Source: Roseivirga echinicomitans
GTDB taxonomy: Bacteria; Bacteroidota; Bacteroidia; Cytophagales; Cyclobacteriaceae
Length of the DNA stretch: 64,000 nt
Assembly: GCF_001592935.1 (NCBI RefSeq)
Contig: NZ_LRDB01000005.1
Span: forward strand, 1 to 64,000
Direction: 5' to 3'
Positions 1 to 64,000 of this stretch are shown here, in pieces (position 1 is the stretch's first letter; every line of letters starts with the position of its first letter). The notes under the pieces are model-generated. The model was given only the letters and a program-made list of their open reading frames with translations, was not told the DNA's origin and ran no database searches. Both the position numbers and the translations under genes were made by a program.

Positions 1-29
1 TTGGGCTTTTATTTTTCTGTTTCTAATTT

Positions 30-2150
30 CTATCCAAAAACCATTTGATCTTTTACAAAAGGAATTTTGTAAAGCCTATTTCCAGTAGCTTTAGCCATGG
101 CGTTGGCCAATGCTCCTCCTGCTGGTGGTAGCGATGGTTCTCCTAAACCTGTAGGGTCATTTAAGCTTTCTACAAAATGAACGTCTACGGTTGGTGCTTC
201 TTTGGTTCTTATCAAGCGATAATTATTGAAGTTGGAAGCTTGCGGTGTTCCATTGATGAAAGAGAAATCACCATAAAGTGCATGCCCCATTCCGTCTACT
301 ACACCTCCTTGGATTTGGTTAATCGCAGCATCAGGATTGACTACGATTCCGCAATCGACAGCAACAGTTACATTTTTCACGATCGGATTCCCATCCTTCA
401 TAATCACATCTGCTACTTCAGCTACATAGGTATTGTGTGAATAATAGGCACTAAAGCCTTTGCTCACACCGCTTTCGGCTTTGCCCCAATTTCCTTTTTC
501 CGCAGCGAGTTTGATTACTCCAATCATTTTAGCTGGTTCGTAATCAATTTCCCCAACAGGGTTGTTTTTCGCTCGTTCAAGAATGTCTAGTCTAAGCTGA
601 ACCGCATCTTGTCCCATTTCGGCAGCTAGTTCGTCAAAGAAACACTGTTCTGCTACGGCCAAGAAATTGGTGATCGGAGCTCTCCAGGCGCCTGTGGTAA
701 TGTTACTGTCTACATAACTTGATTCGATTAAGTAGTTTTCAATGCCGCCTGCTGGAAACCAATCTGGACGCACCCAGTTGTTACGTCCCATTCCCGCGCC
801 AGACAAATGATAGCCCGTAAGCTTTCCGTCTTTAATGGCAGCTCTGAATTTATATTTAGATGCAGGTCGGTATGTGCCAGCGGTCATGTCATCTTCTCTC
901 GAGAAAATCACTTGAACGGCTTTGTTGGCTTTCTGAGAAATTTCAGCAGCTTCTAAAGCAAAATCACCGTAAAGTCTTCGTCCAAAACCACCACCCATCC
1001 GAGTCATTTCTAGGGTGATATCATCAGGACTCTTTTCCAGTAGTCGAGCAATTTGCCCACGCGTTCCTGCTGGTGTTTGAATTGGCCCTACCAATTTTAC
1101 TTTGTCGCCTGTCGCATCGGCAAAGAAATTCATCGGTTCCATAGTGTTATGTGGCAAGAAAGGAGCCTCATATGTTTTCTCAAACACCCTGTCTGCCGAA
1201 GCTATTGCTTTTAAGGCATCACCATCGCTACGACTTGGTCTTTCTGACCTTTTGTTCAATAGCTTGTTCATTTCATTGTCATGATAAGGCGTATCTTCAA
1301 GCTGTCCACTCATGTCCCAATCGGCAACTAAGGCTTTTTTGCCTTTCATGGCCGCCCAAGTATTGTTGGCCAATACAGCCACCTTATCTCCGAACTGAAT
1401 TACATCATTAACACCACTTACTTTTCTGGCTTCTGTGTCATCGAAGGATTTTAGTTTGGCACCAAAGGCTGGAGGCCTAAGTACAACCGCATACTGCATT
1501 CCCGCTTGCTTGTAGTCAATCCCGAATACTGGCTTGCCAGTAATGATTTCATTCAAATCAACATTCTTTTGACTCTTACCAATGATGGTGAAGTCTTTAG
1601 GGTCTTTTAAAGTAACCTCTTCAGGGATTTCTATGCCCACAGCTTTTGAGGCCAATTCGCCATAACTCAATTTTTTTCTTCCGTTTAGCACGTAACCACC
1701 TTTGGTGGTAAGGCTATTGGCGTCAACTGCCCATTCTTTGGCGGCAGTTTCGATCATCAATCTTCGGGCTGTGGCTCCGGCCATTCGCATGCTTTTCCAG
1801 CTGCTTCTAATCGACTGACTTCCACCCGCTACCTGACGAGGAAATGCATTGTCAAGCGGAGCTTGTTTTACGATTACATCTTTCCAGTCCACATCTAGCT
1901 CTTCGGCCACAAGCATTGGCATCGATGTCTTCACATTCTGGCCGATTTCTGGATTTGGTGACATGATGGTAATTTCACCGTTGTCGGCAATGGTCAGATA
2001 AGCATTGATATCGAACCAAGCCGAGGCCGGATCTTTCACTTCTGCCGAAGGCGAACAAGCCCAATTGAAACCGATCATTAATCCTCCTCCAGCAAGAGCA
2101 GAAGTTTTTAGGAATGATCTCCTGTCTACTTTTGTTTTTATAACTGTCAT
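30..2150 (-). CDS. Molybdopterin-binding subunit of an isoquinoline 1-oxidoreductase-like (xanthine dehydrogenase family) enzyme
   Basis: Large catalytic subunit of a molybdenum hydroxylase that would oxidise an aldehyde or N-heterocycle with water as oxygen source. The N-terminus carries a twin-arginine signal (RRSFLK near residue 10, then a small hydrophobic stretch ending in a Cys), so export to the periplasm is expected. The molybdopterin loop GGGFGRR lies near residue 385 and the catalytic-Glu motif GLGEP near residue 668, both as in IorB. At 706 residues it matches IorB length and is shorter than fused xanthine dehydrogenases. The 2Fe-2S partner lies just upstream on the same strand (18-nt gap) and no FAD subunit is present, which is typical of the two-subunit IorAB class that passes electrons to a cytochrome. 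The true substrate cannot be read from the sequence. Confidence 0.9.
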   Translation of the reverse strand: MTVIKTKVDRRSFLKTSALAGGGLMIGFNWACSPSAEVKDPASAWFDINAYLTIADNGEITIMSPNPEIGQNVKTSMPMLVAEELDVDWKDVIVKQAPLDNAFPRQVAGGSQSIRSSWKSMRMAGATARRLMIETAAKEWAVDANSLTTKGGYVLNGRKKLSYGELASKAVGIEIPEEVTLKDPKDFTIIGKSQKNVDLNEIITGKPVFGIDYKQAGMQYAVVLRPPAFGAKLKSFDDTEARKVSGVNDVIQFGDKVAVLANNTWAAMKGKKALVADWDMSGQLEDTPYHDNEMNKLLNKRSERPSRSDGDALKAIASADRVFEKTYEAPFLPHNTMEPMNFFADATGDKVKLVGPIQTPAGTRGQIARLLEKSPDDITLEMTRMGGGFGRRLYGDFALEAAEISQKANKAVQVIFSREDDMTAGTYRPASKYKFRAAIKDGKLTGYHLSGAGMGRNNWVRPDWFPAGGIENYLIESSYVDSNITTGAWRAPITNFLAVAEQCFFDELAAEMGQDAVQLRLDILERAKNNPVGEIDYEPAKMIGVIKLAAEKGNWGKAESGVSKGFSAYYSHNTYVAEVADVIMKDGNPIVKNVTVAVDCGIVVNPDAAINQIQGGVVDGMGHALYGDFSFINGTPQASNFNNYRLIRTKEAPTVDVHFVESLNDPTGLGEPSLPPAGGALANAMAKATGNRLYKIPFVKDQMVFG

Positions 2151-2168
2151 TTTTTCTTGGTTTGGAGG

Positions 2169-2627
2169 TTATAGATTGGTGGCTGCTGTAGAAATAGCGG
2201 CTTTAATTTTATTGTATGTACCACAACGGCAAAGGTTTCCGTTCATAGCCGTTTCAATTTCATCCATAGACGGAGAGTTGTTGCGTTGAAGCAAAGCGGC
2301 TGCATTCATAATTTGACCTGCTTGGCAATAGCCACACTGAGGAACATCGTGTTCTACCCAAGCTTTTTGTAACACGTGGTCAGCTTTTTCGGAAAGGCCT
2401 TCAATGGTGGTAATTTTTGCGTTTGAAACGGCAGAAACTGGAATTGAGCATGAACGAACGGCATTGCCATCCATATGGATAGTGCAGGCGCCACATTGAG
2501 CAATTCCACAGCCGAACTTAGTACCCTTAAGGTCTAGGTGGTCTCGCAAAACCCATAGCATTGGGGTGTCTGCATCAGCCTCAACGGATTGTTGCTTGCC
2601 ATTAATTGTAAGTTGGTAAGTAGCCAT
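2169..2627 (-). CDS. (2Fe-2S)-binding subunit, IorA-like
   Basis: Electron-transfer subunit of the molybdenum hydroxylase. The N-terminal plant-type ferredoxin domain has the cluster motif CGIAQCGAC near residues 40-48 plus a further Cys after it. The C-terminal helical domain carries the second cluster as CGYC near residue 97 and CRCG near residue 132. The length of 152 residues is normal for IorA. It has no signal peptide, consistent with co-export alongside the Tat-bearing large subunit. It is the first gene of a two-gene minus-strand operon with the catalytic subunit, 18 nt apart. Confidence 0.93.
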
Positions 2628-2897
2628 AACGGATGAATTTGAGTGTTTTGAATTGATGAATATATGATTTATGAGTTCAAAATCATAGTTAAAATTGGTG
2701 AAGGTTAGCTTCTGGTTTATGGAAATTGATTCGATTCCACTTTTTCATTGTACTTACTATTGATAATGACTTTTTATACAGAATAGGGGTTAGTTTTGTA
2801 ACGAAATTAAATGTTCCGAAATATGTGACTCACAAATGCGATTATCCGATTTGTGCCGTTACATTTTTAGAGCGTTTCCACCAATAATTACAAAATA

Positions 2898-3515
2898 ATG
2901 AAACACAGAATTTTAACCATGTTAGTGCTAGTGGTTGCACTAATAATAACCACTTCACCTCAATCTATAGGACAAGAGCAGGGACAAGAACAAGTAGAGG
3001 TACCTAAAAATGATTTGAGAAGTCAATGGGCGGAATTGATTCAGTCTTCAGAAACGTATTTGGATAAGAAAATCATCAGGATCACTAGCTTAAGCGAGTA
3101 CAGAAATGTGTTAGGGGATAGTTTGACCAGTTATACCAATAGTATAGAAAGCCTAAAGGCTGAGAAGAATAAGATTGAACTTGAAACCAGCGCTTTAAAA
3201 TCAGAGTTAGAATCGGTGAGATCAGAATTGGAAGCCAGTGAAAAGCTGAATGATAATATGTCATTCTTTGGCATTCTCTTAAGTAAGGCGGCCTATAGTA
3301 TTATTGTATGGTCGATTGTTGTCCTTTTAGTGGTAGTAATAATAGTCATGTTTGCTCGTATGAAAAAGGTGGTTCAATCAGCCAAACGCATTAAGGCTTC
3401 CTTTACACAAGTGAGTGAAGACTTTAGAGCACATCAATTTGAGGCAAAGGAGAATCAGATTAAGATAAAACGTGAACTCCAGACTGCCTTGAACAAATTA
3501 GAATTGAACAGATAA
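2898..3515 (+). CDS. Unrecognised membrane protein with signal peptide and coiled coil
   Basis: I do not recognise a family. Visible parts in order: an N-terminal hydrophobic segment of about 25 residues that looks like a signal peptide, a Gln/Glu-rich linker, a strongly heptad-like helix around residues 75-118, a very hydrophobic Ile/Val-rich transmembrane segment around residues 130-152, and a basic amphipathic C-terminal helix. This predicts a single-pass protein with a periplasmic coiled coil and a cytoplasmic tail. It stands alone and ends at a strong bidirectional terminator shared with the convergent pckA. The region upstream (2628-2897) holds a TAGTTTTG at 2791-2798 that could be a -7 element, but its nearest TTG is 28 nt away. 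No function is assigned. Confidence 0.7.
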   Translation: MKHRILTMLVLVVALIITTSPQSIGQEQGQEQVEVPKNDLRSQWAELIQSSETYLDKKIIRITSLSEYRNVLGDSLTSYTNSIESLKAEKNKIELETSALKSELESVRSELEASEKLNDNMSFFGILLSKAAYSIIVWSIVVLLVVVIIVMFARMKKVVQSAKRIKASFTQVSEDFRAHQFEAKENQIKIKRELQTALNKLELNR

Positions 3516-3578
3516 TTCGACAGAAGAACCATCACTGTCAATTTTTATATACCTCAAGAAAACTCTCGTTTAAAAATA

Positions 3579-3610
3579 AGAAAGGCTGTCTCATACGAGA
3601 CAGCCTTTCT
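3579..3610. terminator. Bidirectional intrinsic terminator between the coiled-coil gene and pckA
   Basis: A perfect 14-bp stem (AGAAAGGCTGTCTC against its complement) closes a 4-nt ATAC loop. A-rich sequence lies on the left and T-rich on the right, so it can serve both convergent genes. Confidence 0.85.
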
Positions 3611-3634
3611 GTTTTAGTAGTTTCTATAACTCGG

Positions 3635-5278
3635 TTAAGCTTGTGCGCTCACTTTAGGGGCACCGGCTAGGATTTCATCGCTAGCGTATTCTTTGAATTT
3701 CGCGAAATTCTCATTGAATTTAACTGCCAATTTGTTTGCTTCCACATCGTAAGCTGCTTTATCTGCCCAAGTGTTTTTAGGACTCAATATTTCAGTAGGT
3801 ACGTTAGGACACTCATTTGGCATGGCCAAACCGAAAACATTGTGAGTTGTATATGCTACATTCTCAAGTTTGCCTTCAAGTGCTGCAGTAATCATCGCTC
3901 TTGTAAACTTCAGTTTCATTCGGCTACCGGTACCATAAGCACCACCAGACCAACCTGTGTTCACCAACCAAACGTTTACGCCAGCAGCTTCCATTTTTTG
4001 ACCAAGCATTTCAGCATACTTAGTTGGGTGCAAAGGCATAAATGGAGCTCCGAAACAAGCAGAGAAAGCCGAAACTGGCTCAGTAATACCTGCTTCAGTA
4101 CCAGCCACTTTTGCAGTATAGCCAGAAATAAAGTGGAACATTGCTTGACCAGGAGTCAACTTGGAGATTGGAGGTAAAACACCTGAAGCATCACAAGTAA
4201 GGAAGAAAATATTCTTTGGATTAGCACCAACAGAAGATTCCTGAATGTTATTGATATGGTAAATAGGGTAAGAAACTCTTGTGTTTTCAGTGATTTTACC
4301 GCTAGTGTAATCAGGCTCGTTGGTACCTTCTTTGAAAGTAATATTCTCTAATAGAGCACCTGGCTTAATTGCATTCCAAATGTCTGGTTCTTTTTCTTCA
4401 GAAAGGTCAATTACTTTGGCATAACAACCGCCTTCAAAGTTGAAAACAGTATTTTCGCTGGTCCAACCGTGCTCATCATCACCAATAAGCTTTCTGTTTG
4501 GGTCGGCAGAAAGGGTAGTTTTACCTGTTCCTGAAAGCCCAAAGAAAATTGCAGTATCACCATCTTCACCTACGTTAGCAGAGCAATGCATGGCTAGGGT
4601 GTCTTTTTGGTGAGGAAGAATGAAGTTCAAGGCAGAGAAAATGCCTTTTTTCATTTCACCAGTATAACCAGTTCCACCAATTAAAGCGATTTTTCTTTTG
4701 AAATTGAGTATTGCAAAGTTGTGCTGTCTCGTTCCGTCTCTATCAGGAACGGCCATAAAACCTGGAGCACAAACTACTGTCCACTCTGGAGTAAAGTTTT
4801 TGAACTCTTCTAAAGTAGGACGTAAAAACATGTTAAATGTAAATAAATTAGACCAAGGAAGCTCGGTTACAACTCTTACATTAGTTCTGTATTTTGGATC
4901 TGCACAAACATAAGAATCGCGTGCATAAATTTCTTTTCCAGAAAGGTACTCCGTTACTCTGTCATAAAGTGCATCGAACTTCGCTGGCTCAAAAGGAATG
5001 TTAATGTTTCCCCACCATACCGAATCTTCGGTGATTTCATCTCTAACAATAAACCTGTCTTTCGGTGAACGACCGGTGAATTCACCTGTGTTCACGTTTA
5101 TGGCACCAGTACTGGTTTCTTGCGCCATTCCTTTTTCCACAGAAATTTTCGCCAGTTCATCTGCCGATAGGTTCCAATGTACTATGGCATCTTTGATGCC
5201 CAATTCTTTCACACTCGCTTCGTTGGATTTAAGCCCGTTTTCTTGCATTTTCTTAGTTTTTAATACTCTGTTTTGCAA
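3635..5278 (-). CDS. pckA: Phosphoenolpyruvate carboxykinase (ATP)
   Basis: Converts oxaloacetate and ATP to phosphoenolpyruvate, CO2 and ADP, the entry step of gluconeogenesis, in the cytoplasm. The kinase loop GLSGTGKTT is near residue 246 and is followed by the metal-binding DDEHGW motif. The oxaloacetate/PEP-binding region with TGRSPKDRF is N-terminal. The length of 547 residues fits the ATP-dependent family. The ORF start gives about 20 extra residues before the usual start region; a Met at residue 11 is an alternative. A CAAAAATA at 5303-5310 is a possible minus-strand -7 element (TATTTTTG) 25 nt upstream, but it has no clear -33 partner. It is monocistronic and convergent with the upstream coiled-coil gene. 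Confidence 0.97.
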   Translation of the reverse strand: MQNRVLKTKKMQENGLKSNEASVKELGIKDAIVHWNLSADELAKISVEKGMAQETSTGAINVNTGEFTGRSPKDRFIVRDEITEDSVWWGNINIPFEPAKFDALYDRVTEYLSGKEIYARDSYVCADPKYRTNVRVVTELPWSNLFTFNMFLRPTLEEFKNFTPEWTVVCAPGFMAVPDRDGTRQHNFAILNFKRKIALIGGTGYTGEMKKGIFSALNFILPHQKDTLAMHCSANVGEDGDTAIFFGLSGTGKTTLSADPNRKLIGDDEHGWTSENTVFNFEGGCYAKVIDLSEEKEPDIWNAIKPGALLENITFKEGTNEPDYTSGKITENTRVSYPIYHINNIQESSVGANPKNIFFLTCDASGVLPPISKLTPGQAMFHFISGYTAKVAGTEAGITEPVSAFSACFGAPFMPLHPTKYAEMLGQKMEAAGVNVWLVNTGWSGGAYGTGSRMKLKFTRAMITAALEGKLENVAYTTHNVFGLAMPNECPNVPTEILSPKNTWADKAAYDVEANKLAVKFNENFAKFKEYASDEILAGAPKVSAQA

Positions 5279-5408
5279 ACGATTGCATTCTATTTAGGGG
5301 TGCAAAAATAAGGAAAAAAAGTTTTGATTAGAATTCCACGCAGTAATAATAAAAACACTCTTACAAGTGGTTGAAAAACTCTGTTTGGCGGTCATTAATA
5401 TAAACACA

Positions 5409-5440
5409 TTTGTAAATACCCTTTTACCGTAGTAGTTTTA
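5409..5440 (+). promoter_or_regulatory. Candidate promoter of the peptide transporter
   Basis: TTTG at 5409-5412, 20 nt, then TAGTTTTA at 5433-5440. It matches the Bacteroidota -33/-7 pattern with one mismatch in the -7 box and lies 30 nt before the start codon. Confidence 0.35.
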
Positions 5441-5470
5441 TCGGTATTGAACTAAACAAAATCGGAATCT

Positions 5471-7000
5471 ATGCTGGATAAAGGAACTATTGAAGGTCCA
5501 CAGATGATGGGGCATCCCAAAGGTCTGTTCTATCTTTTTTTCGCTGAACTTTGGGAAAGGTTTAGCTTTTATGGAATGAGGGCATTGTTGACCCTATATA
5601 TGGTCAACGAAATTTTTGAAGCCCTTACCTCACGAGATTTGGCCTCAGCCGCAGTATATGCTTCTTATGGGTCTTTGGTCTATGCTTCCACTGTAGTAGG
5701 AGGAAGAGTTTCTGATACGCTATTAGGCTTCAGGAAATCAATTATTCTTGGTGGTATTCTAATGTCACTAGGGCATTTTGTTCTTGCTGTTGAAAACGAA
5801 TATACCTTTTATTTAGCACTTGCTTTGATTGTTGTGGGCAATGGTTTCTTTAAGCCAAACATCTCAACTTTTGTTGGGTCGCTCTATAAGGATGGCGATA
5901 CTCGTAAAGATTCAGGATTCACCATTTTCTATATGGGAATTAATATTGGCGGTTTTGCTGCTCCACTCTTGTGTGGTTGGTTAGGGCGTGAATATGGTTG
6001 GCACTATGGTTTTGGCCTTGCTGGTATTGGTATGTTGGCAGGTCTTATCGTTTTCTGGAGTGGTATTAAGAAAGGAGTATTCTTAGACAAAGGATTGCCA
6101 CCAAGTGAAGAGAGGTTAGAGACAAGGGTTTTAGGGATCAAAAAGAAGACTTTTGTACCGATCTTATCTCTCTTAGCTGTACCTGTTATCGCAATAATGT
6201 TGGCTTCTTATGGAGCTATTGGTGGTGGAGCTACTTTTCTAGGAGATCAGAACGTGGTTACCCTTATTTTTAAGTTGTTGGGTGTAGCCATCCTAATCTA
6301 TATGGCGGTGATCATGTATCAAGCAACGGCTTCTGAAAGAAAGAAATTAGCAGTGGCCTTATTGATCACTGTCTTTATGAGTATTTTCTGGGGCTTCCAT
6401 GAACTCTCAGGATCTGTGATTACGCTTTTTGCGAGTAGAAATGTAAACCTTTGGTTGGTCGATGCAGCGCAAACCAATGCGTTAAACTCAATGTGGATTA
6501 TCATTCTCTCCATTCCAATATCATTACTTTGGGGCTTCTTGGCTAAGAAGAAATTGAATCCGAGAACTCCGTATAAATTTGCGCTGGGTTTATCCTTAGC
6601 GGCTGTTAGTTTCTTTGTGCTTTCATTGAGTGGAAATGCAGCAGATTCTGAAGGTATGGTGCCTTTCTTTTACTTGATGGTAATGTACTTCTTGATTTCA
6701 GTTGGAGAGCTATTCATGTCTCCTGTTGGATTGTCTAAAATTACAGACTTATCACCACAAAGAATTGTAGCCTTTATGATGGGGGTTTGGTTCCTTTCTT
6801 CAGCTTACGCCTTCCAAATTGTTGGTTTTATTGGCAAACAACTGGCTGTTGAAAGTGCCGATGCCAATGTTGGTGGTTTTGATTCGCTAGGGATATACAT
6901 GGGTGGATTTGAGCTAATTGCTAAGTATGCATTTGGTGCAGCCATCATTGTGTTCCTGCTCGGCCCAATCTTGAAAAGGTGGATGCAGGATGTACACTAA
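5471..7000 (+). CDS. POT/PTR2 family proton-coupled peptide transporter
   Basis: Inner-membrane importer of di- and tripeptides driven by the proton gradient. The family signature AELWERFSFYGMRA lies at residues 25-38, with the conserved ExxERF-type charged residues. The second PTR2 signature (FTIFYMGINIGG) falls near residue 155. About 12-14 hydrophobic segments span the 509 residues, normal for DtpT-like proteins. It stands alone and ends at a perfect palindromic terminator. Specificity within the family is not readable from the sequence. Confidence 0.93.
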   Translation: MLDKGTIEGPQMMGHPKGLFYLFFAELWERFSFYGMRALLTLYMVNEIFEALTSRDLASAAVYASYGSLVYASTVVGGRVSDTLLGFRKSIILGGILMSLGHFVLAVENEYTFYLALALIVVGNGFFKPNISTFVGSLYKDGDTRKDSGFTIFYMGINIGGFAAPLLCGWLGREYGWHYGFGLAGIGMLAGLIVFWSGIKKGVFLDKGLPPSEERLETRVLGIKKKTFVPILSLLAVPVIAIMLASYGAIGGGATFLGDQNVVTLIFKLLGVAILIYMAVIMYQATASERKKLAVALLITVFMSIFWGFHELSGSVITLFASRNVNLWLVDAAQTNALNSMWIIILSIPISLLWGFLAKKKLNPRTPYKFALGLSLAAVSFFVLSLSGNAADSEGMVPFFYLMVMYFLISVGELFMSPVGLSKITDLSPQRIVAFMMGVWFLSSAYAFQIVGFIGKQLAVESADANVGGFDSLGIYMGGFELIAKYAFGAAIIVFLLGPILKRWMQDVH

Positions 7001-7021
7001 GTATATTTTGTAATGAAATTG

Positions 7022-7047
7022 AAAGCCGCTCTAGAGCGGCTTTTTTT
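7022..7047. terminator. Bidirectional terminator after the peptide transporter
   Basis: A perfect palindrome AAAGCCGCTC/GAGCGGCTTT with a 2-nt loop is followed by seven T on the plus strand. It sits between convergent genes and abuts the stop codon of the minus-strand KASIII gene. Confidence 0.85.
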
Positions 7048-7990
7048 ATGCCCTTACCAGCATAGCTCCACTGGAATAGCCACCACCGAATACGGTGATT
7101 ACTGCCAATTGATCTTTTTGCATTGACTCAAATATTTGTGAATAACCAATAGAAGAACTTGCAGAACCCGTATTGCCAAACTCTACCATATTGATCACTA
7201 CTTTTTCAATAGGGAAGTTTAAGGTTTCTGCCACGTTGTTAATGATTCTCATGTTGGCTTGATGCGGGATCAGGAAGTCTAGTTGCTCTAATGAACAGCC
7301 CCCATGTCTGAGGATTGCCATTGTTTTTTCAGACATGAATTTAATGGCATTGTAGAAAACGTCCTTCCCATCGGGCATTGAAATGCCGCCATCAAAAGGT
7401 TTTAAACATACGCCATTTGGCCCACGACCAATTGTGGCGTGGCCTTCGGTATTTACGCCAATAACTTCATGGTCTTTTTTGGTAACTCTTTCTTTTGAAA
7501 GAAATACGGCAGAAGCTCCATCGCCCCAAAGGTGAGCTGAGACTGGGTCTGACTCATTTAAATAGGCCCAATTGTGTTCTGAGGTTACAATTAATGCTTT
7601 TTTAGCTTTACCCATAGAGAAATAACCTTCTGCAATCTCAACTGCATTTAGAAAAGAGCTGCAGGCAGAAGAAACGGAAAACACTACCGCTCCATTGATA
7701 TTATACTTTTGTTGAACCACATGGGCAAGCGTACCCACCGTATCATAAGGAGAGTAGGTAGCACCTATAATCAGGTCCACTTCGGTTATATCATAAGGTA
7801 ACTTATCCAGTCCATTTTCAATGGCCGAAATGGCCATTGTGTTTACATTCTCATTTGCTGAAGTTCTTCTGCGATTTTTGATTCCTGATTTACGAATGAT
7901 GCTTTCATCGTCCATGCCATTTTTATCAAGGAAATAACTATTGGGGATTACATTCGAGGGAATATAATGGGATGCTAAATTAATGTACAT
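7046..7990 (-). CDS. 3-oxoacyl-ACP synthase III-like (KASIII) condensing enzyme
   Basis: A thiolase-fold condensing enzyme of the FabH type. The nucleophilic Cys sits in SSACSSF near residue 110, the His in IPHQANMR near residue 244, and the Asn in GNTGSASS near residue 273, so the Cys-His-Asn triad is complete. The length of 314 residues is typical. It stands apart from any fab cluster, so it may be a second KASIII serving a specialised acyl product rather than the housekeeping FabH; that part is inference. The upstream region 7991-8115 contains no clear promoter match. Confidence 0.88.
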   Translation of the reverse strand: MYINLASHYIPSNVIPNSYFLDKNGMDDESIIRKSGIKNRRRTSANENVNTMAISAIENGLDKLPYDITEVDLIIGATYSPYDTVGTLAHVVQQKYNINGAVVFSVSSACSSFLNAVEIAEGYFSMGKAKKALIVTSEHNWAYLNESDPVSAHLWGDGASAVFLSKERVTKKDHEVIGVNTEGHATIGRGPNGVCLKPFDGGISMPDGKDVFYNAIKFMSEKTMAILRHGGCSLEQLDFLIPHQANMRIINNVAETLNFPIEKVVINMVEFGNTGSASSSIGYSQIFESMQKDQLAVITVFGGGYSSGAMLVRA

Positions 7991-8115
7991 GAAATCCTGT
8001 TACGGGTGGTTGTTTTAATATTTGAGTTTCAGTTTCGAAACTAGTACATATTTCGGGAATCTCTTAAAATGAATGGTAATTAGGGTTATTGAAATTTGAA
8101 CGGGTCTAGCAGGGC

Positions 8116-8697
8116 TTAGGTTAAAATCTCCTGCACCTTCCTCTGAAGGTTCGGGATAATTTCTTCTTCAAACCATGGGTTTTTTCTTATCCAAATCCCG
8201 TTTCTAGGAGAAGGATGAACTAGCGGGAAGAATTCAGGTAAGTAGGCTTCGTAGTTCTGAACCGTTTCTGTGAGTGTCTTTTTCTTCTTTTTCCCCAAAT
8301 AATAGCCTTGCGCATATTGACCAATTAAAAGTGTCAGTTTAACTTCTTTAAGGTGATCGAAAATTTGACTATGCCATAATGGAGCACATTCTGGTCGTGG
8401 CGGCAAATCGCCAGATTTACCTTTGCCAGGATAGCAAAAACCCATGGGTACAATGCCGAACAGGTCTGTGTTATAAAATTTTTCATTGGTTACACCTAAC
8501 CATTTTCTAAGGTTCTTGCCAGATGCATCGTCCCACGGAATACCAGAGTCATGTACTTTGGTGCCTGGTGCTTGGCCAATCACCAATATTTTCGAGTTTG
8601 GTCCAATGGAGACTACAGGTCGTGGCCCAAGTGGTAAATGTTTGGCACATACAGTACATGCTTTAATTTGCTGCAGTAAGTCTTCAAAGCTTGACAT
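8116..8697 (-). CDS. Uracil-DNA glycosylase family protein
   Basis: Member of the UDG superfamily, which removes uracil from DNA by base excision. The active-site motif region GQAPGTKVHDSG falls near residue 40 and the C-terminal catalytic loop HPSPRN near residue 165, both with family spacing. An N-terminal CTVC is present at residues 14-17, but the full four-Cys iron-sulfur set of family 4 is not obvious, so this is probably one of the shorter divergent branches. The length is 193 residues. It is monocistronic on the minus strand and its upstream gene diverges. Confidence 0.82.
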   Translation of the reverse strand: MSSFEDLLQQIKACTVCAKHLPLGPRPVVSIGPNSKILVIGQAPGTKVHDSGIPWDDASGKNLRKWLGVTNEKFYNTDLFGIVPMGFCYPGKGKSGDLPPRPECAPLWHSQIFDHLKEVKLTLLIGQYAQGYYLGKKKKKTLTETVQNYEAYLPEFFPLVHPSPRNGIWIRKNPWFEEEIIPNLQRKVQEILT

Positions 8698-8825
8698 AGG
8701 GTTTCAATTTAAAACAAAAATGCTATAGAGAAATAGAAGAGGTGGAGAGACTGTATTTGAAATGACAATTGGATTACTAAGCTGAATTAATGGCATTCGA
8801 TTATCTTCGCCCAAAGTTTAATTGA

Positions 8826-9437
8826 ATGAGTACCCAAGAACTAGTTTACTTTATTGATTTAGGTGGAACCCTTGTGTTTGCAATTAGTGGTTGGTTGGCA
8901 GCTTCTAAAAAGCAAATGGACCCTTTTGGAGCTTCTGTAATTGCCTTTATCACGGCAGTTGGAGGTGGAACCTTGCGTGATTTACTCATTGGTAGTCAGC
9001 CGGTAGGGTGGATGGTAGATCAGAACTATTTGCTAATGATTGCTTTGGGGATTGGACTGGGTTATTTGTTCAAACATTATTTGGAAAAATTAAGGAAAAC
9101 AATGTTCCTGTTTGACTCCATCGGGATTGGCTTGTTTACTATTCTAGGAATTGAAAAAACGCTTTCCTTTGGTTTAACCCCCGTAATTGCGGTAATGATG
9201 GGGACAGTCTCTGCTGTTTTTGGTGGAGTGTTACGTGATACGTTGGCCAATGAAGTACCTTTGATCTTTAGAGAAGAAATTTATGCAACAGCCTGCTTAA
9301 CTGGCGGTATTCTGTTTTTGATTTTGGGTTATTTCAATGTTAATGTTGATGTTAAAATCATTCTGACTGTTTGCTATATTATTGGATTAAGAATTATTTC
9401 TGTAAGGAATAAGTGGTCACTTCCGGCAATTAAATAG
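8826..9437 (+). CDS. TRIC-type/UPF0126 membrane protein
   Basis: Small inner-membrane protein of the trimeric intracellular cation channel family (UPF0126; YadS/YicG-like). It has about seven hydrophobic segments and an internal duplication. The first half carries GGGTLRD near residue 56 and the second half carries GGVLRD near residue 139, the glycine-rich repeat typical of the family. The length of 203 residues is normal. A TATCTTCG at 8802-8809, 16 nt upstream, resembles the Bacteroidota -7 box. It is followed 16 nt later by the RidA gene, so the two are probably co-transcribed. Confidence 0.88.
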   Translation: MSTQELVYFIDLGGTLVFAISGWLAASKKQMDPFGASVIAFITAVGGGTLRDLLIGSQPVGWMVDQNYLLMIALGIGLGYLFKHYLEKLRKTMFLFDSIGIGLFTILGIEKTLSFGLTPVIAVMMGTVSAVFGGVLRDTLANEVPLIFREEIYATACLTGGILFLILGYFNVNVDVKIILTVCYIIGLRIISVRNKWSLPAIK

Positions 9438-9453
9438 TTTAACAAAACTTACC

Positions 9454-9831
9454 ATGAAGCTTATTCATTCACCAAACGCACCTAAAGCTTTAGGACCCTA
9501 TTGCTCCGCAATTCGAACTGGAAATTTGCTTTTCTGCTCAGGGCAAACCGGCATTGATCCCTCGACCAATAAAGTGGAGTCGACTACTATTGAAGGGCAA
9601 ACTAGACAAGTATTGGCAAACCTTAAAGCTGTTTTAGTCTCTGAGGGGCTAGGAGTGAAGGATGTTGTGAAGTGCAATGTTTACCTCAGTGATATGCAGT
9701 ACTTCGAAACAATGAATGCTGTGTATGGCGACTTCTTTGAAGGTCATACACCTGCAAGAACCACCGTTGCCGTAGCAGGGCTTCCTTTAAATGCACTCGT
9801 AGAGATTGAGTGTATAGCCGAAATCAAATAG
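9454..9831 (+). CDS. ridA: RidA family enamine/imine deaminase
   Basis: Hydrolyses reactive 2-aminoacrylate-type enamines released by PLP enzymes and so protects other PLP enzymes in the cytoplasm. The family features are present: GPYCSAI near residue 16, FCSGQTGIDP near residue 30, and the substrate-binding Arg in PARTTV near residue 105, followed by the conserved ECIA end. The length of 125 residues is standard. It is the second gene of a two-gene unit with the UPF0126 protein. It ends 15 nt from the convergent EamA gene with no obvious terminator between them. Confidence 0.93.
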   Translation: MKLIHSPNAPKALGPYCSAIRTGNLLFCSGQTGIDPSTNKVESTTIEGQTRQVLANLKAVLVSEGLGVKDVVKCNVYLSDMQYFETMNAVYGDFFEGHTPARTTVAVAGLPLNALVEIECIAEIK

Positions 9832-9846
9832 ATCCTTCTGTTACTG

Positions 9847-10785
9847 TTAGGCTGTCGTCAGTTTAGGTTGCTTTTTCTTGTACAAAGCGAAGGCATTACC
9901 TACAATAAGCATTAGCATTCCTATAATAGTGTATTCAGTGAATATAAAGTCTTCAAAAATCGTGGAGATAATAACCGCTACAACGGGTACCACTACTATG
10001 GTATAGGCAGCTCTTCCTGCACCGATTTTGCTGATCAGCGTGAGGTACATATTGAATGCGATTATCGAACCAAAAACCACTAGATAAAGGAGTGATAAAA
10101 CATAGGGTGCAGACCAGTCGATGGTAAATGGCCTGCCGAGCGTTACTGCAACAATAAGCATGGCTATGGCGCCATACAACATGGCGAAAGCTGTGGATTG
10201 CATTACAGGAATTTTCAACTTTGAGTTATAGCCTGAAGTTACATTGCCAAGACTGGCGATCATTACTGAAGCAATACAGAGGATTAAACCAGTAAATGAT
10301 TCGTCCGCTGCAGTGAATGCCATCAGTTCACGTTTAAAAATAACCATGGTGCCAAGCACCCCGAATAATGCGCCAATAAATACTTTAGGTATAATGGGTT
10401 GTTTTAAGAATATGGAACCGAAAACCATATTGAAGAAAATAATCAATGTAAAAGCAACCGCTACTAGCCCGCTTGTCAGGTATTGCTCAGACTGATATAC
10501 CAACCAATAATTGAAACCATGAAGAAGTACACCTTGCAAAGCAATTCTTAAATGAATCTGCCATGAGAAGGAAAGGTTCTTCGACCTGATTTTGCAATAC
10601 CCCAAAAACAGCAAGCCAGCCAAGGCAAATCGATAACTTACCGACATTATTGGGTCAACACTACCAAGTTGAAAAGTGATGACATACCAAGTAGAGCCCC
10701 AGATAAGTGCTGGTATGGCGAAGAGCAAAAAGTTATTCGATTCCTTCATGAAATTTGAAAGCCCGAATTTAGCGAGACGGTTCAA
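9847..10785 (-). CDS. EamA/DMT family transporter
   Basis: Ten-helix drug/metabolite transporter superfamily protein with two EamA repeats. The first begins at the PALIWGSTWY motif near residue 25 and the second at about residue 160. The C-terminal basic tail (KKKQPK) is typical. The annotated start gives 12 extra residues; the Met at residue 13 (codon at 10747-10749) gives a more usual N-terminus. The substrate is unknown. It is downstream of, and co-directional with, the HAD hydrolase gene, 56 nt away. Confidence 0.85.
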   Translation of the reverse strand: MNRLAKFGLSNFMKESNNFLLFAIPALIWGSTWYVITFQLGSVDPIMSVSYRFALAGLLFLGYCKIRSKNLSFSWQIHLRIALQGVLLHGFNYWLVYQSEQYLTSGLVAVAFTLIIFFNMVFGSIFLKQPIIPKVFIGALFGVLGTMVIFKRELMAFTAADESFTGLILCIASVMIASLGNVTSGYNSKLKIPVMQSTAFAMLYGAIAMLIVAVTLGRPFTIDWSAPYVLSLLYLVVFGSIIAFNMYLTLISKIGAGRAAYTIVVVPVVAVIISTIFEDFIFTEYTIIGMLMLIVGNAFALYKKKQPKLTTA

Positions 10786-10841
10786 TTTTCAATTGCTGGA
10801 TGATTAGTTTTTTTTCAAGTGGGTGAGAGGAAGGAGCTCGC

Positions 10842-11543
10842 TTATTTTTTGTTCAAATAAGCTTTTAAATCAGCAATGCTGTCGAGTTCATAAAACGAGT
10901 AATTGCCAATGGTGTGTTTATCAATTTTTTCATGCACCCAAGTATCATGAAATGGAATGTGAATGGCATTTCCACCAATTTCGCAAATGGGAAGAATATC
11001 CGATTTCAGCGAATTTCCAATCATAAGGAAGTCAGAGGCATTAATTTGATAACGGTCCAAAATGCTTTGGTAAGTGGGTGCATTTTTTTCACTTACAATC
11101 TCAATGTGTTCAAAGTAATCAGCCAAGCCTGATCTTGCGATCTTAGTTTCTTGATCCCATAAGTCACCTTTGGTAATTACGATGAGCTGATAATTGTCTT
11201 TGAGCCACTCTAGATTCTCTTGAATCCCCGGTAAGACTTGAACAGGGTGGGTTAGCATTTCTTTACCCAAATTGATTACACTTTGTATGTCGGTACCTGT
11301 TATTTTATGCTGCGTTAGCTCAATGGCTGACTCGATCATTGAGAGCATAAAACCCTTTATTCCATAACCGAAAAGCTTAAGATTTCTTAGCTCGACTTCG
11401 TAAAGTTGTCGCTCCAAACTGTCGTCAGTTTCAAAATACTTAGAAAGGATAGTTTCAAACTGAAGTCTGGTCTTGGTGAAAATTGGTTCGTTTACCCAAA
11501 GTGTATCATCCGCATCAAAGGCGATGGTTTTAATGTGATTCAT
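10842..11543 (-). CDS. HAD superfamily hydrolase
   Basis: Probable phosphatase of the haloacid dehalogenase fold. Motif I is DADDTLW at residues 10-16 (nucleophile and acid/base Asp). Motif II is the Thr in VITKGD near residue 122. Motif III is a Lys in the SEKNAP region near residue 152. Motif IV is GNSLKSD near residue 175. A helical cap lies between motifs I and II, so this is subclass I. The length is 233 residues. The substrate is not readable; the family often acts on small phosphorylated metabolites. Confidence 0.87.
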   Translation of the reverse strand: MNHIKTIAFDADDTLWVNEPIFTKTRLQFETILSKYFETDDSLERQLYEVELRNLKLFGYGIKGFMLSMIESAIELTQHKITGTDIQSVINLGKEMLTHPVQVLPGIQENLEWLKDNYQLIVITKGDLWDQETKIARSGLADYFEHIEIVSEKNAPTYQSILDRYQINASDFLMIGNSLKSDILPICEIGGNAIHIPFHDTWVHEKIDKHTIGNYSFYELDSIADLKAYLNKK

Positions 11544-11638
11544 AATTTGTATTCAAATTCAGGTAGAAATGAAAAATGCCTCTATTGAAAAGCTACATGC
11601 AAATCAATAGAGACAAGTTTTAATTTGGGTATTTCGTT

Positions 11639-13090
11639 TTACCAGCCTGTTCTATAATTTCGTTTTACGTACTGATTCGCTTCGTCAAAGTTAGTGACCC
11701 TCATGTTTTTGGCATCCCAATGCAATCTCTTTCTACCATGGTATTTTGTGCCACCCCAGAAACCTTGATTTTTTGCGTTTGGATCTACTTCAAAATATGC
11801 TTTTAAGGCAAGGTTTCCTATGAGAAGACTTTCTGTAAACGGTCCAGCGTAGTCAAAGGAAGAACTTGTTTCAGCCTTTCCGTACCCCGCTATACAGGCA
11901 TTTACCCACTGTAAATAGTGTCCTTCTGGAACTCTAGCAATACTTTCTTTTACCGATACCTGCTCATTTAATGATAAAGGAAGTAATCTCGGGTTAGCGC
12001 CATAGCAGTCGGCTAAAAGCTTTCCTTTGGTGCCTATAAAGAGTACTCCACCATCCCAATTTCCAAATGCTTCATTGTCACCGAGTTCCTCCGGTCTTTC
12101 AGGCATTATGCCTCCATCCATCCAAGCAACTTTTATATTTCCCTTGCCATCTGTTCTTGGGTAGTTTAAATGAATTTTACTCGCAGTAGGGAAGCTCTTT
12201 GGGTAATCGACTGTTTCAAAATTAGCCTTGAAAGCGTCAGCTGCACTGCATTCTACCTGATCTGGATATAGGATGGGTAGAATTCTATAGACAGGATCCA
12301 TAATGTGGCAAGCCATATCTCCTAATGCACCAGTTCCAAAATCTGACCAGCCTCTCCAGTCAAAAGGCAAGTATGCATCATTGTAGTCACGTTTTTCTGC
12401 AGTACCTAGCCATAAATCCCAATCTAATTCTTTCGGAATGTTATCTTTTCTGGTAGGGGTTTCTAGCGCCATAGGCCAAATGGCTCGGTTTGTCCAGCAT
12501 TGTACAGTATGGACTTCGCCAATTAATCCGGCATCATAATATTCTTTCATTTTCCGAACCCCATCTCCCGAAGCTCCTTGATTTCCCATTTGGGTAACTA
12601 CCTGATACTTTCGAGCTGCTTCCGTCAACTGTCTAGCTTCTGCGATATCATGGGTAAGGGGTTTTTGAACATAAACATGTTTACCTAATTCCATAGCCGC
12701 CATGGCTTGCACTGCATGCATGTGGTCTGGGGTAGAGACAGATACAGCATCGATGCTGTCTTTGTTTTCTTCCAGCATCTTGCGGTAGTCTTTGTACATT
12801 GGAGCGTCAGGGAAATTCTTTACAGACTCCTTAGTACTTCTTTCGTCTACATCGCAGAGGTAGGCAATTTTTACATTCGGACTCGTAGCAAAAGAAGCCA
12901 AATCACTAGTTCCTTTTCCTCCAGCTCCAATTCCAGCAATGTATAGTGTGTCGGAGGGGGCTACAAAGCCGTTACCCAGCACGTGACGTGGAACGATGGT
13001 AAATGCTGCTCCAGCAAAACCTAAAGTTTTTATAAAATTTCTACGGGTAGTTGAGCTTGATGGGGTCTTATTCTCTTCGTTGGTTGACAT
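11639..13090 (-). CDS. Tat-exported Gfo/Idh/MocA family oxidoreductase
   Basis: NAD(P)-dependent sugar or cyclitol dehydrogenase-type protein. A Tat signal (RRNFIK near residue 16 plus a hydrophobic stretch) precedes the Rossmann domain, which has GAGGKG near residue 56 and the QKPLTH motif (usually EKP) near residue 142. The C-terminal alpha/beta domain follows, with a Trp-rich end usual for the exported Bacteroidota and Planctomycetes members. The length of 483 residues fits this exported subgroup. It is monocistronic. The 270 nt upstream to the divergent gene are AT-rich and show no recognisable site. Confidence 0.88.
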   Translation of the reverse strand: MSTNEENKTPSSSTTRRNFIKTLGFAGAAFTIVPRHVLGNGFVAPSDTLYIAGIGAGGKGTSDLASFATSPNVKIAYLCDVDERSTKESVKNFPDAPMYKDYRKMLEENKDSIDAVSVSTPDHMHAVQAMAAMELGKHVYVQKPLTHDIAEARQLTEAARKYQVVTQMGNQGASGDGVRKMKEYYDAGLIGEVHTVQCWTNRAIWPMALETPTRKDNIPKELDWDLWLGTAEKRDYNDAYLPFDWRGWSDFGTGALGDMACHIMDPVYRILPILYPDQVECSAADAFKANFETVDYPKSFPTASKIHLNYPRTDGKGNIKVAWMDGGIMPERPEELGDNEAFGNWDGGVLFIGTKGKLLADCYGANPRLLPLSLNEQVSVKESIARVPEGHYLQWVNACIAGYGKAETSSSFDYAGPFTESLLIGNLALKAYFEVDPNAKNQGFWGGTKYHGRKRLHWDAKNMRVTNFDEANQYVKRNYRTGW

Positions 13091-13360
13091 AATCTGGTTT
13101 ATATCTAAAAAGTAAATTTGAATCCCTTGAATTTATGAAATCGATTTCAAATTGACTAGATCATTTTGAAACAATGTCTTAATGAGGTTAATTTTGAGTT
13201 TCAGATCAGGAGGTGTTTTGAATCATTAAAATAATAAAAGCGACTCCAAAACTCAATCTATCAAGAATTACTAAACAATAATTAAAATGAAATCTTTGGA
13301 AAACAGTTAGAATAATGAGGTGAATCATCTGAAATTTCTTATTCTCTTTTCCGCTTAGAC

Positions 13361-13389
13361 TTGAGTGATACTAGAAATGTGTATTTTCG
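13361..13389 (+). promoter_or_regulatory. Possible promoter overlapping the upstream end of the propeller-protein ORF
   Basis: TTG at 13361-13363 and TATTTTCG at 13382-13389 are 18 nt apart. If real, the TTG is a -33 element rather than a start codon, and translation begins downstream at 13421. Confidence 0.3.
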
Positions 13390-13420
13390 CCTGATTTCTG
13401 AAATTCAAACAATACTCTTC

Positions 13421-16084
13421 TTGAAAACTAAAACTTTACTTGTTACCCTTCTCTTTTTGGTTATGGCCTCAGGGCTTAGTTATGTCTATTTTTTTAAGAA
13501 AGATAAAGGTGTTGAAATACAGAGGCTTATCCCGGCCAATAGTCTTGGGCTAATTACTGTAAATAATGTTTCAGAAGCCATTAAAGACTACTCAAGTTAT
13601 CCATGGTGGGACGAGGCCAATTCCTTACCTTTTATTAGTCGATTAACAGAGGCTAATGGTAAAATAGACTCATTGGTAAAGTCAGGAGTACTGCAATCAA
13701 AGATCAATGAGAATCCTGTATATGTTTCTTTCCATTTAACATCTAACAATAGTATAGACCCGCTCTTTTTTATTGGATCAGATGGGTTTGAATGGTTGCC
13801 AACAAATATTAAAAAGTTGGCCAACCTATGGTTCAACAAAGATCTGTTTTTCGAAAGTAGGGTGTTTAATGAAAAACTCATCTACGAGGCTAATGTACAA
13901 GAGTCAACATGGGGCTTCATAAGCTTGGGTAGTTACCTCGTTATCTCTACCAATTCTGTCTTATTAGAAGATGTAATTCGTGCTGAAGAAGATGAGTCTA
14001 GCCGATTGATGAAGTCGGAGCTCAAGATGGATGAAAACCAGAAGGGGGTGAGTTTGCTCTTGAATACAGATAGAGTTGGAAGGCTTAGGAATGTGTTTAC
14101 AGGTAATAATGAATCCTCCCCAAATCAACTTAAGGGCCTTATAAATATAAAGATAGAGCCATCAAGTGCTGGTTTGACTTTTAATGGAATTAGCCTTTTG
14201 AACCAGGAGATTAATCAAGATTTGCCATCAAATGCGTTGATCAACGTAGAAAATTTTATCCCAAGCTCAGCAAGTTTTGTACGTTGGTTCGGAATTGATG
14301 AATCTCAGAATGCATCACTTAGCGGTTTTGATATTTCATTGTTTCAAACGCTTCAGAACTCTGAAATATGTGAAGTGAACATTGTACTTGGGGCAAATAC
14401 CATGTCTCAAGTTCTTTTGTCCGAAGTTTCTGATGTGTCGAAAATATCAAAAATGCTTGAAGAGATTTCTAAAGCCAGTAGGGCCGAAGGAGATACCTTA
14501 TTTACAGAAAGCTTTATTAATAATGAAATAAGGTTCGTGAACGAGGAGCAGTTTTTGGTGAAGACATATGGAGATCGATACCAGAAATCTGGCAAACCTT
14601 ATTACGCGTTCTTTAATAATGTTATGCTGATTAGCGATAATATTGATGCGCTAAAAACGGTTTTGGTAGATTATGATGCCGAGAATACTTGGGGGAGAAT
14701 ACCTGAAAAAAGAAGGTATCTAGATAACTTGGTTAGAGAAGCCAATATCACTCAACTCAATAATTTTGAATTTTATTTAGACCCACTTGTTAATTCTTTT
14801 AACCCGAAATGGAAGGCCTTTTTTAAAGATCATATCCAATTATTTTCATCATTCGATAACTTCAACTTTCAAATTAATGAAGCATCAAGCCGACTCATTG
14901 TGAGCGCTGAGCTTACTTTTAACGAATCAGTAAAAAGGCCTTTAGTTAGAGATAGCAATCGTAATTCCGATCCAATTAACCCGAAGATAGGACTGAATTT
15001 AGTAACTAATGCTTATGGAAATGGTAAGCTTACCACTAAACCATTTGTAGTGAAGAATCATAATAATAACGCTCAGGAAATTATCTTTCAAGATGAACTG
15101 AACCAACTCTATTTGGTGGATAGAACGGGTAATATTTTGTGGAAGAAAGAACTAGAGGGGAAGATAAATGGGGCGATTGAGCAAATAGATTTTTACGCTA
15201 ATCGTAAACTCCAATACCTAATGTTTACGGATTCTGCTGTTTATTTAATTGATAGGAATGGCGATGACGTAGAAGGTTTTCCAATGGCCTTTGCAACAGA
15301 GCTTCCTATTACTCAATACTCCGTTGTTGATTATGACAATAGTAAAAACTACAGATACGCCACTACAGATAGAAGAGGGAATGTCTATTTGTTGAGTAAA
15401 GAAGGTGAAATGCTTGAAGGTTGGTCACCAAAGGTGATGGGGTCTGCATTACGAGGGGTGCCTGAACATATTAGAATCAGAGGTAGAGATTGCTTTGTTA
15501 TTGTAGAGGCCAATGGTAATATTCACCTTTTGAACAGGAAGGGGGAAGAGTACCCTGGCTTTCCATACAAAACGGACAAGCAAATTTCAGGAGATTACTT
15601 TATTCAACAAGGGCCATCGTTTAACGAATCCTATATCAAGGTTTTGAGTGAAGACGGAGAGTTGCTCTCACTTGATTTCAACGGGAGTGTCAAAGGACGG
15701 AATCAATTGGTGAAACCATCGGTGTCTAGTCGTTTTATAGCAGTGAGAGATAAGCTTAATACTGGTCTTTTAACTGTTAGGAAAGATAGTAATCAGTTTA
15801 CGGTCTTTGATGAAAAGGGTCAGCGCAAATTCGGATATGATTTTAAAGGGCAGGGAGATTGGGCTTTTGAGTATTACAATTTCAGAAATGACAGTGAATT
15901 ATATGTAGCTCAAAACTTAACCACCGGTGATTTGGTAATTCTAGATGATCAAGGGAGAGAGAAATTCTCTCAAGAGGCCTTTTCCATAAATCCAATTGGT
16001 ATTCTTTATTATCAGAATAAAAGGGAATACGAACTCTTTGTAAATTTCGATAATCAAATGGCTATTTATACATTTACCAAATAG
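13421..16084 (+). CDS. Large membrane-anchored propeller-like protein of unknown function
   Basis: I do not recognise a named function. The ORF is open from a TTG at 13361, but a second TTG at 13421 gives a classic N-terminal anchor (basic residues, then about 16 hydrophobic residues), so I prefer it. Residues about 40-520 resemble the exported DUF3352-like layout (the PANSLGLITVNN opening). From about residue 530 to the end, repeated blade-like units with patterns such as DRTGNILWKKE, DRNGDDVEGFP and SKEGEMLEGW suggest a PQQ/WD-like beta-propeller. It is followed after 11 nt by the MscS gene, so both are likely in one transcript and may share a role in the cell envelope. Confidence 0.75.
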   Translation: MKTKTLLVTLLFLVMASGLSYVYFFKKDKGVEIQRLIPANSLGLITVNNVSEAIKDYSSYPWWDEANSLPFISRLTEANGKIDSLVKSGVLQSKINENPVYVSFHLTSNNSIDPLFFIGSDGFEWLPTNIKKLANLWFNKDLFFESRVFNEKLIYEANVQESTWGFISLGSYLVISTNSVLLEDVIRAEEDESSRLMKSELKMDENQKGVSLLLNTDRVGRLRNVFTGNNESSPNQLKGLINIKIEPSSAGLTFNGISLLNQEINQDLPSNALINVENFIPSSASFVRWFGIDESQNASLSGFDISLFQTLQNSEICEVNIVLGANTMSQVLLSEVSDVSKISKMLEEISKASRAEGDTLFTESFINNEIRFVNEEQFLVKTYGDRYQKSGKPYYAFFNNVMLISDNIDALKTVLVDYDAENTWGRIPEKRRYLDNLVREANITQLNNFEFYLDPLVNSFNPKWKAFFKDHIQLFSSFDNFNFQINEASSRLIVSAELTFNESVKRPLVRDSNRNSDPINPKIGLNLVTNAYGNGKLTTKPFVVKNHNNNAQEIIFQDELNQLYLVDRTGNILWKKELEGKINGAIEQIDFYANRKLQYLMFTDSAVYLIDRNGDDVEGFPMAFATELPITQYSVVDYDNSKNYRYATTDRRGNVYLLSKEGEMLEGWSPKVMGSALRGVPEHIRIRGRDCFVIVEANGNIHLLNRKGEEYPGFPYKTDKQISGDYFIQQGPSFNESYIKVLSEDGELLSLDFNGSVKGRNQLVKPSVSSRFIAVRDKLNTGLLTVRKDSNQFTVFDEKGQRKFGYDFKGQGDWAFEYYNFRNDSELYVAQNLTTGDLVILDDQGREKFSQEAFSINPIGILYYQNKREYELFVNFDNQMAIYTFTK

Positions 16085-16095
16085 GTCAAAATACT

Positions 16096-17727
16096 ATGAA
16101 ATTAGTTTTTTCTATTTTTTTATTCGTTACCAGTTTAGGTTTTGCCAAGGCTCAAAATGACAGTTTACCTGATCGTTTCAATTCGCCATACGAGGCAATA
16201 CTAAATCACCTTACCTATCTACAGGAGGATAGTTATGACCCAACTCAAGCAGCGAAATCATTACGCAAAGGTGATTTATCTCAAGAAGAAATTGAAAACT
16301 TAGCCATTGAACTGAAACAAATATTTGACGGGTCTGGTAATTATATTTATCTGGATGAAGTGCCTAAAAGCCCAGACCATACGGATAGCACTACTATGAA
16401 AAAACGGTATGTGCTCTTTAGTGAGTTTCCAGAAATATATGTTCAGAAGGAGGCTGATGGCTGGTATTACTCCGGTAAATCTGTTCAGAGTATTAATCTT
16501 ATTCACAAATCAGTATACCCTTTCGGAACGGATCGTCTTCTGAACCTCTTGCCAAAGCTGGGCTCAAAGAAATATGTTGGGCTTCACATGTGGCAATTAA
16601 TTGGTGGGCTAATCATTATAACCTTTGCCTACGTGCTCCATTTAATTCTGACGCTTCTTCTAAGGGTCGTCATTTTTAGGTTGCTTCATAAATACGGCAA
16701 AGTCGATTTGGCAAATAACCTGATATTGCCTGTGGCTAGGCCTTTTAGTTTGGTGATTGTGTTTGCGTTCGTAAGTATCTTGATCCCTACACTTCAATTA
16801 CCAATTGCGATTTCTAAATACCTTATTCTAGGGGTCGGTGCATTACTTCCTCTATTTGCTACCATGTTCTTCTATAAAATGGTGGACGTTTTGGGAGCTT
16901 ATATGAAAAAAGTTGCTGAAAGAACCCAGAATACACTAGATGATCAGTTGGTGCCTTTGGTGCGCAAAATTTTAAAAACTTTTGTGATTTTGGTCGGAAT
17001 TATGGCCATTCTCGATGGTCTTAAATTCGACATATGGCCATTGATAACAGGTCTGTCTATTGGGGGGTTGGCCGTGGCATTGGCCGCTCAAGACACCCTC
17101 AAGAACTTCTTTGGTTCCGTAATGATCTTCGTGGACCGTCCCTTTCAAATTGGAGATTGGATCACTTCTGACGATGTTGACGGGACAGTGGAAGAAGTAG
17201 GTTTCCGTTCTACCCGAATCAGAACTTTCCGAGACTCTTTAATGTATGTGCCGAATAGCGTAATTTCCAATAGGACAGTGGATAACCACGGTAAGCGACA
17301 GTACAGAAGGTATTTCACTAAACTGGCGATTACATATGACACACCAACCGATTTAATTGAAGTGTTTGTAAAAGGAGTCGAGAAAATCGTTCTAAACCAT
17401 CCTGATACCCGAAAAGACTCATATAATATCTTTTTGAATGAATATGGCGCTTCTTCACTAGATGTAATGCTTTATATCTTCTTCAAAGTGCCCACTTGGA
17501 ATGAAGAATTGAGATGTCGACAAGAAATCATGTTGAGTGTAAATCGCTTGGCTGAGAAATTAGGAGTGAGGTTCGCCTTCCCAACACAAACTTTAATGGT
17601 TGAACAATTTCCTGGCAAGTTGTCTTTAACACCTAATTACAATCAGAGCAAAGAAGAAATGAATAAGGAAATGGAAGCCTTCATTGCCAAAAACAGAAAT
17701 AGTGATGGGAAAGAACTTAAGTACTAA
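16096..17727 (+). CDS. MscS family mechanosensitive channel with exported N-terminal domain
   Basis: Membrane channel that opens on membrane tension to release osmolytes. It begins with a signal peptide (about 20 residues), then a periplasmic domain of about 140 residues, then several transmembrane helices. The pore-lining helix is the Gly/Ala-rich GLSIGGLAVALAAQD near residue 320, followed directly by the beta domain start FFGSVMIFVDRPFQIGDWI. The C-terminal mixed domain ends with a charged tail. The length of 543 residues is larger than minimal MscS because of the N-terminal domain. Its last 23 nt overlap the cystathionine gamma-synthase start, which suggests translational coupling. Confidence 0.92.
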   Translation: MKLVFSIFLFVTSLGFAKAQNDSLPDRFNSPYEAILNHLTYLQEDSYDPTQAAKSLRKGDLSQEEIENLAIELKQIFDGSGNYIYLDEVPKSPDHTDSTTMKKRYVLFSEFPEIYVQKEADGWYYSGKSVQSINLIHKSVYPFGTDRLLNLLPKLGSKKYVGLHMWQLIGGLIIITFAYVLHLILTLLLRVVIFRLLHKYGKVDLANNLILPVARPFSLVIVFAFVSILIPTLQLPIAISKYLILGVGALLPLFATMFFYKMVDVLGAYMKKVAERTQNTLDDQLVPLVRKILKTFVILVGIMAILDGLKFDIWPLITGLSIGGLAVALAAQDTLKNFFGSVMIFVDRPFQIGDWITSDDVDGTVEEVGFRSTRIRTFRDSLMYVPNSVISNRTVDNHGKRQYRRYFTKLAITYDTPTDLIEVFVKGVEKIVLNHPDTRKDSYNIFLNEYGASSLDVMLYIFFKVPTWNEELRCRQEIMLSVNRLAEKLGVRFAFPTQTLMVEQFPGKLSLTPNYNQSKEEMNKEMEAFIAKNRNSDGKELKY

Positions 17728-18862
17728 ATTTGGTACCAAGGCAGTTCATGCTGGAGTAAACCCCGATCCAACTACTGGGGCAATCATGACCCCTATTTAT
17801 CAAACTTCTACCTATGTACAGCGATCACCTGGTGACCACAAGGGTTTTGAGTATTCTAGAACTCAGAATCCGACACGTTCTGCTTTACAGAGTAGCATTG
17901 CCGCGCTAGAGAATGCAAGATATGGTTTGTGTTTTGGTTCAGGTTTGGCAGCAATCGATGCTGTAATTAAGCTTCTAGAGCCTGGTGACGAAGTAATTAC
18001 AGGTGATGATCTTTATGGCGGGACTTATAGAATTTTTACCAAAATATTTGCGAAATACGGAATCAAGTTCAATTTTATCTCTTTGGAAGATGTGTCGAAT
18101 ATCGAAAAACACATTACCTCGCAAACAAAATTGATTTGGATAGAAACGCCTACTAATCCAATGATGAATATCATTGATATTAAAGGAGCGGCTGCTATCG
18201 CTAAGAAACATAAGGTAATGCTAGGAGTGGATAACACCTTTGCCACACCGTACCTTCAAAATCCATTAGACCTAGGGGCTGACCTTGTAATGCATTCTGT
18301 GACCAAGTATTTGTCGGGTCATTCAGACGTTGTAATGGGAGCTTTGGCCATGAACGATGATAAGTTAGCTGAAGATTTAGCATTTATCCAGAAGTCATGT
18401 GGAGCGATATGTGGCCCTCAAGACGCCTTCTTGGTATTAAGGGGGATTAAAACTTTGCATTTGCGAATGCAAAGACATTGCGAGAATGGAGAGAAGGTGG
18501 CGAAGTATTTAGCTAATCACCCAAAGGTTGGAAAAGTGTATTGGCCTGGTTTCGAAGGTCATCCAAACCATAGAATTGCTAAATCTCAGATGAGAGGTTT
18601 TGGAAGCATGATTTCCTTTGTGTTTAAGGAAGATGATCAACGACAGGCTTTCAGAGTAATGGAGAAATTAAAACTATTTGCCTTGGCGGAGTCTTTAGGA
18701 GGGGTAGAGTCTTTATCTAACCATCCAGCTACAATGACTCACGGTGCTGTTCCAAGAGAGGAAAGAATGAAAATTGGGCTCTTGGATTCACTTATTAGAA
18801 TTAGTGTCGGAATTGAAGACATAGAAGATTTGATAGAAGATTTAGAGCAAGCGTTGGCTTAG
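17705..18862 (+). CDS. metB: Cystathionine gamma-synthase/lyase (PLP-dependent)
   Basis: Cys/Met metabolism PLP enzyme that links homoserine-derived carbon with cysteine, or acts in reverse as a lyase. Substrate-pocket and PLP motifs are clear: SRTQNPTR near residue 52, ETPTNP near residue 150, the PLP lysine in SVTKYLSGH near residue 201, and SLGGVESLSNHP near residue 335. The ATG at 17705 is chosen over the open-frame start at 17684 because the family usually begins a few residues before the KFGTKAVHAG segment. It overlaps the end of the MscS gene. Synthase versus lyase cannot be settled by eye. It ends at a clear terminator. Confidence 0.92.
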   Translation: MGKNLSTKFGTKAVHAGVNPDPTTGAIMTPIYQTSTYVQRSPGDHKGFEYSRTQNPTRSALQSSIAALENARYGLCFGSGLAAIDAVIKLLEPGDEVITGDDLYGGTYRIFTKIFAKYGIKFNFISLEDVSNIEKHITSQTKLIWIETPTNPMMNIIDIKGAAAIAKKHKVMLGVDNTFATPYLQNPLDLGADLVMHSVTKYLSGHSDVVMGALAMNDDKLAEDLAFIQKSCGAICGPQDAFLVLRGIKTLHLRMQRHCENGEKVAKYLANHPKVGKVYWPGFEGHPNHRIAKSQMRGFGSMISFVFKEDDQRQAFRVMEKLKLFALAESLGGVESLSNHPATMTHGAVPREERMKIGLLDSLIRISVGIEDIEDLIEDLEQALA

Positions 18863-18883
18863 CCAAATATTATATCTCTTTAT

Positions 18884-18909
18884 AAGCCCACCTCATGTGG
18901 GCTTTTTTG
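18884..18909 (+). terminator. Terminator after cystathionine gamma-synthase
   Basis: Stem AAGCCCAC/GTGGGCTT with loop CTCAT, followed by a T run, 21 nt after the stop codon. Confidence 0.85.
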
Positions 18910-19135
18910 TTGTTAGGACTTGATTCAGAATATTATTCTGTTGATGATTGTTAATGTGTGGGTAATAAAAATATTATACTTTTTTTTCACCAAATCATAA
19001 ACTTTTGTTGACCTTTGTCGTCTTAAAGGGAGTAGGAGAAATTTAACAAACAAACAGATATTTCTTACTTATAAACAGCTATTCAATAAAGAATAGAAAA
19101 GTGAACGAAAAAACAGAAAAACAACAAAACAGGTC

Positions 19136-19531
19136 ATGAGACAAGAATTGAAAAAACAAAAAACGCTGTCCGCCCTTGTGGCATTTGGTTTAGCAGCAGT
19201 GATTACGCTTTTCGCAGCTTCAAATTCATTTGGAGTCCCTTCTCACGAAGACATTTCAGACATAGACGCTAGAATTGATATGGAGCTTTTGGCAGAGGCG
19301 GTGGCCGAAATCAAAAAGGACATGTACACTTTTGATATGGACGAAACTTTCAACTTGCATATCGAAGATGTAAAGAATATTAAAGTATTCAATGCTGAAA
19401 ATAAACTTGTAGGTCAAGTATCGTTAAAAGGTAATCAAGTTATAGAAGACAAGGATATACAAGTGCTTGTTAACCGTTCAGAGTTCCTTTCAAGTTACGG
19501 TAACACGTCTATATATAGAATTTCGGAATAA
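19136..19531 (+). CDS. Small exported protein of unknown function (paralogue 1)
   Basis: A 131-residue protein with a basic N-terminus and a hydrophobic segment at residues 12-32 that reads as a signal peptide or anchor. The mature part is acidic. Its last about 60 residues align with the neighbour at 19719: a VKNIKVFNAENKLVGQ-like segment, a Val/Asp stretch, then an ending FLSSYGNTSIYRISE against FLSKFNNLNIYKLSE. No family is recognised. The unusually A-rich 50-nt leader and the strong terminator immediately after suggest an independently expressed gene. Confidence 0.7.
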   Translation: MRQELKKQKTLSALVAFGLAAVITLFAASNSFGVPSHEDISDIDARIDMELLAEAVAEIKKDMYTFDMDETFNLHIEDVKNIKVFNAENKLVGQVSLKGNQVIEDKDIQVLVNRSEFLSSYGNTSIYRISE

Positions 19532-19558
19532 AAATTAGTAGTTTATTTGAGCATAGTT

Positions 19559-19588
19559 AAAAGCTGACCATTTCGGTCAGCTTTTTTT
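19559..19588 (+). terminator. Terminator after small exported paralogue 1
   Basis: Stem AAAAGCTGACC/GGTCAGCTTTT with loop ATTTC, then further T residues, 28 nt after the stop codon. Confidence 0.85.
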
Positions 19589-19718
19589 GTGCCCTAACGA
19601 GTGGTTTATGCGTGTTACAAAAACAATACGACTTGTTTTTACGTAGTTACAATAGCCCCGAGTAGTGTGTGACTGAGGTAATTATCCTTTTTAATTTTTA
19701 AACCTAAAAATTGATGTC

Positions 19719-20057
19719 ATGAAAGCACGAAACTATAACAAAGTACTGTCCGCATTCGCGATCGTGGGAGCCACCGCTCTAATGGCCTTTGTACTTGAAA
19801 ATTTTAATAGTCCAACAAAGGCTAAGTCTGAGGATACAAATCTTAAATCTAAAAACATCATTCAGTTTTCAATTGATGATTCGCTTGATGCGGTAACAAA
19901 GCATGTAGAGCGAGTCAAAATTTTTGATGCACAAGATGCCCTAATAGCCGAATTTATAGCAGGTGAACCTGTGAGTGATGAAACACTTAAGCTTTATAGG
20001 CAAGCTGATTTTCTCTCTAAATTCAATAACCTCAATATCTATAAACTGAGCGAATAA
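19719..20057 (+). CDS. Small exported protein of unknown function (paralogue 2)
   Basis: A 112-residue protein with an N-terminal hydrophobic segment at residues 9-26. The C-terminal region shares the pattern VKIFDAQDALIAEF, DETLKLYRQADFL and IYKLSE with the gene at 19136, so the two are tandem paralogues that have diverged strongly in the middle. Both are short, secreted or membrane-anchored, and separated by a terminator, so they are two transcription units rather than an operon. Function is unknown. Confidence 0.68.
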   Translation: MKARNYNKVLSAFAIVGATALMAFVLENFNSPTKAKSEDTNLKSKNIIQFSIDDSLDAVTKHVERVKIFDAQDALIAEFIAGEPVSDETLKLYRQADFLSKFNNLNIYKLSE

Positions 20058-20230
20058 GGCTTGATTTAATTTTTTCTTTGTAGGGTTATATAATGGGAGT
20101 TATTGGGCTGTTCTAAAGTCCCCATTCATATAAAATGTGAATTGACACCCCTGTTTTTCATTTGTTGTTTTTATCTTTTGCTCATGAGCAAACCGTCAAT
20201 AATTTATGACGGAGACCAAAAACCACAACT

Positions 20231-23200
20231 ATGAACAGAATAAAAACTACTATCAACCATTTTGGCTTGTTGGTTCTGATCGGTTTGGTGTTTTTTGCCT
20301 TTGATACTCAAGCGCAGAGAAACCGAAAGAACAGCCCGCCACCCCCGCCTAAGCAAGACCTGCAGGCTAATATTTTTAACGATATACAATGGCGTTCCAT
20401 TGGGCCCTTTCGTGGAGGTAGGGCATCGGCAGTTACTGGTGTGCCAGGTATGCCTAACCTTTATTACATGGGAGCCACTGGTGGCGGAGTATGGAAAACA
20501 GAGAATGGAGGCGAAACTTGGGCGAATATTTCCGATGGCTACTTTGGTGGCTCAATTGGAGCTGTGGCCGTAAGTGATTCCGATCATAAAGTTATTTATG
20601 TAGGTCAAGGAGAAGAAACCGTTCGAGGTAATGTGTCTTCTGGGTTTGAAGGTATCTGGAAATCTACAGATGCTGGAAAAACATGGCAGAACATAGGGTT
20701 GAAGGATGGAATGCATGTTGGGCGAATTAAAATTCACCCAGAAAATTCTGATATTGTTTGGGTGGCCGTTATGGGTGATCTATTCAAGTCTTCTGAAACC
20801 AGAGGTGTGTATAAGACTACTGATGGCGGTAAAAACTGGAAACGTGTTTTATTTACTAATAAGGATGCTGGTGCAGTAGATATCAGTGTTGACCCGAATA
20901 ATCCTGATTTTATGATGGCTAGTACTTGGAGAGTAAGAAGAACTCCTTACAGCCTAACCTCAGGTGGCGAGGGTTCAGCCATTTTTAAATCAACGGATGG
21001 TGGAGAAACCTGGACTAACATTATTGAGAACCAAGGAATGCCAAAAGGTCCTATCGGGATTAGTGGTGTTGCTATATCTCCAGTAGATCCTAGTCGTGTT
21101 TATGCTATGATTGAAGCCAATGATGGTGGAGTTTATCGCTCTGATGATTCAGGTGAGACTTGGAGGAAAGTAAACTCAGATAGAGGTTTACGCCAGAGAG
21201 CTTGGTATTATACAAGAATTTATGCGGATACTAAGGATGTAGATAAATTGTATGTATTGAACGTAGCATACCATACTTCTACCGATGGAGGAAGAACTTT
21301 TAGAGGAAGAAATGCACCTCATGGTGATCACCATGATTTGTGGATTGCCCCAGAGGATAATCAAAGACTTGCCATTGCTGATGATGGTGGAGCACAAGTT
21401 TCTTTTAATGGTGGAGATGATTGGTCTACAGATAATAATCAGCCGACTGCTCAATTTTATAGAGTGACTACCGATAATCATTTTCCATACAGAATTTATG
21501 GTGCACAGCAAGACAACTCAACGGTAAGAATTAACCACAGATCTTTCGGAGGAACAATTACCGACAATGATTGGGAAGGTACAGCAGGAGGTGAAAGTGC
21601 ACATTTGGCACCAGATCCGAAAAATCCCGAAATTGTATATGGAGGTAGTTATGGTGGGTTGTTGATCCGTCAAGACCACACCAACGGAATTAGTAGAAAC
21701 ATTAACGCTTGGCCAGATAATCCAATGGGGCATGGTGCTGAAGATTACAAATATCGTTTTCAGTGGAACTTCCCGATTGTATTCTCTCCAAATAACCCCA
21801 ACAAGCTTTATACGGCATCTAACCACTTGCACGCTACGACCAATGAAGGGCAAAGTTGGGAGTTGATCAGTCCAGATTTGACTAGAGCAGAGCCAGATAA
21901 ATTAGGTAAATCAGGTGGGCCAATCACTTATGACGATACTTCTGTAGAGTATTACGCTACCATTTTTGCGGTAACGGAATCACCTTATGAAAATGATTTG
22001 ATTTGGACTGGTTCCGATGATGGCTTGATTCATGTCACCAGAGATGGAGGTAAAAACTGGGAGAATGTAACCTCTCCAGACATGCCGAAATACTTAATGA
22101 TCAATAGCATCGATGCCGATCCTTTTGTGAAAGGCGGGGCATATGTGGCCGGAACTCAGTATAAACTTGGCGATTATGAGCCTTACTTATACAAAACAAA
22201 AGATTACGGTAAAACATGGACAAAGATCACTACAGGTATTCCAAATGATTATTTTACAAGAGTAGTCAGAGCTGATCCTAAACGTGCAGGATTACTTTAT
22301 GCGGGGACAGAGCGTGGTATGTTTGTTTCGTTTGATGATGGCGCTTCTTGGAAACCTTTCCAGATGAACCTGCCAATTGTTCCTATTACTGATCTTACCA
22401 TTAAGGACGATAATCTTATTGCCGCTACTCAAGGCAGAGCTTTCTGGATGATCGATGATTTGACTATCATTCATCAGCTTTCTGATGAAGTAGCTTCAAA
22501 AGCAGTACACATGTTCAAGCCAATGGACGCTTACAGAATTGCTGCAAGTTTCCGTAGAAGAGGCGGAGCAACAGGTGGTGATAACAGTTTGCTTTCTGGT
22601 GAAAACAAACCAGGCGGAGCAGTAATTTATTACAACGTGAAAGAAGCACCAGCCAAAGGCATAAAAGCGACTATGGAAATTTACCGTAACGGTGAAAAAA
22701 TTGAGACGGCTACGCTTAGACCAGAGGTTGGGTTAAATTCCTACAATTGGAATATGATGTTTGATAATGCTGAGACCTTTGAAGGGAATATCATGTGGTC
22801 AGGATCATTGCGTGGCCCAATGGCACCTCCGGGTGAGTATATAGCCAAACTTATTGTTGGTGACGATACTCAAGAGCAAAGCTTCAAACTATTGGCTGAT
22901 CCTCGCTATGGTTCAACTGATGCTGAATTGGTTAGGCAGTTCGATTTCTTGATTACAGTAAGAGACAAACTGACTGAGACACATCAAGCCATCAAAGACA
23001 TCAGAGAAGCCAGGTCTCAAGTGAATGACTTATTGTCGAAAATCAAGGGTGAAGATCGTTTCAAGGACGTAGTTGATGCGAGCAAAGTTTTGATGGAGAA
23101 AATGACTAAGGTTGAAGAAGCATTGTATCAAACTAAGAACGAGTCAGGACAAGATCCATTGAACTTCCCAATCCGATTGAACAATAAACTCGCAGCCCTG

Positions 23201-23386
23201 AATGGGGTAGTAGGGAGTGGTCAATATGCCCCAACTGCGCAGGCTGAAACTGTACGTATTGAATTGACCAAGCAAATTGATGCGGAGTTGGCAAAGCTGA
23301 GAACGATTATGCAAAATGATCTTCCTGCCTTCAATGAGTTGGTGAAACAGAAGTCTGTTGACGCTATTGTAATTAAAAAGAAGTAA
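20231..23386 (+). CDS. Exported BNR/Asp-box repeat (VPS10/sortilin-like propeller) protein
   Basis: A 1051-residue secreted protein often annotated as glycosyl hydrolase, although no hydrolase active site is visible. After the signal peptide (about 28 residues) and a Pro-rich linker, the propeller begins with WRSIGPFRGGRASAV. Many Asp-box motifs follow, such as TENGGETW, STDAGKTW, TTDGGKNW, STDGGETW and SDDSGETW, through about residue 720. The C-terminal 250 residues comprise a beta domain and a helical region with heptads. The family is common in Bacteroidota and usually sits near peptidases, as here with the M16 protease next. It probably mediates binding rather than catalysis. Confidence 0.88.
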   Translation: MNRIKTTINHFGLLVLIGLVFFAFDTQAQRNRKNSPPPPPKQDLQANIFNDIQWRSIGPFRGGRASAVTGVPGMPNLYYMGATGGGVWKTENGGETWANISDGYFGGSIGAVAVSDSDHKVIYVGQGEETVRGNVSSGFEGIWKSTDAGKTWQNIGLKDGMHVGRIKIHPENSDIVWVAVMGDLFKSSETRGVYKTTDGGKNWKRVLFTNKDAGAVDISVDPNNPDFMMASTWRVRRTPYSLTSGGEGSAIFKSTDGGETWTNIIENQGMPKGPIGISGVAISPVDPSRVYAMIEANDGGVYRSDDSGETWRKVNSDRGLRQRAWYYTRIYADTKDVDKLYVLNVAYHTSTDGGRTFRGRNAPHGDHHDLWIAPEDNQRLAIADDGGAQVSFNGGDDWSTDNNQPTAQFYRVTTDNHFPYRIYGAQQDNSTVRINHRSFGGTITDNDWEGTAGGESAHLAPDPKNPEIVYGGSYGGLLIRQDHTNGISRNINAWPDNPMGHGAEDYKYRFQWNFPIVFSPNNPNKLYTASNHLHATTNEGQSWELISPDLTRAEPDKLGKSGGPITYDDTSVEYYATIFAVTESPYENDLIWTGSDDGLIHVTRDGGKNWENVTSPDMPKYLMINSIDADPFVKGGAYVAGTQYKLGDYEPYLYKTKDYGKTWTKITTGIPNDYFTRVVRADPKRAGLLYAGTERGMFVSFDDGASWKPFQMNLPIVPITDLTIKDDNLIAATQGRAFWMIDDLTIIHQLSDEVASKAVHMFKPMDAYRIAASFRRRGGATGGDNSLLSGENKPGGAVIYYNVKEAPAKGIKATMEIYRNGEKIETATLRPEVGLNSYNWNMMFDNAETFEGNIMWSGSLRGPMAPPGEYIAKLIVGDDTQEQSFKLLADPRYGSTDAELVRQFDFLITVRDKLTETHQAIKDIREARSQVNDLLSKIKGEDRFKDVVDASKVLMEKMTKVEEALYQTKNESGQDPLNFPIRLNNKLAALNGVVGSGQYAPTAQAETVRIELTKQIDAELAKLRTIMQNDLPAFNELVKQKSVDAIVIKKK

Positions 23387-23433
23387 GGAAAATAAGTATA
23401 CTTCTTTCTGACTTGATTGTCAGGATTAAAAAT

Positions 23434-23467
23434 AAAAGCCCGTTAATTATTAGCGGGCTTTTATTTT
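23434..23467 (+). terminator. Terminator after the BNR protein
   Basis: Stem AAAAGCCCG/CGGGCTTTT with an AT-rich loop, followed by a T-rich tail. It lies in the 324-nt gap before the protease gene; the rest of that gap is AT-rich, with a promoter candidate at its right end. Confidence 0.8.
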
Positions 23468-23656
23468 TTGGAATAGATGTTTTGCTCAACATAAGATTCT
23501 TATTAACAAGGGGCTGATACTGTTCCTGAAACGTTTTTTCTTAATAATAATAATCCCTGTTGATATTTATACAATCTAAAGTTCAAGTTTAAGATTGGTC
23601 TTTTTTGTTCGTTTAGATATATATTTAGTAAAAATTACCAATCAAAGCTAAACTGC

Positions 23657-23688
23657 TTGATTTTGAGTATTTTAAATTAGTAGCTTTA
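23657..23688 (+). promoter_or_regulatory. Candidate promoter of the M16 protease gene
   Basis: TTG at 23657-23659, 21 nt, then TAGCTTTA at 23681-23688. This is one mismatch from the TAnnTTTG consensus, 22 nt before the start codon. Confidence 0.35.
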
Positions 23689-23710
23689 TCCTCTGAAATT
23701 AACTCATTCT

Positions 23711-26560
23711 ATGAAAACATTATTTAAAAGTCGACTTGTAGCATTCTTGTCGCTCGTATTCGTTCTATCCTCCTGTACAGGCGGTGGAGAAGAAAATCAG
23801 AGCGTAGAATTTAAATTGGATTATGATAAATACACGCTAGAAAATGGTTTAGAAGTGGTAGTTCATAAAGATGTTTCTGACCCAAAGGTAGCAGTAGCAG
23901 TACTCTATCACGTAGGTTCTAACCGCGAGAAGCCTGGGAAAACTGGTTTTGCACATTTTTTTGAGCACATGCTTTTCCAAAATTCAGAAAACGTAGGGGC
24001 TGGAAACTTCATTAAAAACGTAAACGATTTAGGAGGAACCTTTAACGGGGGAACTTGGACTGACGGAACTATATACTATGAAACGGTACCAAGTGATGCG
24101 CTGGAACAAATGCTTTGGATGGAATCTGACAGGATGGGTTTCTTCATTAACACCATTTCTGACTGGGGGCTTGAAAATGAAAAGCAAGTAGTTAAAAATG
24201 AAAAAAGACAGGGCGTTGACAACAGACCGTATGGTCATAAAGAATATGTGAAGCTTACAAACCTTTACCCTAAAGGTCACCCATATAGCTGGGATGTGAT
24301 TGGGAGTTTAGAAGATTTGCAGAATGCCACCGTTGCCGATGTGAAAGAATTTTACAATAAATGGTATGGGCCAAACAATGCTACTTTAGTAATTGCTGGC
24401 GATGTTGATGAGGCTGAGGTTAAAACTTTGGTCGAAAAATACTTTGGTGAATTTGAGCCAAGAGCAGAAATAGAAACAATAGAACCACAACCTGCTGTTC
24501 TTGATCAAACTAAGTTATTTTATCACGAAGATAAATTTGCGAACCTACCAGATTTAGAAATGACATGGCCAACGGTAGAACAATACAATCCTGACTCATG
24601 GGCATTGGATATGCTGGGACAAGTATTAACTGACGGAAAGAAATCTGCTTTATACAAAGTAATTGTAGAAGAAAAGAAATTGGCACCTAACGTATTTGCC
24701 TATAACTCCTCAGCTGAAATTGCTGGAACATTTGCAATAGGGTCTAGAGCTTTTGATGGTGTAAATCTAAACGACTTGAGAGCTGCCATTTTTGAAGGCT
24801 TGCAAAGATTTGAATCAGAAGGTTTTTCTGATGCTGATTTAGCAAGAATCAAAATAGGTCAAGAAACGGGGTTCTATAATGGAATGTCCAGTGTATTTGG
24901 TAAAGCATCGTCTTTGGCGCAATACAATACTTTTGCTGGAGACCCGGGGTTCATTGTTGAAGATTTAAAGAAATCTCAAAACGTGACTCGTGAGGACATC
25001 ATGCGAGTGTATAATAAGTACATTAAAGGCCAAAATTACTTGGCCACCAGCTTTGTGCCAGTAGGACAGATTGAATTGGTTTTGGAAGGTTCAGAAAAAG
25101 CTTCAGTAGTAGAAGAAGCCATCGTTCAAGGAGCTGAAAAGAACCCTTATGACCAAGGGGTGACATTCGAGAAAACAGCCTCAAGAATTGATCGTAGCGT
25201 AGCACCTCCATTAAAAGGTACACTTAGCTTTGATCCTCCTGCGATTAACAATGATCAATTGGCCAACGGAATGAAAGTATTCCACATTTACCAAGATGAG
25301 TTGCCAATGGTTCAGTTCAGCCTTAGAATTAAAGGTGGAATGTTCTTAGATGATCCTAGCAAAATAGGAACTGCAGCTTTGCTAGATAACATGCTGATGG
25401 AAGGGACAGCCAACAAAACTCCTCTAGAATTACAAGAAGCCATTGGTCAACTTGGGGCTAGAATCAGTGTTTTTGCTTCTAAAGAGTATATTACAATTAG
25501 TGGAAACTCTTTAGCGAAAAACTATGATAAGGTGTTGGATTTAGTTGAGGAAATCCTCTTCCAACCTAGATGGGATGAAGGAGAGTTTGATAGAGTGAAA
25601 AAGTCAGCTTTGAACTCAATTCAGCAGAGTGCAGTAAACCCTAATGCCATTGCCTCTAATGTTTTCAATAAGGTGCTTTATGGTAAGGGCCATATTTTCG
25701 CTTATCCAACTTCTGGAACTACAGAAACGGTGAACAACATAACCTTAGATGACTTGAAAGACTATTATAACAAGAACTTCTCTCCATCATTGGCTTCTTT
25801 CCATTTTGTGGGTGCATTGGATGAGCCAACCGTAATGGCTTCTCTAAAGAGATTCGATAAATGGGAAGCGAAAGATGTGGTATTCCCGGAATATGAAATC
25901 AAAACAGCCGATGAAGGTTCTAGAATCTATTTTGTTGATTACCCAGACGCTAAACAGTCGGTGCTTAGCATTGGATCAATCAGCATGAATGGTGATAACG
26001 AAGATTTCGCTGCAGCTGAAGTAGCGAATTATCGTTTAGGATCTGGTTCAGGCTCTATGCTATTCAAGCAATTGAGACTTGAAAAAGGATATACTTACGG
26101 TGCTTATTCTGGCTTTAGCCGAAATATGAATGGTGCTCCGTTTACTGCTTCTTCAAGCGTTAGAAGTAATGTAACAAGAGAATCAGTTGACCTTTTCAAA
26201 CAGATTTTAGATAACTACGGAAAAGATTTCTCTCCAGAAGATATGGCAAACACCAGGACTTCAATTTTGAGAAGCAATACGCAGTCTTACGAAACCCTTG
26301 GAGGTTTGGTAGGTATTCTTCAAAACATCTCTACTTATAACCTTCCAATGGACTACATTAAGAAGGATGAAGCGAAACTGAAATCGATGACTTCTGAAGA
26401 TGCACGACAGATTATTGGTGAATACATGAACCCTGATGAACTCATCTATGTAGTTGTGGGGGATGGAAAAACACAGTTGAATCTTCTGAACAATACAGGT
26501 TTAGGAAAGCCAATTGTAGTAAATCCAAAAGATGAAAAATTAGAAATTAAGAAGAAATAA
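23711..26560 (+). CDS. M16 (insulinase/pitrilysin) family zinc metalloprotease, lipoprotein
   Basis: Periplasmic peptide-degrading zinc protease. The lipobox LSSC lies near residue 22, so it is predicted to be lipid-anchored. The inverted zinc motif HFFEH is at about residues 81-85, and the distal Glu lies in the NEKQVVKNE segment near residue 160. Two M16 halves are present: the catalytic half (residues about 35-480) and an inactive half (about 510-930) lacking HxxEH, as in full-length family members. It is preceded by a terminator and a candidate promoter and followed by a terminator, so it is a single-gene unit. Confidence 0.93.
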   Translation: MKTLFKSRLVAFLSLVFVLSSCTGGGEENQSVEFKLDYDKYTLENGLEVVVHKDVSDPKVAVAVLYHVGSNREKPGKTGFAHFFEHMLFQNSENVGAGNFIKNVNDLGGTFNGGTWTDGTIYYETVPSDALEQMLWMESDRMGFFINTISDWGLENEKQVVKNEKRQGVDNRPYGHKEYVKLTNLYPKGHPYSWDVIGSLEDLQNATVADVKEFYNKWYGPNNATLVIAGDVDEAEVKTLVEKYFGEFEPRAEIETIEPQPAVLDQTKLFYHEDKFANLPDLEMTWPTVEQYNPDSWALDMLGQVLTDGKKSALYKVIVEEKKLAPNVFAYNSSAEIAGTFAIGSRAFDGVNLNDLRAAIFEGLQRFESEGFSDADLARIKIGQETGFYNGMSSVFGKASSLAQYNTFAGDPGFIVEDLKKSQNVTREDIMRVYNKYIKGQNYLATSFVPVGQIELVLEGSEKASVVEEAIVQGAEKNPYDQGVTFEKTASRIDRSVAPPLKGTLSFDPPAINNDQLANGMKVFHIYQDELPMVQFSLRIKGGMFLDDPSKIGTAALLDNMLMEGTANKTPLELQEAIGQLGARISVFASKEYITISGNSLAKNYDKVLDLVEEILFQPRWDEGEFDRVKKSALNSIQQSAVNPNAIASNVFNKVLYGKGHIFAYPTSGTTETVNNITLDDLKDYYNKNFSPSLASFHFVGALDEPTVMASLKRFDKWEAKDVVFPEYEIKTADEGSRIYFVDYPDAKQSVLSIGSISMNGDNEDFAAAEVANYRLGSGSGSMLFKQLRLEKGYTYGAYSGFSRNMNGAPFTASSSVRSNVTRESVDLFKQILDNYGKDFSPEDMANTRTSILRSNTQSYETLGGLVGILQNISTYNLPMDYIKKDEAKLKSMTSEDARQIIGEYMNPDELIYVVVGDGKTQLNLLNNTGLGKPIVVNPKDEKLEIKKK

Positions 26561-26578
26561 GCTTCTTATAACTTGATA

Positions 26579-26615
26579 AAAAAGGGCTCCTAAATTGATT
26601 TTGGGAGCCCTTTTT
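26579..26615 (+). terminator. Terminator after the M16 protease
   Basis: Stem AAAAAGGGCTCC paired with GGAGCCCTTTTT around an AT-rich loop, ending in a T run. Confidence 0.8.
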
Positions 26616-26710
26616 GTTGTAGTAATTTCAATAACCAAAAATGATTTACTTCTCCTTCTCGCAAATAACATTTGATAATTGCCTAAGAACATAGAACTTC
26701 GAACCGAAAT

Positions 26711-27838
26711 ATGAAATACTATATCATAGCAGGAGAGGCCTCGGGCGATATGCATGCTGCCAACTTAATGAAGCAGCTAAAAATGCGCGATTCCGATGCT
26801 TTTTTCAGGGTTTGGGGTGGAGATAAAATGCAGGCCGAAGCCAATGAAATGGTGCGCCATTTTAAGGATTCTTCCTTTATGGGAATTTTCAATGTGCTTT
26901 GGAACATCAGAAGCATCAAGAAAAACTTCACCCTTTGCGAAAATGATATTATGGCTTTTAAGCCAGATGTGTTGATTTTGATTGATAATTCGGGTTTTAA
27001 CTTACGTATTGCCAAGTACGTTCGACTATCAAAACTCCCGACTAGGATTTACTATTACATTCTGCCACAGGCTTGGGCGTGGAAACAAAAACGTGTACAC
27101 ACCATTCACCAATGGTGCCACAGAGTTTTTGCCATACTTCCTTTCGAAAAGGACTTTTATAGATCATATGGCTACGATGTAGACTATGTAGGTCACCCAA
27201 TTTTGGATGCTCTAGCGCAGCGAAAACCAAGTTTGATAGGTTCGGAAGCACTAAGGAAGGAATTTAGTCTTTCAGAAAAACCCATCATAGCGCTTCTGCC
27301 CGGTAGCAGAAAACAAGAGATAAAAACAAAGCTGCCTACCATGCTTAAGGTAGTCAAGCATTTTCCAGAATACCAGTTCGTAATTGCGGGATCCGAAACG
27401 ATCGATTTGAGTTTTTACAAAAAGTATATGGATACTGATGTGAAAATCATTTTTGACCGCACCTATGACATCTTAAATAACGCTACTGGCGCTTTGGTGA
27501 CTTCTGGAACTGCCACATTGGAAACGGCTTTATTCCGTGTGCCGCAAGTGGTATGCTACAAGCCCGGTTATGTTACTTATCACCTGCTCAAGCGAATTGT
27601 AAAGATCAAGTTTATCTGTATGGTCAATTTGATTTTAGATCGAATGGCAGTGGAGGAATTAATTGAAGATGATCTCAACGAAAAGCGCTTGGTCAAAGAA
27701 CTGAACCTGATTTTAGAAGGGGAGAAGCGGGCTCAAATGTTGAATGACTATGATGAACTGGAAGTCAAAATGGGTGGCCCAGGCGCTTCAGCTCGAACTG
27801 CTGAATTGATGTGGGAGGATATGACTGAAGTCAATTGA
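26711..27838 (+). CDS. lpxB: Lipid-A-disaccharide synthase
   Basis: GT19 glycosyltransferase that condenses UDP-2,3-diacylglucosamine with lipid X to form the lipid A disaccharide at the inner face of the inner membrane. The N-terminal AGEASGDMHAANL motif at residues 7-19, the PQAWAWK segment near residue 118 and the GSRKQEI motif near residue 197 are diagnostic. The C-terminal TSGTATLETAL lies near residue 265. The length of 375 residues is normal. The gene is monocistronic here and not clustered with lpxA/D. Confidence 0.95.
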   Translation: MKYYIIAGEASGDMHAANLMKQLKMRDSDAFFRVWGGDKMQAEANEMVRHFKDSSFMGIFNVLWNIRSIKKNFTLCENDIMAFKPDVLILIDNSGFNLRIAKYVRLSKLPTRIYYYILPQAWAWKQKRVHTIHQWCHRVFAILPFEKDFYRSYGYDVDYVGHPILDALAQRKPSLIGSEALRKEFSLSEKPIIALLPGSRKQEIKTKLPTMLKVVKHFPEYQFVIAGSETIDLSFYKKYMDTDVKIIFDRTYDILNNATGALVTSGTATLETALFRVPQVVCYKPGYVTYHLLKRIVKIKFICMVNLILDRMAVEELIEDDLNEKRLVKELNLILEGEKRAQMLNDYDELEVKMGGPGASARTAELMWEDMTEVN

Positions 27839-27884
27839 TTAGGGCTTTCTGCAATTAATTTATCCAGAGAATAACAGAATTCAC

Positions 27885-28517
27885 TTACCTATCATGTAAC
27901 CCTTTCCCTTCAAATATCATTGGCGTACATTTCTCTATTCTTGCCTCACGGGTTTTGGATTGCTTGGGTTGAGAAAAATGGAGTAGGTATCCTCTCTGTC
28001 GGCCTGGAGTTAAGGTTTCAAATGCAGTTTTTAGATCGGGGTGTTCGTCCAACGCCTTTTTAAACTCTTCTGACATATTAAATTCTGAAGTCTTCTTTAA
28101 CTCAACTTTCAATCCCGCTTTTTCTACTTCGATCGCCTCATAGATAAAGGCCTTTAAGATTGGCTCCATTTCCATGACTTGCTTAACATCAGTAAACTTT
28201 ATCAAACGAGCGGCTTGGGTGTTTTCTCCGGGTTTGTCTAAAATGCCATTCGTATCTTCAAGCAATGCCCCTTTGAAAAAACTAAGCGAAGCATATTCTT
28301 TAAATGCACTTACAACCCCAATGTTGTTGCCCTGAAATGTATAGCAGGGAACTCCCCATTTCGATTCTTCCGTTAAGCCACAGTCGAGAACAATCCTTCT
28401 CAATTGCTTTAATTCTTGCGGCCAACGATTGACTTTACAGTCGGGAGTGCCACCTAGTGGGCAGCGTCCACAACCCTCGGTAAAATATAAATCGACATCG
28501 GTGGTCATATTTTTCAT
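27885..28517 (-). CDS. YdeI/OmpD-associated-like (DUF1801) protein with Cys-rich N-terminus
   Basis: Cytoplasmic protein of the YdeI family with a DUF1801 domain and a C-terminal YdeI/OmpD-associated region. The conserved LDCGLTEE.KWGVPCYTF core is near residue 46 and the TPGRQRGYLLHF.QPKQSKTREARI end lies near residue 168. Residues 14-30 hold an extra motif C-G-R-C-P with another Cys (TPDCKV), possibly metal-binding, which the adjacent paralogue lacks. It is the last gene of a minus-strand run and 18 nt from its paralogue. The molecular function of the family is not known to me. Confidence 0.82.
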   Translation of the reverse strand: MKNMTTDVDLYFTEGCGRCPLGGTPDCKVNRWPQELKQLRRIVLDCGLTEESKWGVPCYTFQGNNIGVVSAFKEYASLSFFKGALLEDTNGILDKPGENTQAARLIKFTDVKQVMEMEPILKAFIYEAIEVEKAGLKVELKKTSEFNMSEEFKKALDEHPDLKTAFETLTPGRQRGYLLHFSQPKQSKTREARIEKCTPMIFEGKGLHDR

Positions 28518-28535
28518 CTATTCAATCATTGGAAT

Positions 28536-29117
28536 TTACCGGTCATTTAAGCCCTTTCCTTCGAATATCATTGGCGTACATTTCTCTATTCTTGCCTCGC
28601 GGGTTTTTGATTGCTTGGGCTGAAAAAAATGGAGTAGATATCCTCTTTGTCTCCCTGGTGTTAAGGCGTCAAAGGCAGTTTTCAAGTCAGGGTTTTCATA
28701 TAATGCCTTTTCAAACTCCTCGGGCATATTAAACTCAGCTGTCTTTTTTAGTTCCACTTTGATTCCAGCTTTTTCTACTTCGATGGCTTCATAGATATAG
28801 GTTTTCAAGACAGTTTCCATTTCTGTTATTTCTTGAATATTGGTGAAACGAATCTGACGGGCGGACTGCACGTTCTCCGTTTGTTGAATGAGAATGTTGT
28901 CAGTGTCCTTTAGTAACACACCTTTGTGAAATAAATAGGCACAGTACTCTTTAAATCCATGAATCAAAACAATATTCGTTCCCTTAAAGGTGTAACAAGG
29001 GCACCCCCACTTCAACTCTTCCGTCAGGCCGCAATCGAGTACAATGGTTCTCAAATGCTTATACTCCGCCTGCCACTTAGTGTCTTTCTCAAAAAACCAA
29101 TCCACTTTAGGGTTCAT
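28536..29117 (-). CDS. YdeI/OmpD-associated-like (DUF1801) protein
   Basis: Tandem paralogue of the 27885 gene, with the same order of conserved blocks: LDCGLTEELKWGCPCYTF near residue 29 and the TPGRQRGYLLHFFQPKQSK block near residue 150. The final about 30 residues are almost identical between the two, including the DNA. It lacks the Cys-rich N-terminal insert, having a Trp/Lys-rich start instead. It belongs to the five-gene minus-strand run 31289-27885. Confidence 0.82.
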   Translation of the reverse strand: MNPKVDWFFEKDTKWQAEYKHLRTIVLDCGLTEELKWGCPCYTFKGTNIVLIHGFKEYCAYLFHKGVLLKDTDNILIQQTENVQSARQIRFTNIQEITEMETVLKTYIYEAIEVEKAGIKVELKKTAEFNMPEEFEKALYENPDLKTAFDALTPGRQRGYLLHFFQPKQSKTREARIEKCTPMIFEGKGLNDR

Positions 29118-29153
29118 ACTTTAAAAATAGTGATTTTAAGAAAAATACTTCTT

Positions 29154-29627
29154 TCAATTACCGGCTTTATTATGATTTGAATCCCTTCTCATCAAAGGTA
29201 AAAACCGGCCTTTAGGCAAGCTTTCCTTTTGGGCATAAGTGACAAAGCCTTGGTTTGCATAAAATGCTTCGGCATTCGGGTCGGCTTCTACTATGATTGG
29301 TTTGTTGCTGACCACTACTTTTTTAATACAGAAGGAGAGGAGCAGTTTACCAAAGCCATGACCAATATGTGCTGGTGCGATCCAAAGGTTTGTGACATCA
29401 TAAGCCTCATTTAATTCCTGAATGGCACAAAAACCAATAATTTTTTCTTCCAATACCAGTTTGTAAATGTGCTGTATTTCAAATTCAATCTTAGTGAGTA
29501 GCAGATCCTCTTTCCATAACTCCATCAACTCGTCAGGATAGCCCCAATGTTGTTTGGAATGAAAAGAAATGCGATTGAGTGTGTCAATATCTTCGATTTG
29601 GGCTTTAAATATGTGAGCAGAGTTCAT
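29154..29627 (-). CDS. GNAT family N-acetyltransferase
   Basis: Acetyl-CoA-dependent N-acyltransferase of unknown substrate. The acetyl-CoA loop is GHGFGKLLL near residue 87, preceded by a beta strand with LWIAPAHIG, and the C-terminal YANQGFVTY segment is the usual last strand. The length of 157 residues fits the minimal fold. It lies in a co-directional minus-strand cluster, 36 nt from the YdeI paralogue and 4 nt from the DUF4221 gene. Confidence 0.87.
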   Translation of the reverse strand: MNSAHIFKAQIEDIDTLNRISFHSKQHWGYPDELMELWKEDLLLTKIEFEIQHIYKLVLEEKIIGFCAIQELNEAYDVTNLWIAPAHIGHGFGKLLLSFCIKKVVVSNKPIIVEADPNAEAFYANQGFVTYAQKESLPKGRFLPLMRRDSNHNKAGN

Positions 29628-29631
29628 GCTA

Positions 29632-30783
29632 CTAGTTAAGACTTAACTTCAAGTAAACATCTTTGTCCTCTAACTCAAGAGATGAAATTTGGACTATCAA
29701 TCCATCTTTACTTGGGAAGGCAAACTCTATGTCGAAGGGCAATTGATAATACCGTTTATCCATCTTTGGTCCAATCACGATTAGTGTGTTTTGTAGCAAT
29801 TTTGAGTTATTATTTTCTAATTCATTTAATATTTCTCCATCGGAGTAATTGTCATAGATGGGATTTAGATGTCTGGAAAATCGGTAAACAAAATTACTAT
29901 AAGGGTTGAATAATGTTTTGTAGTAATTAGGGTATTTCAACTGCATAATAAGGCTATTCAGCCCTCTGTTATCAATGGGTTTCTTGAGTCCCTCTAAATG
30001 ATTAAGTCCAGTCATTCCGGTACTTATTTTTCCAAAGCTCCTTGAATTAATATTGAAAAATTCAATAGAATCAGAGTGATAGTTATTGATTAAGAGTAAG
30101 CTGTCAAAAGCTCTAATGATCTGACCACCTAAAAATGATGTTGGGAGAATTCTGTTCTCATACTTTCTTGGGTAACCAGACCACACCCTAAATTCATTAC
30201 TCTTCAGATTAAGTGTGTGGGTAACATATGTGTTGCTAGTGAATTGGAGATTGTTGGGATTCGAGTGGGGAACAGTGTTGATATAAAGGATAGAATTAAG
30301 TAACTCTCCGCCCTGTTGTTGTTCATTTGCATCAAAACTCATTGTCGCCTCGGACTCATATTCATAAACCTGTGTCAGTTCTGAGTTTCGATTATATAGG
30401 AAGGCTTTATTCAAAGATGTTGGAAATACAAAAACGGAATCTGAATTATGCCAGTAGAAACTGGGTGAGTTGGTTTTAAATCCGTTTGGCCCATATTGGG
30501 GTATGTTGATAACATCTCTATAATCAAAAGTGTAGTTATCAATTATAAGGAGTTGTAAGCCCTCCCCATTTGTCGCTGATATAATTAAGTAAGAAGTGTC
30601 ATTTAATACTTTTGTTTGCCATTTAGGCATCAGGGAATAGGTGAATTCCTCACTCTTATTAACAAATAATGTGTCTATGTCAGTTATTTCGCGAAAATTA
30701 ATTTTCCCAGCTTTGTTTGAATCCTGACAGCCACATAGGATGATTATTAAAGTAAAGGATAAGAATAGGTTTTTATAATTCAT
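29632..30783 (-). CDS. DUF4221-like lipoprotein
   Basis: A 383-residue exported protein. The N-terminal hydrophobic segment ends in a lipobox ILCGC (Cys near residue 19), so lipid anchoring is predicted. The body is rich in beta strands with repeated aromatic and Asn residues, as in the Bacteroidota-restricted DUF4221 family, whose function is unknown. Its start codon overlaps the TGA of the upstream GNAT gene by one base (TGATG), so the two are translationally coupled. Family assignment is from general resemblance and is moderate. Confidence 0.65.
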   Translation of the reverse strand: MNYKNLFLSFTLIIILCGCQDSNKAGKINFREITDIDTLFVNKSEEFTYSLMPKWQTKVLNDTSYLIISATNGEGLQLLIIDNYTFDYRDVINIPQYGPNGFKTNSPSFYWHNSDSVFVFPTSLNKAFLYNRNSELTQVYEYESEATMSFDANEQQQGGELLNSILYINTVPHSNPNNLQFTSNTYVTHTLNLKSNEFRVWSGYPRKYENRILPTSFLGGQIIRAFDSLLLINNYHSDSIEFFNINSRSFGKISTGMTGLNHLEGLKKPIDNRGLNSLIMQLKYPNYYKTLFNPYSNFVYRFSRHLNPIYDNYSDGEILNELENNNSKLLQNTLIVIGPKMDKRYYQLPFDIEFAFPSKDGLIVQISSLELEDKDVYLKLSLN

Positions 30784-31289
30784 CAGTAATCAATACTATA
30801 TAAGAGTTCGTCACTTTCTTTCGTGTACTTTTCATGGTACTGTCTTTCCAGTCCGATTTTCTGTAACAAATGTTGAGAAGTGCTGTTTTTAGAGCCTGTA
30901 ATGGCTAAAATGGTGTTAAAGCCCAGTTGAGTATTTCCATAATGAAGCATAGCTTTGGCTGCTTCAGAAATATATCCATAGCCTTCAAATTTTGGCAAAA
31001 TAGCATAGCCAATATCAGGATGATCTAGATAATCACGCTGTAAAAAGCCACAAAGACCAATAGGAGAGTTGTCGACCTTAAGCACAACTTTGTATAGTCC
31101 AAAACCATGGTCATTGTAACTTTTTATCAATGCATTCTTAATGTAGTTTTCAGCATCCGTAAGAGACTCAATCCCACGATCGCCAATAAACTCAATCCAA
31201 TTGGGGCTGTTCAGCAATGTGAAAATGAATACTTGGTCATCAAGGGTGCTTTTTTCTAAGCGTAAGCGTTCGGTTTCTAAAACAATCAT
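30783..31289 (-). CDS. GNAT family N-acetyltransferase, RimJ/RimL-like
   Basis: Acetyltransferase of the ribosomal-protein-acetylase-like subgroup. The N-terminus ETERLRLEKSTLDD at residues 5-18 is typical, and the acetyl-CoA loop and helix lie in LPKFEGYGYISEAA near residue 100. The C-terminal SQHLLQKIGLE segment is near residue 145. The length is 168 residues. It is the first gene of the minus-strand cluster and its stop overlaps the DUF4221 start. The substrate is unknown. Confidence 0.87.
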   Translation of the reverse strand: MIVLETERLRLEKSTLDDQVFIFTLLNSPNWIEFIGDRGIESLTDAENYIKNALIKSYNDHGFGLYKVVLKVDNSPIGLCGFLQRDYLDHPDIGYAILPKFEGYGYISEAAKAMLHYGNTQLGFNTILAITGSKNSTSQHLLQKIGLERQYHEKYTKESDELLYSIDY

Positions 31290-31455
31290 GGTTGCAGCAA
31301 TGTCGTTTTAAGATAACGGATATATTTCTAAAAATGATTGTTGAAATGTCTCTTTAGCTATTCTTTGTTCTCTTTTCAAACCTGTTAAAATTTAAAATAC
31401 CATTGAACGTCCGTTAATGAATTGGAGATGTTAAATGGTTAAAGTAGTTTTCGAT

Positions 31456-32010
31456 ATGAATAAGAACCTGTCGAAGTTGTGTTGGATGATTTGCTTGATT
31501 GCATTTGCAACACCCACCTTTGGGCAGATGGGGGAATCAATTGAAGCCGAGACCATGATTGAATGGAGTGAGTCGCGGCCATTGGAATGGAAAGACTACA
31601 CCTACAGACGCATCAGGCTAAAGGGGAGTATGGCTTTGACCATGGTCAAGCATTCCGTAAAAGGGTACTTAAGAAACGGGTTACCAGAGTTTGAGATCAA
31701 AGTGCTTTTTAGAAGGCCCAATTCATGGACATCGGACACCACGAGTTTGGATTTACTAGGGCATGAGCAGTTGCATTTTGATATTGCTGAATTGTACAGA
31801 AGAAAAATAGAGCAAGAAATTATCAAACTTCAGAAGAAAAAGGAGAGGAAGGCCGCTGTGTATAGAGAAGAGATAAAGCGTGTTTTGGCTGAATTTAATG
31901 TCTACTCAAGAAGGTATGATCGAGAAAGCGACCATGGGAAGAGTAGACCCGAACAAGCAAGATGGAAGAAAGAAGTAGAGATGGGGCTAAAAGAGCTTCA
32001 TTCTAATTAA
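31456..32010 (+). CDS. Exported DUF922-like protein
   Basis: A protein of about 184 residues with a signal peptide (residues 5-24). The central motif HEQLHFDIAELYRR near residue 103 resembles the HExxH-type helix of DUF922 proteins, which are probable zinc-dependent proteases or relatives; here the residues read H-E-Q-L-H, so the motif is intact. A frame opens at 31435, but the ATG at 31456 gives a cleaner signal peptide and is preferred. The C-terminus is helical and basic. It is a single gene that precedes a convergent BASS transporter with no clear terminator between them. Confidence 0.68.
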   Translation: MNKNLSKLCWMICLIAFATPTFGQMGESIEAETMIEWSESRPLEWKDYTYRRIRLKGSMALTMVKHSVKGYLRNGLPEFEIKVLFRRPNSWTSDTTSLDLLGHEQLHFDIAELYRRKIEQEIIKLQKKKERKAAVYREEIKRVLAEFNVYSRRYDRESDHGKSRPEQARWKKEVEMGLKELHSN

Positions 32011-32053
32011 GATAATAACATATTAAATTATGTAAATATGTTTAATTTTTATT

Positions 32054-32971
32054 TTATACTATTTTCACTACAGACCACTTTGAACGATAGGCGAAAAGCG
32101 AGGCGATAATATAACCAGAGAAGATATCCCAAACACCCCACCATGCCGCAATAAGGGCCATCGGTCCATTTCCGTCAAAGAAATTAAAGATGAGTACAAG
32201 TGCAAGGCCTCCATTTTGAATTCCAGTCTCAATAGAAATCGTTCTGCAATCCTGTTCGTTATTTTTGAAGAGTTTACCTGTGAAATAACCAAGCGCCAAG
32301 GCCATTAGATTATGTAGCAATACCAATGCCACCACATAATGAATGTAGTTTTTAAAGACATCCAGATTATCGATTGTGGCCACCACGATAAAAGCGATTA
32401 GAATAAGGAAAGAAATCACCTTGATAGGCTTTTCTATTATACTGGCGAATTTTGGTATTTTACTACTCACTACTAATCCTAAGAGTAGGGGGAATACCAA
32501 AATCAGAAAAACCGTTTTAAACATGTCGGTAAAACTCAATCCAATGCTTTGAATTATTTCTGACGTTTCTGGCGATAAGCTGCCCCAAAAACTAAAGTTG
32601 AAAGGAGTGGCAAAGGCAGCAACTACCGTAGCGATTGCCGTGAGCGTAACCGAAAGTGCCACATTCCCTTTGCCCACCATAGAATAGAAATTAGAGACAT
32701 TTCCGCCAGGGCAGGCTGCTACTAAGATCATTCCTAGAGCTAAGCCCGGATGAGGTTTTATCAGAAAAATCAGTAAAAATGTAAAAGCTGGGAGCAGAAG
32801 AAACTGGCTGGTTAGGCCAGTGAAAACGGCTTTCTTGTTGTTGATCAGGCTGATGAAATTGTCCTTTTTAAGATTAAGGGCAACGCCAAACATGATAAAC
32901 CCCAGACAAAAATTAAGCAAACCAACGCTATCACTGGTGAAATTGATCCTGACTTGTTCGAGTGTAGACAT
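32054..32971 (-). CDS. Bile acid:sodium symporter (BASS) family transporter
   Basis: Inner-membrane sodium-coupled organic-anion transporter. Nine to ten hydrophobic segments are visible, with the family motifs ACPGGNVSNFYS near residue 85 and ETGIQNGGLALVL near residue 248 that form the sodium-binding crossing region. The length is 305 residues. The likely promoter ends only four bases before the ATG, so the transcript may be leaderless. The substrate is not readable; bacterial members often carry 2-keto acids or steroids. Confidence 0.9.
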   Translation of the reverse strand: MSTLEQVRINFTSDSVGLLNFCLGFIMFGVALNLKKDNFISLINNKKAVFTGLTSQFLLLPAFTFLLIFLIKPHPGLALGMILVAACPGGNVSNFYSMVGKGNVALSVTLTAIATVVAAFATPFNFSFWGSLSPETSEIIQSIGLSFTDMFKTVFLILVFPLLLGLVVSSKIPKFASIIEKPIKVISFLILIAFIVVATIDNLDVFKNYIHYVVALVLLHNLMALALGYFTGKLFKNNEQDCRTISIETGIQNGGLALVLIFNFFDGNGPMALIAAWWGVWDIFSGYIIASLFAYRSKWSVVKIV

Positions 32972-32975
32972 TCGT

Positions 32976-33005
32976 CAAATCTAAAGAAGAACCCGATCAT
33001 AACAA
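32976..33005 (-). promoter_or_regulatory. Promoter of the BASS transporter gene
   Basis: Read on the minus strand: TTG (33005-33003), 19 nt, TAGATTTG (32983-32976), a full match to the Bacteroidota -33/-7 consensus. The start codon begins four bases after the -7 box. Confidence 0.5.
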
Positions 33006-33088
33006 ATTTGACTTTTGTGCTTAATAATCTTGGTTTCTACTTTACTTATAAAGAAGAATTCGCCAATTTCGCATCAAATTTAAATGAT

Positions 33089-33196
33089 ATGTTGATCTAC
33101 GGTTTCGTATTGCTCCTTTTTGTATTTGCTATTCTAGCACCAAAACTTTTGCCTAACAAAAAAGTAAGCAACCATAAAAAAGATTGGGAGGTTTAA
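33089..33196 (+). CDS. Possible 35-residue single-pass membrane protein
   Basis: Short ORF starting at an ATG with a hydrophobic core (about 18 residues of Leu/Val/Phe/Ile/Ala) followed by a Pro-Lys-Leu-Leu-Pro junction and a basic tail, the layout of small inner-membrane proteins. The frame is open upstream to 32954, but that part reads like intergenic sequence. It could be a real small protein or chance; only composition supports it. Confidence 0.3.
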   Translation: MLIYGFVLLLFVFAILAPKLLPNKKVSNHKKDWEV

Positions 33197-33211
33197 AGAA
33201 AACCTCTTTCT

Positions 33212-34225
33212 CTACTTTACTTCCTCTCTACCATCTGCGTGCAAGGCAAAGCGCCCTCTACTTTTTTCATGGGTATGGTCGTGTTTAGGCCAAGGCCAGC
33301 CACCAAACTGAGTGTTTTGGTATTCATTCATGGCCTGCTGAATTTCCGCATTATCATTCATTACAAACGGGCCGTATTGTGCCACAAGTTCACCAATCGG
33401 TTTCCCTTGCAACATTAATAACTTCGATTCTCCGCTGCCATTTTTAAGTGTTGTTGCTTTAGTGGCGTCCACTTTAATCACATTTCCTTTTTTCACGGTG
33501 CTTCCGTCTATTTCCATGTCCTCACCAGCATAGAAATACAAACTCCTATTTACTCCTGCCGAAGCAGTCGGTAATTGCCATTCCGCATTTGGTGACAATA
33601 CCATTGTCCAAATAGCAACTTCGTTTTCGGGATTGGCTGCCCAAGAATCTGGAGCAGGAGCGGGGGACGTAGAATCTCCAACCTTACCATTGATGACATT
33701 TACTTTTGTTCGGTTTCCTTGCTCATCTGTATGCGTGAAAACAGGAATATCTTCATGCCAAAGCATAGCGAAATGCGGTTTAACCATTTTATTGGCTTTG
33801 GGTAAGTTCAACCATATTTGAAAAAGCACTAAAGGATTGTCCTCAGCTTCATTGAGCAATGGAAACATTTCAGCATGCTGAACGCCTTTGCCAGCCGTCA
33901 TCCATTGCACATCACCATTGCCGAATCTACCTGCGGCACCTAACGAATCGGAATGGTCTACCAAGCCTTTTTCTGCAATGGTAACAGTTTCAAACCCACG
34001 ATGCGGGTGTGCAGGAAAACCTGGTACGGTTTGTCCGTGGTACATACTCCAACCGTCTTTCCCTGCAAAGTCAGAACCTAAGTTTCGGCCCGAAAGCGAA
34101 GCTGTGGGGCCCATTTGACCGTTCCCTTTAGGGTAATTGTCATGGTGAAAGGCACAAAAGAGAAATGGATCACTCGTTTGCCATGGAAAAGAAAGGGGCT
34201 GTATTGATAAAATTGAATTGTTCAT
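33212..34225 (-). CDS. Pirin family bicupin protein
   Basis: Iron-binding bicupin; members act as quercetin dioxygenases or redox regulators. Metal-ligand motifs of the first cupin are clear: [11 protein letters not shown] near residue 60, a His in LVDHSD, and the later [17 protein letters not shown]. The C-terminal cupin ends with MQGKPIGE. The frame extends 30 codons further upstream, but the Met at 34225 aligns with the usual pirin start. It is about 337 residues, slightly long because of a charged C-terminal tail. It is monocistronic and divergent from the membrane protein at 34379. Confidence 0.88.
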
Positions 34226-34378
34226 AATTTTATATTTGAATGTACCAACATATAAATAATTCGGATGGTTTCCTTTTTTCGTTTTTGAAATTAAATTCGA
34301 GGTGAATGGAGTCAATATACATTGATATCCATGTCTTAAATGATTACAATTGTTATCTTCGCGCCAAATTATAATCGA

Positions 34379-34846
34379 ATGGACAAGTTAGTTGGGTTTA
34401 TAAGAACGTTAAGTTATCTCACTTTTTTGGCCGCCCTTATCTGGGCTTATGCGTCTTTGGCGGGGCAAGTATCTTATAAGTTCGATGGTGACGGTACCGC
34501 GATGGAGATTGTGGATAAGAATACTTTCTTTTTCGCCAGTGTAATTATCTTTTTAGTAGCCAACATCATTTGTGTGTCCTTTCTTAAAGTACTCAAGAAA
34601 ATCAAGTCTTCTGAAGAAGGGGCTGGGATTCGAAATAAGGGATTAAAGTCAGATGTGATTACTTGGGTAAAGGGTTTTGCTGGAATTCTGAATATCATGT
34701 TTACCACTATCGTATTCTTCATCGGTTATATGAATATGAATGAATTGAAGCTCGATGTCTTGAGTGTTTATATTTATATCGGACCAGTTTTATTGATCTT
34801 TTGGTTTTTCTACCTAGTGAAAATACTTTCGGTACGCAGGGCCTAA
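34379..34846 (+). CDS. Four-helix membrane protein of unknown function
   Basis: About 155 residues with four hydrophobic segments and short polar loops. I recognise no family. The ATG at 34379 is chosen because it begins a typical membrane-protein N-terminus; the frame is open from 34340. A TATCTTCG at 34354-34361 resembles a -7 element 17 nt before this start. It lies alone upstream of parE, separated by 176 nt without an obvious terminator. Confidence 0.7.
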
Positions 34847-35022
34847 AACAAAAAACTAACAGTCGTATTTCTCTCTTTCATTGACTTTCAATTTGTTAAG
34901 CCTTTTTAAGGTTTTTATTGGGAAAAGTCAATAGTGACTTTTTAGTTTTTATATTTTAACTTCCGCCTTAATTTGTGCGGAACAGCACGAAATTTCTACT
35001 TGAATCTTATTGGAGTTTTTGA

Positions 35023-36891
35023 ATGGCGAATGAAGTAGCAAACTACACCGAGGATAGTATTCGGTCCCTCGATTGGAAAGAACATATCAGACTTAGACCA
35101 GGAATGTACATCGGTAAATTGGGTGACGGTACGGCCCAAGACGATGGTATTTACGTCCTCGTAAAGGAAGTAATGGACAACAGTATTGACGAACACATGA
35201 TGGGCTTTGGTAAGACCATCGATGTGAAAGTCTCTGAACTTAAGGTAGAAGTTCGCGATTACGGTCGTGGAATTCCTTTGGGTAAAGTGGTCGATTGCGT
35301 TTCTAAGATTAACACAGGAGGTAAATACGACAGCGGAGCTTTCCAAAAGTCTGTAGGACTAAACGGAGTAGGTACCAAGGCGGTGAACGCACTTTCTAGC
35401 TTTTTTAAGGTGCAGTCTTACCGCGAAGGCCGAACCAAAGTAGCTGAATTTGAAAGGGGTGAAATCAGAAATGATGAAGCAGAAGCGGCCAGCAGTGGCC
35501 GTAACGGAACGCTTATTGTTTTCAGACCCGATGATACCATTTTCAAGAATTACCATTTCATTCCCGAATATCTTGACGACCTGATGTGGAACTACAGTTT
35601 CCTGAATGCAGGTCTCACCATTAATTTCAATGGAACAAAATATCATTCTGAAAAAGGTCTTTATGACCTTTTGCTTAGGAAAACCAATGCAGATACTTTA
35701 AGGTACCCAATCATTCACTTAAAGGGCGAGGATATTGAAATTGCCATGTCGCACAGTAATCAGTATGGTGAGGATTACTATTCGTTTGTGAATGGGCAGT
35801 ACACCACTCAAGGCGGAACGCATCAAGCTGCATTTAGAGAAGCTGTTGTGAAAACGATTAGAGAGTTCTACAATAAGAATTTTGAAGCCACTGATGTTCG
35901 TGCTTCGATTGTGGGAGCCATTGCCGTAAGGGTACAAGAGCCAGTTTTCGAATCTCAAACGAAAACTAAACTGGGTTCGCAAAATGTAGCGCCTGATGGG
36001 CCAACCATGCGAACCTTCGTAAACGACTTTGTTAAAAAGGCACTTGATGATTACTTACATAAGGATTCAGAAACTGCCAATCTACTTTTAAAACGAATCC
36101 TTCAGTCGGAACGTGAAAGAAAAGAGATTGCGGGTATTAAGAAATTGGCCAACGAAAGGGCGAAGAAAGCCAATCTTCACAATAAGAAATTAAGAGACTG
36201 CCGTATTCATTTAGACGACAAAAAAGGTGATGATGACTTGAGAAATGCCTCAACGCTTTTTATTACCGAAGGAGACTCTGCCAGTGGTTCGATTACTAAA
36301 TCGAGAAATGTACAAACCCAGGCTGTTTTTAGTTTGAGAGGGAAGCCTTTGAACTGCTATGGTTATTCTAAAAAGGTGGTGTATGAAAACGAAGAGTTTA
36401 ACCTGCTTCAGCATGCCCTAAATATTGAAGATGGATTGGAAGGCTTGCGCTACGACAAAATCGTAATTGCTACGGATGCCGATGTAGACGGAATGCACAT
36501 TCGTCTACTCCTCTTGACTTACTTCCTTCAATTTTTCCCTGATCTGGTAAGAAGAGGCCATGTCTATATTCTTGAAACGCCATTGTTTAGGGTTCGAAAT
36601 AAAAAAGAAACGATCTATTGCTATAGCGAGGAAGAAAAGCAAACGGCTGTGGCCAAACTTGGCAACAAACCTGAGATTACACGATTCAAAGGTTTGGGTG
36701 AAATTTCCCCAGAAGAATTCAAAGGCTTTATCAATGCTCAAATGCGTTTAGAGCCTATCATTCTGAGAAAAGATACCAGTATTGAAGAATTACTGAAATT
36801 CTACATGGGAAAAAACACACCAGACCGCCAAAACTTCATCATTGACCGACTAAAAGTAGAAAAAGACTTGGTTGCCGAAACGACAGGATAA
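35023..36891 (+). CDS. parE: DNA topoisomerase IV subunit B
   Basis: ATPase subunit of topoisomerase IV, which decatenates daughter chromosomes. The GHKL ATP-binding motifs are [10 protein letters not shown] near residue 50, DYGRGIP near residue 82 and [10 protein letters not shown] near residue 115. The TOPRIM metal site comprises EGDSASGS near residue 416 and DADVDG near residue 485. The length of 622 residues matches ParE rather than longer GyrB proteins. ParC follows on the same strand, with a GxxExxY gene between them. Confidence 0.93.
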
Positions 36892-36911
36892 TATGTCTAG
36901 ATCAGGATTAA

Positions 36912-36920
36912 CAGAATTAT
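36912..36920 (+). repeat. Left inverted repeat around the GxxExxY gene
   Basis: CAGAATTAT is the exact reverse complement of 37357-37365. It sits within a run of CAGGATT/CAGAATT units just before the gene. Confidence 0.45.
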
Positions 36921-36931
36921 AAAATGGCTGA

Positions 36932-37315
36932 ATGGAGAAGGATGAGCTTACATATGCAGTTATCGGTTGCGCTATGAAAGTTCATAACACTTTAGGTCCT
37001 GGCTTTCAAGAAGTCATTTATCAACGATGTTTGGCCATTGAATTGGAAAGGGCAGGTATTGGCTATAAAAGAGAACAAGAGCAGGTAGTTTTTTATGATG
37101 GAATTGAAGTGGGGCTTCGCAGAGCAGATTTTATTGTGGAGGACCAAGTGGTGGTTGAACTGAAAGCTTTGGTGAGACTAGAAGATGCTCATTTGGCACA
37201 AGCAAAGAATTACACTGTGGCTTATGATTTTCCTAAAGGACTACTGATAAACTTTGGCGGTAAGAGCCTTGAATACAAATTATTGTTTAACCCAAAATAC
37301 CAAGATCAGAAATAG
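36932..37315 (+). CDS. GxxExxY family protein inserted between parE and parC
   Basis: A 127-residue protein of the GxxExxY family. The name-giving motif is seen as GPGFQEVIY at residues 22-30. The C-terminal half has D-F-I-V-E-D, then VVVELKAL, which reads as a PD-(D/E)xK-like nuclease core (Asp, then Glu-x-Lys near residues 68-83); the catalytic role is inferred. The gene begins 40 nt after parE and ends 57 nt before parC. Nine-base inverted repeats (CAGAATTAT at 36912-36920 and ATAATTCTG at 37357-37365) bracket it, so it may be a recent insertion into a topoisomerase IV operon. Confidence 0.88.
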   Translation: MEKDELTYAVIGCAMKVHNTLGPGFQEVIYQRCLAIELERAGIGYKREQEQVVFYDGIEVGLRRADFIVEDQVVVELKALVRLEDAHLAQAKNYTVAYDFPKGLLINFGGKSLEYKLLFNPKYQDQK

Positions 37316-37356
37316 CTTTTGGGTAGCTACGAATCTTGAGAATTCTCAGATTCTGA

Positions 37357-37365
37357 ATAATTCTG
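37357..37365 (-). repeat. Right inverted repeat around the GxxExxY gene
   Basis: ATAATTCTG is the partner of 36912-36920. It continues leftwards as further ATTCT-containing units from 37332, including the palindrome GAGAATTCTC. Confidence 0.45.
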
Positions 37366-37372
37366 ATCAAAG

Positions 37373-40084
37373 ATGAATATGACTGAGGATACTGAAGAAT
37401 TGAACAACGGAGAGGATAGAGGGCTACAGGAAGTAAGGCCAGTTTCTGGTATGTACGAAGACTGGTTTCTCGATTATGCTTCGTATGTAATTTTAGAAAG
37501 AGCTGTTCCGGCTATTGAGGATGGTTATAAGCCTGTGCAACGCAGGATTCTCCATGCAATGAAGGAAATGGACGATGGCCGTTTCAATAAAGTGGCCAAC
37601 GTAATCGGACAAACCATGCAGTATCACCCGCATGGTGATGCTTCTATTGGTGATGCTATTGTAAATATAGGTCAGAAGGATTTACTAATTGAAACTCAAG
37701 GAAACTGGGGTGATATCCGTACAGGAGATAGTGCAGCCGCGGCCAGGTATATTGAGGCCAGGCTCTCAAAATTTGCCTTAGAGGTAGTTTTCAATCCTCA
37801 AACCACCAATTGGCAACTTTCTTATGACGGTCGTAAAAAGGAACCGGTTACATTGCCTGTTAAGTTTCCGATGCTACTTGCCCAAGGGGTAGAAGGAATC
37901 GCAGTAGGCCTTTCAACCAAAATCCTGCCGCACAACTTTATTGAGCTGATTCAAGCGACTATTAAGGTATTGCAAGGTAAAAGCGTAAAGCTCTATCCTG
38001 ATTTCCCTACCGGTGGTATGGCTGATTTTTCAGAGTACAATGACGGTTTAAGAGGCGGCAAAATTAAGGTTCGCGCCAAAATTCATGAAGAAGACAAAAA
38101 GAGCCTAATCATCAAGGATATCCCTTTCGGAACGACCACGACAAGCGTGATTGACTCAATTATCAAAGCCAACGATAAAGGGAAAATCAAGATTAAAAAG
38201 GTGGTGGACAACACTGCCGAAGATGTAGAAATTTACATCGAATTGGCCCCAGGTCAGTCGCCAAATATTACCATTGATGCACTTTACGCTTTTACCGATT
38301 GCGAAGTCAGTATTTCTCCCAATTGCTGCGTAATTATTCAAGACAAACCGCATTTTATTGGGGTAACGCAAGTACTTCAAACCTGTACGAGCCAAACCGT
38401 AGATTTATTAAAGCGCGAACTTGAAATCAGGAAAAGTGAACTGCTCGAAAAGCTTCTTTTCTCTTCTTTAGAGAAGATTTTCATTGAAAATAGAATCTAT
38501 CGCGATATAGAAGAATGTGAAACGTGGGAGGATGTAATTGCTACAATCGATAGGGGTTTAGATCCATTTAAACCAGAGTTCTATCGTGAGATTACTGAAG
38601 AAGACATTGTAAGGTTAACTGAAATTAAGATCAAGAGAATTTCTCGATTCGATGCTTTCAAAGCGGATGAATTGATGAAACGTCTTCAAGATGAATTGGC
38701 AGAGGTTGAACACAATTTGGCCAACTTAGTAGAATATGCCATTTCTTATCACGAGAAGCTACTTGAAAGATTTGGAAAAGGAAGAGAACGTAAAACAGAA
38801 ATTAAGTCTTTTGAGAGTATTGCGGCCACTGTAGTGGCGGCCAACAATGCCAAACTTTATGTTAACCGAGAAGAAGGATTTATTGGTTACGGCATGAAGA
38901 AGGATGAGTTTGTTTGCGATTGCTCAGATATTGATGATGTCATCGTATTCCGCAAGGATGGAAAATTCCAAGTGGTTCGAATTTCGGATAAGATTTTTGT
39001 GGGGAAAGATATTCTCCATGTGGGCGTCTTCAATAAGAATGACGAACGCATGGTGTACAATATGATTTATCTGGATGGGAAAACTGGCCGCAGCATGGTC
39101 AAGCGTTTTCAGGTTTTAGGCGTCACCCGCGACAAGGAATATGACCTTACCAAAGGTGAACGTGGCTCTAAAGTGATCTATTTCACTGCCAACCCGAATG
39201 GGGAAGCTGAATTGGTGACCATTTATTTAACCTCAGGTTGCAAAGCCAGGGTAAAAGTATTCGATTTTGACTTTGCGGAAGTGGAGATTAAGGGAAGAGG
39301 CGCAGGAGGAAATATCGCTACCAGGTATCCTGTGCGTAAAATTCAGCTCAAGATGGAAGGTAAATCTACTTTGGGCGGTGTAGATATTTGGTATGACGAT
39401 TCAATCGGAAGAATTAATCGTGATGAGCGCGGTGTATACTTAGGTAACTTCCAAAGCGAAGATAAGATTTTGGTGATTTACGATTCTGGCGAATATGAAT
39501 TGAGCTCTTTCGAGTTGACCAATCGTTATGAAGCAGGTAAAATCATGCTGATTGAGAAGCTTGATCCAAAAGGCATTATTTCTGCCATACATTACGATCC
39601 AGACTCACAGTATTCATTGGTGAAAAGGTTCCAAATTGAGACCAGCACCATGGACAAGAAGTTTGGCTTTATCAGTGAAGACAAAGGAGCGAAACTCATG
39701 TTGGTTACCACTGTGCCTCAACCACAGGTTGAAGTAGCATATACAACCAAAGGATCTAAGGAGCGTCAAACTATGACGGTTGATCTCGATATGGTTATCG
39801 ATGTTAAAGGCTGGAAGGCCATGGGAAATAAAATTTCTCAGCATTCAGTGAAAAAGGTGACTTTGCTGAATAGTAAGGATAAGTCGAAACCAGACAAGGC
39901 AGAAGTTAAAGCACCAATAGAGACTCCTGAGGAAAGTGCTGCTCCAAAGTCAGAAGAACAAAAAGAGATGAAAACTGAAACTCCAAAGCCAACACCGCCA
40001 AAGCCCGAAGAGACTAAGGATGATAAACCTAAAGGTAAAGAGGGGGGCGGTTTTAATGTAGGGGAAACCATAGACTTGTTCTAA
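37373..40084 (+). CDS. parC: DNA topoisomerase IV subunit A
   Basis: DNA-cleaving subunit of topoisomerase IV. The winged-helix DNA gate has QYHPHGDASIGDAI near residue 82, and the catalytic Tyr lies in AARYIEARLS near residue 126. The tower and coiled-coil region follows. The C-terminal beta-pinwheel region is recognisable by repeated short blades, and the protein ends in a low-complexity Lys/Glu/Pro tail. At 903 residues it is longer than E. coli ParC because of the C-terminal extension. It is co-directional with parE and ends at a terminator. Confidence 0.93.
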   Translation: MNMTEDTEELNNGEDRGLQEVRPVSGMYEDWFLDYASYVILERAVPAIEDGYKPVQRRILHAMKEMDDGRFNKVANVIGQTMQYHPHGDASIGDAIVNIGQKDLLIETQGNWGDIRTGDSAAAARYIEARLSKFALEVVFNPQTTNWQLSYDGRKKEPVTLPVKFPMLLAQGVEGIAVGLSTKILPHNFIELIQATIKVLQGKSVKLYPDFPTGGMADFSEYNDGLRGGKIKVRAKIHEEDKKSLIIKDIPFGTTTTSVIDSIIKANDKGKIKIKKVVDNTAEDVEIYIELAPGQSPNITIDALYAFTDCEVSISPNCCVIIQDKPHFIGVTQVLQTCTSQTVDLLKRELEIRKSELLEKLLFSSLEKIFIENRIYRDIEECETWEDVIATIDRGLDPFKPEFYREITEEDIVRLTEIKIKRISRFDAFKADELMKRLQDELAEVEHNLANLVEYAISYHEKLLERFGKGRERKTEIKSFESIAATVVAANNAKLYVNREEGFIGYGMKKDEFVCDCSDIDDVIVFRKDGKFQVVRISDKIFVGKDILHVGVFNKNDERMVYNMIYLDGKTGRSMVKRFQVLGVTRDKEYDLTKGERGSKVIYFTANPNGEAELVTIYLTSGCKARVKVFDFDFAEVEIKGRGAGGNIATRYPVRKIQLKMEGKSTLGGVDIWYDDSIGRINRDERGVYLGNFQSEDKILVIYDSGEYELSSFELTNRYEAGKIMLIEKLDPKGIISAIHYDPDSQYSLVKRFQIETSTMDKKFGFISEDKGAKLMLVTTVPQPQVEVAYTTKGSKERQTMTVDLDMVIDVKGWKAMGNKISQHSVKKVTLLNSKDKSKPDKAEVKAPIETPEESAAPKSEEQKEMKTETPKPTPPKPEETKDDKPKGKEGGGFNVGETIDLF

Positions 40085-40173
40085 AGAATAAGGGTAATGT
40101 ATTGAACAACTGTTTCTTACCTGAGGCCATGTCTAATAAGGCCAAAGGTTGAAGGATATTGTTTGTTCGAATT

Positions 40174-40203
40174 AAAAGCTACCAGTAAAGGCTGGTAGCT
40201 TTT
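40174..40203 (+). terminator. Terminator after parC
   Basis: Stem AAAAGCTACCAG/CTGGTAGCTTTT with loop TAAAGG, followed by a T-rich tail 90 nt after the parC stop. Confidence 0.8.
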
Positions 40204-40241
40204 GTTTTTAATTACTTTTGCGTCCTAATTCAAAAAGAGCT

Positions 40242-40925
40242 TTGCAGGCAGAACTCATAAAAATTCTTGAAGAATTCGTAACCGACAATAAGGTTAACCT
40301 TATCAATAAGGTGCTTTCGGAACGAACGAGGCATTTAACAGTGGTATTAGAGGATGTATATCATTCTCATAACGCCAGTGCGGTACTCAGGACATGCGAT
40401 TGCTTTGGGGTACAAGATTTACATATCAGCCAAAAGCTGCATGACTACCACATTAATCCAAATATTGTCCGAGGTGCATCCAATTGGGTCACATTACATA
40501 AATACGATAGGGGAGAACAAAGTAGCTCGCACTGCTTGAATGATTTAAGAGAAAAAAAATATCGACTAGTCGGTACAACCCCAGATCAGAATTCTACATC
40601 TATACATGAGTTAGATATAACTGAAAAAACAGCCATCATTTTTGGAACTGAATTGGAGGGGATTTCTGACAACACTAAAAACGAAGTAGACGAATTGGTT
40701 CATATCCCAATGTATGGCTTCACCGAATCATTTAACATGTCTGTAAGCGCGGCTATGGTTTTACAAGATTTAGTAAGAAGACTTCGTCAAAGCGATGTAG
40801 AATGGCGATTGACAGAACAAGAAAAGAACGACCTTAAATTCGAGTGGTACCAACGGATAGTGAAAAGATCAGATCTTCATATTAAAAACTATATGAAGGA
40901 ACAATCTATTCAGAATAAAGGTTGA
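40242..40925 (+). CDS. trmH: TrmH family tRNA (guanosine-2'-O)-methyltransferase
   Basis: SPOUT-fold methyltransferase expected to methylate the 2'-OH of G18 in tRNA. The SAM-binding knot is FGTELEGIS near residue 132, with the C-terminal motif YGFTESFNMSVSAA near residue 160. The N-terminal LEDVYHSHNASAVLRTCDCFG matches tRNA-type TrmH. The frame opens at a TTG at 40218, but that TTG lies inside TACTTTTG (40213-40220), a perfect -7 box. The next in-frame TTG at 40242 gives a start that fits family length (about 227 residues) and is preferred, though not certain. Confidence 0.88.
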   Translation: MQAELIKILEEFVTDNKVNLINKVLSERTRHLTVVLEDVYHSHNASAVLRTCDCFGVQDLHISQKLHDYHINPNIVRGASNWVTLHKYDRGEQSSSHCLNDLREKKYRLVGTTPDQNSTSIHELDITEKTAIIFGTELEGISDNTKNEVDELVHIPMYGFTESFNMSVSAAMVLQDLVRRLRQSDVEWRLTEQEKNDLKFEWYQRIVKRSDLHIKNYMKEQSIQNKG

Positions 40926-41001
40926 CAACGGAATATGAATAGGTCAGTATACTTTTTAGAATGATTATCGTTTAGCACTCATAACCTCAGAAAACAAGAG
41001 T

Positions 41002-43491
41002 TTGAAATCAAAACACATTTTTACACTGGTGCTTCTATTTGCCACAAGTTTGGTATTCGCGCAGCAAACCATAATTAGAGGTAAAGTAACGGATGCCGAA
41101 TCTGGTGATCCTGTGCCATTTGCTACTGTGGTAATTCAGGGTAGTATGGTGGGGATTGCCACCGACTTTGATGGTAACTATGAGCTGAAAGGGCAGGCGG
41201 AATCAGATACGGTACTTTTTTCCTATGTGGGATACGAAACCCGAAAGAAATTCTACGAGAAGGGAATTACACAAGTAATCAATGTTCAATTGCAGCCTAA
41301 GGCTACTAGTTTGGCTGACTTTGTGGTGTTATCCGATAGGGCTGAAAACCCAGCTTTCGCAATTATGCGTAGTGTGATTGATAACAAAAATAAGAACGAC
41401 AAACGGAGACTTGATGCTTACGAATACGATTCTTACAACAAGATAGAAATTGATATAGATAATATTACCGAAGAATTCCGGAAGAAGAAGTACATGCAAA
41501 AAGTGACTTCTGTACTGGATAGTATTGATATAATAGCAGGAGAAGACGGTAAGCCTATTCTTCCACTTTTCATTTCAGAATCCCTATCAAAATTTTATTT
41601 CAGGTCTAACCCAAGGCTTCAGAAAGAGCAAATCATTAAAACCAAAATCACTGGAATTGGAATTGAAGATGGTTCGCTTATTTCTCAAGTGATTGGCTCT
41701 TCGTTTCAGGAGTATAATTTCTATCAAAATAGGATGAACATAGTAGAAAAGGAGTTTGCTTCTCCTATAGGGGATGGGTGGCGTTTGGTATACAATTATG
41801 AGCTAATGGATAGTGTGGATGTAGATGGCGAATTTTGTTATGTGCTAGATTTTAAACCAAAGAACAATCAGGAATTGGCCTTCGTAGGTACTATGTGGAT
41901 TGCCAAGGAGGATTTTGGCCTTAAGCGAATGGATGCCACTATGCAGCCCAACGCTAACCTGAATTTTATAGAGAAAATTAAAATACAGCAAGAACTTGAG
42001 CGCATGGAAGGTGGGGCATGGCTACCTGTAAAATCAAGAATTTTAATCGATGTATCAGAAATTACAAAGAAATCTGCTGGCTTTTTAGCCAAGTTCTACT
42101 CTTCCAATAAAAACCTTACACTGACAGCGCCTAAACCAAATAAGTTCTTTGAACGGACAATCGAATTGGAAGAAGATGCTCAGGTTTATGATGATCAGTT
42201 TTGGGTTGAAAATCGACATGACTCGCTCACAACAACAGAGATTAGTGTAATTGCAATGATTGACTCTTTGAAGGAAATTCCAATAGTCAAAACATGGACA
42301 GAGTTGCTCAAAACATTTGCTAGAGGCTATGTAGAAGTTGGACAGCTGGATTTAGGGCCTTGGCCTGTGTTAATTTCCTCAAACGATGTTGAAGGGTTTA
42401 GAACCCGAATTGGTGGAAGAACCAATGAACACTTTAGTCTGAAATGGCAGTTTAATGGCTATTTAGCTTACGGTTTTAAAGACAGGAATTTCAAATACGG
42501 CTTGGGAGCTACTCACTTTATTTCGAGAAAGAAATGGACAACTATTTCGGCCAACTATAGAAATGATATAGACCAATTGGGTTTACAATCTGATGGAATT
42601 ACTGATTTTGACAATGCAAATGCCTTTGTGGCCTTGAGCCAATTAGGGAATCTTATCCGTCCTTTTGCCTACGAAAGCATTCAGGTAGATCTGACCAGTC
42701 AATTATCCAAACCGTTTTCATTCAGTTTAAGGTTAAAGAATCAAGACTTCACCCCACTATATGACGGTTTTAGTTATTACACAGAACCAAGTGATATTAA
42801 CTCCCCAACAGGTACCGAATTCACAACAACTGAGGCTACATTAAAGTTGAAGTATGCCAAAGACGAGACCTTTATCATTAATGATAATAGCAGAATCAGT
42901 TTAGGGACTTTGCGTTGGCCAACATTTATTTTGGGATATACCCATGGTTTTAAAGGGCCTTTGGGTGGAGATTTTGATTACAATAAAATTGACTTTGGAA
43001 TATCTCAGCGATTGAAAATGGGTTTATGGGGAATTTCACATTATCAGATTACCGCCAGCCGTGTTTTTGACGATGTGCCTTATCCTTTGTTAACAGCTCA
43101 TATTGGTAACGAACAACCTGTTTATGCCAGTTTTGCATTCAATACAATGAATTTCTACGAGTTTGTGAGTCAGCAGTATGTATCGATGCGCTATCAGCAT
43201 TTCTTCGAAGGTTTTATTCTGAACAGAATTCCGCTCTTGAAAAAGTTAAAATGGAGATTGGTGGCCAGTGGAAATGTGCTTTATGGTGACATCAGTGAGA
43301 GCACCTTGGCAGCACAACCTACTGTGGATTTCTTAAGCCTCGATCCGAATAAACCGTATTCAGAGGTGGGGTTTGGAGTCGAAAATATCTTTAAATTCTT
43401 TAGAGTTGATTTTTTCCAGCGACTCACTTACCTCGATAATCCAGACATAAAGAAAAGACAACTAAAGGTGAGTTTTAACCTTTCGCTTTAA
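41002..43491 (+). CDS. CarboxypepD_reg-like/DUF5686 outer-membrane protein
   Basis: An 829-residue exported protein typical of Bacteroidota. It starts at a TTG with a clear signal peptide ending in VFAQQ. Residues about 25-105 form the CarboxypepD_reg-like domain (VTDAESGDPVPFATVVI, FSYVGYETR), as found at the front of TonB-dependent transporters, but no plug domain follows. Instead the remainder fits DUF5686, with beta-strand-rich, aromatic-ended segments to the C-terminus, predicted to form an outer-membrane barrel. It is a single gene upstream of thrS. Function is unknown. Confidence 0.87.
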   Translation: MKSKHIFTLVLLFATSLVFAQQTIIRGKVTDAESGDPVPFATVVIQGSMVGIATDFDGNYELKGQAESDTVLFSYVGYETRKKFYEKGITQVINVQLQPKATSLADFVVLSDRAENPAFAIMRSVIDNKNKNDKRRLDAYEYDSYNKIEIDIDNITEEFRKKKYMQKVTSVLDSIDIIAGEDGKPILPLFISESLSKFYFRSNPRLQKEQIIKTKITGIGIEDGSLISQVIGSSFQEYNFYQNRMNIVEKEFASPIGDGWRLVYNYELMDSVDVDGEFCYVLDFKPKNNQELAFVGTMWIAKEDFGLKRMDATMQPNANLNFIEKIKIQQELERMEGGAWLPVKSRILIDVSEITKKSAGFLAKFYSSNKNLTLTAPKPNKFFERTIELEEDAQVYDDQFWVENRHDSLTTTEISVIAMIDSLKEIPIVKTWTELLKTFARGYVEVGQLDLGPWPVLISSNDVEGFRTRIGGRTNEHFSLKWQFNGYLAYGFKDRNFKYGLGATHFISRKKWTTISANYRNDIDQLGLQSDGITDFDNANAFVALSQLGNLIRPFAYESIQVDLTSQLSKPFSFSLRLKNQDFTPLYDGFSYYTEPSDINSPTGTEFTTTEATLKLKYAKDETFIINDNSRISLGTLRWPTFILGYTHGFKGPLGGDFDYNKIDFGISQRLKMGLWGISHYQITASRVFDDVPYPLLTAHIGNEQPVYASFAFNTMNFYEFVSQQYVSMRYQHFFEGFILNRIPLLKKLKWRLVASGNVLYGDISESTLAAQPTVDFLSLDPNKPYSEVGFGVENIFKFFRVDFFQRLTYLDNPDIKKRQLKVSFNLSL

Positions 43492-43637
43492 ACAGAACCT
43501 TTCAGGCTCTTATACTGAGAATTGATTAAGATTTGCCGCTTTTCACAAAGGATTAACCTAAATAATATTGCATATTTGCGATTCGAAAGAATCATGAATC
43601 AAATCCAAATGGTTTGTAGCATTTGGTGAAATAAATT

Positions 43638-45593
43638 ATGAGTGCAGAAAGTATAAAAATCACCCTTCCAGACGGAACAGTAAAAGAATTTGCAAAAGGA
43701 AGTTCAGCAATGGACGTTGCCTTGAGCATTAGTGAAGGCCTAGCCAGAAATGTATTGGCGGCCGAAGTAAACGGTGAACTAAGAGATGCCAATAGACCTA
43801 TAGAAGCCGATGCGGCTCTTAAGCTATTGACCTGGACCAATGATGAAGGAAAGGCTACTTTTTGGCATTCGTCTGCTCACTTAATGGCAGAAGCGCTTGA
43901 AGCGCTTTATCCAGGTACGAAGTTCGGAATCGGGCCATCAATTGAGCATGGTTTTTATTACGATGTTGATTTTGGTGAAAATCAAGAGTTCGACCATTCT
44001 CATTTAGAAAAAATTGAGGCCAAAATGTTAGAGTTGGCCCGTCAAAAGAACGAATACAAAAGATCAGAAGTAAGTAAGACAGATGCCATAGCTTACTTTA
44101 AGGAGAAAGATGATGAGTATAAACTAGACCTTTTAGAAGGTTTAGAAGACGGTTCTATTACATTTTATCAGCAAGGAAACTTCACTGATTTATGTCGTGG
44201 GCCACACATCCCCAATACCGGCTTTATTAAGGCCGCCAAAGTATTGAGCATTGCCGGAGCTTATTGGAGAGGTGATGAGAATAACAAACAGCTTACTCGT
44301 CTTTATGGAATTACCTTTCCTAAGCAAAAGGAATTAACGGAATACCTTCACATGTTGGAGGAAGCGAAAAAACGTGACCATAGAAAGCTTGGTCAGGAAT
44401 TGGAGTTATTTACTTTTTCGCAAAAAGTAGGAATGGGGCTGCCGCTTTGGTTGCCAAAAGGAGCTAAGCTTCGCGAAAGGTTAGAAACTTTTATGCGTAA
44501 GGCTCAGGTAAAAGCGGGTTACGACCCTGTAATTACTCCTCATATTGGCCATAAAAATCTATATGTGACTTCTGGTCACTACGAGAAATACGGGGCGGAT
44601 TCATTCCAAGCCATAAAAACGCCTAATGAAGGAGAGGAGTTCTTGTTAAAACCAATGAACTGTCCTCACCATTGTGAGATATATAAATCAAAACCACGCT
44701 CATACAAAGAGCTTCCAGTACGCTTGGCCGAATTCGGAACAGTGTATCGTTATGAACAAAGTGGTGAGTTGCATGGTTTGACCCGTGTAAGAGGTTTTAC
44801 GCAAGACGATGCCCATATTTTCTGTACCGAAGATCAGGTAAAAGAAGAGTTTATTAAGGTGATTGATTTGGTGCTTTATGTTTTTGAATCACTCGGTTTT
44901 GAAAACTTTACGGCTCAAATTTCATTAAGAGACCCTGAGAATAAGCAGAAATATATTGGAACCGATGAGGCTTGGCATAAAGCAGAGTCGGCCATTATTG
45001 AAGCTGCAGCAGAGAAAAACCTGACCACTGTAACGGAATTGGGTGAAGCGGCATTTTATGGTCCTAAGCTTGATTTCATGGTGAAAGATGCTTTGGGTAG
45101 AAAGTGGCAATTGGGAACAATTCAGGTAGATTATAACCTTCCTGAGCGTTTCGAACTAGAGTATACAGGTGCTGACAACCAAAAGCACAGGCCAGTGATG
45201 ATTCACAGGGCGCCTTTTGGTTCTTTAGAAAGATTTGTAGCGGTATTGATTGAGCATTGTGCTGGAGAATTCCCACTTTGGTTAACGCCAGATCAAGTAG
45301 CAATTCTGCCAATCTCTGAAAAATATGCTGATTACGCTCAGGAATTGTATAAAATGCTTCAGGCTGAAGATATCACAGGTTTTGTAGATCACCGAGATGA
45401 AAAGATTGGAAGAAAAATCCGTGATGCTGAAGTGAAAAAGATACCTTTGATGCTAATCGTTGGCGAAAAGGAAAGAGATAATAATGAAGTGGCTGTTAGA
45501 AGACACGGCCAAGGAGATGTAGGTACTATGAGCATAGAATCGTTTGTTGATTTTTTTGCTAAAGAGAAAGCCAAATCCCTAAATATTCAATAA
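43638..45593 (+). CDS. thrS: Threonine--tRNA ligase
   Basis: Charges tRNA-Thr with threonine in the cytoplasm. The N-terminal TGS domain begins [12 protein letters not shown] at residue 6. The editing (N2) domain has [11 protein letters not shown] near residue 77 and the HIPNTG-type Cys/His region. The class II catalytic core has KPMNCPHHC near residue 338 and the motif 2 segment [16 protein letters not shown] near residue 368. The anticodon-binding domain closes the protein. The length of 651 residues is normal. It precedes infC-rpmI-rplT in the conserved order. A tRNA-Thr gene lies elsewhere in the window at 58524. Confidence 0.96.
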
Positions 45594-45665
45594 TTTTATC
45601 TGCTTGATATCGGAGTATTGATAATTAGAAAATTATACCGATATTTGCAGTCATTTTAACAAAAG

Positions 45666-45672
45666 AAGGAGG
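45666..45672 (+). promoter_or_regulatory. Strong Shine-Dalgarno upstream of infC
   Basis: AAGGAGG is a seven-base match to the anti-Shine-Dalgarno. It is 5 nt from the ATC codon at 45678 and 14 nt from the ATG at 45687, so it points to ATC as the start. Such sites are rare elsewhere in this window. Confidence 0.65.
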
Positions 45673-45677
45673 TTAAC

Positions 45678-46232
45678 ATCGCAAAAATGAGGAGAAAATA
45701 CCCCCCGAGAGGCAGGGTAGAAGAGCCATACAAAGTCAATCTTAAGATTCTTGCATCTAAGGTGCGGGTCGTTGGCGAGAACGTTGAAGTAGACGTCTAT
45801 GATATAGATAAAGCGCTTCAAATGGCTAGGGATCAAGGACTTGATCTGGTAGAGATTTCTCCCAAGGCAGATCCGCCTGTTTGTAAGATTGTTGACTACT
45901 CTAAGTTTAAGTACGATCAGAAGAAGAAGCAAAAGGAAATAAAAGCCAAAGCTTCAAAAACTGTGATTAAGGAAATCAGATTCGGTCCGAACACGGATGA
46001 TCACGATTTCAACTTTAAGCTTAATCATGCAATAGGTTTCTTGAAAGACGGTTCGAAGGTTAAAGCCTACGTTCACTTTAGAGGAAGAACTATTGTGTAT
46101 AAAGAAAGAGGAGAGATTTTATTATTGAAGTTTGCCCAAGCTTTAGAAGAATATGCTAAGGTGGAGCAAATGCCTAAGTTGGAGGGGAAAAGAATGTTTC
46201 TTTACCTTACCCCTAAGGCGATAAAAAAGTAG
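45678..46232 (+). CDS. infC: Translation initiation factor IF-3
   Basis: Binds the 30S subunit and enforces correct start-codon selection. The N-terminal domain carries [17 protein letters not shown] and the C-terminal domain [18 protein letters not shown] and FRGRTI. An ATG at 45687 opens the frame, but the in-frame ATC at 45678 sits at ideal distance from a perfect Shine-Dalgarno. IF-3 genes classically use a rare start codon (ATT in E. coli) for autoregulation, so I place the start at ATC. It is about 184 residues including this extension. It lies in the order thrS-infC-rpmI-rplT. Confidence 0.93.
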
Positions 46233-46259
46233 AACCAATATTTATTAAATAAATTTAAA

Positions 46260-46454
46260 ATGCCTAAAGCAAAAACTAAATCAGGAGCTAAAAAGCGTTT
46301 CAAATTGACAGGATCAGGCAAGATTAAAAGAAAGCACGCTTTCAAAAGCCACATCCTAACCAAGAAAGAAACGAAGCAGAAACGTAATCTTACCGGTACG
46401 GGACTTGTTCACAAGTCGGATGAGAATAACGTTAAAGCAATGCTCAACATTTAA
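46260..46454 (+). CDS. rpmI: 50S ribosomal protein L35
   Basis: Small basic ribosomal protein of 64 residues with the conserved start [20 protein letters not shown] and the [13 protein letters not shown] segment. It lies 27 nt after infC and 87 nt before rplT, in the universal infC-rpmI-rplT order. Confidence 0.97.
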
Positions 46455-46541
46455 GGACCCATTAAAGGTTATTGTTTCACCAGATATTTGGTTTTAAGAA
46501 CTCAGTAAAATGAGGCGCCAAAGATCAAAAAAATTAAAATT

Positions 46542-46886
46542 ATGCCAAGATCAGTAAACGCGGTAGCGTCAAGAGCAAAAAGGAAGAGAATACTTAAAAT
46601 GGCCAAGGGCTATTTTGGTAGAAAAAAGAATGTATGGACAGTAGCGAAGAACCAAATTGAAAAAGGTCTTCAGTTCGCCTACAGAGATAGAAAAGCAAAG
46701 AAAAGAGAGTTCAGAAAACTTTGGATTCAAAGAATCAATGCAGGTGCAAGATTGCACGGAATGTCATACTCTCAGTTCATGGGAGCTATGGGTAAGTCAG
46801 GCATTGAACTTAACCGTAAGGTTTTAGCCGATTTGGCAATGAATCACCCAGAAGCGTTCAAAGCGGTTGTGGATAAAGTGAAGTAA
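46542..46886 (+). CDS. rplT: 50S ribosomal protein L20
   Basis: Early-assembly 23S rRNA-binding protein of 114 residues. The conserved start [19 protein letters not shown], the [10 protein letters not shown] segment and the [16 protein letters not shown] helix are all present. It is the last gene of the translation-factor operon and is closed by a strong terminator. Confidence 0.97.
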
Positions 46887-46918
46887 GAAAAGCTCCATAA
46901 TAATATATAGAGTGGAAG

Positions 46919-46943
46919 ACCCCAGCCTTGGCTGGGGTTTTTT
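46919..46943 (+). terminator. Terminator of the infC-rpmI-rplT operon
   Basis: Stem ACCCCAGCC/GGCTGGGGT with a TT loop followed by five T, 32 nt after the rplT stop. Confidence 0.9.
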
Positions 46944-47002
46944 ATTGGCCAGTTTTTAATAGGGATTTGATCGCATGGCTTTTCAGAGCTATGGGTAAAA
47001 AT

Positions 47003-47032
47003 AAAGCCCAGTTCATTAATGAACTGGGCTTT
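47003..47032 (-). terminator. Terminator of tRNA-Met
   Basis: A perfect 30-nt palindrome beginning AAAGCCCAGTTCATT, starting 4 nt past the tRNA 3' end on the minus strand. It is followed by a T-rich stretch on that strand and could also act on the plus strand. Confidence 0.8.
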
Positions 47033-47036
47033 TTCG

Positions 47037-47110
47037 TAGCGAGGACGGGAGTTGAACCCGTGACCTCAGGGTTATGAATCCTGCGCTCTAACCAACTGAG
47101 CTACCTCGCC
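47037..47110 (-). tRNA. tRNA-Met (CAT), elongator type
   Basis: A 74-nt minus-strand gene folding into a full cloverleaf: acceptor GGCGAGG with its 3' partner (one G-U at the end), D-arm GCTCAGTTGGTTAGAGC, and an anticodon loop with CAT (plus-strand ATG at 47074-47076). The T-arm is GGGTTCAACTCCC and the discriminator is A. No CCA is encoded. The overall sequence resembles elongator tRNA-Met more than the initiator, which has a mismatched first pair and GGG stem. A lysidine-type tRNA-Ile cannot be fully excluded. It has its own consensus promoter and terminator. Confidence 0.95.
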
Positions 47111-47125
47111 TTCAAAATTGGAGTG

Positions 47126-47157
47126 CAAACATACGAATTAGAGTAAAGAAAATGCAA
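47126..47157 (-). promoter_or_regulatory. Promoter of tRNA-Met
   Basis: On the minus strand, TTG (47157-47155), 21 nt, TATGTTTG (47133-47126), a full consensus match 16 nt before the tRNA. Confidence 0.55.
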
Positions 47158-47335
47158 TAGGAATTGAAGAATTTTGCACAACTTTATTCAAAGGTTTTTG
47201 AACCCTTGAAAACACGTATTTTAACTATCAAAAAGTAAGGTCAATTAATGCTCAACCAGCTTAATTTCCTTTGTAGACTTTTTAGTTTGTGGTATTCCCA
47301 TATTAGTTCTATATTATCGAAATAAGTTTTTCAAT

Positions 47336-47731
47336 ATGTCAAAGAATAAGTTTGTTACAGAGTTCGAAGTGAATGCATCTCAAAAAATACTTTTTCCGTA
47401 TTTGAGTACTGCAAGTGGGTTGGCGCAATGGTTTGCTGAAGATGTGAATATCAATGAAGATAAAGTCTACAGCTTTCTATGGGATGGTGAGGAACATAAG
47501 GCTACCAAGGCTTCTCAAAAAACGAACCATTTTGTGAAATTCGAATTTGTTCCAGAAACAGAAGAAGACGAAGAGGACCCTTCTTATATCGAAATAAGAT
47601 TAATGATAGGGGAGTTGACCCAGTCTGTATTTATTCAAATAACCGACTATTCCGATCTTGACGACCCAGAAGAACAGCAAGATCTTTGGGAGAATACTGT
47701 CCATAACTTGAAAGAGATTATAGGTGGTTAA
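47336..47731 (+). CDS. START-like (SRPBCC fold) domain protein
   Basis: A 131-residue protein of the START-like/AHSA1-type fold, with a hydrophobic pocket for lipids or other ligands. The opening EFEVNASQKILFPYLST and the following SGLAQWFAEDV are typical of the Bacteroidota START-like group, and an acidic stretch (EEDEEDPS) lies near residue 80. It is a single gene upstream of the LptF/G permease gene, 78 nt away, and co-directional. Its ligand is unknown. Confidence 0.82.
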   Translation: MSKNKFVTEFEVNASQKILFPYLSTASGLAQWFAEDVNINEDKVYSFLWDGEEHKATKASQKTNHFVKFEFVPETEEDEEDPSYIEIRLMIGELTQSVFIQITDYSDLDDPEEQQDLWENTVHNLKEIIGG

Positions 47732-47809
47732 TCCACTAGGGTTGTTTCGATATTTGTTTTTAGTCCTGCAAGGCATGATCTTTGTGAACAAGGCCTGAGA
47801 TTGTGAGGA

Positions 47810-49477
47810 ATGAAGAAGATTGATAAATTGGTGTTTGGCTCTTTCATTGGGCCATTTTTACTTACCCTAATCGTTGTAGATTTTATACTGCTTTTAGTTA
47901 CTTTGCTCAAGTACTTTGATAAAATTATGGGCAAGGGGCTTGAATTTTCTGTCTTTGCTGAACTGATTACCTATTTTTCGATATCAGCTTCCCCTGATGC
48001 TTTCCCTTTGGCTGTTCTTCTCAGCGCAATTATGACTTTTGGTAATTTGGGAGAACATTCGGAACTCACCGCGGTCAAAAGTGCTGGTATATCATTAGTT
48101 CGATCTTTAACCCCGATTTTTGTTTTTGTACTTTTTCTCACGGGCTTTACCTACTACTTCAATACTGAGTTGGTGCCTAAAACCAATCTCAAGACCTATA
48201 GCTTGCTTTGGGACATGAGGTCAAAAAAGCCGGCTCTTGATATTAGAGAAGGTGTTTTTTACACCGGAATCCCTGGTTACAGTATTAAAGTGAATAAGAA
48301 AATTGATGATGAGCGACTGCTCGACATCATAATATATGACCATACTAATCGTAGTAAAAGAGGTAATAAAGAAGTGATTCTGGCAGATTCTGGCCGTATG
48401 TATACTTTTATGAATCAGCGTTATTTGGCTTTGGAGCTTTATAATGGGATTAAATATGATGAAGGAAGTAATGATAAATATGATCAAAAGCTTGATGGTG
48501 GGCAGTTTGTAAGAAACAGATTCAGTAAAAGTGTTATAAGGTTCGATCTTTCATCTTTTGATATGGGAGAAACGGATCAGAATGCATTTAGTAGAAGCCG
48601 ATTAGTGCAGACAAGAGGAGATTTACAGATGGGAGTAGACTCAATGAGTTTAGATATTTTAAGGAGTAAGAAAACACTCTTTAGGCAAATTGGGGCGAAA
48701 TTCACTTTTCATATGTTGAGAGATGTGGAAATTCCAGACCAAATTGAACAAGAGCTTAGTTTTTATGACTCGCTACGGACTTCAAGGAAAAAGCCGAAAA
48801 TTGAGCAGAGAGACCTTGCAGGACAAGTTTTGAAAGAAGAGAGTTTGGTCTCAAGAGATACTCCAGTGGACGACCTCCCAGAGGTTGCTTTTATGAAGGC
48901 CCCTTCACCCCCTCTTGGCGCATTGAATGAAACAGAAAACAAAGGTAGGGTGATGACCGATGATGAATTGATTAAGGAAGTTGATGCATTTTATAATACT
49001 CGAGCAAAAAACATGAATGTGTATGCAACTGCACTTAATAGCGCTAGGGCTAGTAACGCGACCATTAAAGCTAATATTAGCACCTTGGATACTGTTCAGA
49101 GAGATCAAAATAAGTTTAGAGTAACTAGAGCTCAGCAGATTTCAAGATCATTTGCTTGCTTGGTTATGTTTTTAATAGGGGCGCCAATTGGGGCTATTAT
49201 CAAAAAAGGAGGACTGGGCTTGCCAGTTATAATATCGGTGATCTTCTTTTTGATCTACTATACTCTAAATACATTGGGTGATAAATGGGGTAAACAAGGG
49301 GTCGTTGATCCACTATTTGCCATGTGGATGGCTAACTTGTTATTGTTGCCATTCGGTCTTTTCTTTTTACGCCAAGCCAGTAAAGATGCCCGTTTGTTCG
49401 AAGCTGATTTCTACGCAGTGTGGTTAGAGAAAATAAAGAAGTACTTTACAAAGAAAAAGCAATTAAAAACAGCCTAA
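47810..49477 (+). CDS. LptF/LptG (YjgP/YjgQ) family permease
   Basis: Inner-membrane component of the lipopolysaccharide export machine that works with LptB and LptC. Three hydrophobic helices fall in residues 15-120 and three in about 430-540. Between them is a periplasmic domain that is unusually long (about 310 residues, whereas E. coli LptF and LptG total about 360). The extra stretch, around residues 285-410, is polar, low-complexity and Lys/Glu/Asp-rich. This enlarged form is common in Bacteroidota. It is followed by a promoter for rpsO, so it probably ends a transcription unit. LptF and LptG cannot be distinguished here. Confidence 0.88.
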   Translation: MKKIDKLVFGSFIGPFLLTLIVVDFILLLVTLLKYFDKIMGKGLEFSVFAELITYFSISASPDAFPLAVLLSAIMTFGNLGEHSELTAVKSAGISLVRSLTPIFVFVLFLTGFTYYFNTELVPKTNLKTYSLLWDMRSKKPALDIREGVFYTGIPGYSIKVNKKIDDERLLDIIIYDHTNRSKRGNKEVILADSGRMYTFMNQRYLALELYNGIKYDEGSNDKYDQKLDGGQFVRNRFSKSVIRFDLSSFDMGETDQNAFSRSRLVQTRGDLQMGVDSMSLDILRSKKTLFRQIGAKFTFHMLRDVEIPDQIEQELSFYDSLRTSRKKPKIEQRDLAGQVLKEESLVSRDTPVDDLPEVAFMKAPSPPLGALNETENKGRVMTDDELIKEVDAFYNTRAKNMNVYATALNSARASNATIKANISTLDTVQRDQNKFRVTRAQQISRSFACLVMFLIGAPIGAIIKKGGLGLPVIISVIFFLIYYTLNTLGDKWGKQGVVDPLFAMWMANLLLLPFGLFFLRQASKDARLFEADFYAVWLEKIKKYFTKKKQLKTA

Positions 49478-49478
49478 C

Positions 49479-49509
49479 TTGTTTACTAGTCGGGTATAAA
49501 TTATCTTTG
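49479..49509 (+). promoter_or_regulatory. Promoter of rpsO
   Basis: TTG at 49479-49481, 20 nt, then TATCTTTG at 49502-49509. This is a full match to the Bacteroidota consensus, 40 nt before the rpsO ATG and just past the permease stop codon. Confidence 0.6.
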
Positions 49510-49549
49510 CGGCTGTTTTTAAATTTTAATTATCAAATTTTAGCTAAGC

Positions 49550-49825
49550 ATGTATTTATCAAGCGAAAAGAAAGTTGAGTTGTTTGAGAATCATGGTCGG
49601 TTAAAGGCAAAAAAAGACACAGGGTCTCCTGAGTCTCAAATTGCACTTTTTACCTACCGTATCAATCACCTTACAGACCATTTGAAGAGTAACAGAAAAG
49701 ATCACTCTTCAAGAACTGGACTACTTAAATTAGTAGGTAAAAGAAGAAGATTGTTGGATTATCTTATCAAGATTGATATTGAGAGATATAGAGCAATCAT
49801 CGCTGAATTGAACTTACGTAAGTAA
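49550..49825 (+). CDS. rpsO: 30S ribosomal protein S15
   Basis: 16S rRNA central-domain binding protein. It has the conserved [22 protein letters not shown] segment from residue 25 (written here as motif landmarks), a basic [22 protein letters not shown] core, and 91 residues. It precedes pnp, the conserved rpsO-pnp arrangement, but with a terminator between them. Confidence 0.97.
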
Positions 49826-49837
49826 TACAACTATTTT

Positions 49838-49870
49838 AAAGAAGGGAGTTCAATGTGGATTCCCTTCTTT
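49838..49870 (+). terminator. Terminator between rpsO and pnp
   Basis: Stem AAAGAAGGGA/TCCCTTCTTT around a 13-nt loop, followed by a T-rich stretch, 12 nt after the rpsO stop. It may be a partial terminator, since pnp has no clear own promoter. Confidence 0.6.
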
Positions 49871-49933
49871 ACTTATTCGCATACTGCTGGTTGTTTTTGA
49901 TCTCCCCGCGCTGTACTACACAAAAAATATTTT

Positions 49934-52060
49934 ATGCTGAATGTAATAACTAAAACCATCAAAATGCCTGATGGTCAAATCATAACGATTGAAACGGGTA
50001 AGCTAGCGAAACAAGCCGATGGTTCGGCTGTAGTAAGAATGGGTGACACCATGTTACTCGCCACAGTAGTGTCTTCTCAAGACGCTAAAGATAATGTCGA
50101 CTTTCTTCCTCTCTCTGTCGATTATCAAGAAAAATTTGCTTCTGCAGGAAAAATTCCTGGAGGATTTTTGAAAAGAGAAGGTAGACTTTCTGATCATGAA
50201 ATACTCATTTGCCGTTTGGTGGATAGAGCCCTTCGTCCTCTTTTTCCAGATGATTACCATGCCGATACGCAGGTAATGATCTCAATGATCTCTTATGATA
50301 AAGATGTTCAGCCAGATGCACTTGCTGCGCTTGCTGCTTCCGCTGCACTATCTGTTTCTGACATCCCTTTCAACGGACCTATTTCAGAAATTAGAGTAGT
50401 AAAGCACGAAGGTCAGTTCAAACTAAACCCAAGTAAGGAAGTTGCCGAGGCATCAGAGCTCGAGATTATCGTTGCTGCTGATATCAACAACATTATGATG
50501 GTAGAAGGTGAAATGAGCGAAGTCTCTGAAGCCGACATGCTTGAGGCAATGAAGGTTGCACATGATGCCATCAAAGTTCAATGCCAAGCACAAATCGAAT
50601 TAGCGGTTGAAGCTGGTAAGACTCAAAAACGTGAGTATTCTCATGAAAATAAGGACGAGGCACTTTATGAGAAAATGAAGTCTGAAATGTATGACAAACT
50701 ATACGCTTCAGTTTCAAAACAAACTGCTGATAAATCAATTAGAAGTAGTGATGTGAAAGCCATCAAAACAGAATGGGTGGACGCACTTCCTGAGGATCAT
50801 GAACACGATTCATTCCTAATCGGCCAATACTTCAAAAAAATACATAAGGCTGCTGCTAGAAACTTTGTTTTAGATTCAAGCAAAAGACTTGACGGTAGAG
50901 AATTCAGCGAAATCAGACAAATTTGGTCTGAAGTTGATTATTTGCCTTCTGCTCATGGTTCTGCTGTGTTCACTAGAGGTGAAACTCAATCGTTGACTTC
51001 TTGTACTTTAGGTACTAAGCTTGATGAGCAAATGATTGACGGTGCTACAATGCACGGTACAAACAAATTCATTCTCCACTACAACTTCCCTGGTTTCTCA
51101 ACTGGTGAAGTAAGACCAAATAGAGGGCCGGGTAGAAGAGAAGTAGGTCATGGTAACTTAGCAATGCGTGCATTGAAAAAAGTATTGCCTTCTTCTGACA
51201 AGAACCCATACACTATTCGTTTAGTGTCTGACATCCTTGAATCAAATGGTTCGTCTTCAATGGCCACTGTTTGTGCAGGTTCATTATCATTAATGGATAC
51301 AGGTGTTAAAATTTCTGGTCCAGTTTCAGGTATTGCAATGGGGATGATCTCGGACGCTGAAACAGGTAAATATGCTATTCTTTCAGATATCTTGGGTGAT
51401 GAAGATCACTTGGGAGATATGGACTTTAAGGTAACGGGTACTGAAAAAGGAATCACTGCTTGTCAAATGGACATTAAAGTAGATGGTCTTTCTTACGAAG
51501 TACTTGAAAAAGCTTTAAATCAAGCAAGAGAAGGTAGACTTCATATTCTTAATGAAATGAAGAAAACCATGACTGAACCAAGAGAAGATTACAAACCTCA
51601 TGTTCCAAGAAGTGAGAAAGTAATCATTGGTAAAGATCAAATCGGAGCGATAATCGGGCCCGGTGGAAAAGTTGTTCAAGAAATTCAAAAAGAAACAGGA
51701 GCGACTGTTATCATTGAAGAAGAAGCTAACAACGGAGTTGTAACAGTTTTTGCTGACAGTAAAGAAGTTATGAACGCTGCTTTGGCTAGAATTAGAGCGA
51801 TTGTTGCTATTCCTGAAGTAGGTGAAACTTACGAAGGTAAAGTGAAATCAATCATGCCTTTTGGTGCGTTTGTTGAGTTTATGCCTGGAAAAGATGGTTT
51901 ACTTCATATTTCTGAAATTAAATGGGAACGCGTTGAGAAGATGGACGGTTTAATGGAAGTAGGAGAAGAGATTACCGTTAAACTTGTTGAGGTTGATAAG
52001 AAAACAGGGAAATACAGATTGTCTAGAAAGGCACTTCTTCCAAAACCTGCAAAAGATTAA
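49934..52060 (+). CDS. pnp: Polyribonucleotide nucleotidyltransferase (PNPase)
   Basis: 3'-5' phosphorolytic exoribonuclease of mRNA decay. Two RNase PH domains flank a helical domain. The active-site region has [20 protein letters not shown] near residue 390, the KH domain has [17 protein letters not shown] near residue 573, and the S1 domain has [21 protein letters not shown] at about residues 637-657. The length of 708 residues is standard. It follows rpsO and precedes the sigma factor gene. The 108-nt gap before its start contains the rpsO terminator and no clear consensus promoter. Confidence 0.96.
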
Positions 52061-52158
52061 TTAACTAAAGCAGAGTAAAGGCGTTATTAATAGAGGAACT
52101 TTTCATAGATTCCGTGATGTTTAGTTCCTTGTCACAGTTTTAAATCACAATTAATTGA

Positions 52159-53022
52159 ATGAGACAGCTTAAGATTAGTAAGCAGATAACGAATAGAGAG
52201 TCTCAATCTCTAGATAAATACTTACAGGAAATCGGTAAGGTAGATCTTTTGACTCCCGATGAGGAAGTAACGCTTGCTCAGAGAATACGTGAAGGGGATC
52301 AATTGGCGTTGGAGAAGCTTACTAAAGCAAACTTGAGGTTTGTGGTTTCGGTAGCTAAACAATATCAGAACCAAGGACTTTCTTTGGGCGATTTAATTAA
52401 CGAGGGTAACCTTGGTTTGATTAAAGCAGCACAGAGATTTGATGAAACTAGAGGTTTTAAGTTTATTTCTTATGCTGTTTGGTGGATTCGTCAATCTATT
52501 CTTCAGGCACTTGCCGAACAATCTAGAATTGTAAGGTTGCCATTGAACAGAGTAGGTTCATTGAACAAAATCTCAAAAACTTTTTCTGAGTTAGAACAAA
52601 AATTCGAACGTGAGCCATCTCCGGATGAACTTGCGGAAGTATTGGAAGTAACTACCAATGAAATCGTTGACACCATGAAAATTTCTGGTCGTCACGTATC
52701 AATGGATGCTCCATTTGTTCAAGGTGAAGAAAACAGCCTTTTGGACGTTCTCGAAAATGACATGGATGAAAAGCCAGATACTGGTTTGATGAATGATTCA
52801 TTGAGAAGAGAAGTTCAAAGAGCACTTTCAACACTTACTCAAAGAGAAGCTGATGTGATTTCTTTATACTTTGGTTTGAATGGTGAGCACTCAATGACCC
52901 TTGAGGAAATTGGTGAGAAATTCAATTTGACCAGAGAAAGAGTTCGTCAGATCAAAGAAAAAGCAATCAGAAGATTGAGACATACATCACGAAGCAAAGC
53001 TTTGAAACCTTATTTAGGTTAA
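52159..53022 (+). CDS. rpoD: Primary sigma factor of RNA polymerase (RpoD/SigA, Bacteroidota type)
   Basis: The main sigma-70, 287 residues without region 1.1, as is usual in Bacteroidota. Region 1.2 starts [16 protein letters not shown]. Region 2 has [33 protein letters not shown] and the -10 recognition segment [16 protein letters not shown] (landmarks only). Region 4 ends [24 protein letters not shown]-like, with the helix-turn-helix that reads the -33 box. This sigma would recognise the TTG-N20-TAnnTTTG promoters noted in this window. It is a single gene with its own terminator. Confidence 0.96.
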
Positions 53023-53041
53023 GTAAAACATACATTATTTT

Positions 53042-53070
53042 AAAGGTCTCTTGAGAAGGAGACCTTTTTT
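53042..53070 (+). terminator. Terminator after rpoD
   Basis: Stem AAAGGTCTC/GAGACCTTT with an 8-nt loop and a T run, 20 nt after the stop. Confidence 0.8.
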
Positions 53071-53092
53071 ATTTGCGCTAAGGGAACAAGGA

Positions 53093-53123
53093 TTGCTCAA
53101 GTGCTGTTAATCGTTTAGTTTTG
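53093..53123 (+). promoter_or_regulatory. Promoter of trxB
   Basis: TTG at 53093-53095, 20 nt, TAGTTTTG at 53116-53123, a full consensus match 19 nt before the trxB ATG. Confidence 0.55.
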
Positions 53124-53142
53124 AAAATCAAGGAATAAAAAA

Positions 53143-54105
53143 ATGACTGAAGAAAAAGTAAAAGTATTGATCATTGGTTCGGGTCCTGCGGGTTATACTG
53201 CAGCCATTTATGCTTCTAGAGCAGGTTTAAACCCAGTTTTATATACTGGAGGTGAGCCGGGCGGCCAACTTACTACTACAAACGATGTAGAAAACTACCC
53301 TGGTTACCCAGAAGGAGTGAACGGCCCCCAAATGATGGTTGATTTTCAAAAACAAGCGGAAAGATTCAATACTGACGTCCGTTATGGAATGGCCACTAAA
53401 GTTGATTTTTCTGGCTACCCACATAAAGTATGGATTGACGATGGAAAGCATTTGATTACTGCCGATGCTGTAATCATCGCCACAGGTGCTACCGCTAAAT
53501 ACTTGGGCTTAGAATCAGAAAAGACTTATGCCAATAAGGGTGTGTCTGCTTGCGCAGTTTGCGATGGTTTCTTCTATAAAGGAATGGATGTAGCTGTTGT
53601 TGGAGCAGGCGATACTGCTGCTGAAGAAGCTACTTACTTGGCAAATATTTGTCCGAAAGTCCACCTTTTCGTTAGAAGAGACGAAATGAGAGCGTCTAAA
53701 ATCATGCAAAAGCGTGTATTGAATACTAAGAATATTGAAGTGCATTGGAATACTGAAACTGAAGAAGTGACAGGTGATGCCACTGGTGTTACAGGCGTAA
53801 GAGTTGTGAACAATAAAACAGGAGAGAAGAAAGAGATTTATATCAAAGGTTTCTTTGTGGCCATCGGTCATAAACCAAATACCGATATTTTTAAAGGCTT
53901 CCTCGATATGGATGAAACTGGCTACTTAAAAGTGATTCCTGGCACTTCTAAAACCAATATTGAAGGTGTATTTGCTACTGGCGATGCTGCCGACAGAGTG
54001 TACAGACAGGCCGTAACTGCTGCTGGTACAGGCTGTATGGGAGCTTTAGATGCTGAGCGATTCTTGACCGCCAAGGAAGAAGAATTAGAAGAGGCTAAAG
54101 GCTAA
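53143..54105 (+). CDS. trxB: Thioredoxin-disulfide reductase
   Basis: NADPH-dependent flavoprotein that reduces thioredoxin. The FAD motif is GSGPAGYTAAIYA near residue 12, the redox-active pair is CAVC at about residues 136-139, the NADPH motif is GAGDTAAEEA near residue 158, and the C-terminal FAD motif is FATGDAAD near residue 288. The length of 320 residues is normal for the low-molecular-weight type. It stands alone with its own promoter and terminator. The bacillithiol deacetylase gene follows, another part of thiol redox control. Confidence 0.96.
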   Translation: MTEEKVKVLIIGSGPAGYTAAIYASRAGLNPVLYTGGEPGGQLTTTNDVENYPGYPEGVNGPQMMVDFQKQAERFNTDVRYGMATKVDFSGYPHKVWIDDGKHLITADAVIIATGATAKYLGLESEKTYANKGVSACAVCDGFFYKGMDVAVVGAGDTAAEEATYLANICPKVHLFVRRDEMRASKIMQKRVLNTKNIEVHWNTETEEVTGDATGVTGVRVVNNKTGEKKEIYIKGFFVAIGHKPNTDIFKGFLDMDETGYLKVIPGTSKTNIEGVFATGDAADRVYRQAVTAAGTGCMGALDAERFLTAKEEELEEAKG

Positions 54106-54120
54106 AAAAATGAATTGATA

Positions 54121-54157
54121 AAGAGGGCTTTTAGATCAATAAAAGCCCTCTTCTTAT
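54121..54157 (+). terminator. Terminator after trxB
   Basis: Stem AAGAGGGCTTTTA/TAAAAGCCCTCTT with loop GATCAA followed by a T-rich tail, only 10 nt before the bshB1 start. Confidence 0.85.
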
Positions 54158-54166
54158 TTTAAGACT

Positions 54167-54883
54167 ATGAAATTAGATATTCTTGCACTTGCTGCCCACC
54201 CCGATGATGTAGAACTTTCGTGTTCTGGCACATTACTCAAAGCCATTTTGAATGGAAAAAAAGCGGGTATTGTAGACTTTACCCGAGGCGAATTGGGTAC
54301 ACGCGGAACACCAGAAATCAGACAGCAAGAAGCAACTAAGTCGGCAGAGATTTTAGGCGTAAGCGCAAGAGAGAATTTAGGCTTTCGAGATGGCTTCTTC
54401 AAAAACGATGAAACACATCAGCTGGAAGTAATTAAAATGATAAGGAAGTATCAGCCGGAAATTGTTTTGGCCAATGCTTATGACGATCGTCATTCAGATC
54501 ATGGAAGAGCATCCCAGTTATCTAAAGAAGCATGTTTTCTTTCAGGCTTAAAGAATGTTAAAACAGAAATCGATGGCGTTGAACAAGCTGCTTGGCGACC
54601 AAAAGTAGTCTATCATTACATACAAAGCATCCCAACGCAGCCAGATTTTGTAGTCGATGTGTCCGAAGTTTGGGAGCAGAAAATAGCGTCAATCAGAGCC
54701 TTTGCTTCTCAGTTTTTCGATCCGAATAGCGATGAAGCAAATACATACATTTCTTCTCCAGAATTTATGAAAATGGTAGAAGCCAGGGCTATTCATTATG
54801 GTCATGAAATAGGAGTGCAATACGGTGAGGGCTTTAATGTAGAGCGAATGACAGGAGCAGGAGATGTTTTTGATTTGATCTAA
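54167..54883 (+). CDS. bshB1: Bacillithiol biosynthesis deacetylase BshB1
   Basis: PIG-L family zinc deacetylase that removes acetate from GlcNAc-malate in bacillithiol synthesis. The zinc motif AAHPDDVELSCSG is at residues 8-20, the third ligand region is DRHSDHGRAS near residue 107, and the GELGTRGTPEIRQQEA segment lies near residue 43. The length of 238 residues is normal. It shows that the organism probably uses bacillithiol as its low-molecular-weight thiol. Thioredoxin reductase is the upstream gene, but the two are separated by a terminator. Confidence 0.93.
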   Translation: MKLDILALAAHPDDVELSCSGTLLKAILNGKKAGIVDFTRGELGTRGTPEIRQQEATKSAEILGVSARENLGFRDGFFKNDETHQLEVIKMIRKYQPEIVLANAYDDRHSDHGRASQLSKEACFLSGLKNVKTEIDGVEQAAWRPKVVYHYIQSIPTQPDFVVDVSEVWEQKIASIRAFASQFFDPNSDEANTYISSPEFMKMVEARAIHYGHEIGVQYGEGFNVERMTGAGDVFDLI

Positions 54884-54930
54884 TCTCTATGTCATCCATT
54901 TTGGCTTAAGTGATTAATAGAGAGGCTTAA

Positions 54931-55572
54931 TCAAGGCGCCATTCTAAAAGTAGACCAGTCTTCGTTTTCCAATTTCTGGTACATAATTCTATCGTGCAGC
55001 CTGCTTTGGCGTCCTTGCCAGAACTCGAAAGTTTCTGGAACAATACGATAACCACCCCAAAAATCGGGTAAAGGCACTTTTCCTTCCATAAACTTGGCTT
55101 TCATTTCCTGAAGCTTCATTTCTAAAATACTCCTCGATTTAATCACTTGACTTTGGTGGGATACCCATGCCCCTAACTGGCTGCCATGCGGGCGTGAAGT
55201 GAAATAAGCCAAAGATTCCATTTTGGTTACTTTTTCAATTCTTCCCGTAATCGCTACTTGTCTTTCCAGTGCATACCAAGGGAAAAGAATGGAAACATTT
55301 GGGTTTTCTTCAATTTGCTGCGCCTTTCTGCTTTTATAATTGGTGTAAAAAACAACCCCCTTATCGTCCAAAGCCTTCATTAAAACGGTGCGCTGAAATG
55401 GCTTTCCACCTTCCGCTACAGTGCTCAATACAAAGGCATTAGGTTCTAAAACCTCACTTTTAATCGCCTCGTCAAACCACTTTCTAAATTGAGTAAACGG
55501 GGAAGCGGCAATGGTGTCTAAATCCAAACTGGCTTTGGTGTAGTCTTGTCTTAAATCAGCAATGTTAGTCAT
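54931..55572 (-). CDS. pdxH: Pyridoxamine 5'-phosphate oxidase
   Basis: FMN-dependent oxidase that makes pyridoxal 5'-phosphate from pyridoxine or pyridoxamine 5'-phosphate. The family landmarks are clear: RTVLMKALDDKGVVFYTNY near residue 60, SRKAQQIEENP near residue 80, FPWYALERQVAITG near residue 96, and the C-terminal FWQGRQSRLHDRI near residue 187. The length of 213 residues is standard. It is divergent from the YqgE gene. A minus-strand TATATTTG (plus 55594-55601) lies 21 nt upstream but has no TTG at the usual distance. Confidence 0.95.
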   Translation of the reverse strand: MTNIADLRQDYTKASLDLDTIAASPFTQFRKWFDEAIKSEVLEPNAFVLSTVAEGGKPFQRTVLMKALDDKGVVFYTNYKSRKAQQIEENPNVSILFPWYALERQVAITGRIEKVTKMESLAYFTSRPHGSQLGAWVSHQSQVIKSRSILEMKLQEMKAKFMEGKVPLPDFWGGYRIVPETFEFWQGRQSRLHDRIMYQKLENEDWSTFRMAP

Positions 55573-55676
55573 AGAGAAAGCTTCTTGTCAGTACAAATAT
55601 AACAGCCTAAAGGCGAATCTTTGTTTTCTAAATTAGGCATTCCAAAATACGTTCTATAAATTCAAAACTCACAGCC

Positions 55677-56264
55677 ATGAGATTAGAATACGACAAAAAT
55701 ATTCCAGACCCACAAAACGGAGACCTCCTTATCTCCGAGCCTTTTTTACATGACCCCAACTTTGATCGCACGGTTATTTTGGTTTGCGAAAATGGGGAAG
55801 AAGGTACTTTTGGCTTGGTGGTCAATAAAATGACAGACCTACTTTTAGATGAAGTAATGAATGATAGCTTTCATTTGAATGGCTTTAATGGCCGTTTGAA
55901 CCTTGGAGGGCCAGTGGAACAAAATACACTGCATTATATTCACAGAATTAAAACACCGGTGGAAGGAGCCATTGAAATAGGAGATGGCTTGTATTGGTCG
56001 GGTGATTATGAGCAAATAAAATCCATGATCACCAATGGTCAGGTAGCCGAAAACGAAATTAAGTTTTTTCTGGGCTATTCGGGTTGGTCTGAAGGGCAAT
56101 TGAGAAAAGAGCTGGATAGCCAATCTTGGTTTGTGAAGCCTAGGGCTACCGCCCGCCAAATTTTCGACCTGAATGAAGACGAACTTTGGAAGTCTATTCT
56201 GAAAGAAATGGGCGGAAAGTATAAAGTGTTCTCAAATTACCCCGCAGACCCACGTTTGAATTAA
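55677..56264 (+). CDS. YqgE/AlgH family protein
   Basis: A 195-residue cytoplasmic protein of the UPF0301 (YqgE/AlgH) family, of uncertain function. The landmarks are GDLLISEPFLHDPNFDRTVIL from about residue 16, GTFGLVVNKMTD near residue 43, LGGPVEQNTLHYIH near residue 77 and FLGYSGWSEGQL near residue 122. It is upstream of the DUF349 gene (54-nt gap) and co-directional. Confidence 0.92.
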   Translation: MRLEYDKNIPDPQNGDLLISEPFLHDPNFDRTVILVCENGEEGTFGLVVNKMTDLLLDEVMNDSFHLNGFNGRLNLGGPVEQNTLHYIHRIKTPVEGAIEIGDGLYWSGDYEQIKSMITNGQVAENEIKFFLGYSGWSEGQLRKELDSQSWFVKPRATARQIFDLNEDELWKSILKEMGGKYKVFSNYPADPRLN

Positions 56265-56318
56265 TAGTTTTGTTAACTTTGGTTTGTTACGGAGCGACCC
56301 TGAGGTCGATTAGAATTT

Positions 56319-58421
56319 ATGAGTGAAGAAAAGAGTATGCAGTCAGGTGATCAGAATATCGAGAATTCGAATACTGATAAGAGTACCGAAAATTTAGAAA
56401 TTCCTCAAACGGAAGCAGTGCCCAAAACAGTTGAAAATGAAACTGTAGAGGAAGTAGTAGATGCACCAGTTGAAGAAGCTAAATCTGAGGTGGATGTTCC
56501 ACAAGAAACTACGGTTGAAGAACCAGCAGTAGTTGAAATAGAGGAAGAGGCACCTGCAGAGGTTGAAAAACCAGCAGCTGAAGAAGCGCCTACTGAGAAG
56601 GTAGAGGAAGATTCTAGACCTAAAGCTGATTCTGAAGCTGAAGTTGCGACTTCGGAAGAATCGGAAGAGGCTGATACAGAAGAAGATCATGACCACGATG
56701 ACGAAGAAGATCATCAGGTAATTGATTATTCAAACCATACTAGAGAACAACTTGCTGAAGTAATTGAGGAATTAACTTCTGAAACCAACTTCAAAAAGAT
56801 AGATGCTATCCTTGCTCAAATTGAACCATTATTTCAAGAAACAGAAGATACTGCTCGTCAGGAAGCTTTAGATAAATTCATTGCCGATGGTGGTGAAGAA
56901 GCAGACTTTGAGTACCGTCACGATAAATTGTATAACCGCTTTGATGCTTCTTTACGTCTGATCAAGGACAAAAAGCACTCTTACTATAAAGAGCGCGAGG
57001 CAAACAAAGAGAAAAATTACCAAAGAAAAACAGAGCTTCTGGATAAATTGAGAGAATTGGTGGACGAAGAGGCGACTACCAGCTTAAACCCAATTAAGGA
57101 AATTCAGGACGAATGGAAAAAAGTGGGCCAGGTACCAAATCAGTACAACCGAACACTTTGGGCCAATTACAATGCACTAATTGACAGGTTCTACAATAAC
57201 CGCCACATCCTTTTTGAACTTAAAGAACTTGATAGAAAGAAGAATCAGGAGGCCAAGACTGAGCTTTGCGTAAAGGCTGAGGCACTTGATCAAATGGATA
57301 ACCTTAAGGACGCGATCATTCAACTGAATGAATTCCATGAGGAGTATAAAAATATTGGCCCAGTGCCAAAGGAGGTGCAAGAAGAACTTTGGCAGCGTTT
57401 TAAAACGGCTTCAGATAAAGTTTATCATAAGCGCAAAGAGTATTTGGACAGTTTGAAAGGTGAACTGAACGAAAACCTTGAGAAGAAAAAAGTACTGGCT
57501 GCTGAGTTGAAAGAATTTACTGAATTTGATTCGGACCGGATTAATAAGTGGAATGCCAAGACCAAAGAAATTCTGGCCTTACAGAAAAAATGGGATGCCA
57601 TTGGTGGCTTGCCAAGAGAGCACGCCAAAGAAGTGAATAAAATCTTCTGGGGTGATTTCAAGAAATTCTTCAGCAACAAAAATGATTTTTTTAAGAAGTT
57701 GGAAGGCATGCGCCAAGAGAACTTAGAAAAGAAAGAAGCCTTGATTCAAAAGGCGATTGAGTTGCAAGAGAGTACGGATTGGGATTCAACAGCCAATAAG
57801 CTAAAAACACTTCAACAACAATGGAGAGATGTTGGGCCGGTACCCGAGAAAGTAAGAAATTCGATTTACGAGAAATTCAAAGCGGCTTGTGATGCCTTCT
57901 TTAATAATAGAAGAGCCAACCTAAGTAAAGCGGAGTCGGAGTATGCCGATAACCTTAAGAAGAAAGAAACCATCATTCAATCCATTTTAGATGCTGCTGC
58001 TAAAGGCACAGGCTCTGAAAAAGAAATGGATGAATTCCTAGCCCAATGGCAAGCCGTAGGCTTTGTGCCAAGAGGAGCAATGAAGTCTATTGAACATAAG
58101 TATTCCGAGGCGCTTGCCAAGTACGTGAAAGGGCTTGATGTAGAAGGACAGGAAGAAGAGCAATTGATGATCAAGGTAGAACTTGGTGGTTTACAAAACG
58201 GCCCTAATGCCGACCGTAAACTCAACAAGAAAGAAGGAGAGCTGCGTAGACAAATTCAAGAAATTGAGAATAACATCTCGCTTTGGAATAACAACCTTTC
58301 GTTCTTTGCTAACTCTAAAACTGCCGACAAGCTGAAAGCAGAATTTGACGAGAAAATAGAGAAGGCAAAAGAAGAAATGGACCATTTGAAGAAGCAATTG
58401 AGAATGGTGCGAAGCATGTAA
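56319..58421 (+). CDS. DUF349 repeat protein with acidic low-complexity N-terminus
   Basis: A 700-residue protein. Residues about 1-145 are almost entirely Glu/Ala/Val/Pro/Ser/Thr with His-Asp runs near residues 125-133, a disordered acidic extension. From about residue 150 to 650 there are at least five consecutive DUF349 helical repeats of about 70-75 residues, each recognisable by a W-K.VG.VP or W..VG.VP core (KKVGQVP, KNIGPVP, DAIGGLP, RDVGPVP, QAVGFVP). A Lys-rich coiled coil closes the protein. DUF349 proteins are Bacteroidota-wide and of unknown role. It is the last gene before tRNA-Thr, and the tRNA promoter lies just after its stop codon. Confidence 0.9.
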   Translation: MSEEKSMQSGDQNIENSNTDKSTENLEIPQTEAVPKTVENETVEEVVDAPVEEAKSEVDVPQETTVEEPAVVEIEEEAPAEVEKPAAEEAPTEKVEEDSRPKADSEAEVATSEESEEADTEEDHDHDDEEDHQVIDYSNHTREQLAEVIEELTSETNFKKIDAILAQIEPLFQETEDTARQEALDKFIADGGEEADFEYRHDKLYNRFDASLRLIKDKKHSYYKEREANKEKNYQRKTELLDKLRELVDEEATTSLNPIKEIQDEWKKVGQVPNQYNRTLWANYNALIDRFYNNRHILFELKELDRKKNQEAKTELCVKAEALDQMDNLKDAIIQLNEFHEEYKNIGPVPKEVQEELWQRFKTASDKVYHKRKEYLDSLKGELNENLEKKKVLAAELKEFTEFDSDRINKWNAKTKEILALQKKWDAIGGLPREHAKEVNKIFWGDFKKFFSNKNDFFKKLEGMRQENLEKKEALIQKAIELQESTDWDSTANKLKTLQQQWRDVGPVPEKVRNSIYEKFKAACDAFFNNRRANLSKAESEYADNLKKKETIIQSILDAAAKGTGSEKEMDEFLAQWQAVGFVPRGAMKSIEHKYSEALAKYVKGLDVEGQEEEQLMIKVELGGLQNGPNADRKLNKKEGELRRQIQEIENNISLWNNNLSFFANSKTADKLKAEFDEKIEKAKEEMDHLKKQLRMVRSM

Positions 58422-58464
58422 TCCAGCCTTCAGAAATAAAATCTGAAAAATTTCAGTATCGCTT

Positions 58465-58494
58465 TTGCATTCTAAAAACAGAGACCTATATTTG
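58465..58494 (+). promoter_or_regulatory. Promoter of tRNA-Thr
   Basis: TTG at 58465-58467, 19 nt, TATATTTG at 58487-58494, a full consensus match 29 nt before the tRNA. Confidence 0.55.
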
Positions 58495-58523
58495 CACTCG
58501 CTTTGAAAGAAAAGCAACCCGAA

Positions 58524-58596
<73 letters not shown>

Positions 58597-58599
58597 CAT

Positions 58600-58626
58600 A
58601 AAAGCTAGTCATTTTGACTAGCTTTT
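58600..58626 (+). terminator. Terminator after tRNA-Thr
   Basis: Stem AAAAGCTAGTCA/TGACTAGCTTTT with a 3-nt T loop, starting 4 nt after the tRNA. Confidence 0.8.
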
Positions 58627-58636
58627 ATTGTTTTAA

Positions 58637-58678
58637 GGCCATTGGTTCCCCCGAAGTCTCGGGGCCGATAGGAGGCTC
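58637..58678 (+). repeat. tRNA-Thr 3'-end repeat, copy 1
   Basis: 42 nt. It repeats the tRNA from the variable loop to the 3' end (GGCCATTGGTTC ... CCGATAGGAGGCTC), but the T-loop GATC is replaced by a 16-nt hairpin with stem CCCCGA/TCGGGG and loop AGTC. It has no 5' half, so it cannot be a functional tRNA. Confidence 0.85.
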
Positions 58679-58680
58679 TG

Positions 58681-58709
58681 AAGAGTCACAGAAATGTGAC
58701 TCTTTTTTT
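58681..58709 (+). terminator. Terminator after repeat copy 1
   Basis: Stem AAGAGTCACA/TGTGACTCTT with loop GAAA and a T run, starting 3 nt after the copy. Confidence 0.8.
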
Positions 58710-58727
58710 ATGCCCGTAGCTGTATAC

Positions 58728-58769
58728 GGTCATTGGTTCCTCCGAGGCTTCGGAGCCGATAGGAGGCTC
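58728..58769 (+). repeat. tRNA-Thr 3'-end repeat, copy 2
   Basis: 42 nt with the same layout as copy 1. The inserted hairpin is CTCCGA/TCGGAG with loop GGCT. It differs from copy 1 by a compensatory base-pair change in the stem and by its loop. Confidence 0.85.
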
Positions 58770-58778
58770 TTTTAAATT

Positions 58779-58807
58779 AACCAGTTACGAAAGTAACTGG
58801 TTTTTTT
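58779..58807 (+). terminator. Terminator after repeat copy 2
   Basis: Stem AACCAGTTAC/GTAACTGGTT with loop GAAA and a T run, the same architecture as the previous one with different stem bases. Confidence 0.8.
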
Positions 58808-58816
58808 ATGCCCTAA

Positions 58817-58858
58817 GGTCATTGGTTCCCCAGAAGCCTCGGGGCCGATGGGAGGCTC
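58817..58858 (+). repeat. tRNA-Thr 3'-end repeat, copy 3
   Basis: 42 nt with the same layout. The inserted segment CCCAGA/TCGGGG has loop AGCC and one internal mismatch. The acceptor part reads GGGAGGC, one change from the tRNA. No clear terminator follows. Confidence 0.82.
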
Positions 58859-59038
58859 ATGTCTCGTCTAAAATAGGTTGACTGAAATCTGTCTGCTCCT
58901 TATTGTAAACAACCTAATTTCCTCGCTACTGCTCAAGATGAAAAGGAGTTGCACAACCCAGTAGTGTCAGATTTTTAAAAACTTGATAGGTCTTTTAAGA
59001 ACAGAGTGCTAGGAAGAGAGGTGTAGCCTTCATACTTA

Positions 59039-59599
59039 TCATATACTCTCCAGATTCTGATTTCTTTTTTGCTTAAGCTGCTTAAAGAATGAAGGAGTGA
59101 GGCCAGTAACCTTTTTAAATTGGTTCGACAAATGAGCCGAACTGCTGTAGTGCATTTTAAAGGCAATTTCGGATAAGGACAACTCATCGTAAAGAATCAA
59201 TTCCTTCACCCTTTCAATTTTATGCATGATAATATAATGCTGAATCGTAATGCCCTTTACCTCCGAGAATGTATTGGCGAGGTAGGTATAGTCATAATCT
59301 AGCTTCTCGCTGATGTAGTCTGAATAATTGACCTTTGGAAGTTCATCAGTGTGGTGAATCAGTGCTATGATAATGTTCTTTATCTTTTCTACTAAGATGC
59401 TTCTCTTATCATCTAGAAGCTCCAGCCCAGACCTCAGTAAATTGGCTTTGAGTAATTCCAGATCCTGCCTACTCAACTCGTCAAAAAGTTCGACCATGCC
59501 CAGCTCAACCAGCGCTTTTTTTTGGCCGAGGTTCTCTAATTCTGCCTTTACAAGTAATTTGCAACGTAGGCTGACCATGTACTTGATGTAAAGCTTCAT
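59039..59599 (-). CDS. AraC family regulator with HMA-like N-terminus
   Basis: A 186-residue transcription factor. The C-terminal domain has two helix-turn-helix motifs (about residues 85-175), with the signature LSLSEIAFKMHYSSSAHLSN and the family ending FKKVTGLTPSFFKQ. The N-terminal 70 residues resemble a heavy-metal-associated fold seen in this AraC subgroup, in which a Cys-x-x-Cys metal site is usual; here the first Cys is a Ser (V-S-L-R-C), so the site looks degraded. It is divergent from a CsbD-like small protein gene, which it may regulate. The assignment of the subgroup is from memory of related sequences. Confidence 0.85.
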   Translation of the reverse strand: MKLYIKYMVSLRCKLLVKAELENLGQKKALVELGMVELFDELSRQDLELLKANLLRSGLELLDDKRSILVEKIKNIIIALIHHTDELPKVNYSDYISEKLDYDYTYLANTFSEVKGITIQHYIIMHKIERVKELILYDELSLSEIAFKMHYSSSAHLSNQFKKVTGLTPSFFKQLKQKRNQNLESI

Positions 59600-59778
59600 G
59601 TGGATATTGAGGTATAGCTGTGTGGTAGATTAAAATGTAGAACTCTGCTTTCGCTTAAAAGTTTTTTCTCAATGACTTAACTGTAAATGAAGGAGGGGAT
59701 TGCTAAACTAATAGTGGCAGAGTAGTGTTCCACGTTCACAATAGTGCTAGCTTTAAATATTCACTGAGAATCTATCAA

Positions 59779-59964
59779 ATGCAAATAACAAGAAGTTGGA
59801 GAGAGCAAAGAGTAATGCTCAAAAATAGGTTTTCTGTGCTAAACGATGCGGACTTCGAATTTGAGGATGGGCAGAAGGAAAGCATGATGGATAAGCTTTC
59901 TGTGAAACTCAAAAAAACCAGATCAGAGCTTGAATTGCTTTTCGCTGAACTACAGACCTATTAA
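59779..59964 (+). CDS. CsbD-like small stress protein
   Basis: A 61-residue acidic protein whose WREQRVMLKNRFSVLNDADF segment, followed by a conserved EGD/EDGQKE-type turn, resembles the CsbD general-stress family. The frame is open from 59725, but the ATG at 59779 gives a family-like start. TAGCTTTA at 59748-59755 may be a -7 box. It is divergent from the AraC regulator and terminates before a convergent ice-binding gene. The assignment is by resemblance only. Confidence 0.6.
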   Translation: MQITRSWREQRVMLKNRFSVLNDADFEFEDGQKESMMDKLSVKLKKTRSELELLFAELQTY

Positions 59965-59969
59965 ACAAA

Positions 59970-60002
59970 AAGAGCCACTCCACAATGCGTAGAATGGCTC
60001 TT
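59970..60002 (-). terminator. Terminator of the ice-binding protein gene
   Basis: Stem AAGAGCCA/TGGCTCTT with a 17-nt loop, followed on the minus strand by a T run. It lies past the stop codon of the minus-strand gene and could also serve the convergent CsbD-like gene. Confidence 0.6.
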
Positions 60003-60025
60003 CCGTATTAATTACCTTTTTTTAA

Positions 60026-61099
60026 TTATCGTTTTGTAACAGCATTCGAATCAAGGATAACCGCAGTCTGCGCCAATAGACGTCCGTTTATGGTGGCGCC
60101 TGTTTGCATTGTGATACCCGTCATACATAAGATTACACCTTCAAAATGTGAGGTTGTACCTAAAGCCACAGAACCTGCTACTTGCCAGAAAATATTCTTG
60201 GCTTGTGCACCGCCAGTTAAAGTGATTTTCATTGCAGAACTCATGGTCATATCACCGTCTATTTGGAAGATCCAAACATCATCGGCACTACCAGAAAGCG
60301 TTACATCAGAAGCCATAGACACTGTATTCGTCCATTTGTAAAGCCCTGCATCTAAAGTCATTCCACCAATGCTTCCAGTCCCTAACTCTAGAAAATCAGG
60401 CGTTGGACGGCCAGCAGCATCATTGTAAGCCGTGATCATATTCTCAACTGCCGTAGTAAGGTTAGTGTTGGTCGGGGGAACCATATCAGCCGCATATACT
60501 TTTCCTGTTACTTGAGGAGTAGTAGCATAACCAGTGGCATCGGTTAATCCAAAACCAGTAATGAATGAGGTAGCCGCTGGGCTAAGCCCCATATCGCCAG
60601 TGATGGCTGATGTAGGAGAGTTATTGATGGCTGTTTTAGCCAAAATAACGTAGTTAGCAGAAGACCCTAAGTTTACTGTTGTCAAACCAGTTTTTGTGCC
60701 CGTTGTAAAGGTCCATACCTTATTGTTTGCGATTGGATTTCCAGCTAAATCTTTTACATCAGTATTCACTGTAGCAGTATACACCAAGCCGGCACTTAGT
60801 GCATTGTTGGGGATAAATCGAGCGGTGCTATCTGCGTATTGAACGGAACCCGCTACTGGAGTTGTTCCTTGTTTTAATGTAAATGAAGTTGACGTGAATG
60901 AAGCTAGACTCATTTCCTCGTTAAAAGTGATTGAGATTGACTTATTACGGGCCACATCAGTAGCATTGTCCAGAGGATTTGTTCCAGTGATAATAGGTGA
61001 CGTTTCGTCTCCTCCTGTTGGTTCATCGTCATTGCTACAGCCGAGGAACAACATAAATGGAAGTATAGCTAGTATTTGAATTCGTTTTAGAAATTTCAT
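60026..61099 (-). CDS. Ice-binding-like (DUF3494) lipoprotein with Ig-like Big_5 domain
   Basis: A 357-residue lipoprotein (lipobox LFLGC, Cys at residue 21). Residues about 35-130 form a Big_5-type Ig-like domain (PLDNATDVARNKSISITFNE, TATVNTDVKDLAGNPI). Residues about 140-357 match the ice-binding DUF3494 fold: NYVILAKTAINNSPTSAITGD, a beta-solenoid rich in Thr/Ser/Gly/Ala, GLYKWTNTVSMASDV, and an ending GRLLAQTAVILDSNAV. Family members adsorb to ice and are found in cold-adapted organisms. It is surface or outer-membrane anchored by inference. It is a single gene with its own terminator. Confidence 0.9.
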   Translation of the reverse strand: MKFLKRIQILAILPFMLFLGCSNDDEPTGGDETSPIITGTNPLDNATDVARNKSISITFNEEMSLASFTSTSFTLKQGTTPVAGSVQYADSTARFIPNNALSAGLVYTATVNTDVKDLAGNPIANNKVWTFTTGTKTGLTTVNLGSSANYVILAKTAINNSPTSAITGDMGLSPAATSFITGFGLTDATGYATTPQVTGKVYAADMVPPTNTNLTTAVENMITAYNDAAGRPTPDFLELGTGSIGGMTLDAGLYKWTNTVSMASDVTLSGSADDVWIFQIDGDMTMSSAMKITLTGGAQAKNIFWQVAGSVALGTTSHFEGVILCMTGITMQTGATINGRLLAQTAVILDSNAVTKR

Positions 61100-61494
61100 T
61101 TCAGTATTCGTTAAATGACTTTATTATTATAAACAAAGGTGAGTCGCTTTATAACGCCATACGCTACATACAAATAGTTAAGACTTACATATATCACATT
61201 GATCTGAACAAAATGGCGAATGCTGTTTCTTAGGCTTCGGAAGTCTTTTTCAGAAGCTAAGGGTTTGACTTATAGCGTATGAAAACTTCCTCAACTGGCA
61301 GGGCACGAAAGGTCTAAAAGTTACATGTGGCTTGTTGGTGGAGAACATGAGCAAGGGCAGAAGTGTAGCTAAGCTGTTATGAAAAACGGAGCAATTAAAA
61401 TACTCTCATCAAGGGATTGAATGAATTTTTGATTGTAAATTCGGGGATGGCTTGATAGGCCATATCATCCGCATTACTATTAAAATTTTTTGAG
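61100..61494. other. 395-nt intergenic region without a recognised gene
   Basis: Between the minus-strand ice-binding gene and the plus-strand aminotransferase gene, so it should hold two divergent promoters. I see no full consensus. TAAATTCG at 61436-61443 is a possible -7 box for the plus gene, but the TTG at 61417-61419 is only 16 nt away. A short imperfect hairpin (GCTTC ... GAAGC) lies near 61233-61256. Nothing else is recognisable. Confidence 0.4.
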
Positions 61495-62784
61495 ATGAAA
61501 AGAAGATCCTTACTTCAAAAACTCGCAGTTGGCGCAATTTCACTGCCCTTTATTGGTCGCTCCTTAGACGAATACTTGCCTAAAGAGAGTATTGCCGAAT
61601 GGAAAGGAGAGTTCGACCTCACCAAAACTCAGGATGAAGCATTTTGGAAGGCCTTTAAGAAAACCCACTACGATGTAAGCGACAAGTGGATCAATCTTGA
61701 GAATGGTTATTTTGGTGTACAGCCAAAAATGGTGGTGGACGCCTATGTGGAGTCCATTAAAAAAGTAAATAGGGAAAGTTCGGCTTATGCACGAAGAACT
61801 TTTAATCAGAAGGATTTCAGTCCTGTTATGGACACCTTGGCAAAGTTTTCGGGAGCAGCACGAGAGGAACTGCTGATTACCAGAAATGCCACGGAGGCGC
61901 TGAATATTTTGATTCAGGGCATCGATTTTCAACCGGGTGATGAAGTGATTCTCAACGAACAGGACTACCCAAGTATGATTGAGGCGTTCGAAATGCTCGA
62001 GAAGACAAAGGGCATTATCATCAAGCGTATAGCGCTGCCGATGATTCCAGAGAGTGATACGCAGCTAGTGAATTTATACCAAGCGGCCATGACTAACAAA
62101 ACACGTTGTATTCTAGTCACTCACCTGATTCATTTAACAGGGCAGATTATGCCAGTAAAGGCCATTGCCGATATGGCCCGACCGAAAGGAGTGGAGGTAA
62201 TTGTAGATGCCGCGCACAGTTTTGCGCATCTCGATTTTAAAATTCCAGATTTAGGCTGTGATTTTGTGGGCGTCAACCTGCACAAGTGGTTCAGTGCACC
62301 CATAGGCATGGGACTAATGTATGTGAAGAAGAATAGGATCAAAGACCTCAGTCCAATGTTTGGTGATGTAGGCCAGCGCGAAGATAATATTAACAAGCTG
62401 GGCCACTTCGGAACACTTTCATTCCCCACTTTGCTAACGGTACCCAAGGCAGCAGAATTTAATAATATGGTGACTATCCCCGTGAAAGAAGCACGACTTC
62501 GCTACTTACAAAACTACTGGACAAAGGAAATAGGAGGGATTGCCAATGCAGAATTGCTTACGCCAACCGAAGCGAAAAGAAGCTGTGCCATTGCTACCTT
62601 CAAACTACGTAACCTAGATGCAGATGAAGTAATCAATAGGCTCTATGATGACTTTGGCGTATTTACTGTAAAGCGGAATTTACCAAAGAATGAGAAAGCT
62701 ATCCGCGTAACCCCAAACCTATATAGCTCAACCTCCGATGTAGACCAACTGCTAGAGGGCATTCTGAAGTTAAGTAAGGTGTAA
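61495..62784 (+). CDS. Class V aminotransferase-fold enzyme with Tat-like signal (isopenicillin-N-epimerase-like)
   Basis: PLP enzyme of the cysteine-desulfurase/epimerase-like class V fold. The PLP lysine lies in NLHKWFSAPIG near residue 264, the Asp/His of the cofactor pocket in VDAAHSFAHLD near residue 240, and TRNATEALN near residue 127. The N-terminus RRSLLQKLAVGAISLP resembles a Tat or Sec signal, so the protein may be exported, which is unusual for this fold outside Bacteroidota. The length is 429 residues. The substrate is unknown; desulfurase, epimerase and other roles are possible. Confidence 0.85.
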   Translation: MKRRSLLQKLAVGAISLPFIGRSLDEYLPKESIAEWKGEFDLTKTQDEAFWKAFKKTHYDVSDKWINLENGYFGVQPKMVVDAYVESIKKVNRESSAYARRTFNQKDFSPVMDTLAKFSGAAREELLITRNATEALNILIQGIDFQPGDEVILNEQDYPSMIEAFEMLEKTKGIIIKRIALPMIPESDTQLVNLYQAAMTNKTRCILVTHLIHLTGQIMPVKAIADMARPKGVEVIVDAAHSFAHLDFKIPDLGCDFVGVNLHKWFSAPIGMGLMYVKKNRIKDLSPMFGDVGQREDNINKLGHFGTLSFPTLLTVPKAAEFNNMVTIPVKEARLRYLQNYWTKEIGGIANAELLTPTEAKRSCAIATFKLRNLDADEVINRLYDDFGVFTVKRNLPKNEKAIRVTPNLYSSTSDVDQLLEGILKLSKV

Positions 62785-63158
62785 AGGGTCTAACCGCGAA
62801 GGACGCTAAGTATCGCAAAGCCACAAGAACCGTCATTGCGCCTTCGCTGTAGCTTCTGCGCAAGTGCTCTGAAATTTTAACCTGATGTCAGTCAGGGTGA
62901 AATGAAAGAATCTTTGAGTTTTAAACAGTAACTGTCTAGATCAGACACTCCGGCTTCGGAGCTGTCTTCCTCGTCATCAGAATGACGTGGTAATTCGGAG
63001 CGTCATCCTCCTTCAAAGCCTTGGAGTATTTTATAGTTGCCTACTTTAAGTCACCCTGTAAGGGTCTTTTTCAGTAATACAGGTGGATTTCACTAGACTT
63101 TAAACAATAAACCCTAAACAGGTTTTTGTTCCCACCCAATTCTTTTTCAAAAAAAGGA
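62785..63158. other. Intergenic region with several short palindromes
   Basis: No gene of useful length. Short inverted repeats occur: CTCCG/CGGAG at 62948-62961, CGTCAT/ATGACG at 62972-62987, and a CCCT/AGGG hairpin near 63055. The start of the region is rich in short Bacteroidota-type spacer words. These look like REP-like palindromic clutter; I assign no function. Confidence 0.35.
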
Positions 63159-63188
63159 TTGCCAATTCGAAAATGCATTTTACCTTTG
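63159..63188 (+). promoter_or_regulatory. Promoter of the leader peptide and phenylalanine hydroxylase
   Basis: TTG at 63159-63161, 19 nt, TACCTTTG at 63181-63188, a full consensus match. The leader ATG begins five bases after the -7 box, so the transcript may start at or near that ATG. Confidence 0.55.
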
Positions 63189-63193
63189 AAGCA

Positions 63194-63265
63194 ATGTTAC
63201 ATAGCAGCGCACATCATCATTATTACTATTACTACCCGAACGATCGGAACGGCTGCGCTATGTAA
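63194..63265 (+). CDS. Leader peptide with His3-Tyr5 run
   Basis: A 23-codon ORF ending in TAA. Codons 7-9 are CAT (His) and codons 10-14 are TAT/TAC (Tyr), followed by Pro-Asn-Asp-Arg-Asn-Gly-Cys-Ala-Met. It lies upstream of phenylalanine hydroxylase, whose product is tyrosine, and downstream of a consensus promoter. An intrinsic terminator follows 32 nt after its stop codon. This is the classic arrangement of an attenuation leader. The alternation of two Tyr codons argues against a simple trinucleotide repeat. Confidence 0.75.
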   Translation: MLHSSAHHHYYYYYPNDRNGCAM

Positions 63266-63325
63266 ATTGTATAGAAACAATTAATCAAACATATATGACC
63301 CGATTCCGCAAGAATCGGGTTTTTT
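63197..63325 (+). promoter_or_regulatory. Candidate attenuator (leader hairpins and terminator)
   Basis: Stem TTACATAGC (63197-63205) pairs exactly with GCTATGTAA (63257-63265), plus three more pairs after a bulge, so a hairpin embraces the leader ORF. CCGA (63236-63239) can pair with TCGG (63244-63247). GATCGG (63242-63247) can instead pair with CCGATT (63300-63305), the left arm of the terminator. These alternatives allow anti-termination when a ribosome stalls on the His/Tyr codons. Pairing is inferred by eye. Confidence 0.55.
63298..63325 (+). terminator. Intrinsic terminator upstream of phenylalanine hydroxylase
   Basis: Stem ACCCGATTC/GAATCGGGT (9 bp) with loop CGCAA followed by five T. 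It lies between the leader peptide and the structural gene, 40 nt before its ATG, so it must be read through or prevented for expression. Confidence 0.8.
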
Positions 63326-63365
63326 GTTTTTAACCCATTCCAGCGGAGTCTTTAAAAAGGAAAGA

Positions 63366-64000
63366 ATGAAACAGATTTACGAGAATTACACAGCCGAAGA
63401 CCAGAAAGTGTGGGGCATCCTCTTCGACCGACAGTTTCCGAGTTTACCCAAGGCAGCAACCACTGAATTTACCAAGGGGTTAAAGCAGGTAAACTTCACC
63501 AATGAGGGCATTCCAAACTTTGAGAAAACCAATGAGATACTTCGTGGGTTAACAGGTTGGGAGATTTACGCGGTGCCCGGTATTGTGGAGGATGGTCTTT
63601 TCTTTGAGCTGATGGCCAATAAGAAATTCCCTGCTACAACTTGGGTACGAAAAATGAGTCAGTTGGACTATTTGGAAGAGCCAGATATGTTTCACGATGT
63701 ATTTGCGCACATTCCGTTGTTGGCGAATCAGGCTTTTGTAGACTTCCTTCAGGCCATCAGTCAGTTTGGTCACGAATGGATTGAAGACGAATGGGCAATT
63801 CATTTACTGTCAAGGATTTACTGGTATACCATTGAGTTTGGTTTGATCAGAGAAGACGGTGAAGTGAAAATATACGGGGCGGGAATATTATCGTCTGCGG
63901 GCGAAACTAAATACTCGTTGAGCGATGAGCCCAATCACTTTGAGTATGACGTAGATAAGATTTTAGAAACGCCTTACAGAAAGGATAAAATGCAAGAGAA
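63366..64000 (+). CDS. phhA: Phenylalanine 4-monooxygenase (partial, runs off the window)
   Basis: Aromatic amino acid hydroxylase that makes tyrosine from phenylalanine with a pterin cofactor and iron. At least 211 codons are present and open to the window end. The iron ligands are visible: His110 and His115 in PDMFHDVFAHIPLLAN, and Glu157 in WYTIEFGLI. The C-terminal part with SSAGETKYSL also fits. It has an ATG start with an A-rich sequence before it and no Shine-Dalgarno. Its expression is probably controlled by the leader peptide and terminator upstream. Confidence 0.93.
   Translation, partial: MKQIYENYTAEDQKVWGILFDRQFPSLPKAATTEFTKGLKQVNFTNEGIPNFEKTNEILRGLTGWEIYAVPGIVEDGLFFELMANKKFPATTWVRKMSQLDYLEEPDMFHDVFAHIPLLANQAFVDFLQAISQFGHEWIEDEWAIHLLSRIYWYTIEFGLIREDGEVKIYGAGILSSAGETKYSLSDEPNHFEYDVDKILETPYRKDKMQE

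Follow-up and report, generated by a model that had tools for sequence, protein, structure and literature searches.

A probable tRNA-Tyr and tRNA-His leader-peptide attenuator upstream of phhA-hisH in Roseivirga echinicomitans and its relatives

The window analysed here is a 64,000-nucleotide stretch of contig NZ_LRDB01000005.1 of the marine bacterium Roseivirga echinicomitans, and its last gene is phhA, which encodes phenylalanine 4-monooxygenase. A base-by-base check of positions 63159-63366 confirmed a promoter, a leader open reading frame (ORF) rich in His and Tyr codons (H/Y leader), an intrinsic terminator and the start of phhA, in that order, as a preliminary description made without database searches had claimed. 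The contig extends 810 bases beyond the window. The features of the region are as follows.

63159..63188, forward strand: Bacteroidota-type promoter (sequence, and promoter survey of 72 leaders)
63159-63161, forward strand: -33 TTG of the promoter (sequence; N19 spacer to the -7 box)
63181-63188, forward strand: -7 box TACCTTTG (sequence)
63194..63265, forward strand: leader peptide ORF MLHSSAHHHYYYYYPNDRNGCAM, 23 codons (conserved H/Y-rich ORF; HHH then YYYYY)
63197..63212, forward strand: predicted 1:2 hairpin (anti-antiterminator), strand 1 (MFE fold)
63212..63220, forward strand: three His codons CAT CAT CAT (sequence; they track downstream his genes)
63221..63235, forward strand: five Tyr codons TAT TAC TAT TAC TAC (sequence)
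63245..63252, forward strand: antiterminator helix 1, 5' strand CGGAACGG, codons Arg-Asn-Gly (folding, covariation)
63253..63268, forward strand: predicted 1:2 hairpin, strand 2 (MFE fold)
63259..63263, forward strand: antiterminator helix 2, 5' strand TATGT, over the Met codon and the stop (folding, covariation)
63289..63293, forward strand: antiterminator helix 2, 3' strand ACATA (folding, covariation)
63297..63325, forward strand: intrinsic terminator GACCCGATTC-CGCAA-GAATCGGGTT plus T6 run (fold; stem kept and covarying in relatives)
63300..63308, forward strand: antiterminator helix 1, 3' strand CCGATTCCG, with A63303 bulged (folding, covariation)
63366..64000, continuing to contig position 64103, forward strand: phhA, phenylalanine 4-monooxygenase (PF00351, NF008877)
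Contig 64126-64710, beyond the window: hisH (TIGR01855; score 211 bits, cut-off 105)

The -7 box is of the TAnnTTTG type described as the sigma-A box of Bacteroidota (PMC9723704), and the leader ATG at 63194 lies 5 nt downstream of it. From this spacing, without a mapped 5' end, we infer that the leader mRNA is likely to be leaderless or almost so. The exact arrangement TTG-N19-TAnnTTTG-N5-ATG has only three matches in the whole 4.18 Mb genome, one of them the phhA leader. The other two (L272 and L274) precede ORFs of 9 and 35 amino acids in which no amino acid is enriched. Within the leader an additional His codon (63200-63202) lies upstream of the HHH run, and H/Y leaders mix the synonyms TAT/TAC and CAT/CAC. 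Upstream, a class V aminotransferase gene (PF00266; window 61495-62784, forward strand) is separated from the leader promoter by a gap of about 370 bases, and this intergenic stretch (62785-63158) contains GCGAAGGACGCTAAG at 62796-62810, which occurs only once in the R. echinicomitans genome.

The product of phhA matches both PF00351 and the NCBIfam phenylalanine 4-monooxygenase family NF008877 above cut-off, and hisH starts 22 nt after the end of phhA. All Roseivirga genomes whose contig is long enough show the gene order phhA-hisH-hisA-hisF-hisIE on a single strand. In one genome (G001) a 121-aa ORF (L085, MEFSGNPIEKKSFEFSL...) is inserted between hisH and hisA; its product resembles a four-helix-bundle protein. 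Inferred from its gene families, the operon makes both of the amino acids coded in the leader, tyrosine through phhA and histidine through hisHAF-IE, which cover half of the his pathway. Prephenate dehydrogenase (PF02153) was not detected in the R. echinicomitans genome, which is 99.96% complete, and the same search was positive in 14 of 14 control genomes; the family is missing from 12 of the 19 Roseivirga genomes. PhhA is therefore probably the sole route to tyrosine in R. echinicomitans. Mutant fitness data from Dyella and from Echinicola vietnamensis support a role of bacterial phenylalanine hydroxylase (PAH) in making tyrosine (PMC7311316); E. vietnamensis is a relative of Roseivirga's family.

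To describe the structures between the leader and phhA, we folded the leader tail through the 5' arm of the terminator, and two antiterminator helices resulted. The folding z is -3.6. The arms of the terminator stem occupy 63297-63306 and 63312-63321 with the T6 run at 63320-63325. Antiterminator helix 1 and the terminator are mutually exclusive structures, since the 3' strand of the former overlaps with the 5' arm of the latter. In 26 related sequences 97.6% of terminator pair cells are kept, with 22 double changes, and 88.8% of antiterminator pair cells are kept, with four pairs changed on both sides. Covariation is seen in both antiterminator helices, and its score beats all column shuffles and is far above slid controls. 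In 29 of 35 loci the leader tail pairs better with its own terminator arm than with swapped arms. Antiterminator complementarity reached p<=0.05 in 31 of 68 loci; the combined p of 3e-24 is overstated because the loci are related. In Algoriphagus-type leaders the antiterminator pairing is weak.

These results bear on two points of the preliminary description. It had asked for the stems to be checked for covariation, and when this was done they were found to covary. Its antiterminator, GATCGG paired with CCGATT, held only in part. The GAT portion of GATCGG is not conserved in relatives, and the pairing is therefore replaced by the conserved and covarying CGGAACGG/CCGATTCCG, together with TATGT/ACATA.

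The first antiterminator strand begins 9 nt downstream of the last Tyr codon in R. echinicomitans, and across loci most leaders place the antiterminator 9-13 nt beyond their last H/Y codon. This distance is about the reach of a ribosome that holds the last H/Y codon in its A site, so the antiterminator would be free whenever a ribosome is stalled anywhere in the H/Y run. The minimum free energy fold also predicts a 1:2 hairpin (63197-63212 with 63253-63268) that could mask the antiterminator strand. It is strong in the R. seohaensis/ehrenbergii group, which includes R. echinicomitans, but was neither detectable nor significant in other Roseivirga, so a hairpin conserved across the genus is not supported.

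The leader is widely conserved. It occurs in all Roseivirga genomes whose region upstream of phhA is intact and in 72 of 187 unique phhA loci. When a leader was scored as at least five H/Y within nine codons, 72 of 184 upstream regions contained one compared with 1 of 552 dinucleotide shuffles. A terminator, counted when below -12 kcal/mol, follows the leader in 69 of the 72 loci compared with 2 of 360 shuffles, and at phhA loci without a leader ORF an upstream terminator occurs in about a quarter (26/113). When up to one mismatch is allowed, matches to the TAnnTTTG box peak 4-6 nt upstream of the leader ATG (46 matches among the 72 leaders), and the spacer to the TTG is 19-20 in 39 of 52 leader promoters. 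In Algoriphagus-type leaders (MNPTPRTYVHHSYHLLH) the box instead sits about 32 nt upstream. Tyr runs are present in nearly all phhA leaders, and a class-wide sample contained Tyr-run ORFs ahead of phhA in three more families outside the order (L295, L300, L303). Outside the H/Y run the leader is poorly conserved as protein, and its tail is conserved as the complement of the terminator arm.

An H/Y leader is present in Echinicola arenosa (L168). It was undetected at the phhA-hisHAF-IE operons of Marinoscillum (L169, L172, L181) and also at some loci of Algoriphagus and Belliella. Candidate ORFs in Belliella (L167 and L173, MVLVFVHTYHRWHYRA) and at L174 were excluded as probable chance or truncation. 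Many phhA loci with downstream his genes lack an H/Y leader; the leader is therefore not obligatory.

We compared the codon content of the leaders with the genes that follow phhA. Loci were called his+ when hisH plus hisA or hisF lies downstream, and loci with hisH alone downstream were excluded from the comparison. This left 46 his+ loci after one hisH-only locus (L213) was moved out; two of the 46, including that of R. echinicomitans, stop at a contig edge after hisH. Results from this showed that the nine-codon core contains at least one His codon in 46 of 46 his+ loci and at least two in 44 of 46. Among 17 his- loci, by contrast, ten have no His codon, six have one and one has two. For the threshold of two His codons (44/46 against 1/17) Fisher's test gave 7e-12, uncorrected for ancestry. 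Leaders without downstream his genes are mostly pure Tyr runs, the exceptions including L234 with two His codons and G029 and L147 with one each. In Marivirga the leader reads THNTYYYYYQ without his genes compared with NHYYYYHL or NHYYYYYHL with them, and in certain Algoriphagus leaders (MNPTPRTFVHHSYHHSQ) His codons outnumber Tyr codons.

On the PhhA tree, most of whose deep branches are weakly supported, the his label changes at least nine times. Phylogenetically independent pairs drawn from the best tree and scored by His count were at best concordant in eight cases and discordant in none, and other pairings gave seven concordant and one tie. With the two-His-codon threshold there were six concordant pairs and two ties. 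When only well-supported branches were used, up to three pairs remained, with a mean of 2.6 concordant and none discordant.

Two further kinds of locus deserve mention. In L143 and G054 a YYYYYYY leader precedes phhA-aminotransferase-tyrA, so that a single Tyr7 leader stands over both tyrosine routes. In the excluded loci, where phhA is followed by hisH only, the number of His codons is zero in G083 and G098, which count as exceptions too, one in L141 and L248 and two in L213; these five loci may represent an intermediate of operon break-up.

Separate his operons have leaders of their own. In R. echinicomitans the hisG operon is preceded by MLKNTHIASTTAPHVHHFHHLS, with TACCTTTG 6 nt upstream of its ATG, and a His-rich ORF (HxHHFHHLS; AHHVHHFHHLS-type) lies upstream of hisG in 19 of 19 Roseivirga genomes (L128, G000:C44; L275-L292). 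These hisG leaders have TAnnTTTG 5-7 nt upstream of the start codon and are not Tyr-rich. The hisG leader may be a second Roseivirga attenuator of the same design as the phhA leader. In two genomes where phhA is apart from the his genes, the his operons carry His runs of HHHHHH and HHHH: the genome of L143 has MNLSVNKYHHHHHHFNIDLMHGRYMF upstream of hisG and that of L147 has MKGTMAHMHHHHARS... about 0.5 kb upstream of hisH. In Marivirga genomes without his genes beside phhA, no H/Y leader was found within 7.7 kb upstream of the separate hisH. From the leaders of his operons and of phhA taken together we conclude that a His leader goes with his genes, a Tyr leader with phhA and a mixed leader with the joined operon.

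These data support the idea that the phhA-hisH leader is a ribosome-mediated transcription attenuator with two inputs, a shortage of tRNA-Tyr or of tRNA-His. We consider this likely in the absence of expression, ribosome-profiling or term-seq data. The anatomy, conservation, covariation, operon content and correlation of His codons with his genes are shown; the transcription start, translation of the leader, stalling, termination in vivo and response to amino-acid starvation are inferred. In the proposed sequence of events RNA polymerase would start at about the leader ATG and a ribosome would trail it across the His and Tyr codons. As long as charged tRNA-His and tRNA-Tyr are sufficient, the ribosome would reach the stop codon and cover CGGAACGG...TATGT, the terminator would form and transcription would end upstream of phhA. 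Were either tRNA short, the ribosome would stop in the H/Y run, about 9-13 nt upstream of the antiterminator strand. Pairing of 63245-63263 with 63289-63308 would then produce the antiterminator and block the terminator, and phhA-hisH(-hisA-hisF-hisIE) would be transcribed.

The preliminary description had proposed a Tyr-codon attenuator of phhA and had stated that the reading would fail if relatives lacked Tyr-rich ORFs here. This did not occur, as the ORF and terminator are kept across genus, family and order, and the proposal is supported from sequence, with the starvation response remaining inferred. Its hesitant 'perhaps tRNA-His' is strengthened by the finding that His codons track his genes in the same operon. 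The histidine codons are probably in the leader because his genes follow phhA, and hisH, located beyond the end of the window, could not be seen at that time.

Four other explanations were considered. The one that survives best, which we regard as unlikely, is that the element is a tyrosine-only attenuator in which tRNA-Tyr alone is sensed and the CAY His codons arose from TAY by neutral drift. The change from TAY to CAY needs only one transition, Tyr is the constant feature in most leaders, and one-His leaders without his genes do exist (G029, L147). However, drift should ignore operon content, yet at least two His codons occur in 44 of 46 his+ and 1 of 17 his- loci; no independent pair is discordant, and in some Algoriphagus leaders (MNPTPRTFVHHSYHHSQ) His exceeds Tyr. 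The remaining three seem very improbable to us. A histidine attenuator in which the Tyr codons are incidental and phhA is a passenger of the his operon would fit the downstream his genes found throughout Roseivirga and the His leader of hisG. However, Tyr runs are kept and His is lost where phhA is alone or with tyrA, and the hisG leader in the same genomes is not Tyr-rich. Alternatively, the ORF might encode a functional His/Tyr-rich small protein, for instance a metal-binding one, with the terminator merely its gene end. The peptide is translated under the attenuator model too, and some leader peptides work in trans (peTrpL, PMC7298713), but protein conservation is poor beyond the H/Y run, the tail is kept as the complement of the terminator arm, and codon identity tracks the downstream operon. 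Finally, the terminator might be an ordinary boundary, with phhA expressed from another promoter and no control via translation, as the long intergenic region and the terminators at 26 of 113 phhA loci without a leader ORF would allow, but promoter, leader, complementary antiterminator and terminator co-occur with fixed order and spacing.

Returning to the two-input attenuator, a bolder reading, which we also think probable, is that it acts as an OR-type Tyr/His device whose codon mix is retuned whenever phhA and his genes join or part. On this reading it would be Tyr-only over phhA or phhA-tyrA, His over separate his operons and mixed over phhA-hisHAF-IE, common in Cytophagales and with similar Tyr leaders in other families of Bacteroidia. 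A leader codon set that tracks the genes it controls would amount to a series of natural experiments on the gain and loss of attenuator specificity. It would also establish leader-peptide attenuation in Bacteroidota with the leader ATG beside the promoter, and would tie a biosynthetic phenylalanine hydroxylase, probably the sole tyrosine route in R. echinicomitans, into histidine control.

As a comparison with catalogued elements, Rfam covariance models gave no match to His_leader (RF00514) or any other catalogued leader at the gathering score, the best weak leader match being Thr_leader (21.9 bits against 55). A T-box or other catalogued RNA was rejected for lack of a covariance-model match in Rfam, and the leader peptide had no family match in Pfam or NCBIfam. 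Sensing of tyrosine is usually ascribed to T-boxes or regulatory proteins and not to leader peptides. A survey of actinobacterial regulation assigned histidine, threonine and phenylalanine to attenuators and tyrosine to T-boxes (PMC1262725). The open-access literature searched yielded no account of a leader peptide specific for tyrosine, of a Tyr plus His leader or of a phhA attenuator; an initial suspicion of novelty is consistent with that search and with the PMC1262725 listing.

The class of mechanism, multi-input leaders and leaderless leaders are already known. The enterobacterial hisL (Rfam RF00514) and pheA/pheST leaders likewise have a run of product-amino-acid codons in a short ORF, then a mutually exclusive antiterminator and intrinsic terminator, with the first structural gene next. 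The Roseivirga leader differs from these in its phylum, in its Tyr codons and two pathways, in its target (phhA-hisHAF-IE) and in an ATG that abuts the promoter. In the same phylum, leader-peptide attenuators have been noted upstream of amino-acid operons in Flavobacterium psychrophilum, although the main text gives neither their specificities nor a mention of phhA (PMC9723704). The leaderless trpL of Sinorhizobium meliloti (PMC7298713) similarly has its leader ORF at the 5' end of the transcript, which is inferred for Roseivirga, but it has Trp specificity and belongs to an alphaproteobacterium. The Tyr T-box riboswitch of Firmicutes also couples tRNA-Tyr charging to a choice between terminator and antiterminator, as proposed here, whereas sensing in the Roseivirga leader would be through translation. 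The multi-input leader peptides of E. coli are thrL (Thr and Ile) and ilvL (Ile, Val and Leu), in which, as proposed here, a single peptide senses several amino acids. Their amino acids share a biosynthetic pathway; by contrast, no pathway relates the His and Tyr of the Roseivirga leader, which only operon fusion has brought together, and in leaders of this type the mix of codons tracks operon content between species.
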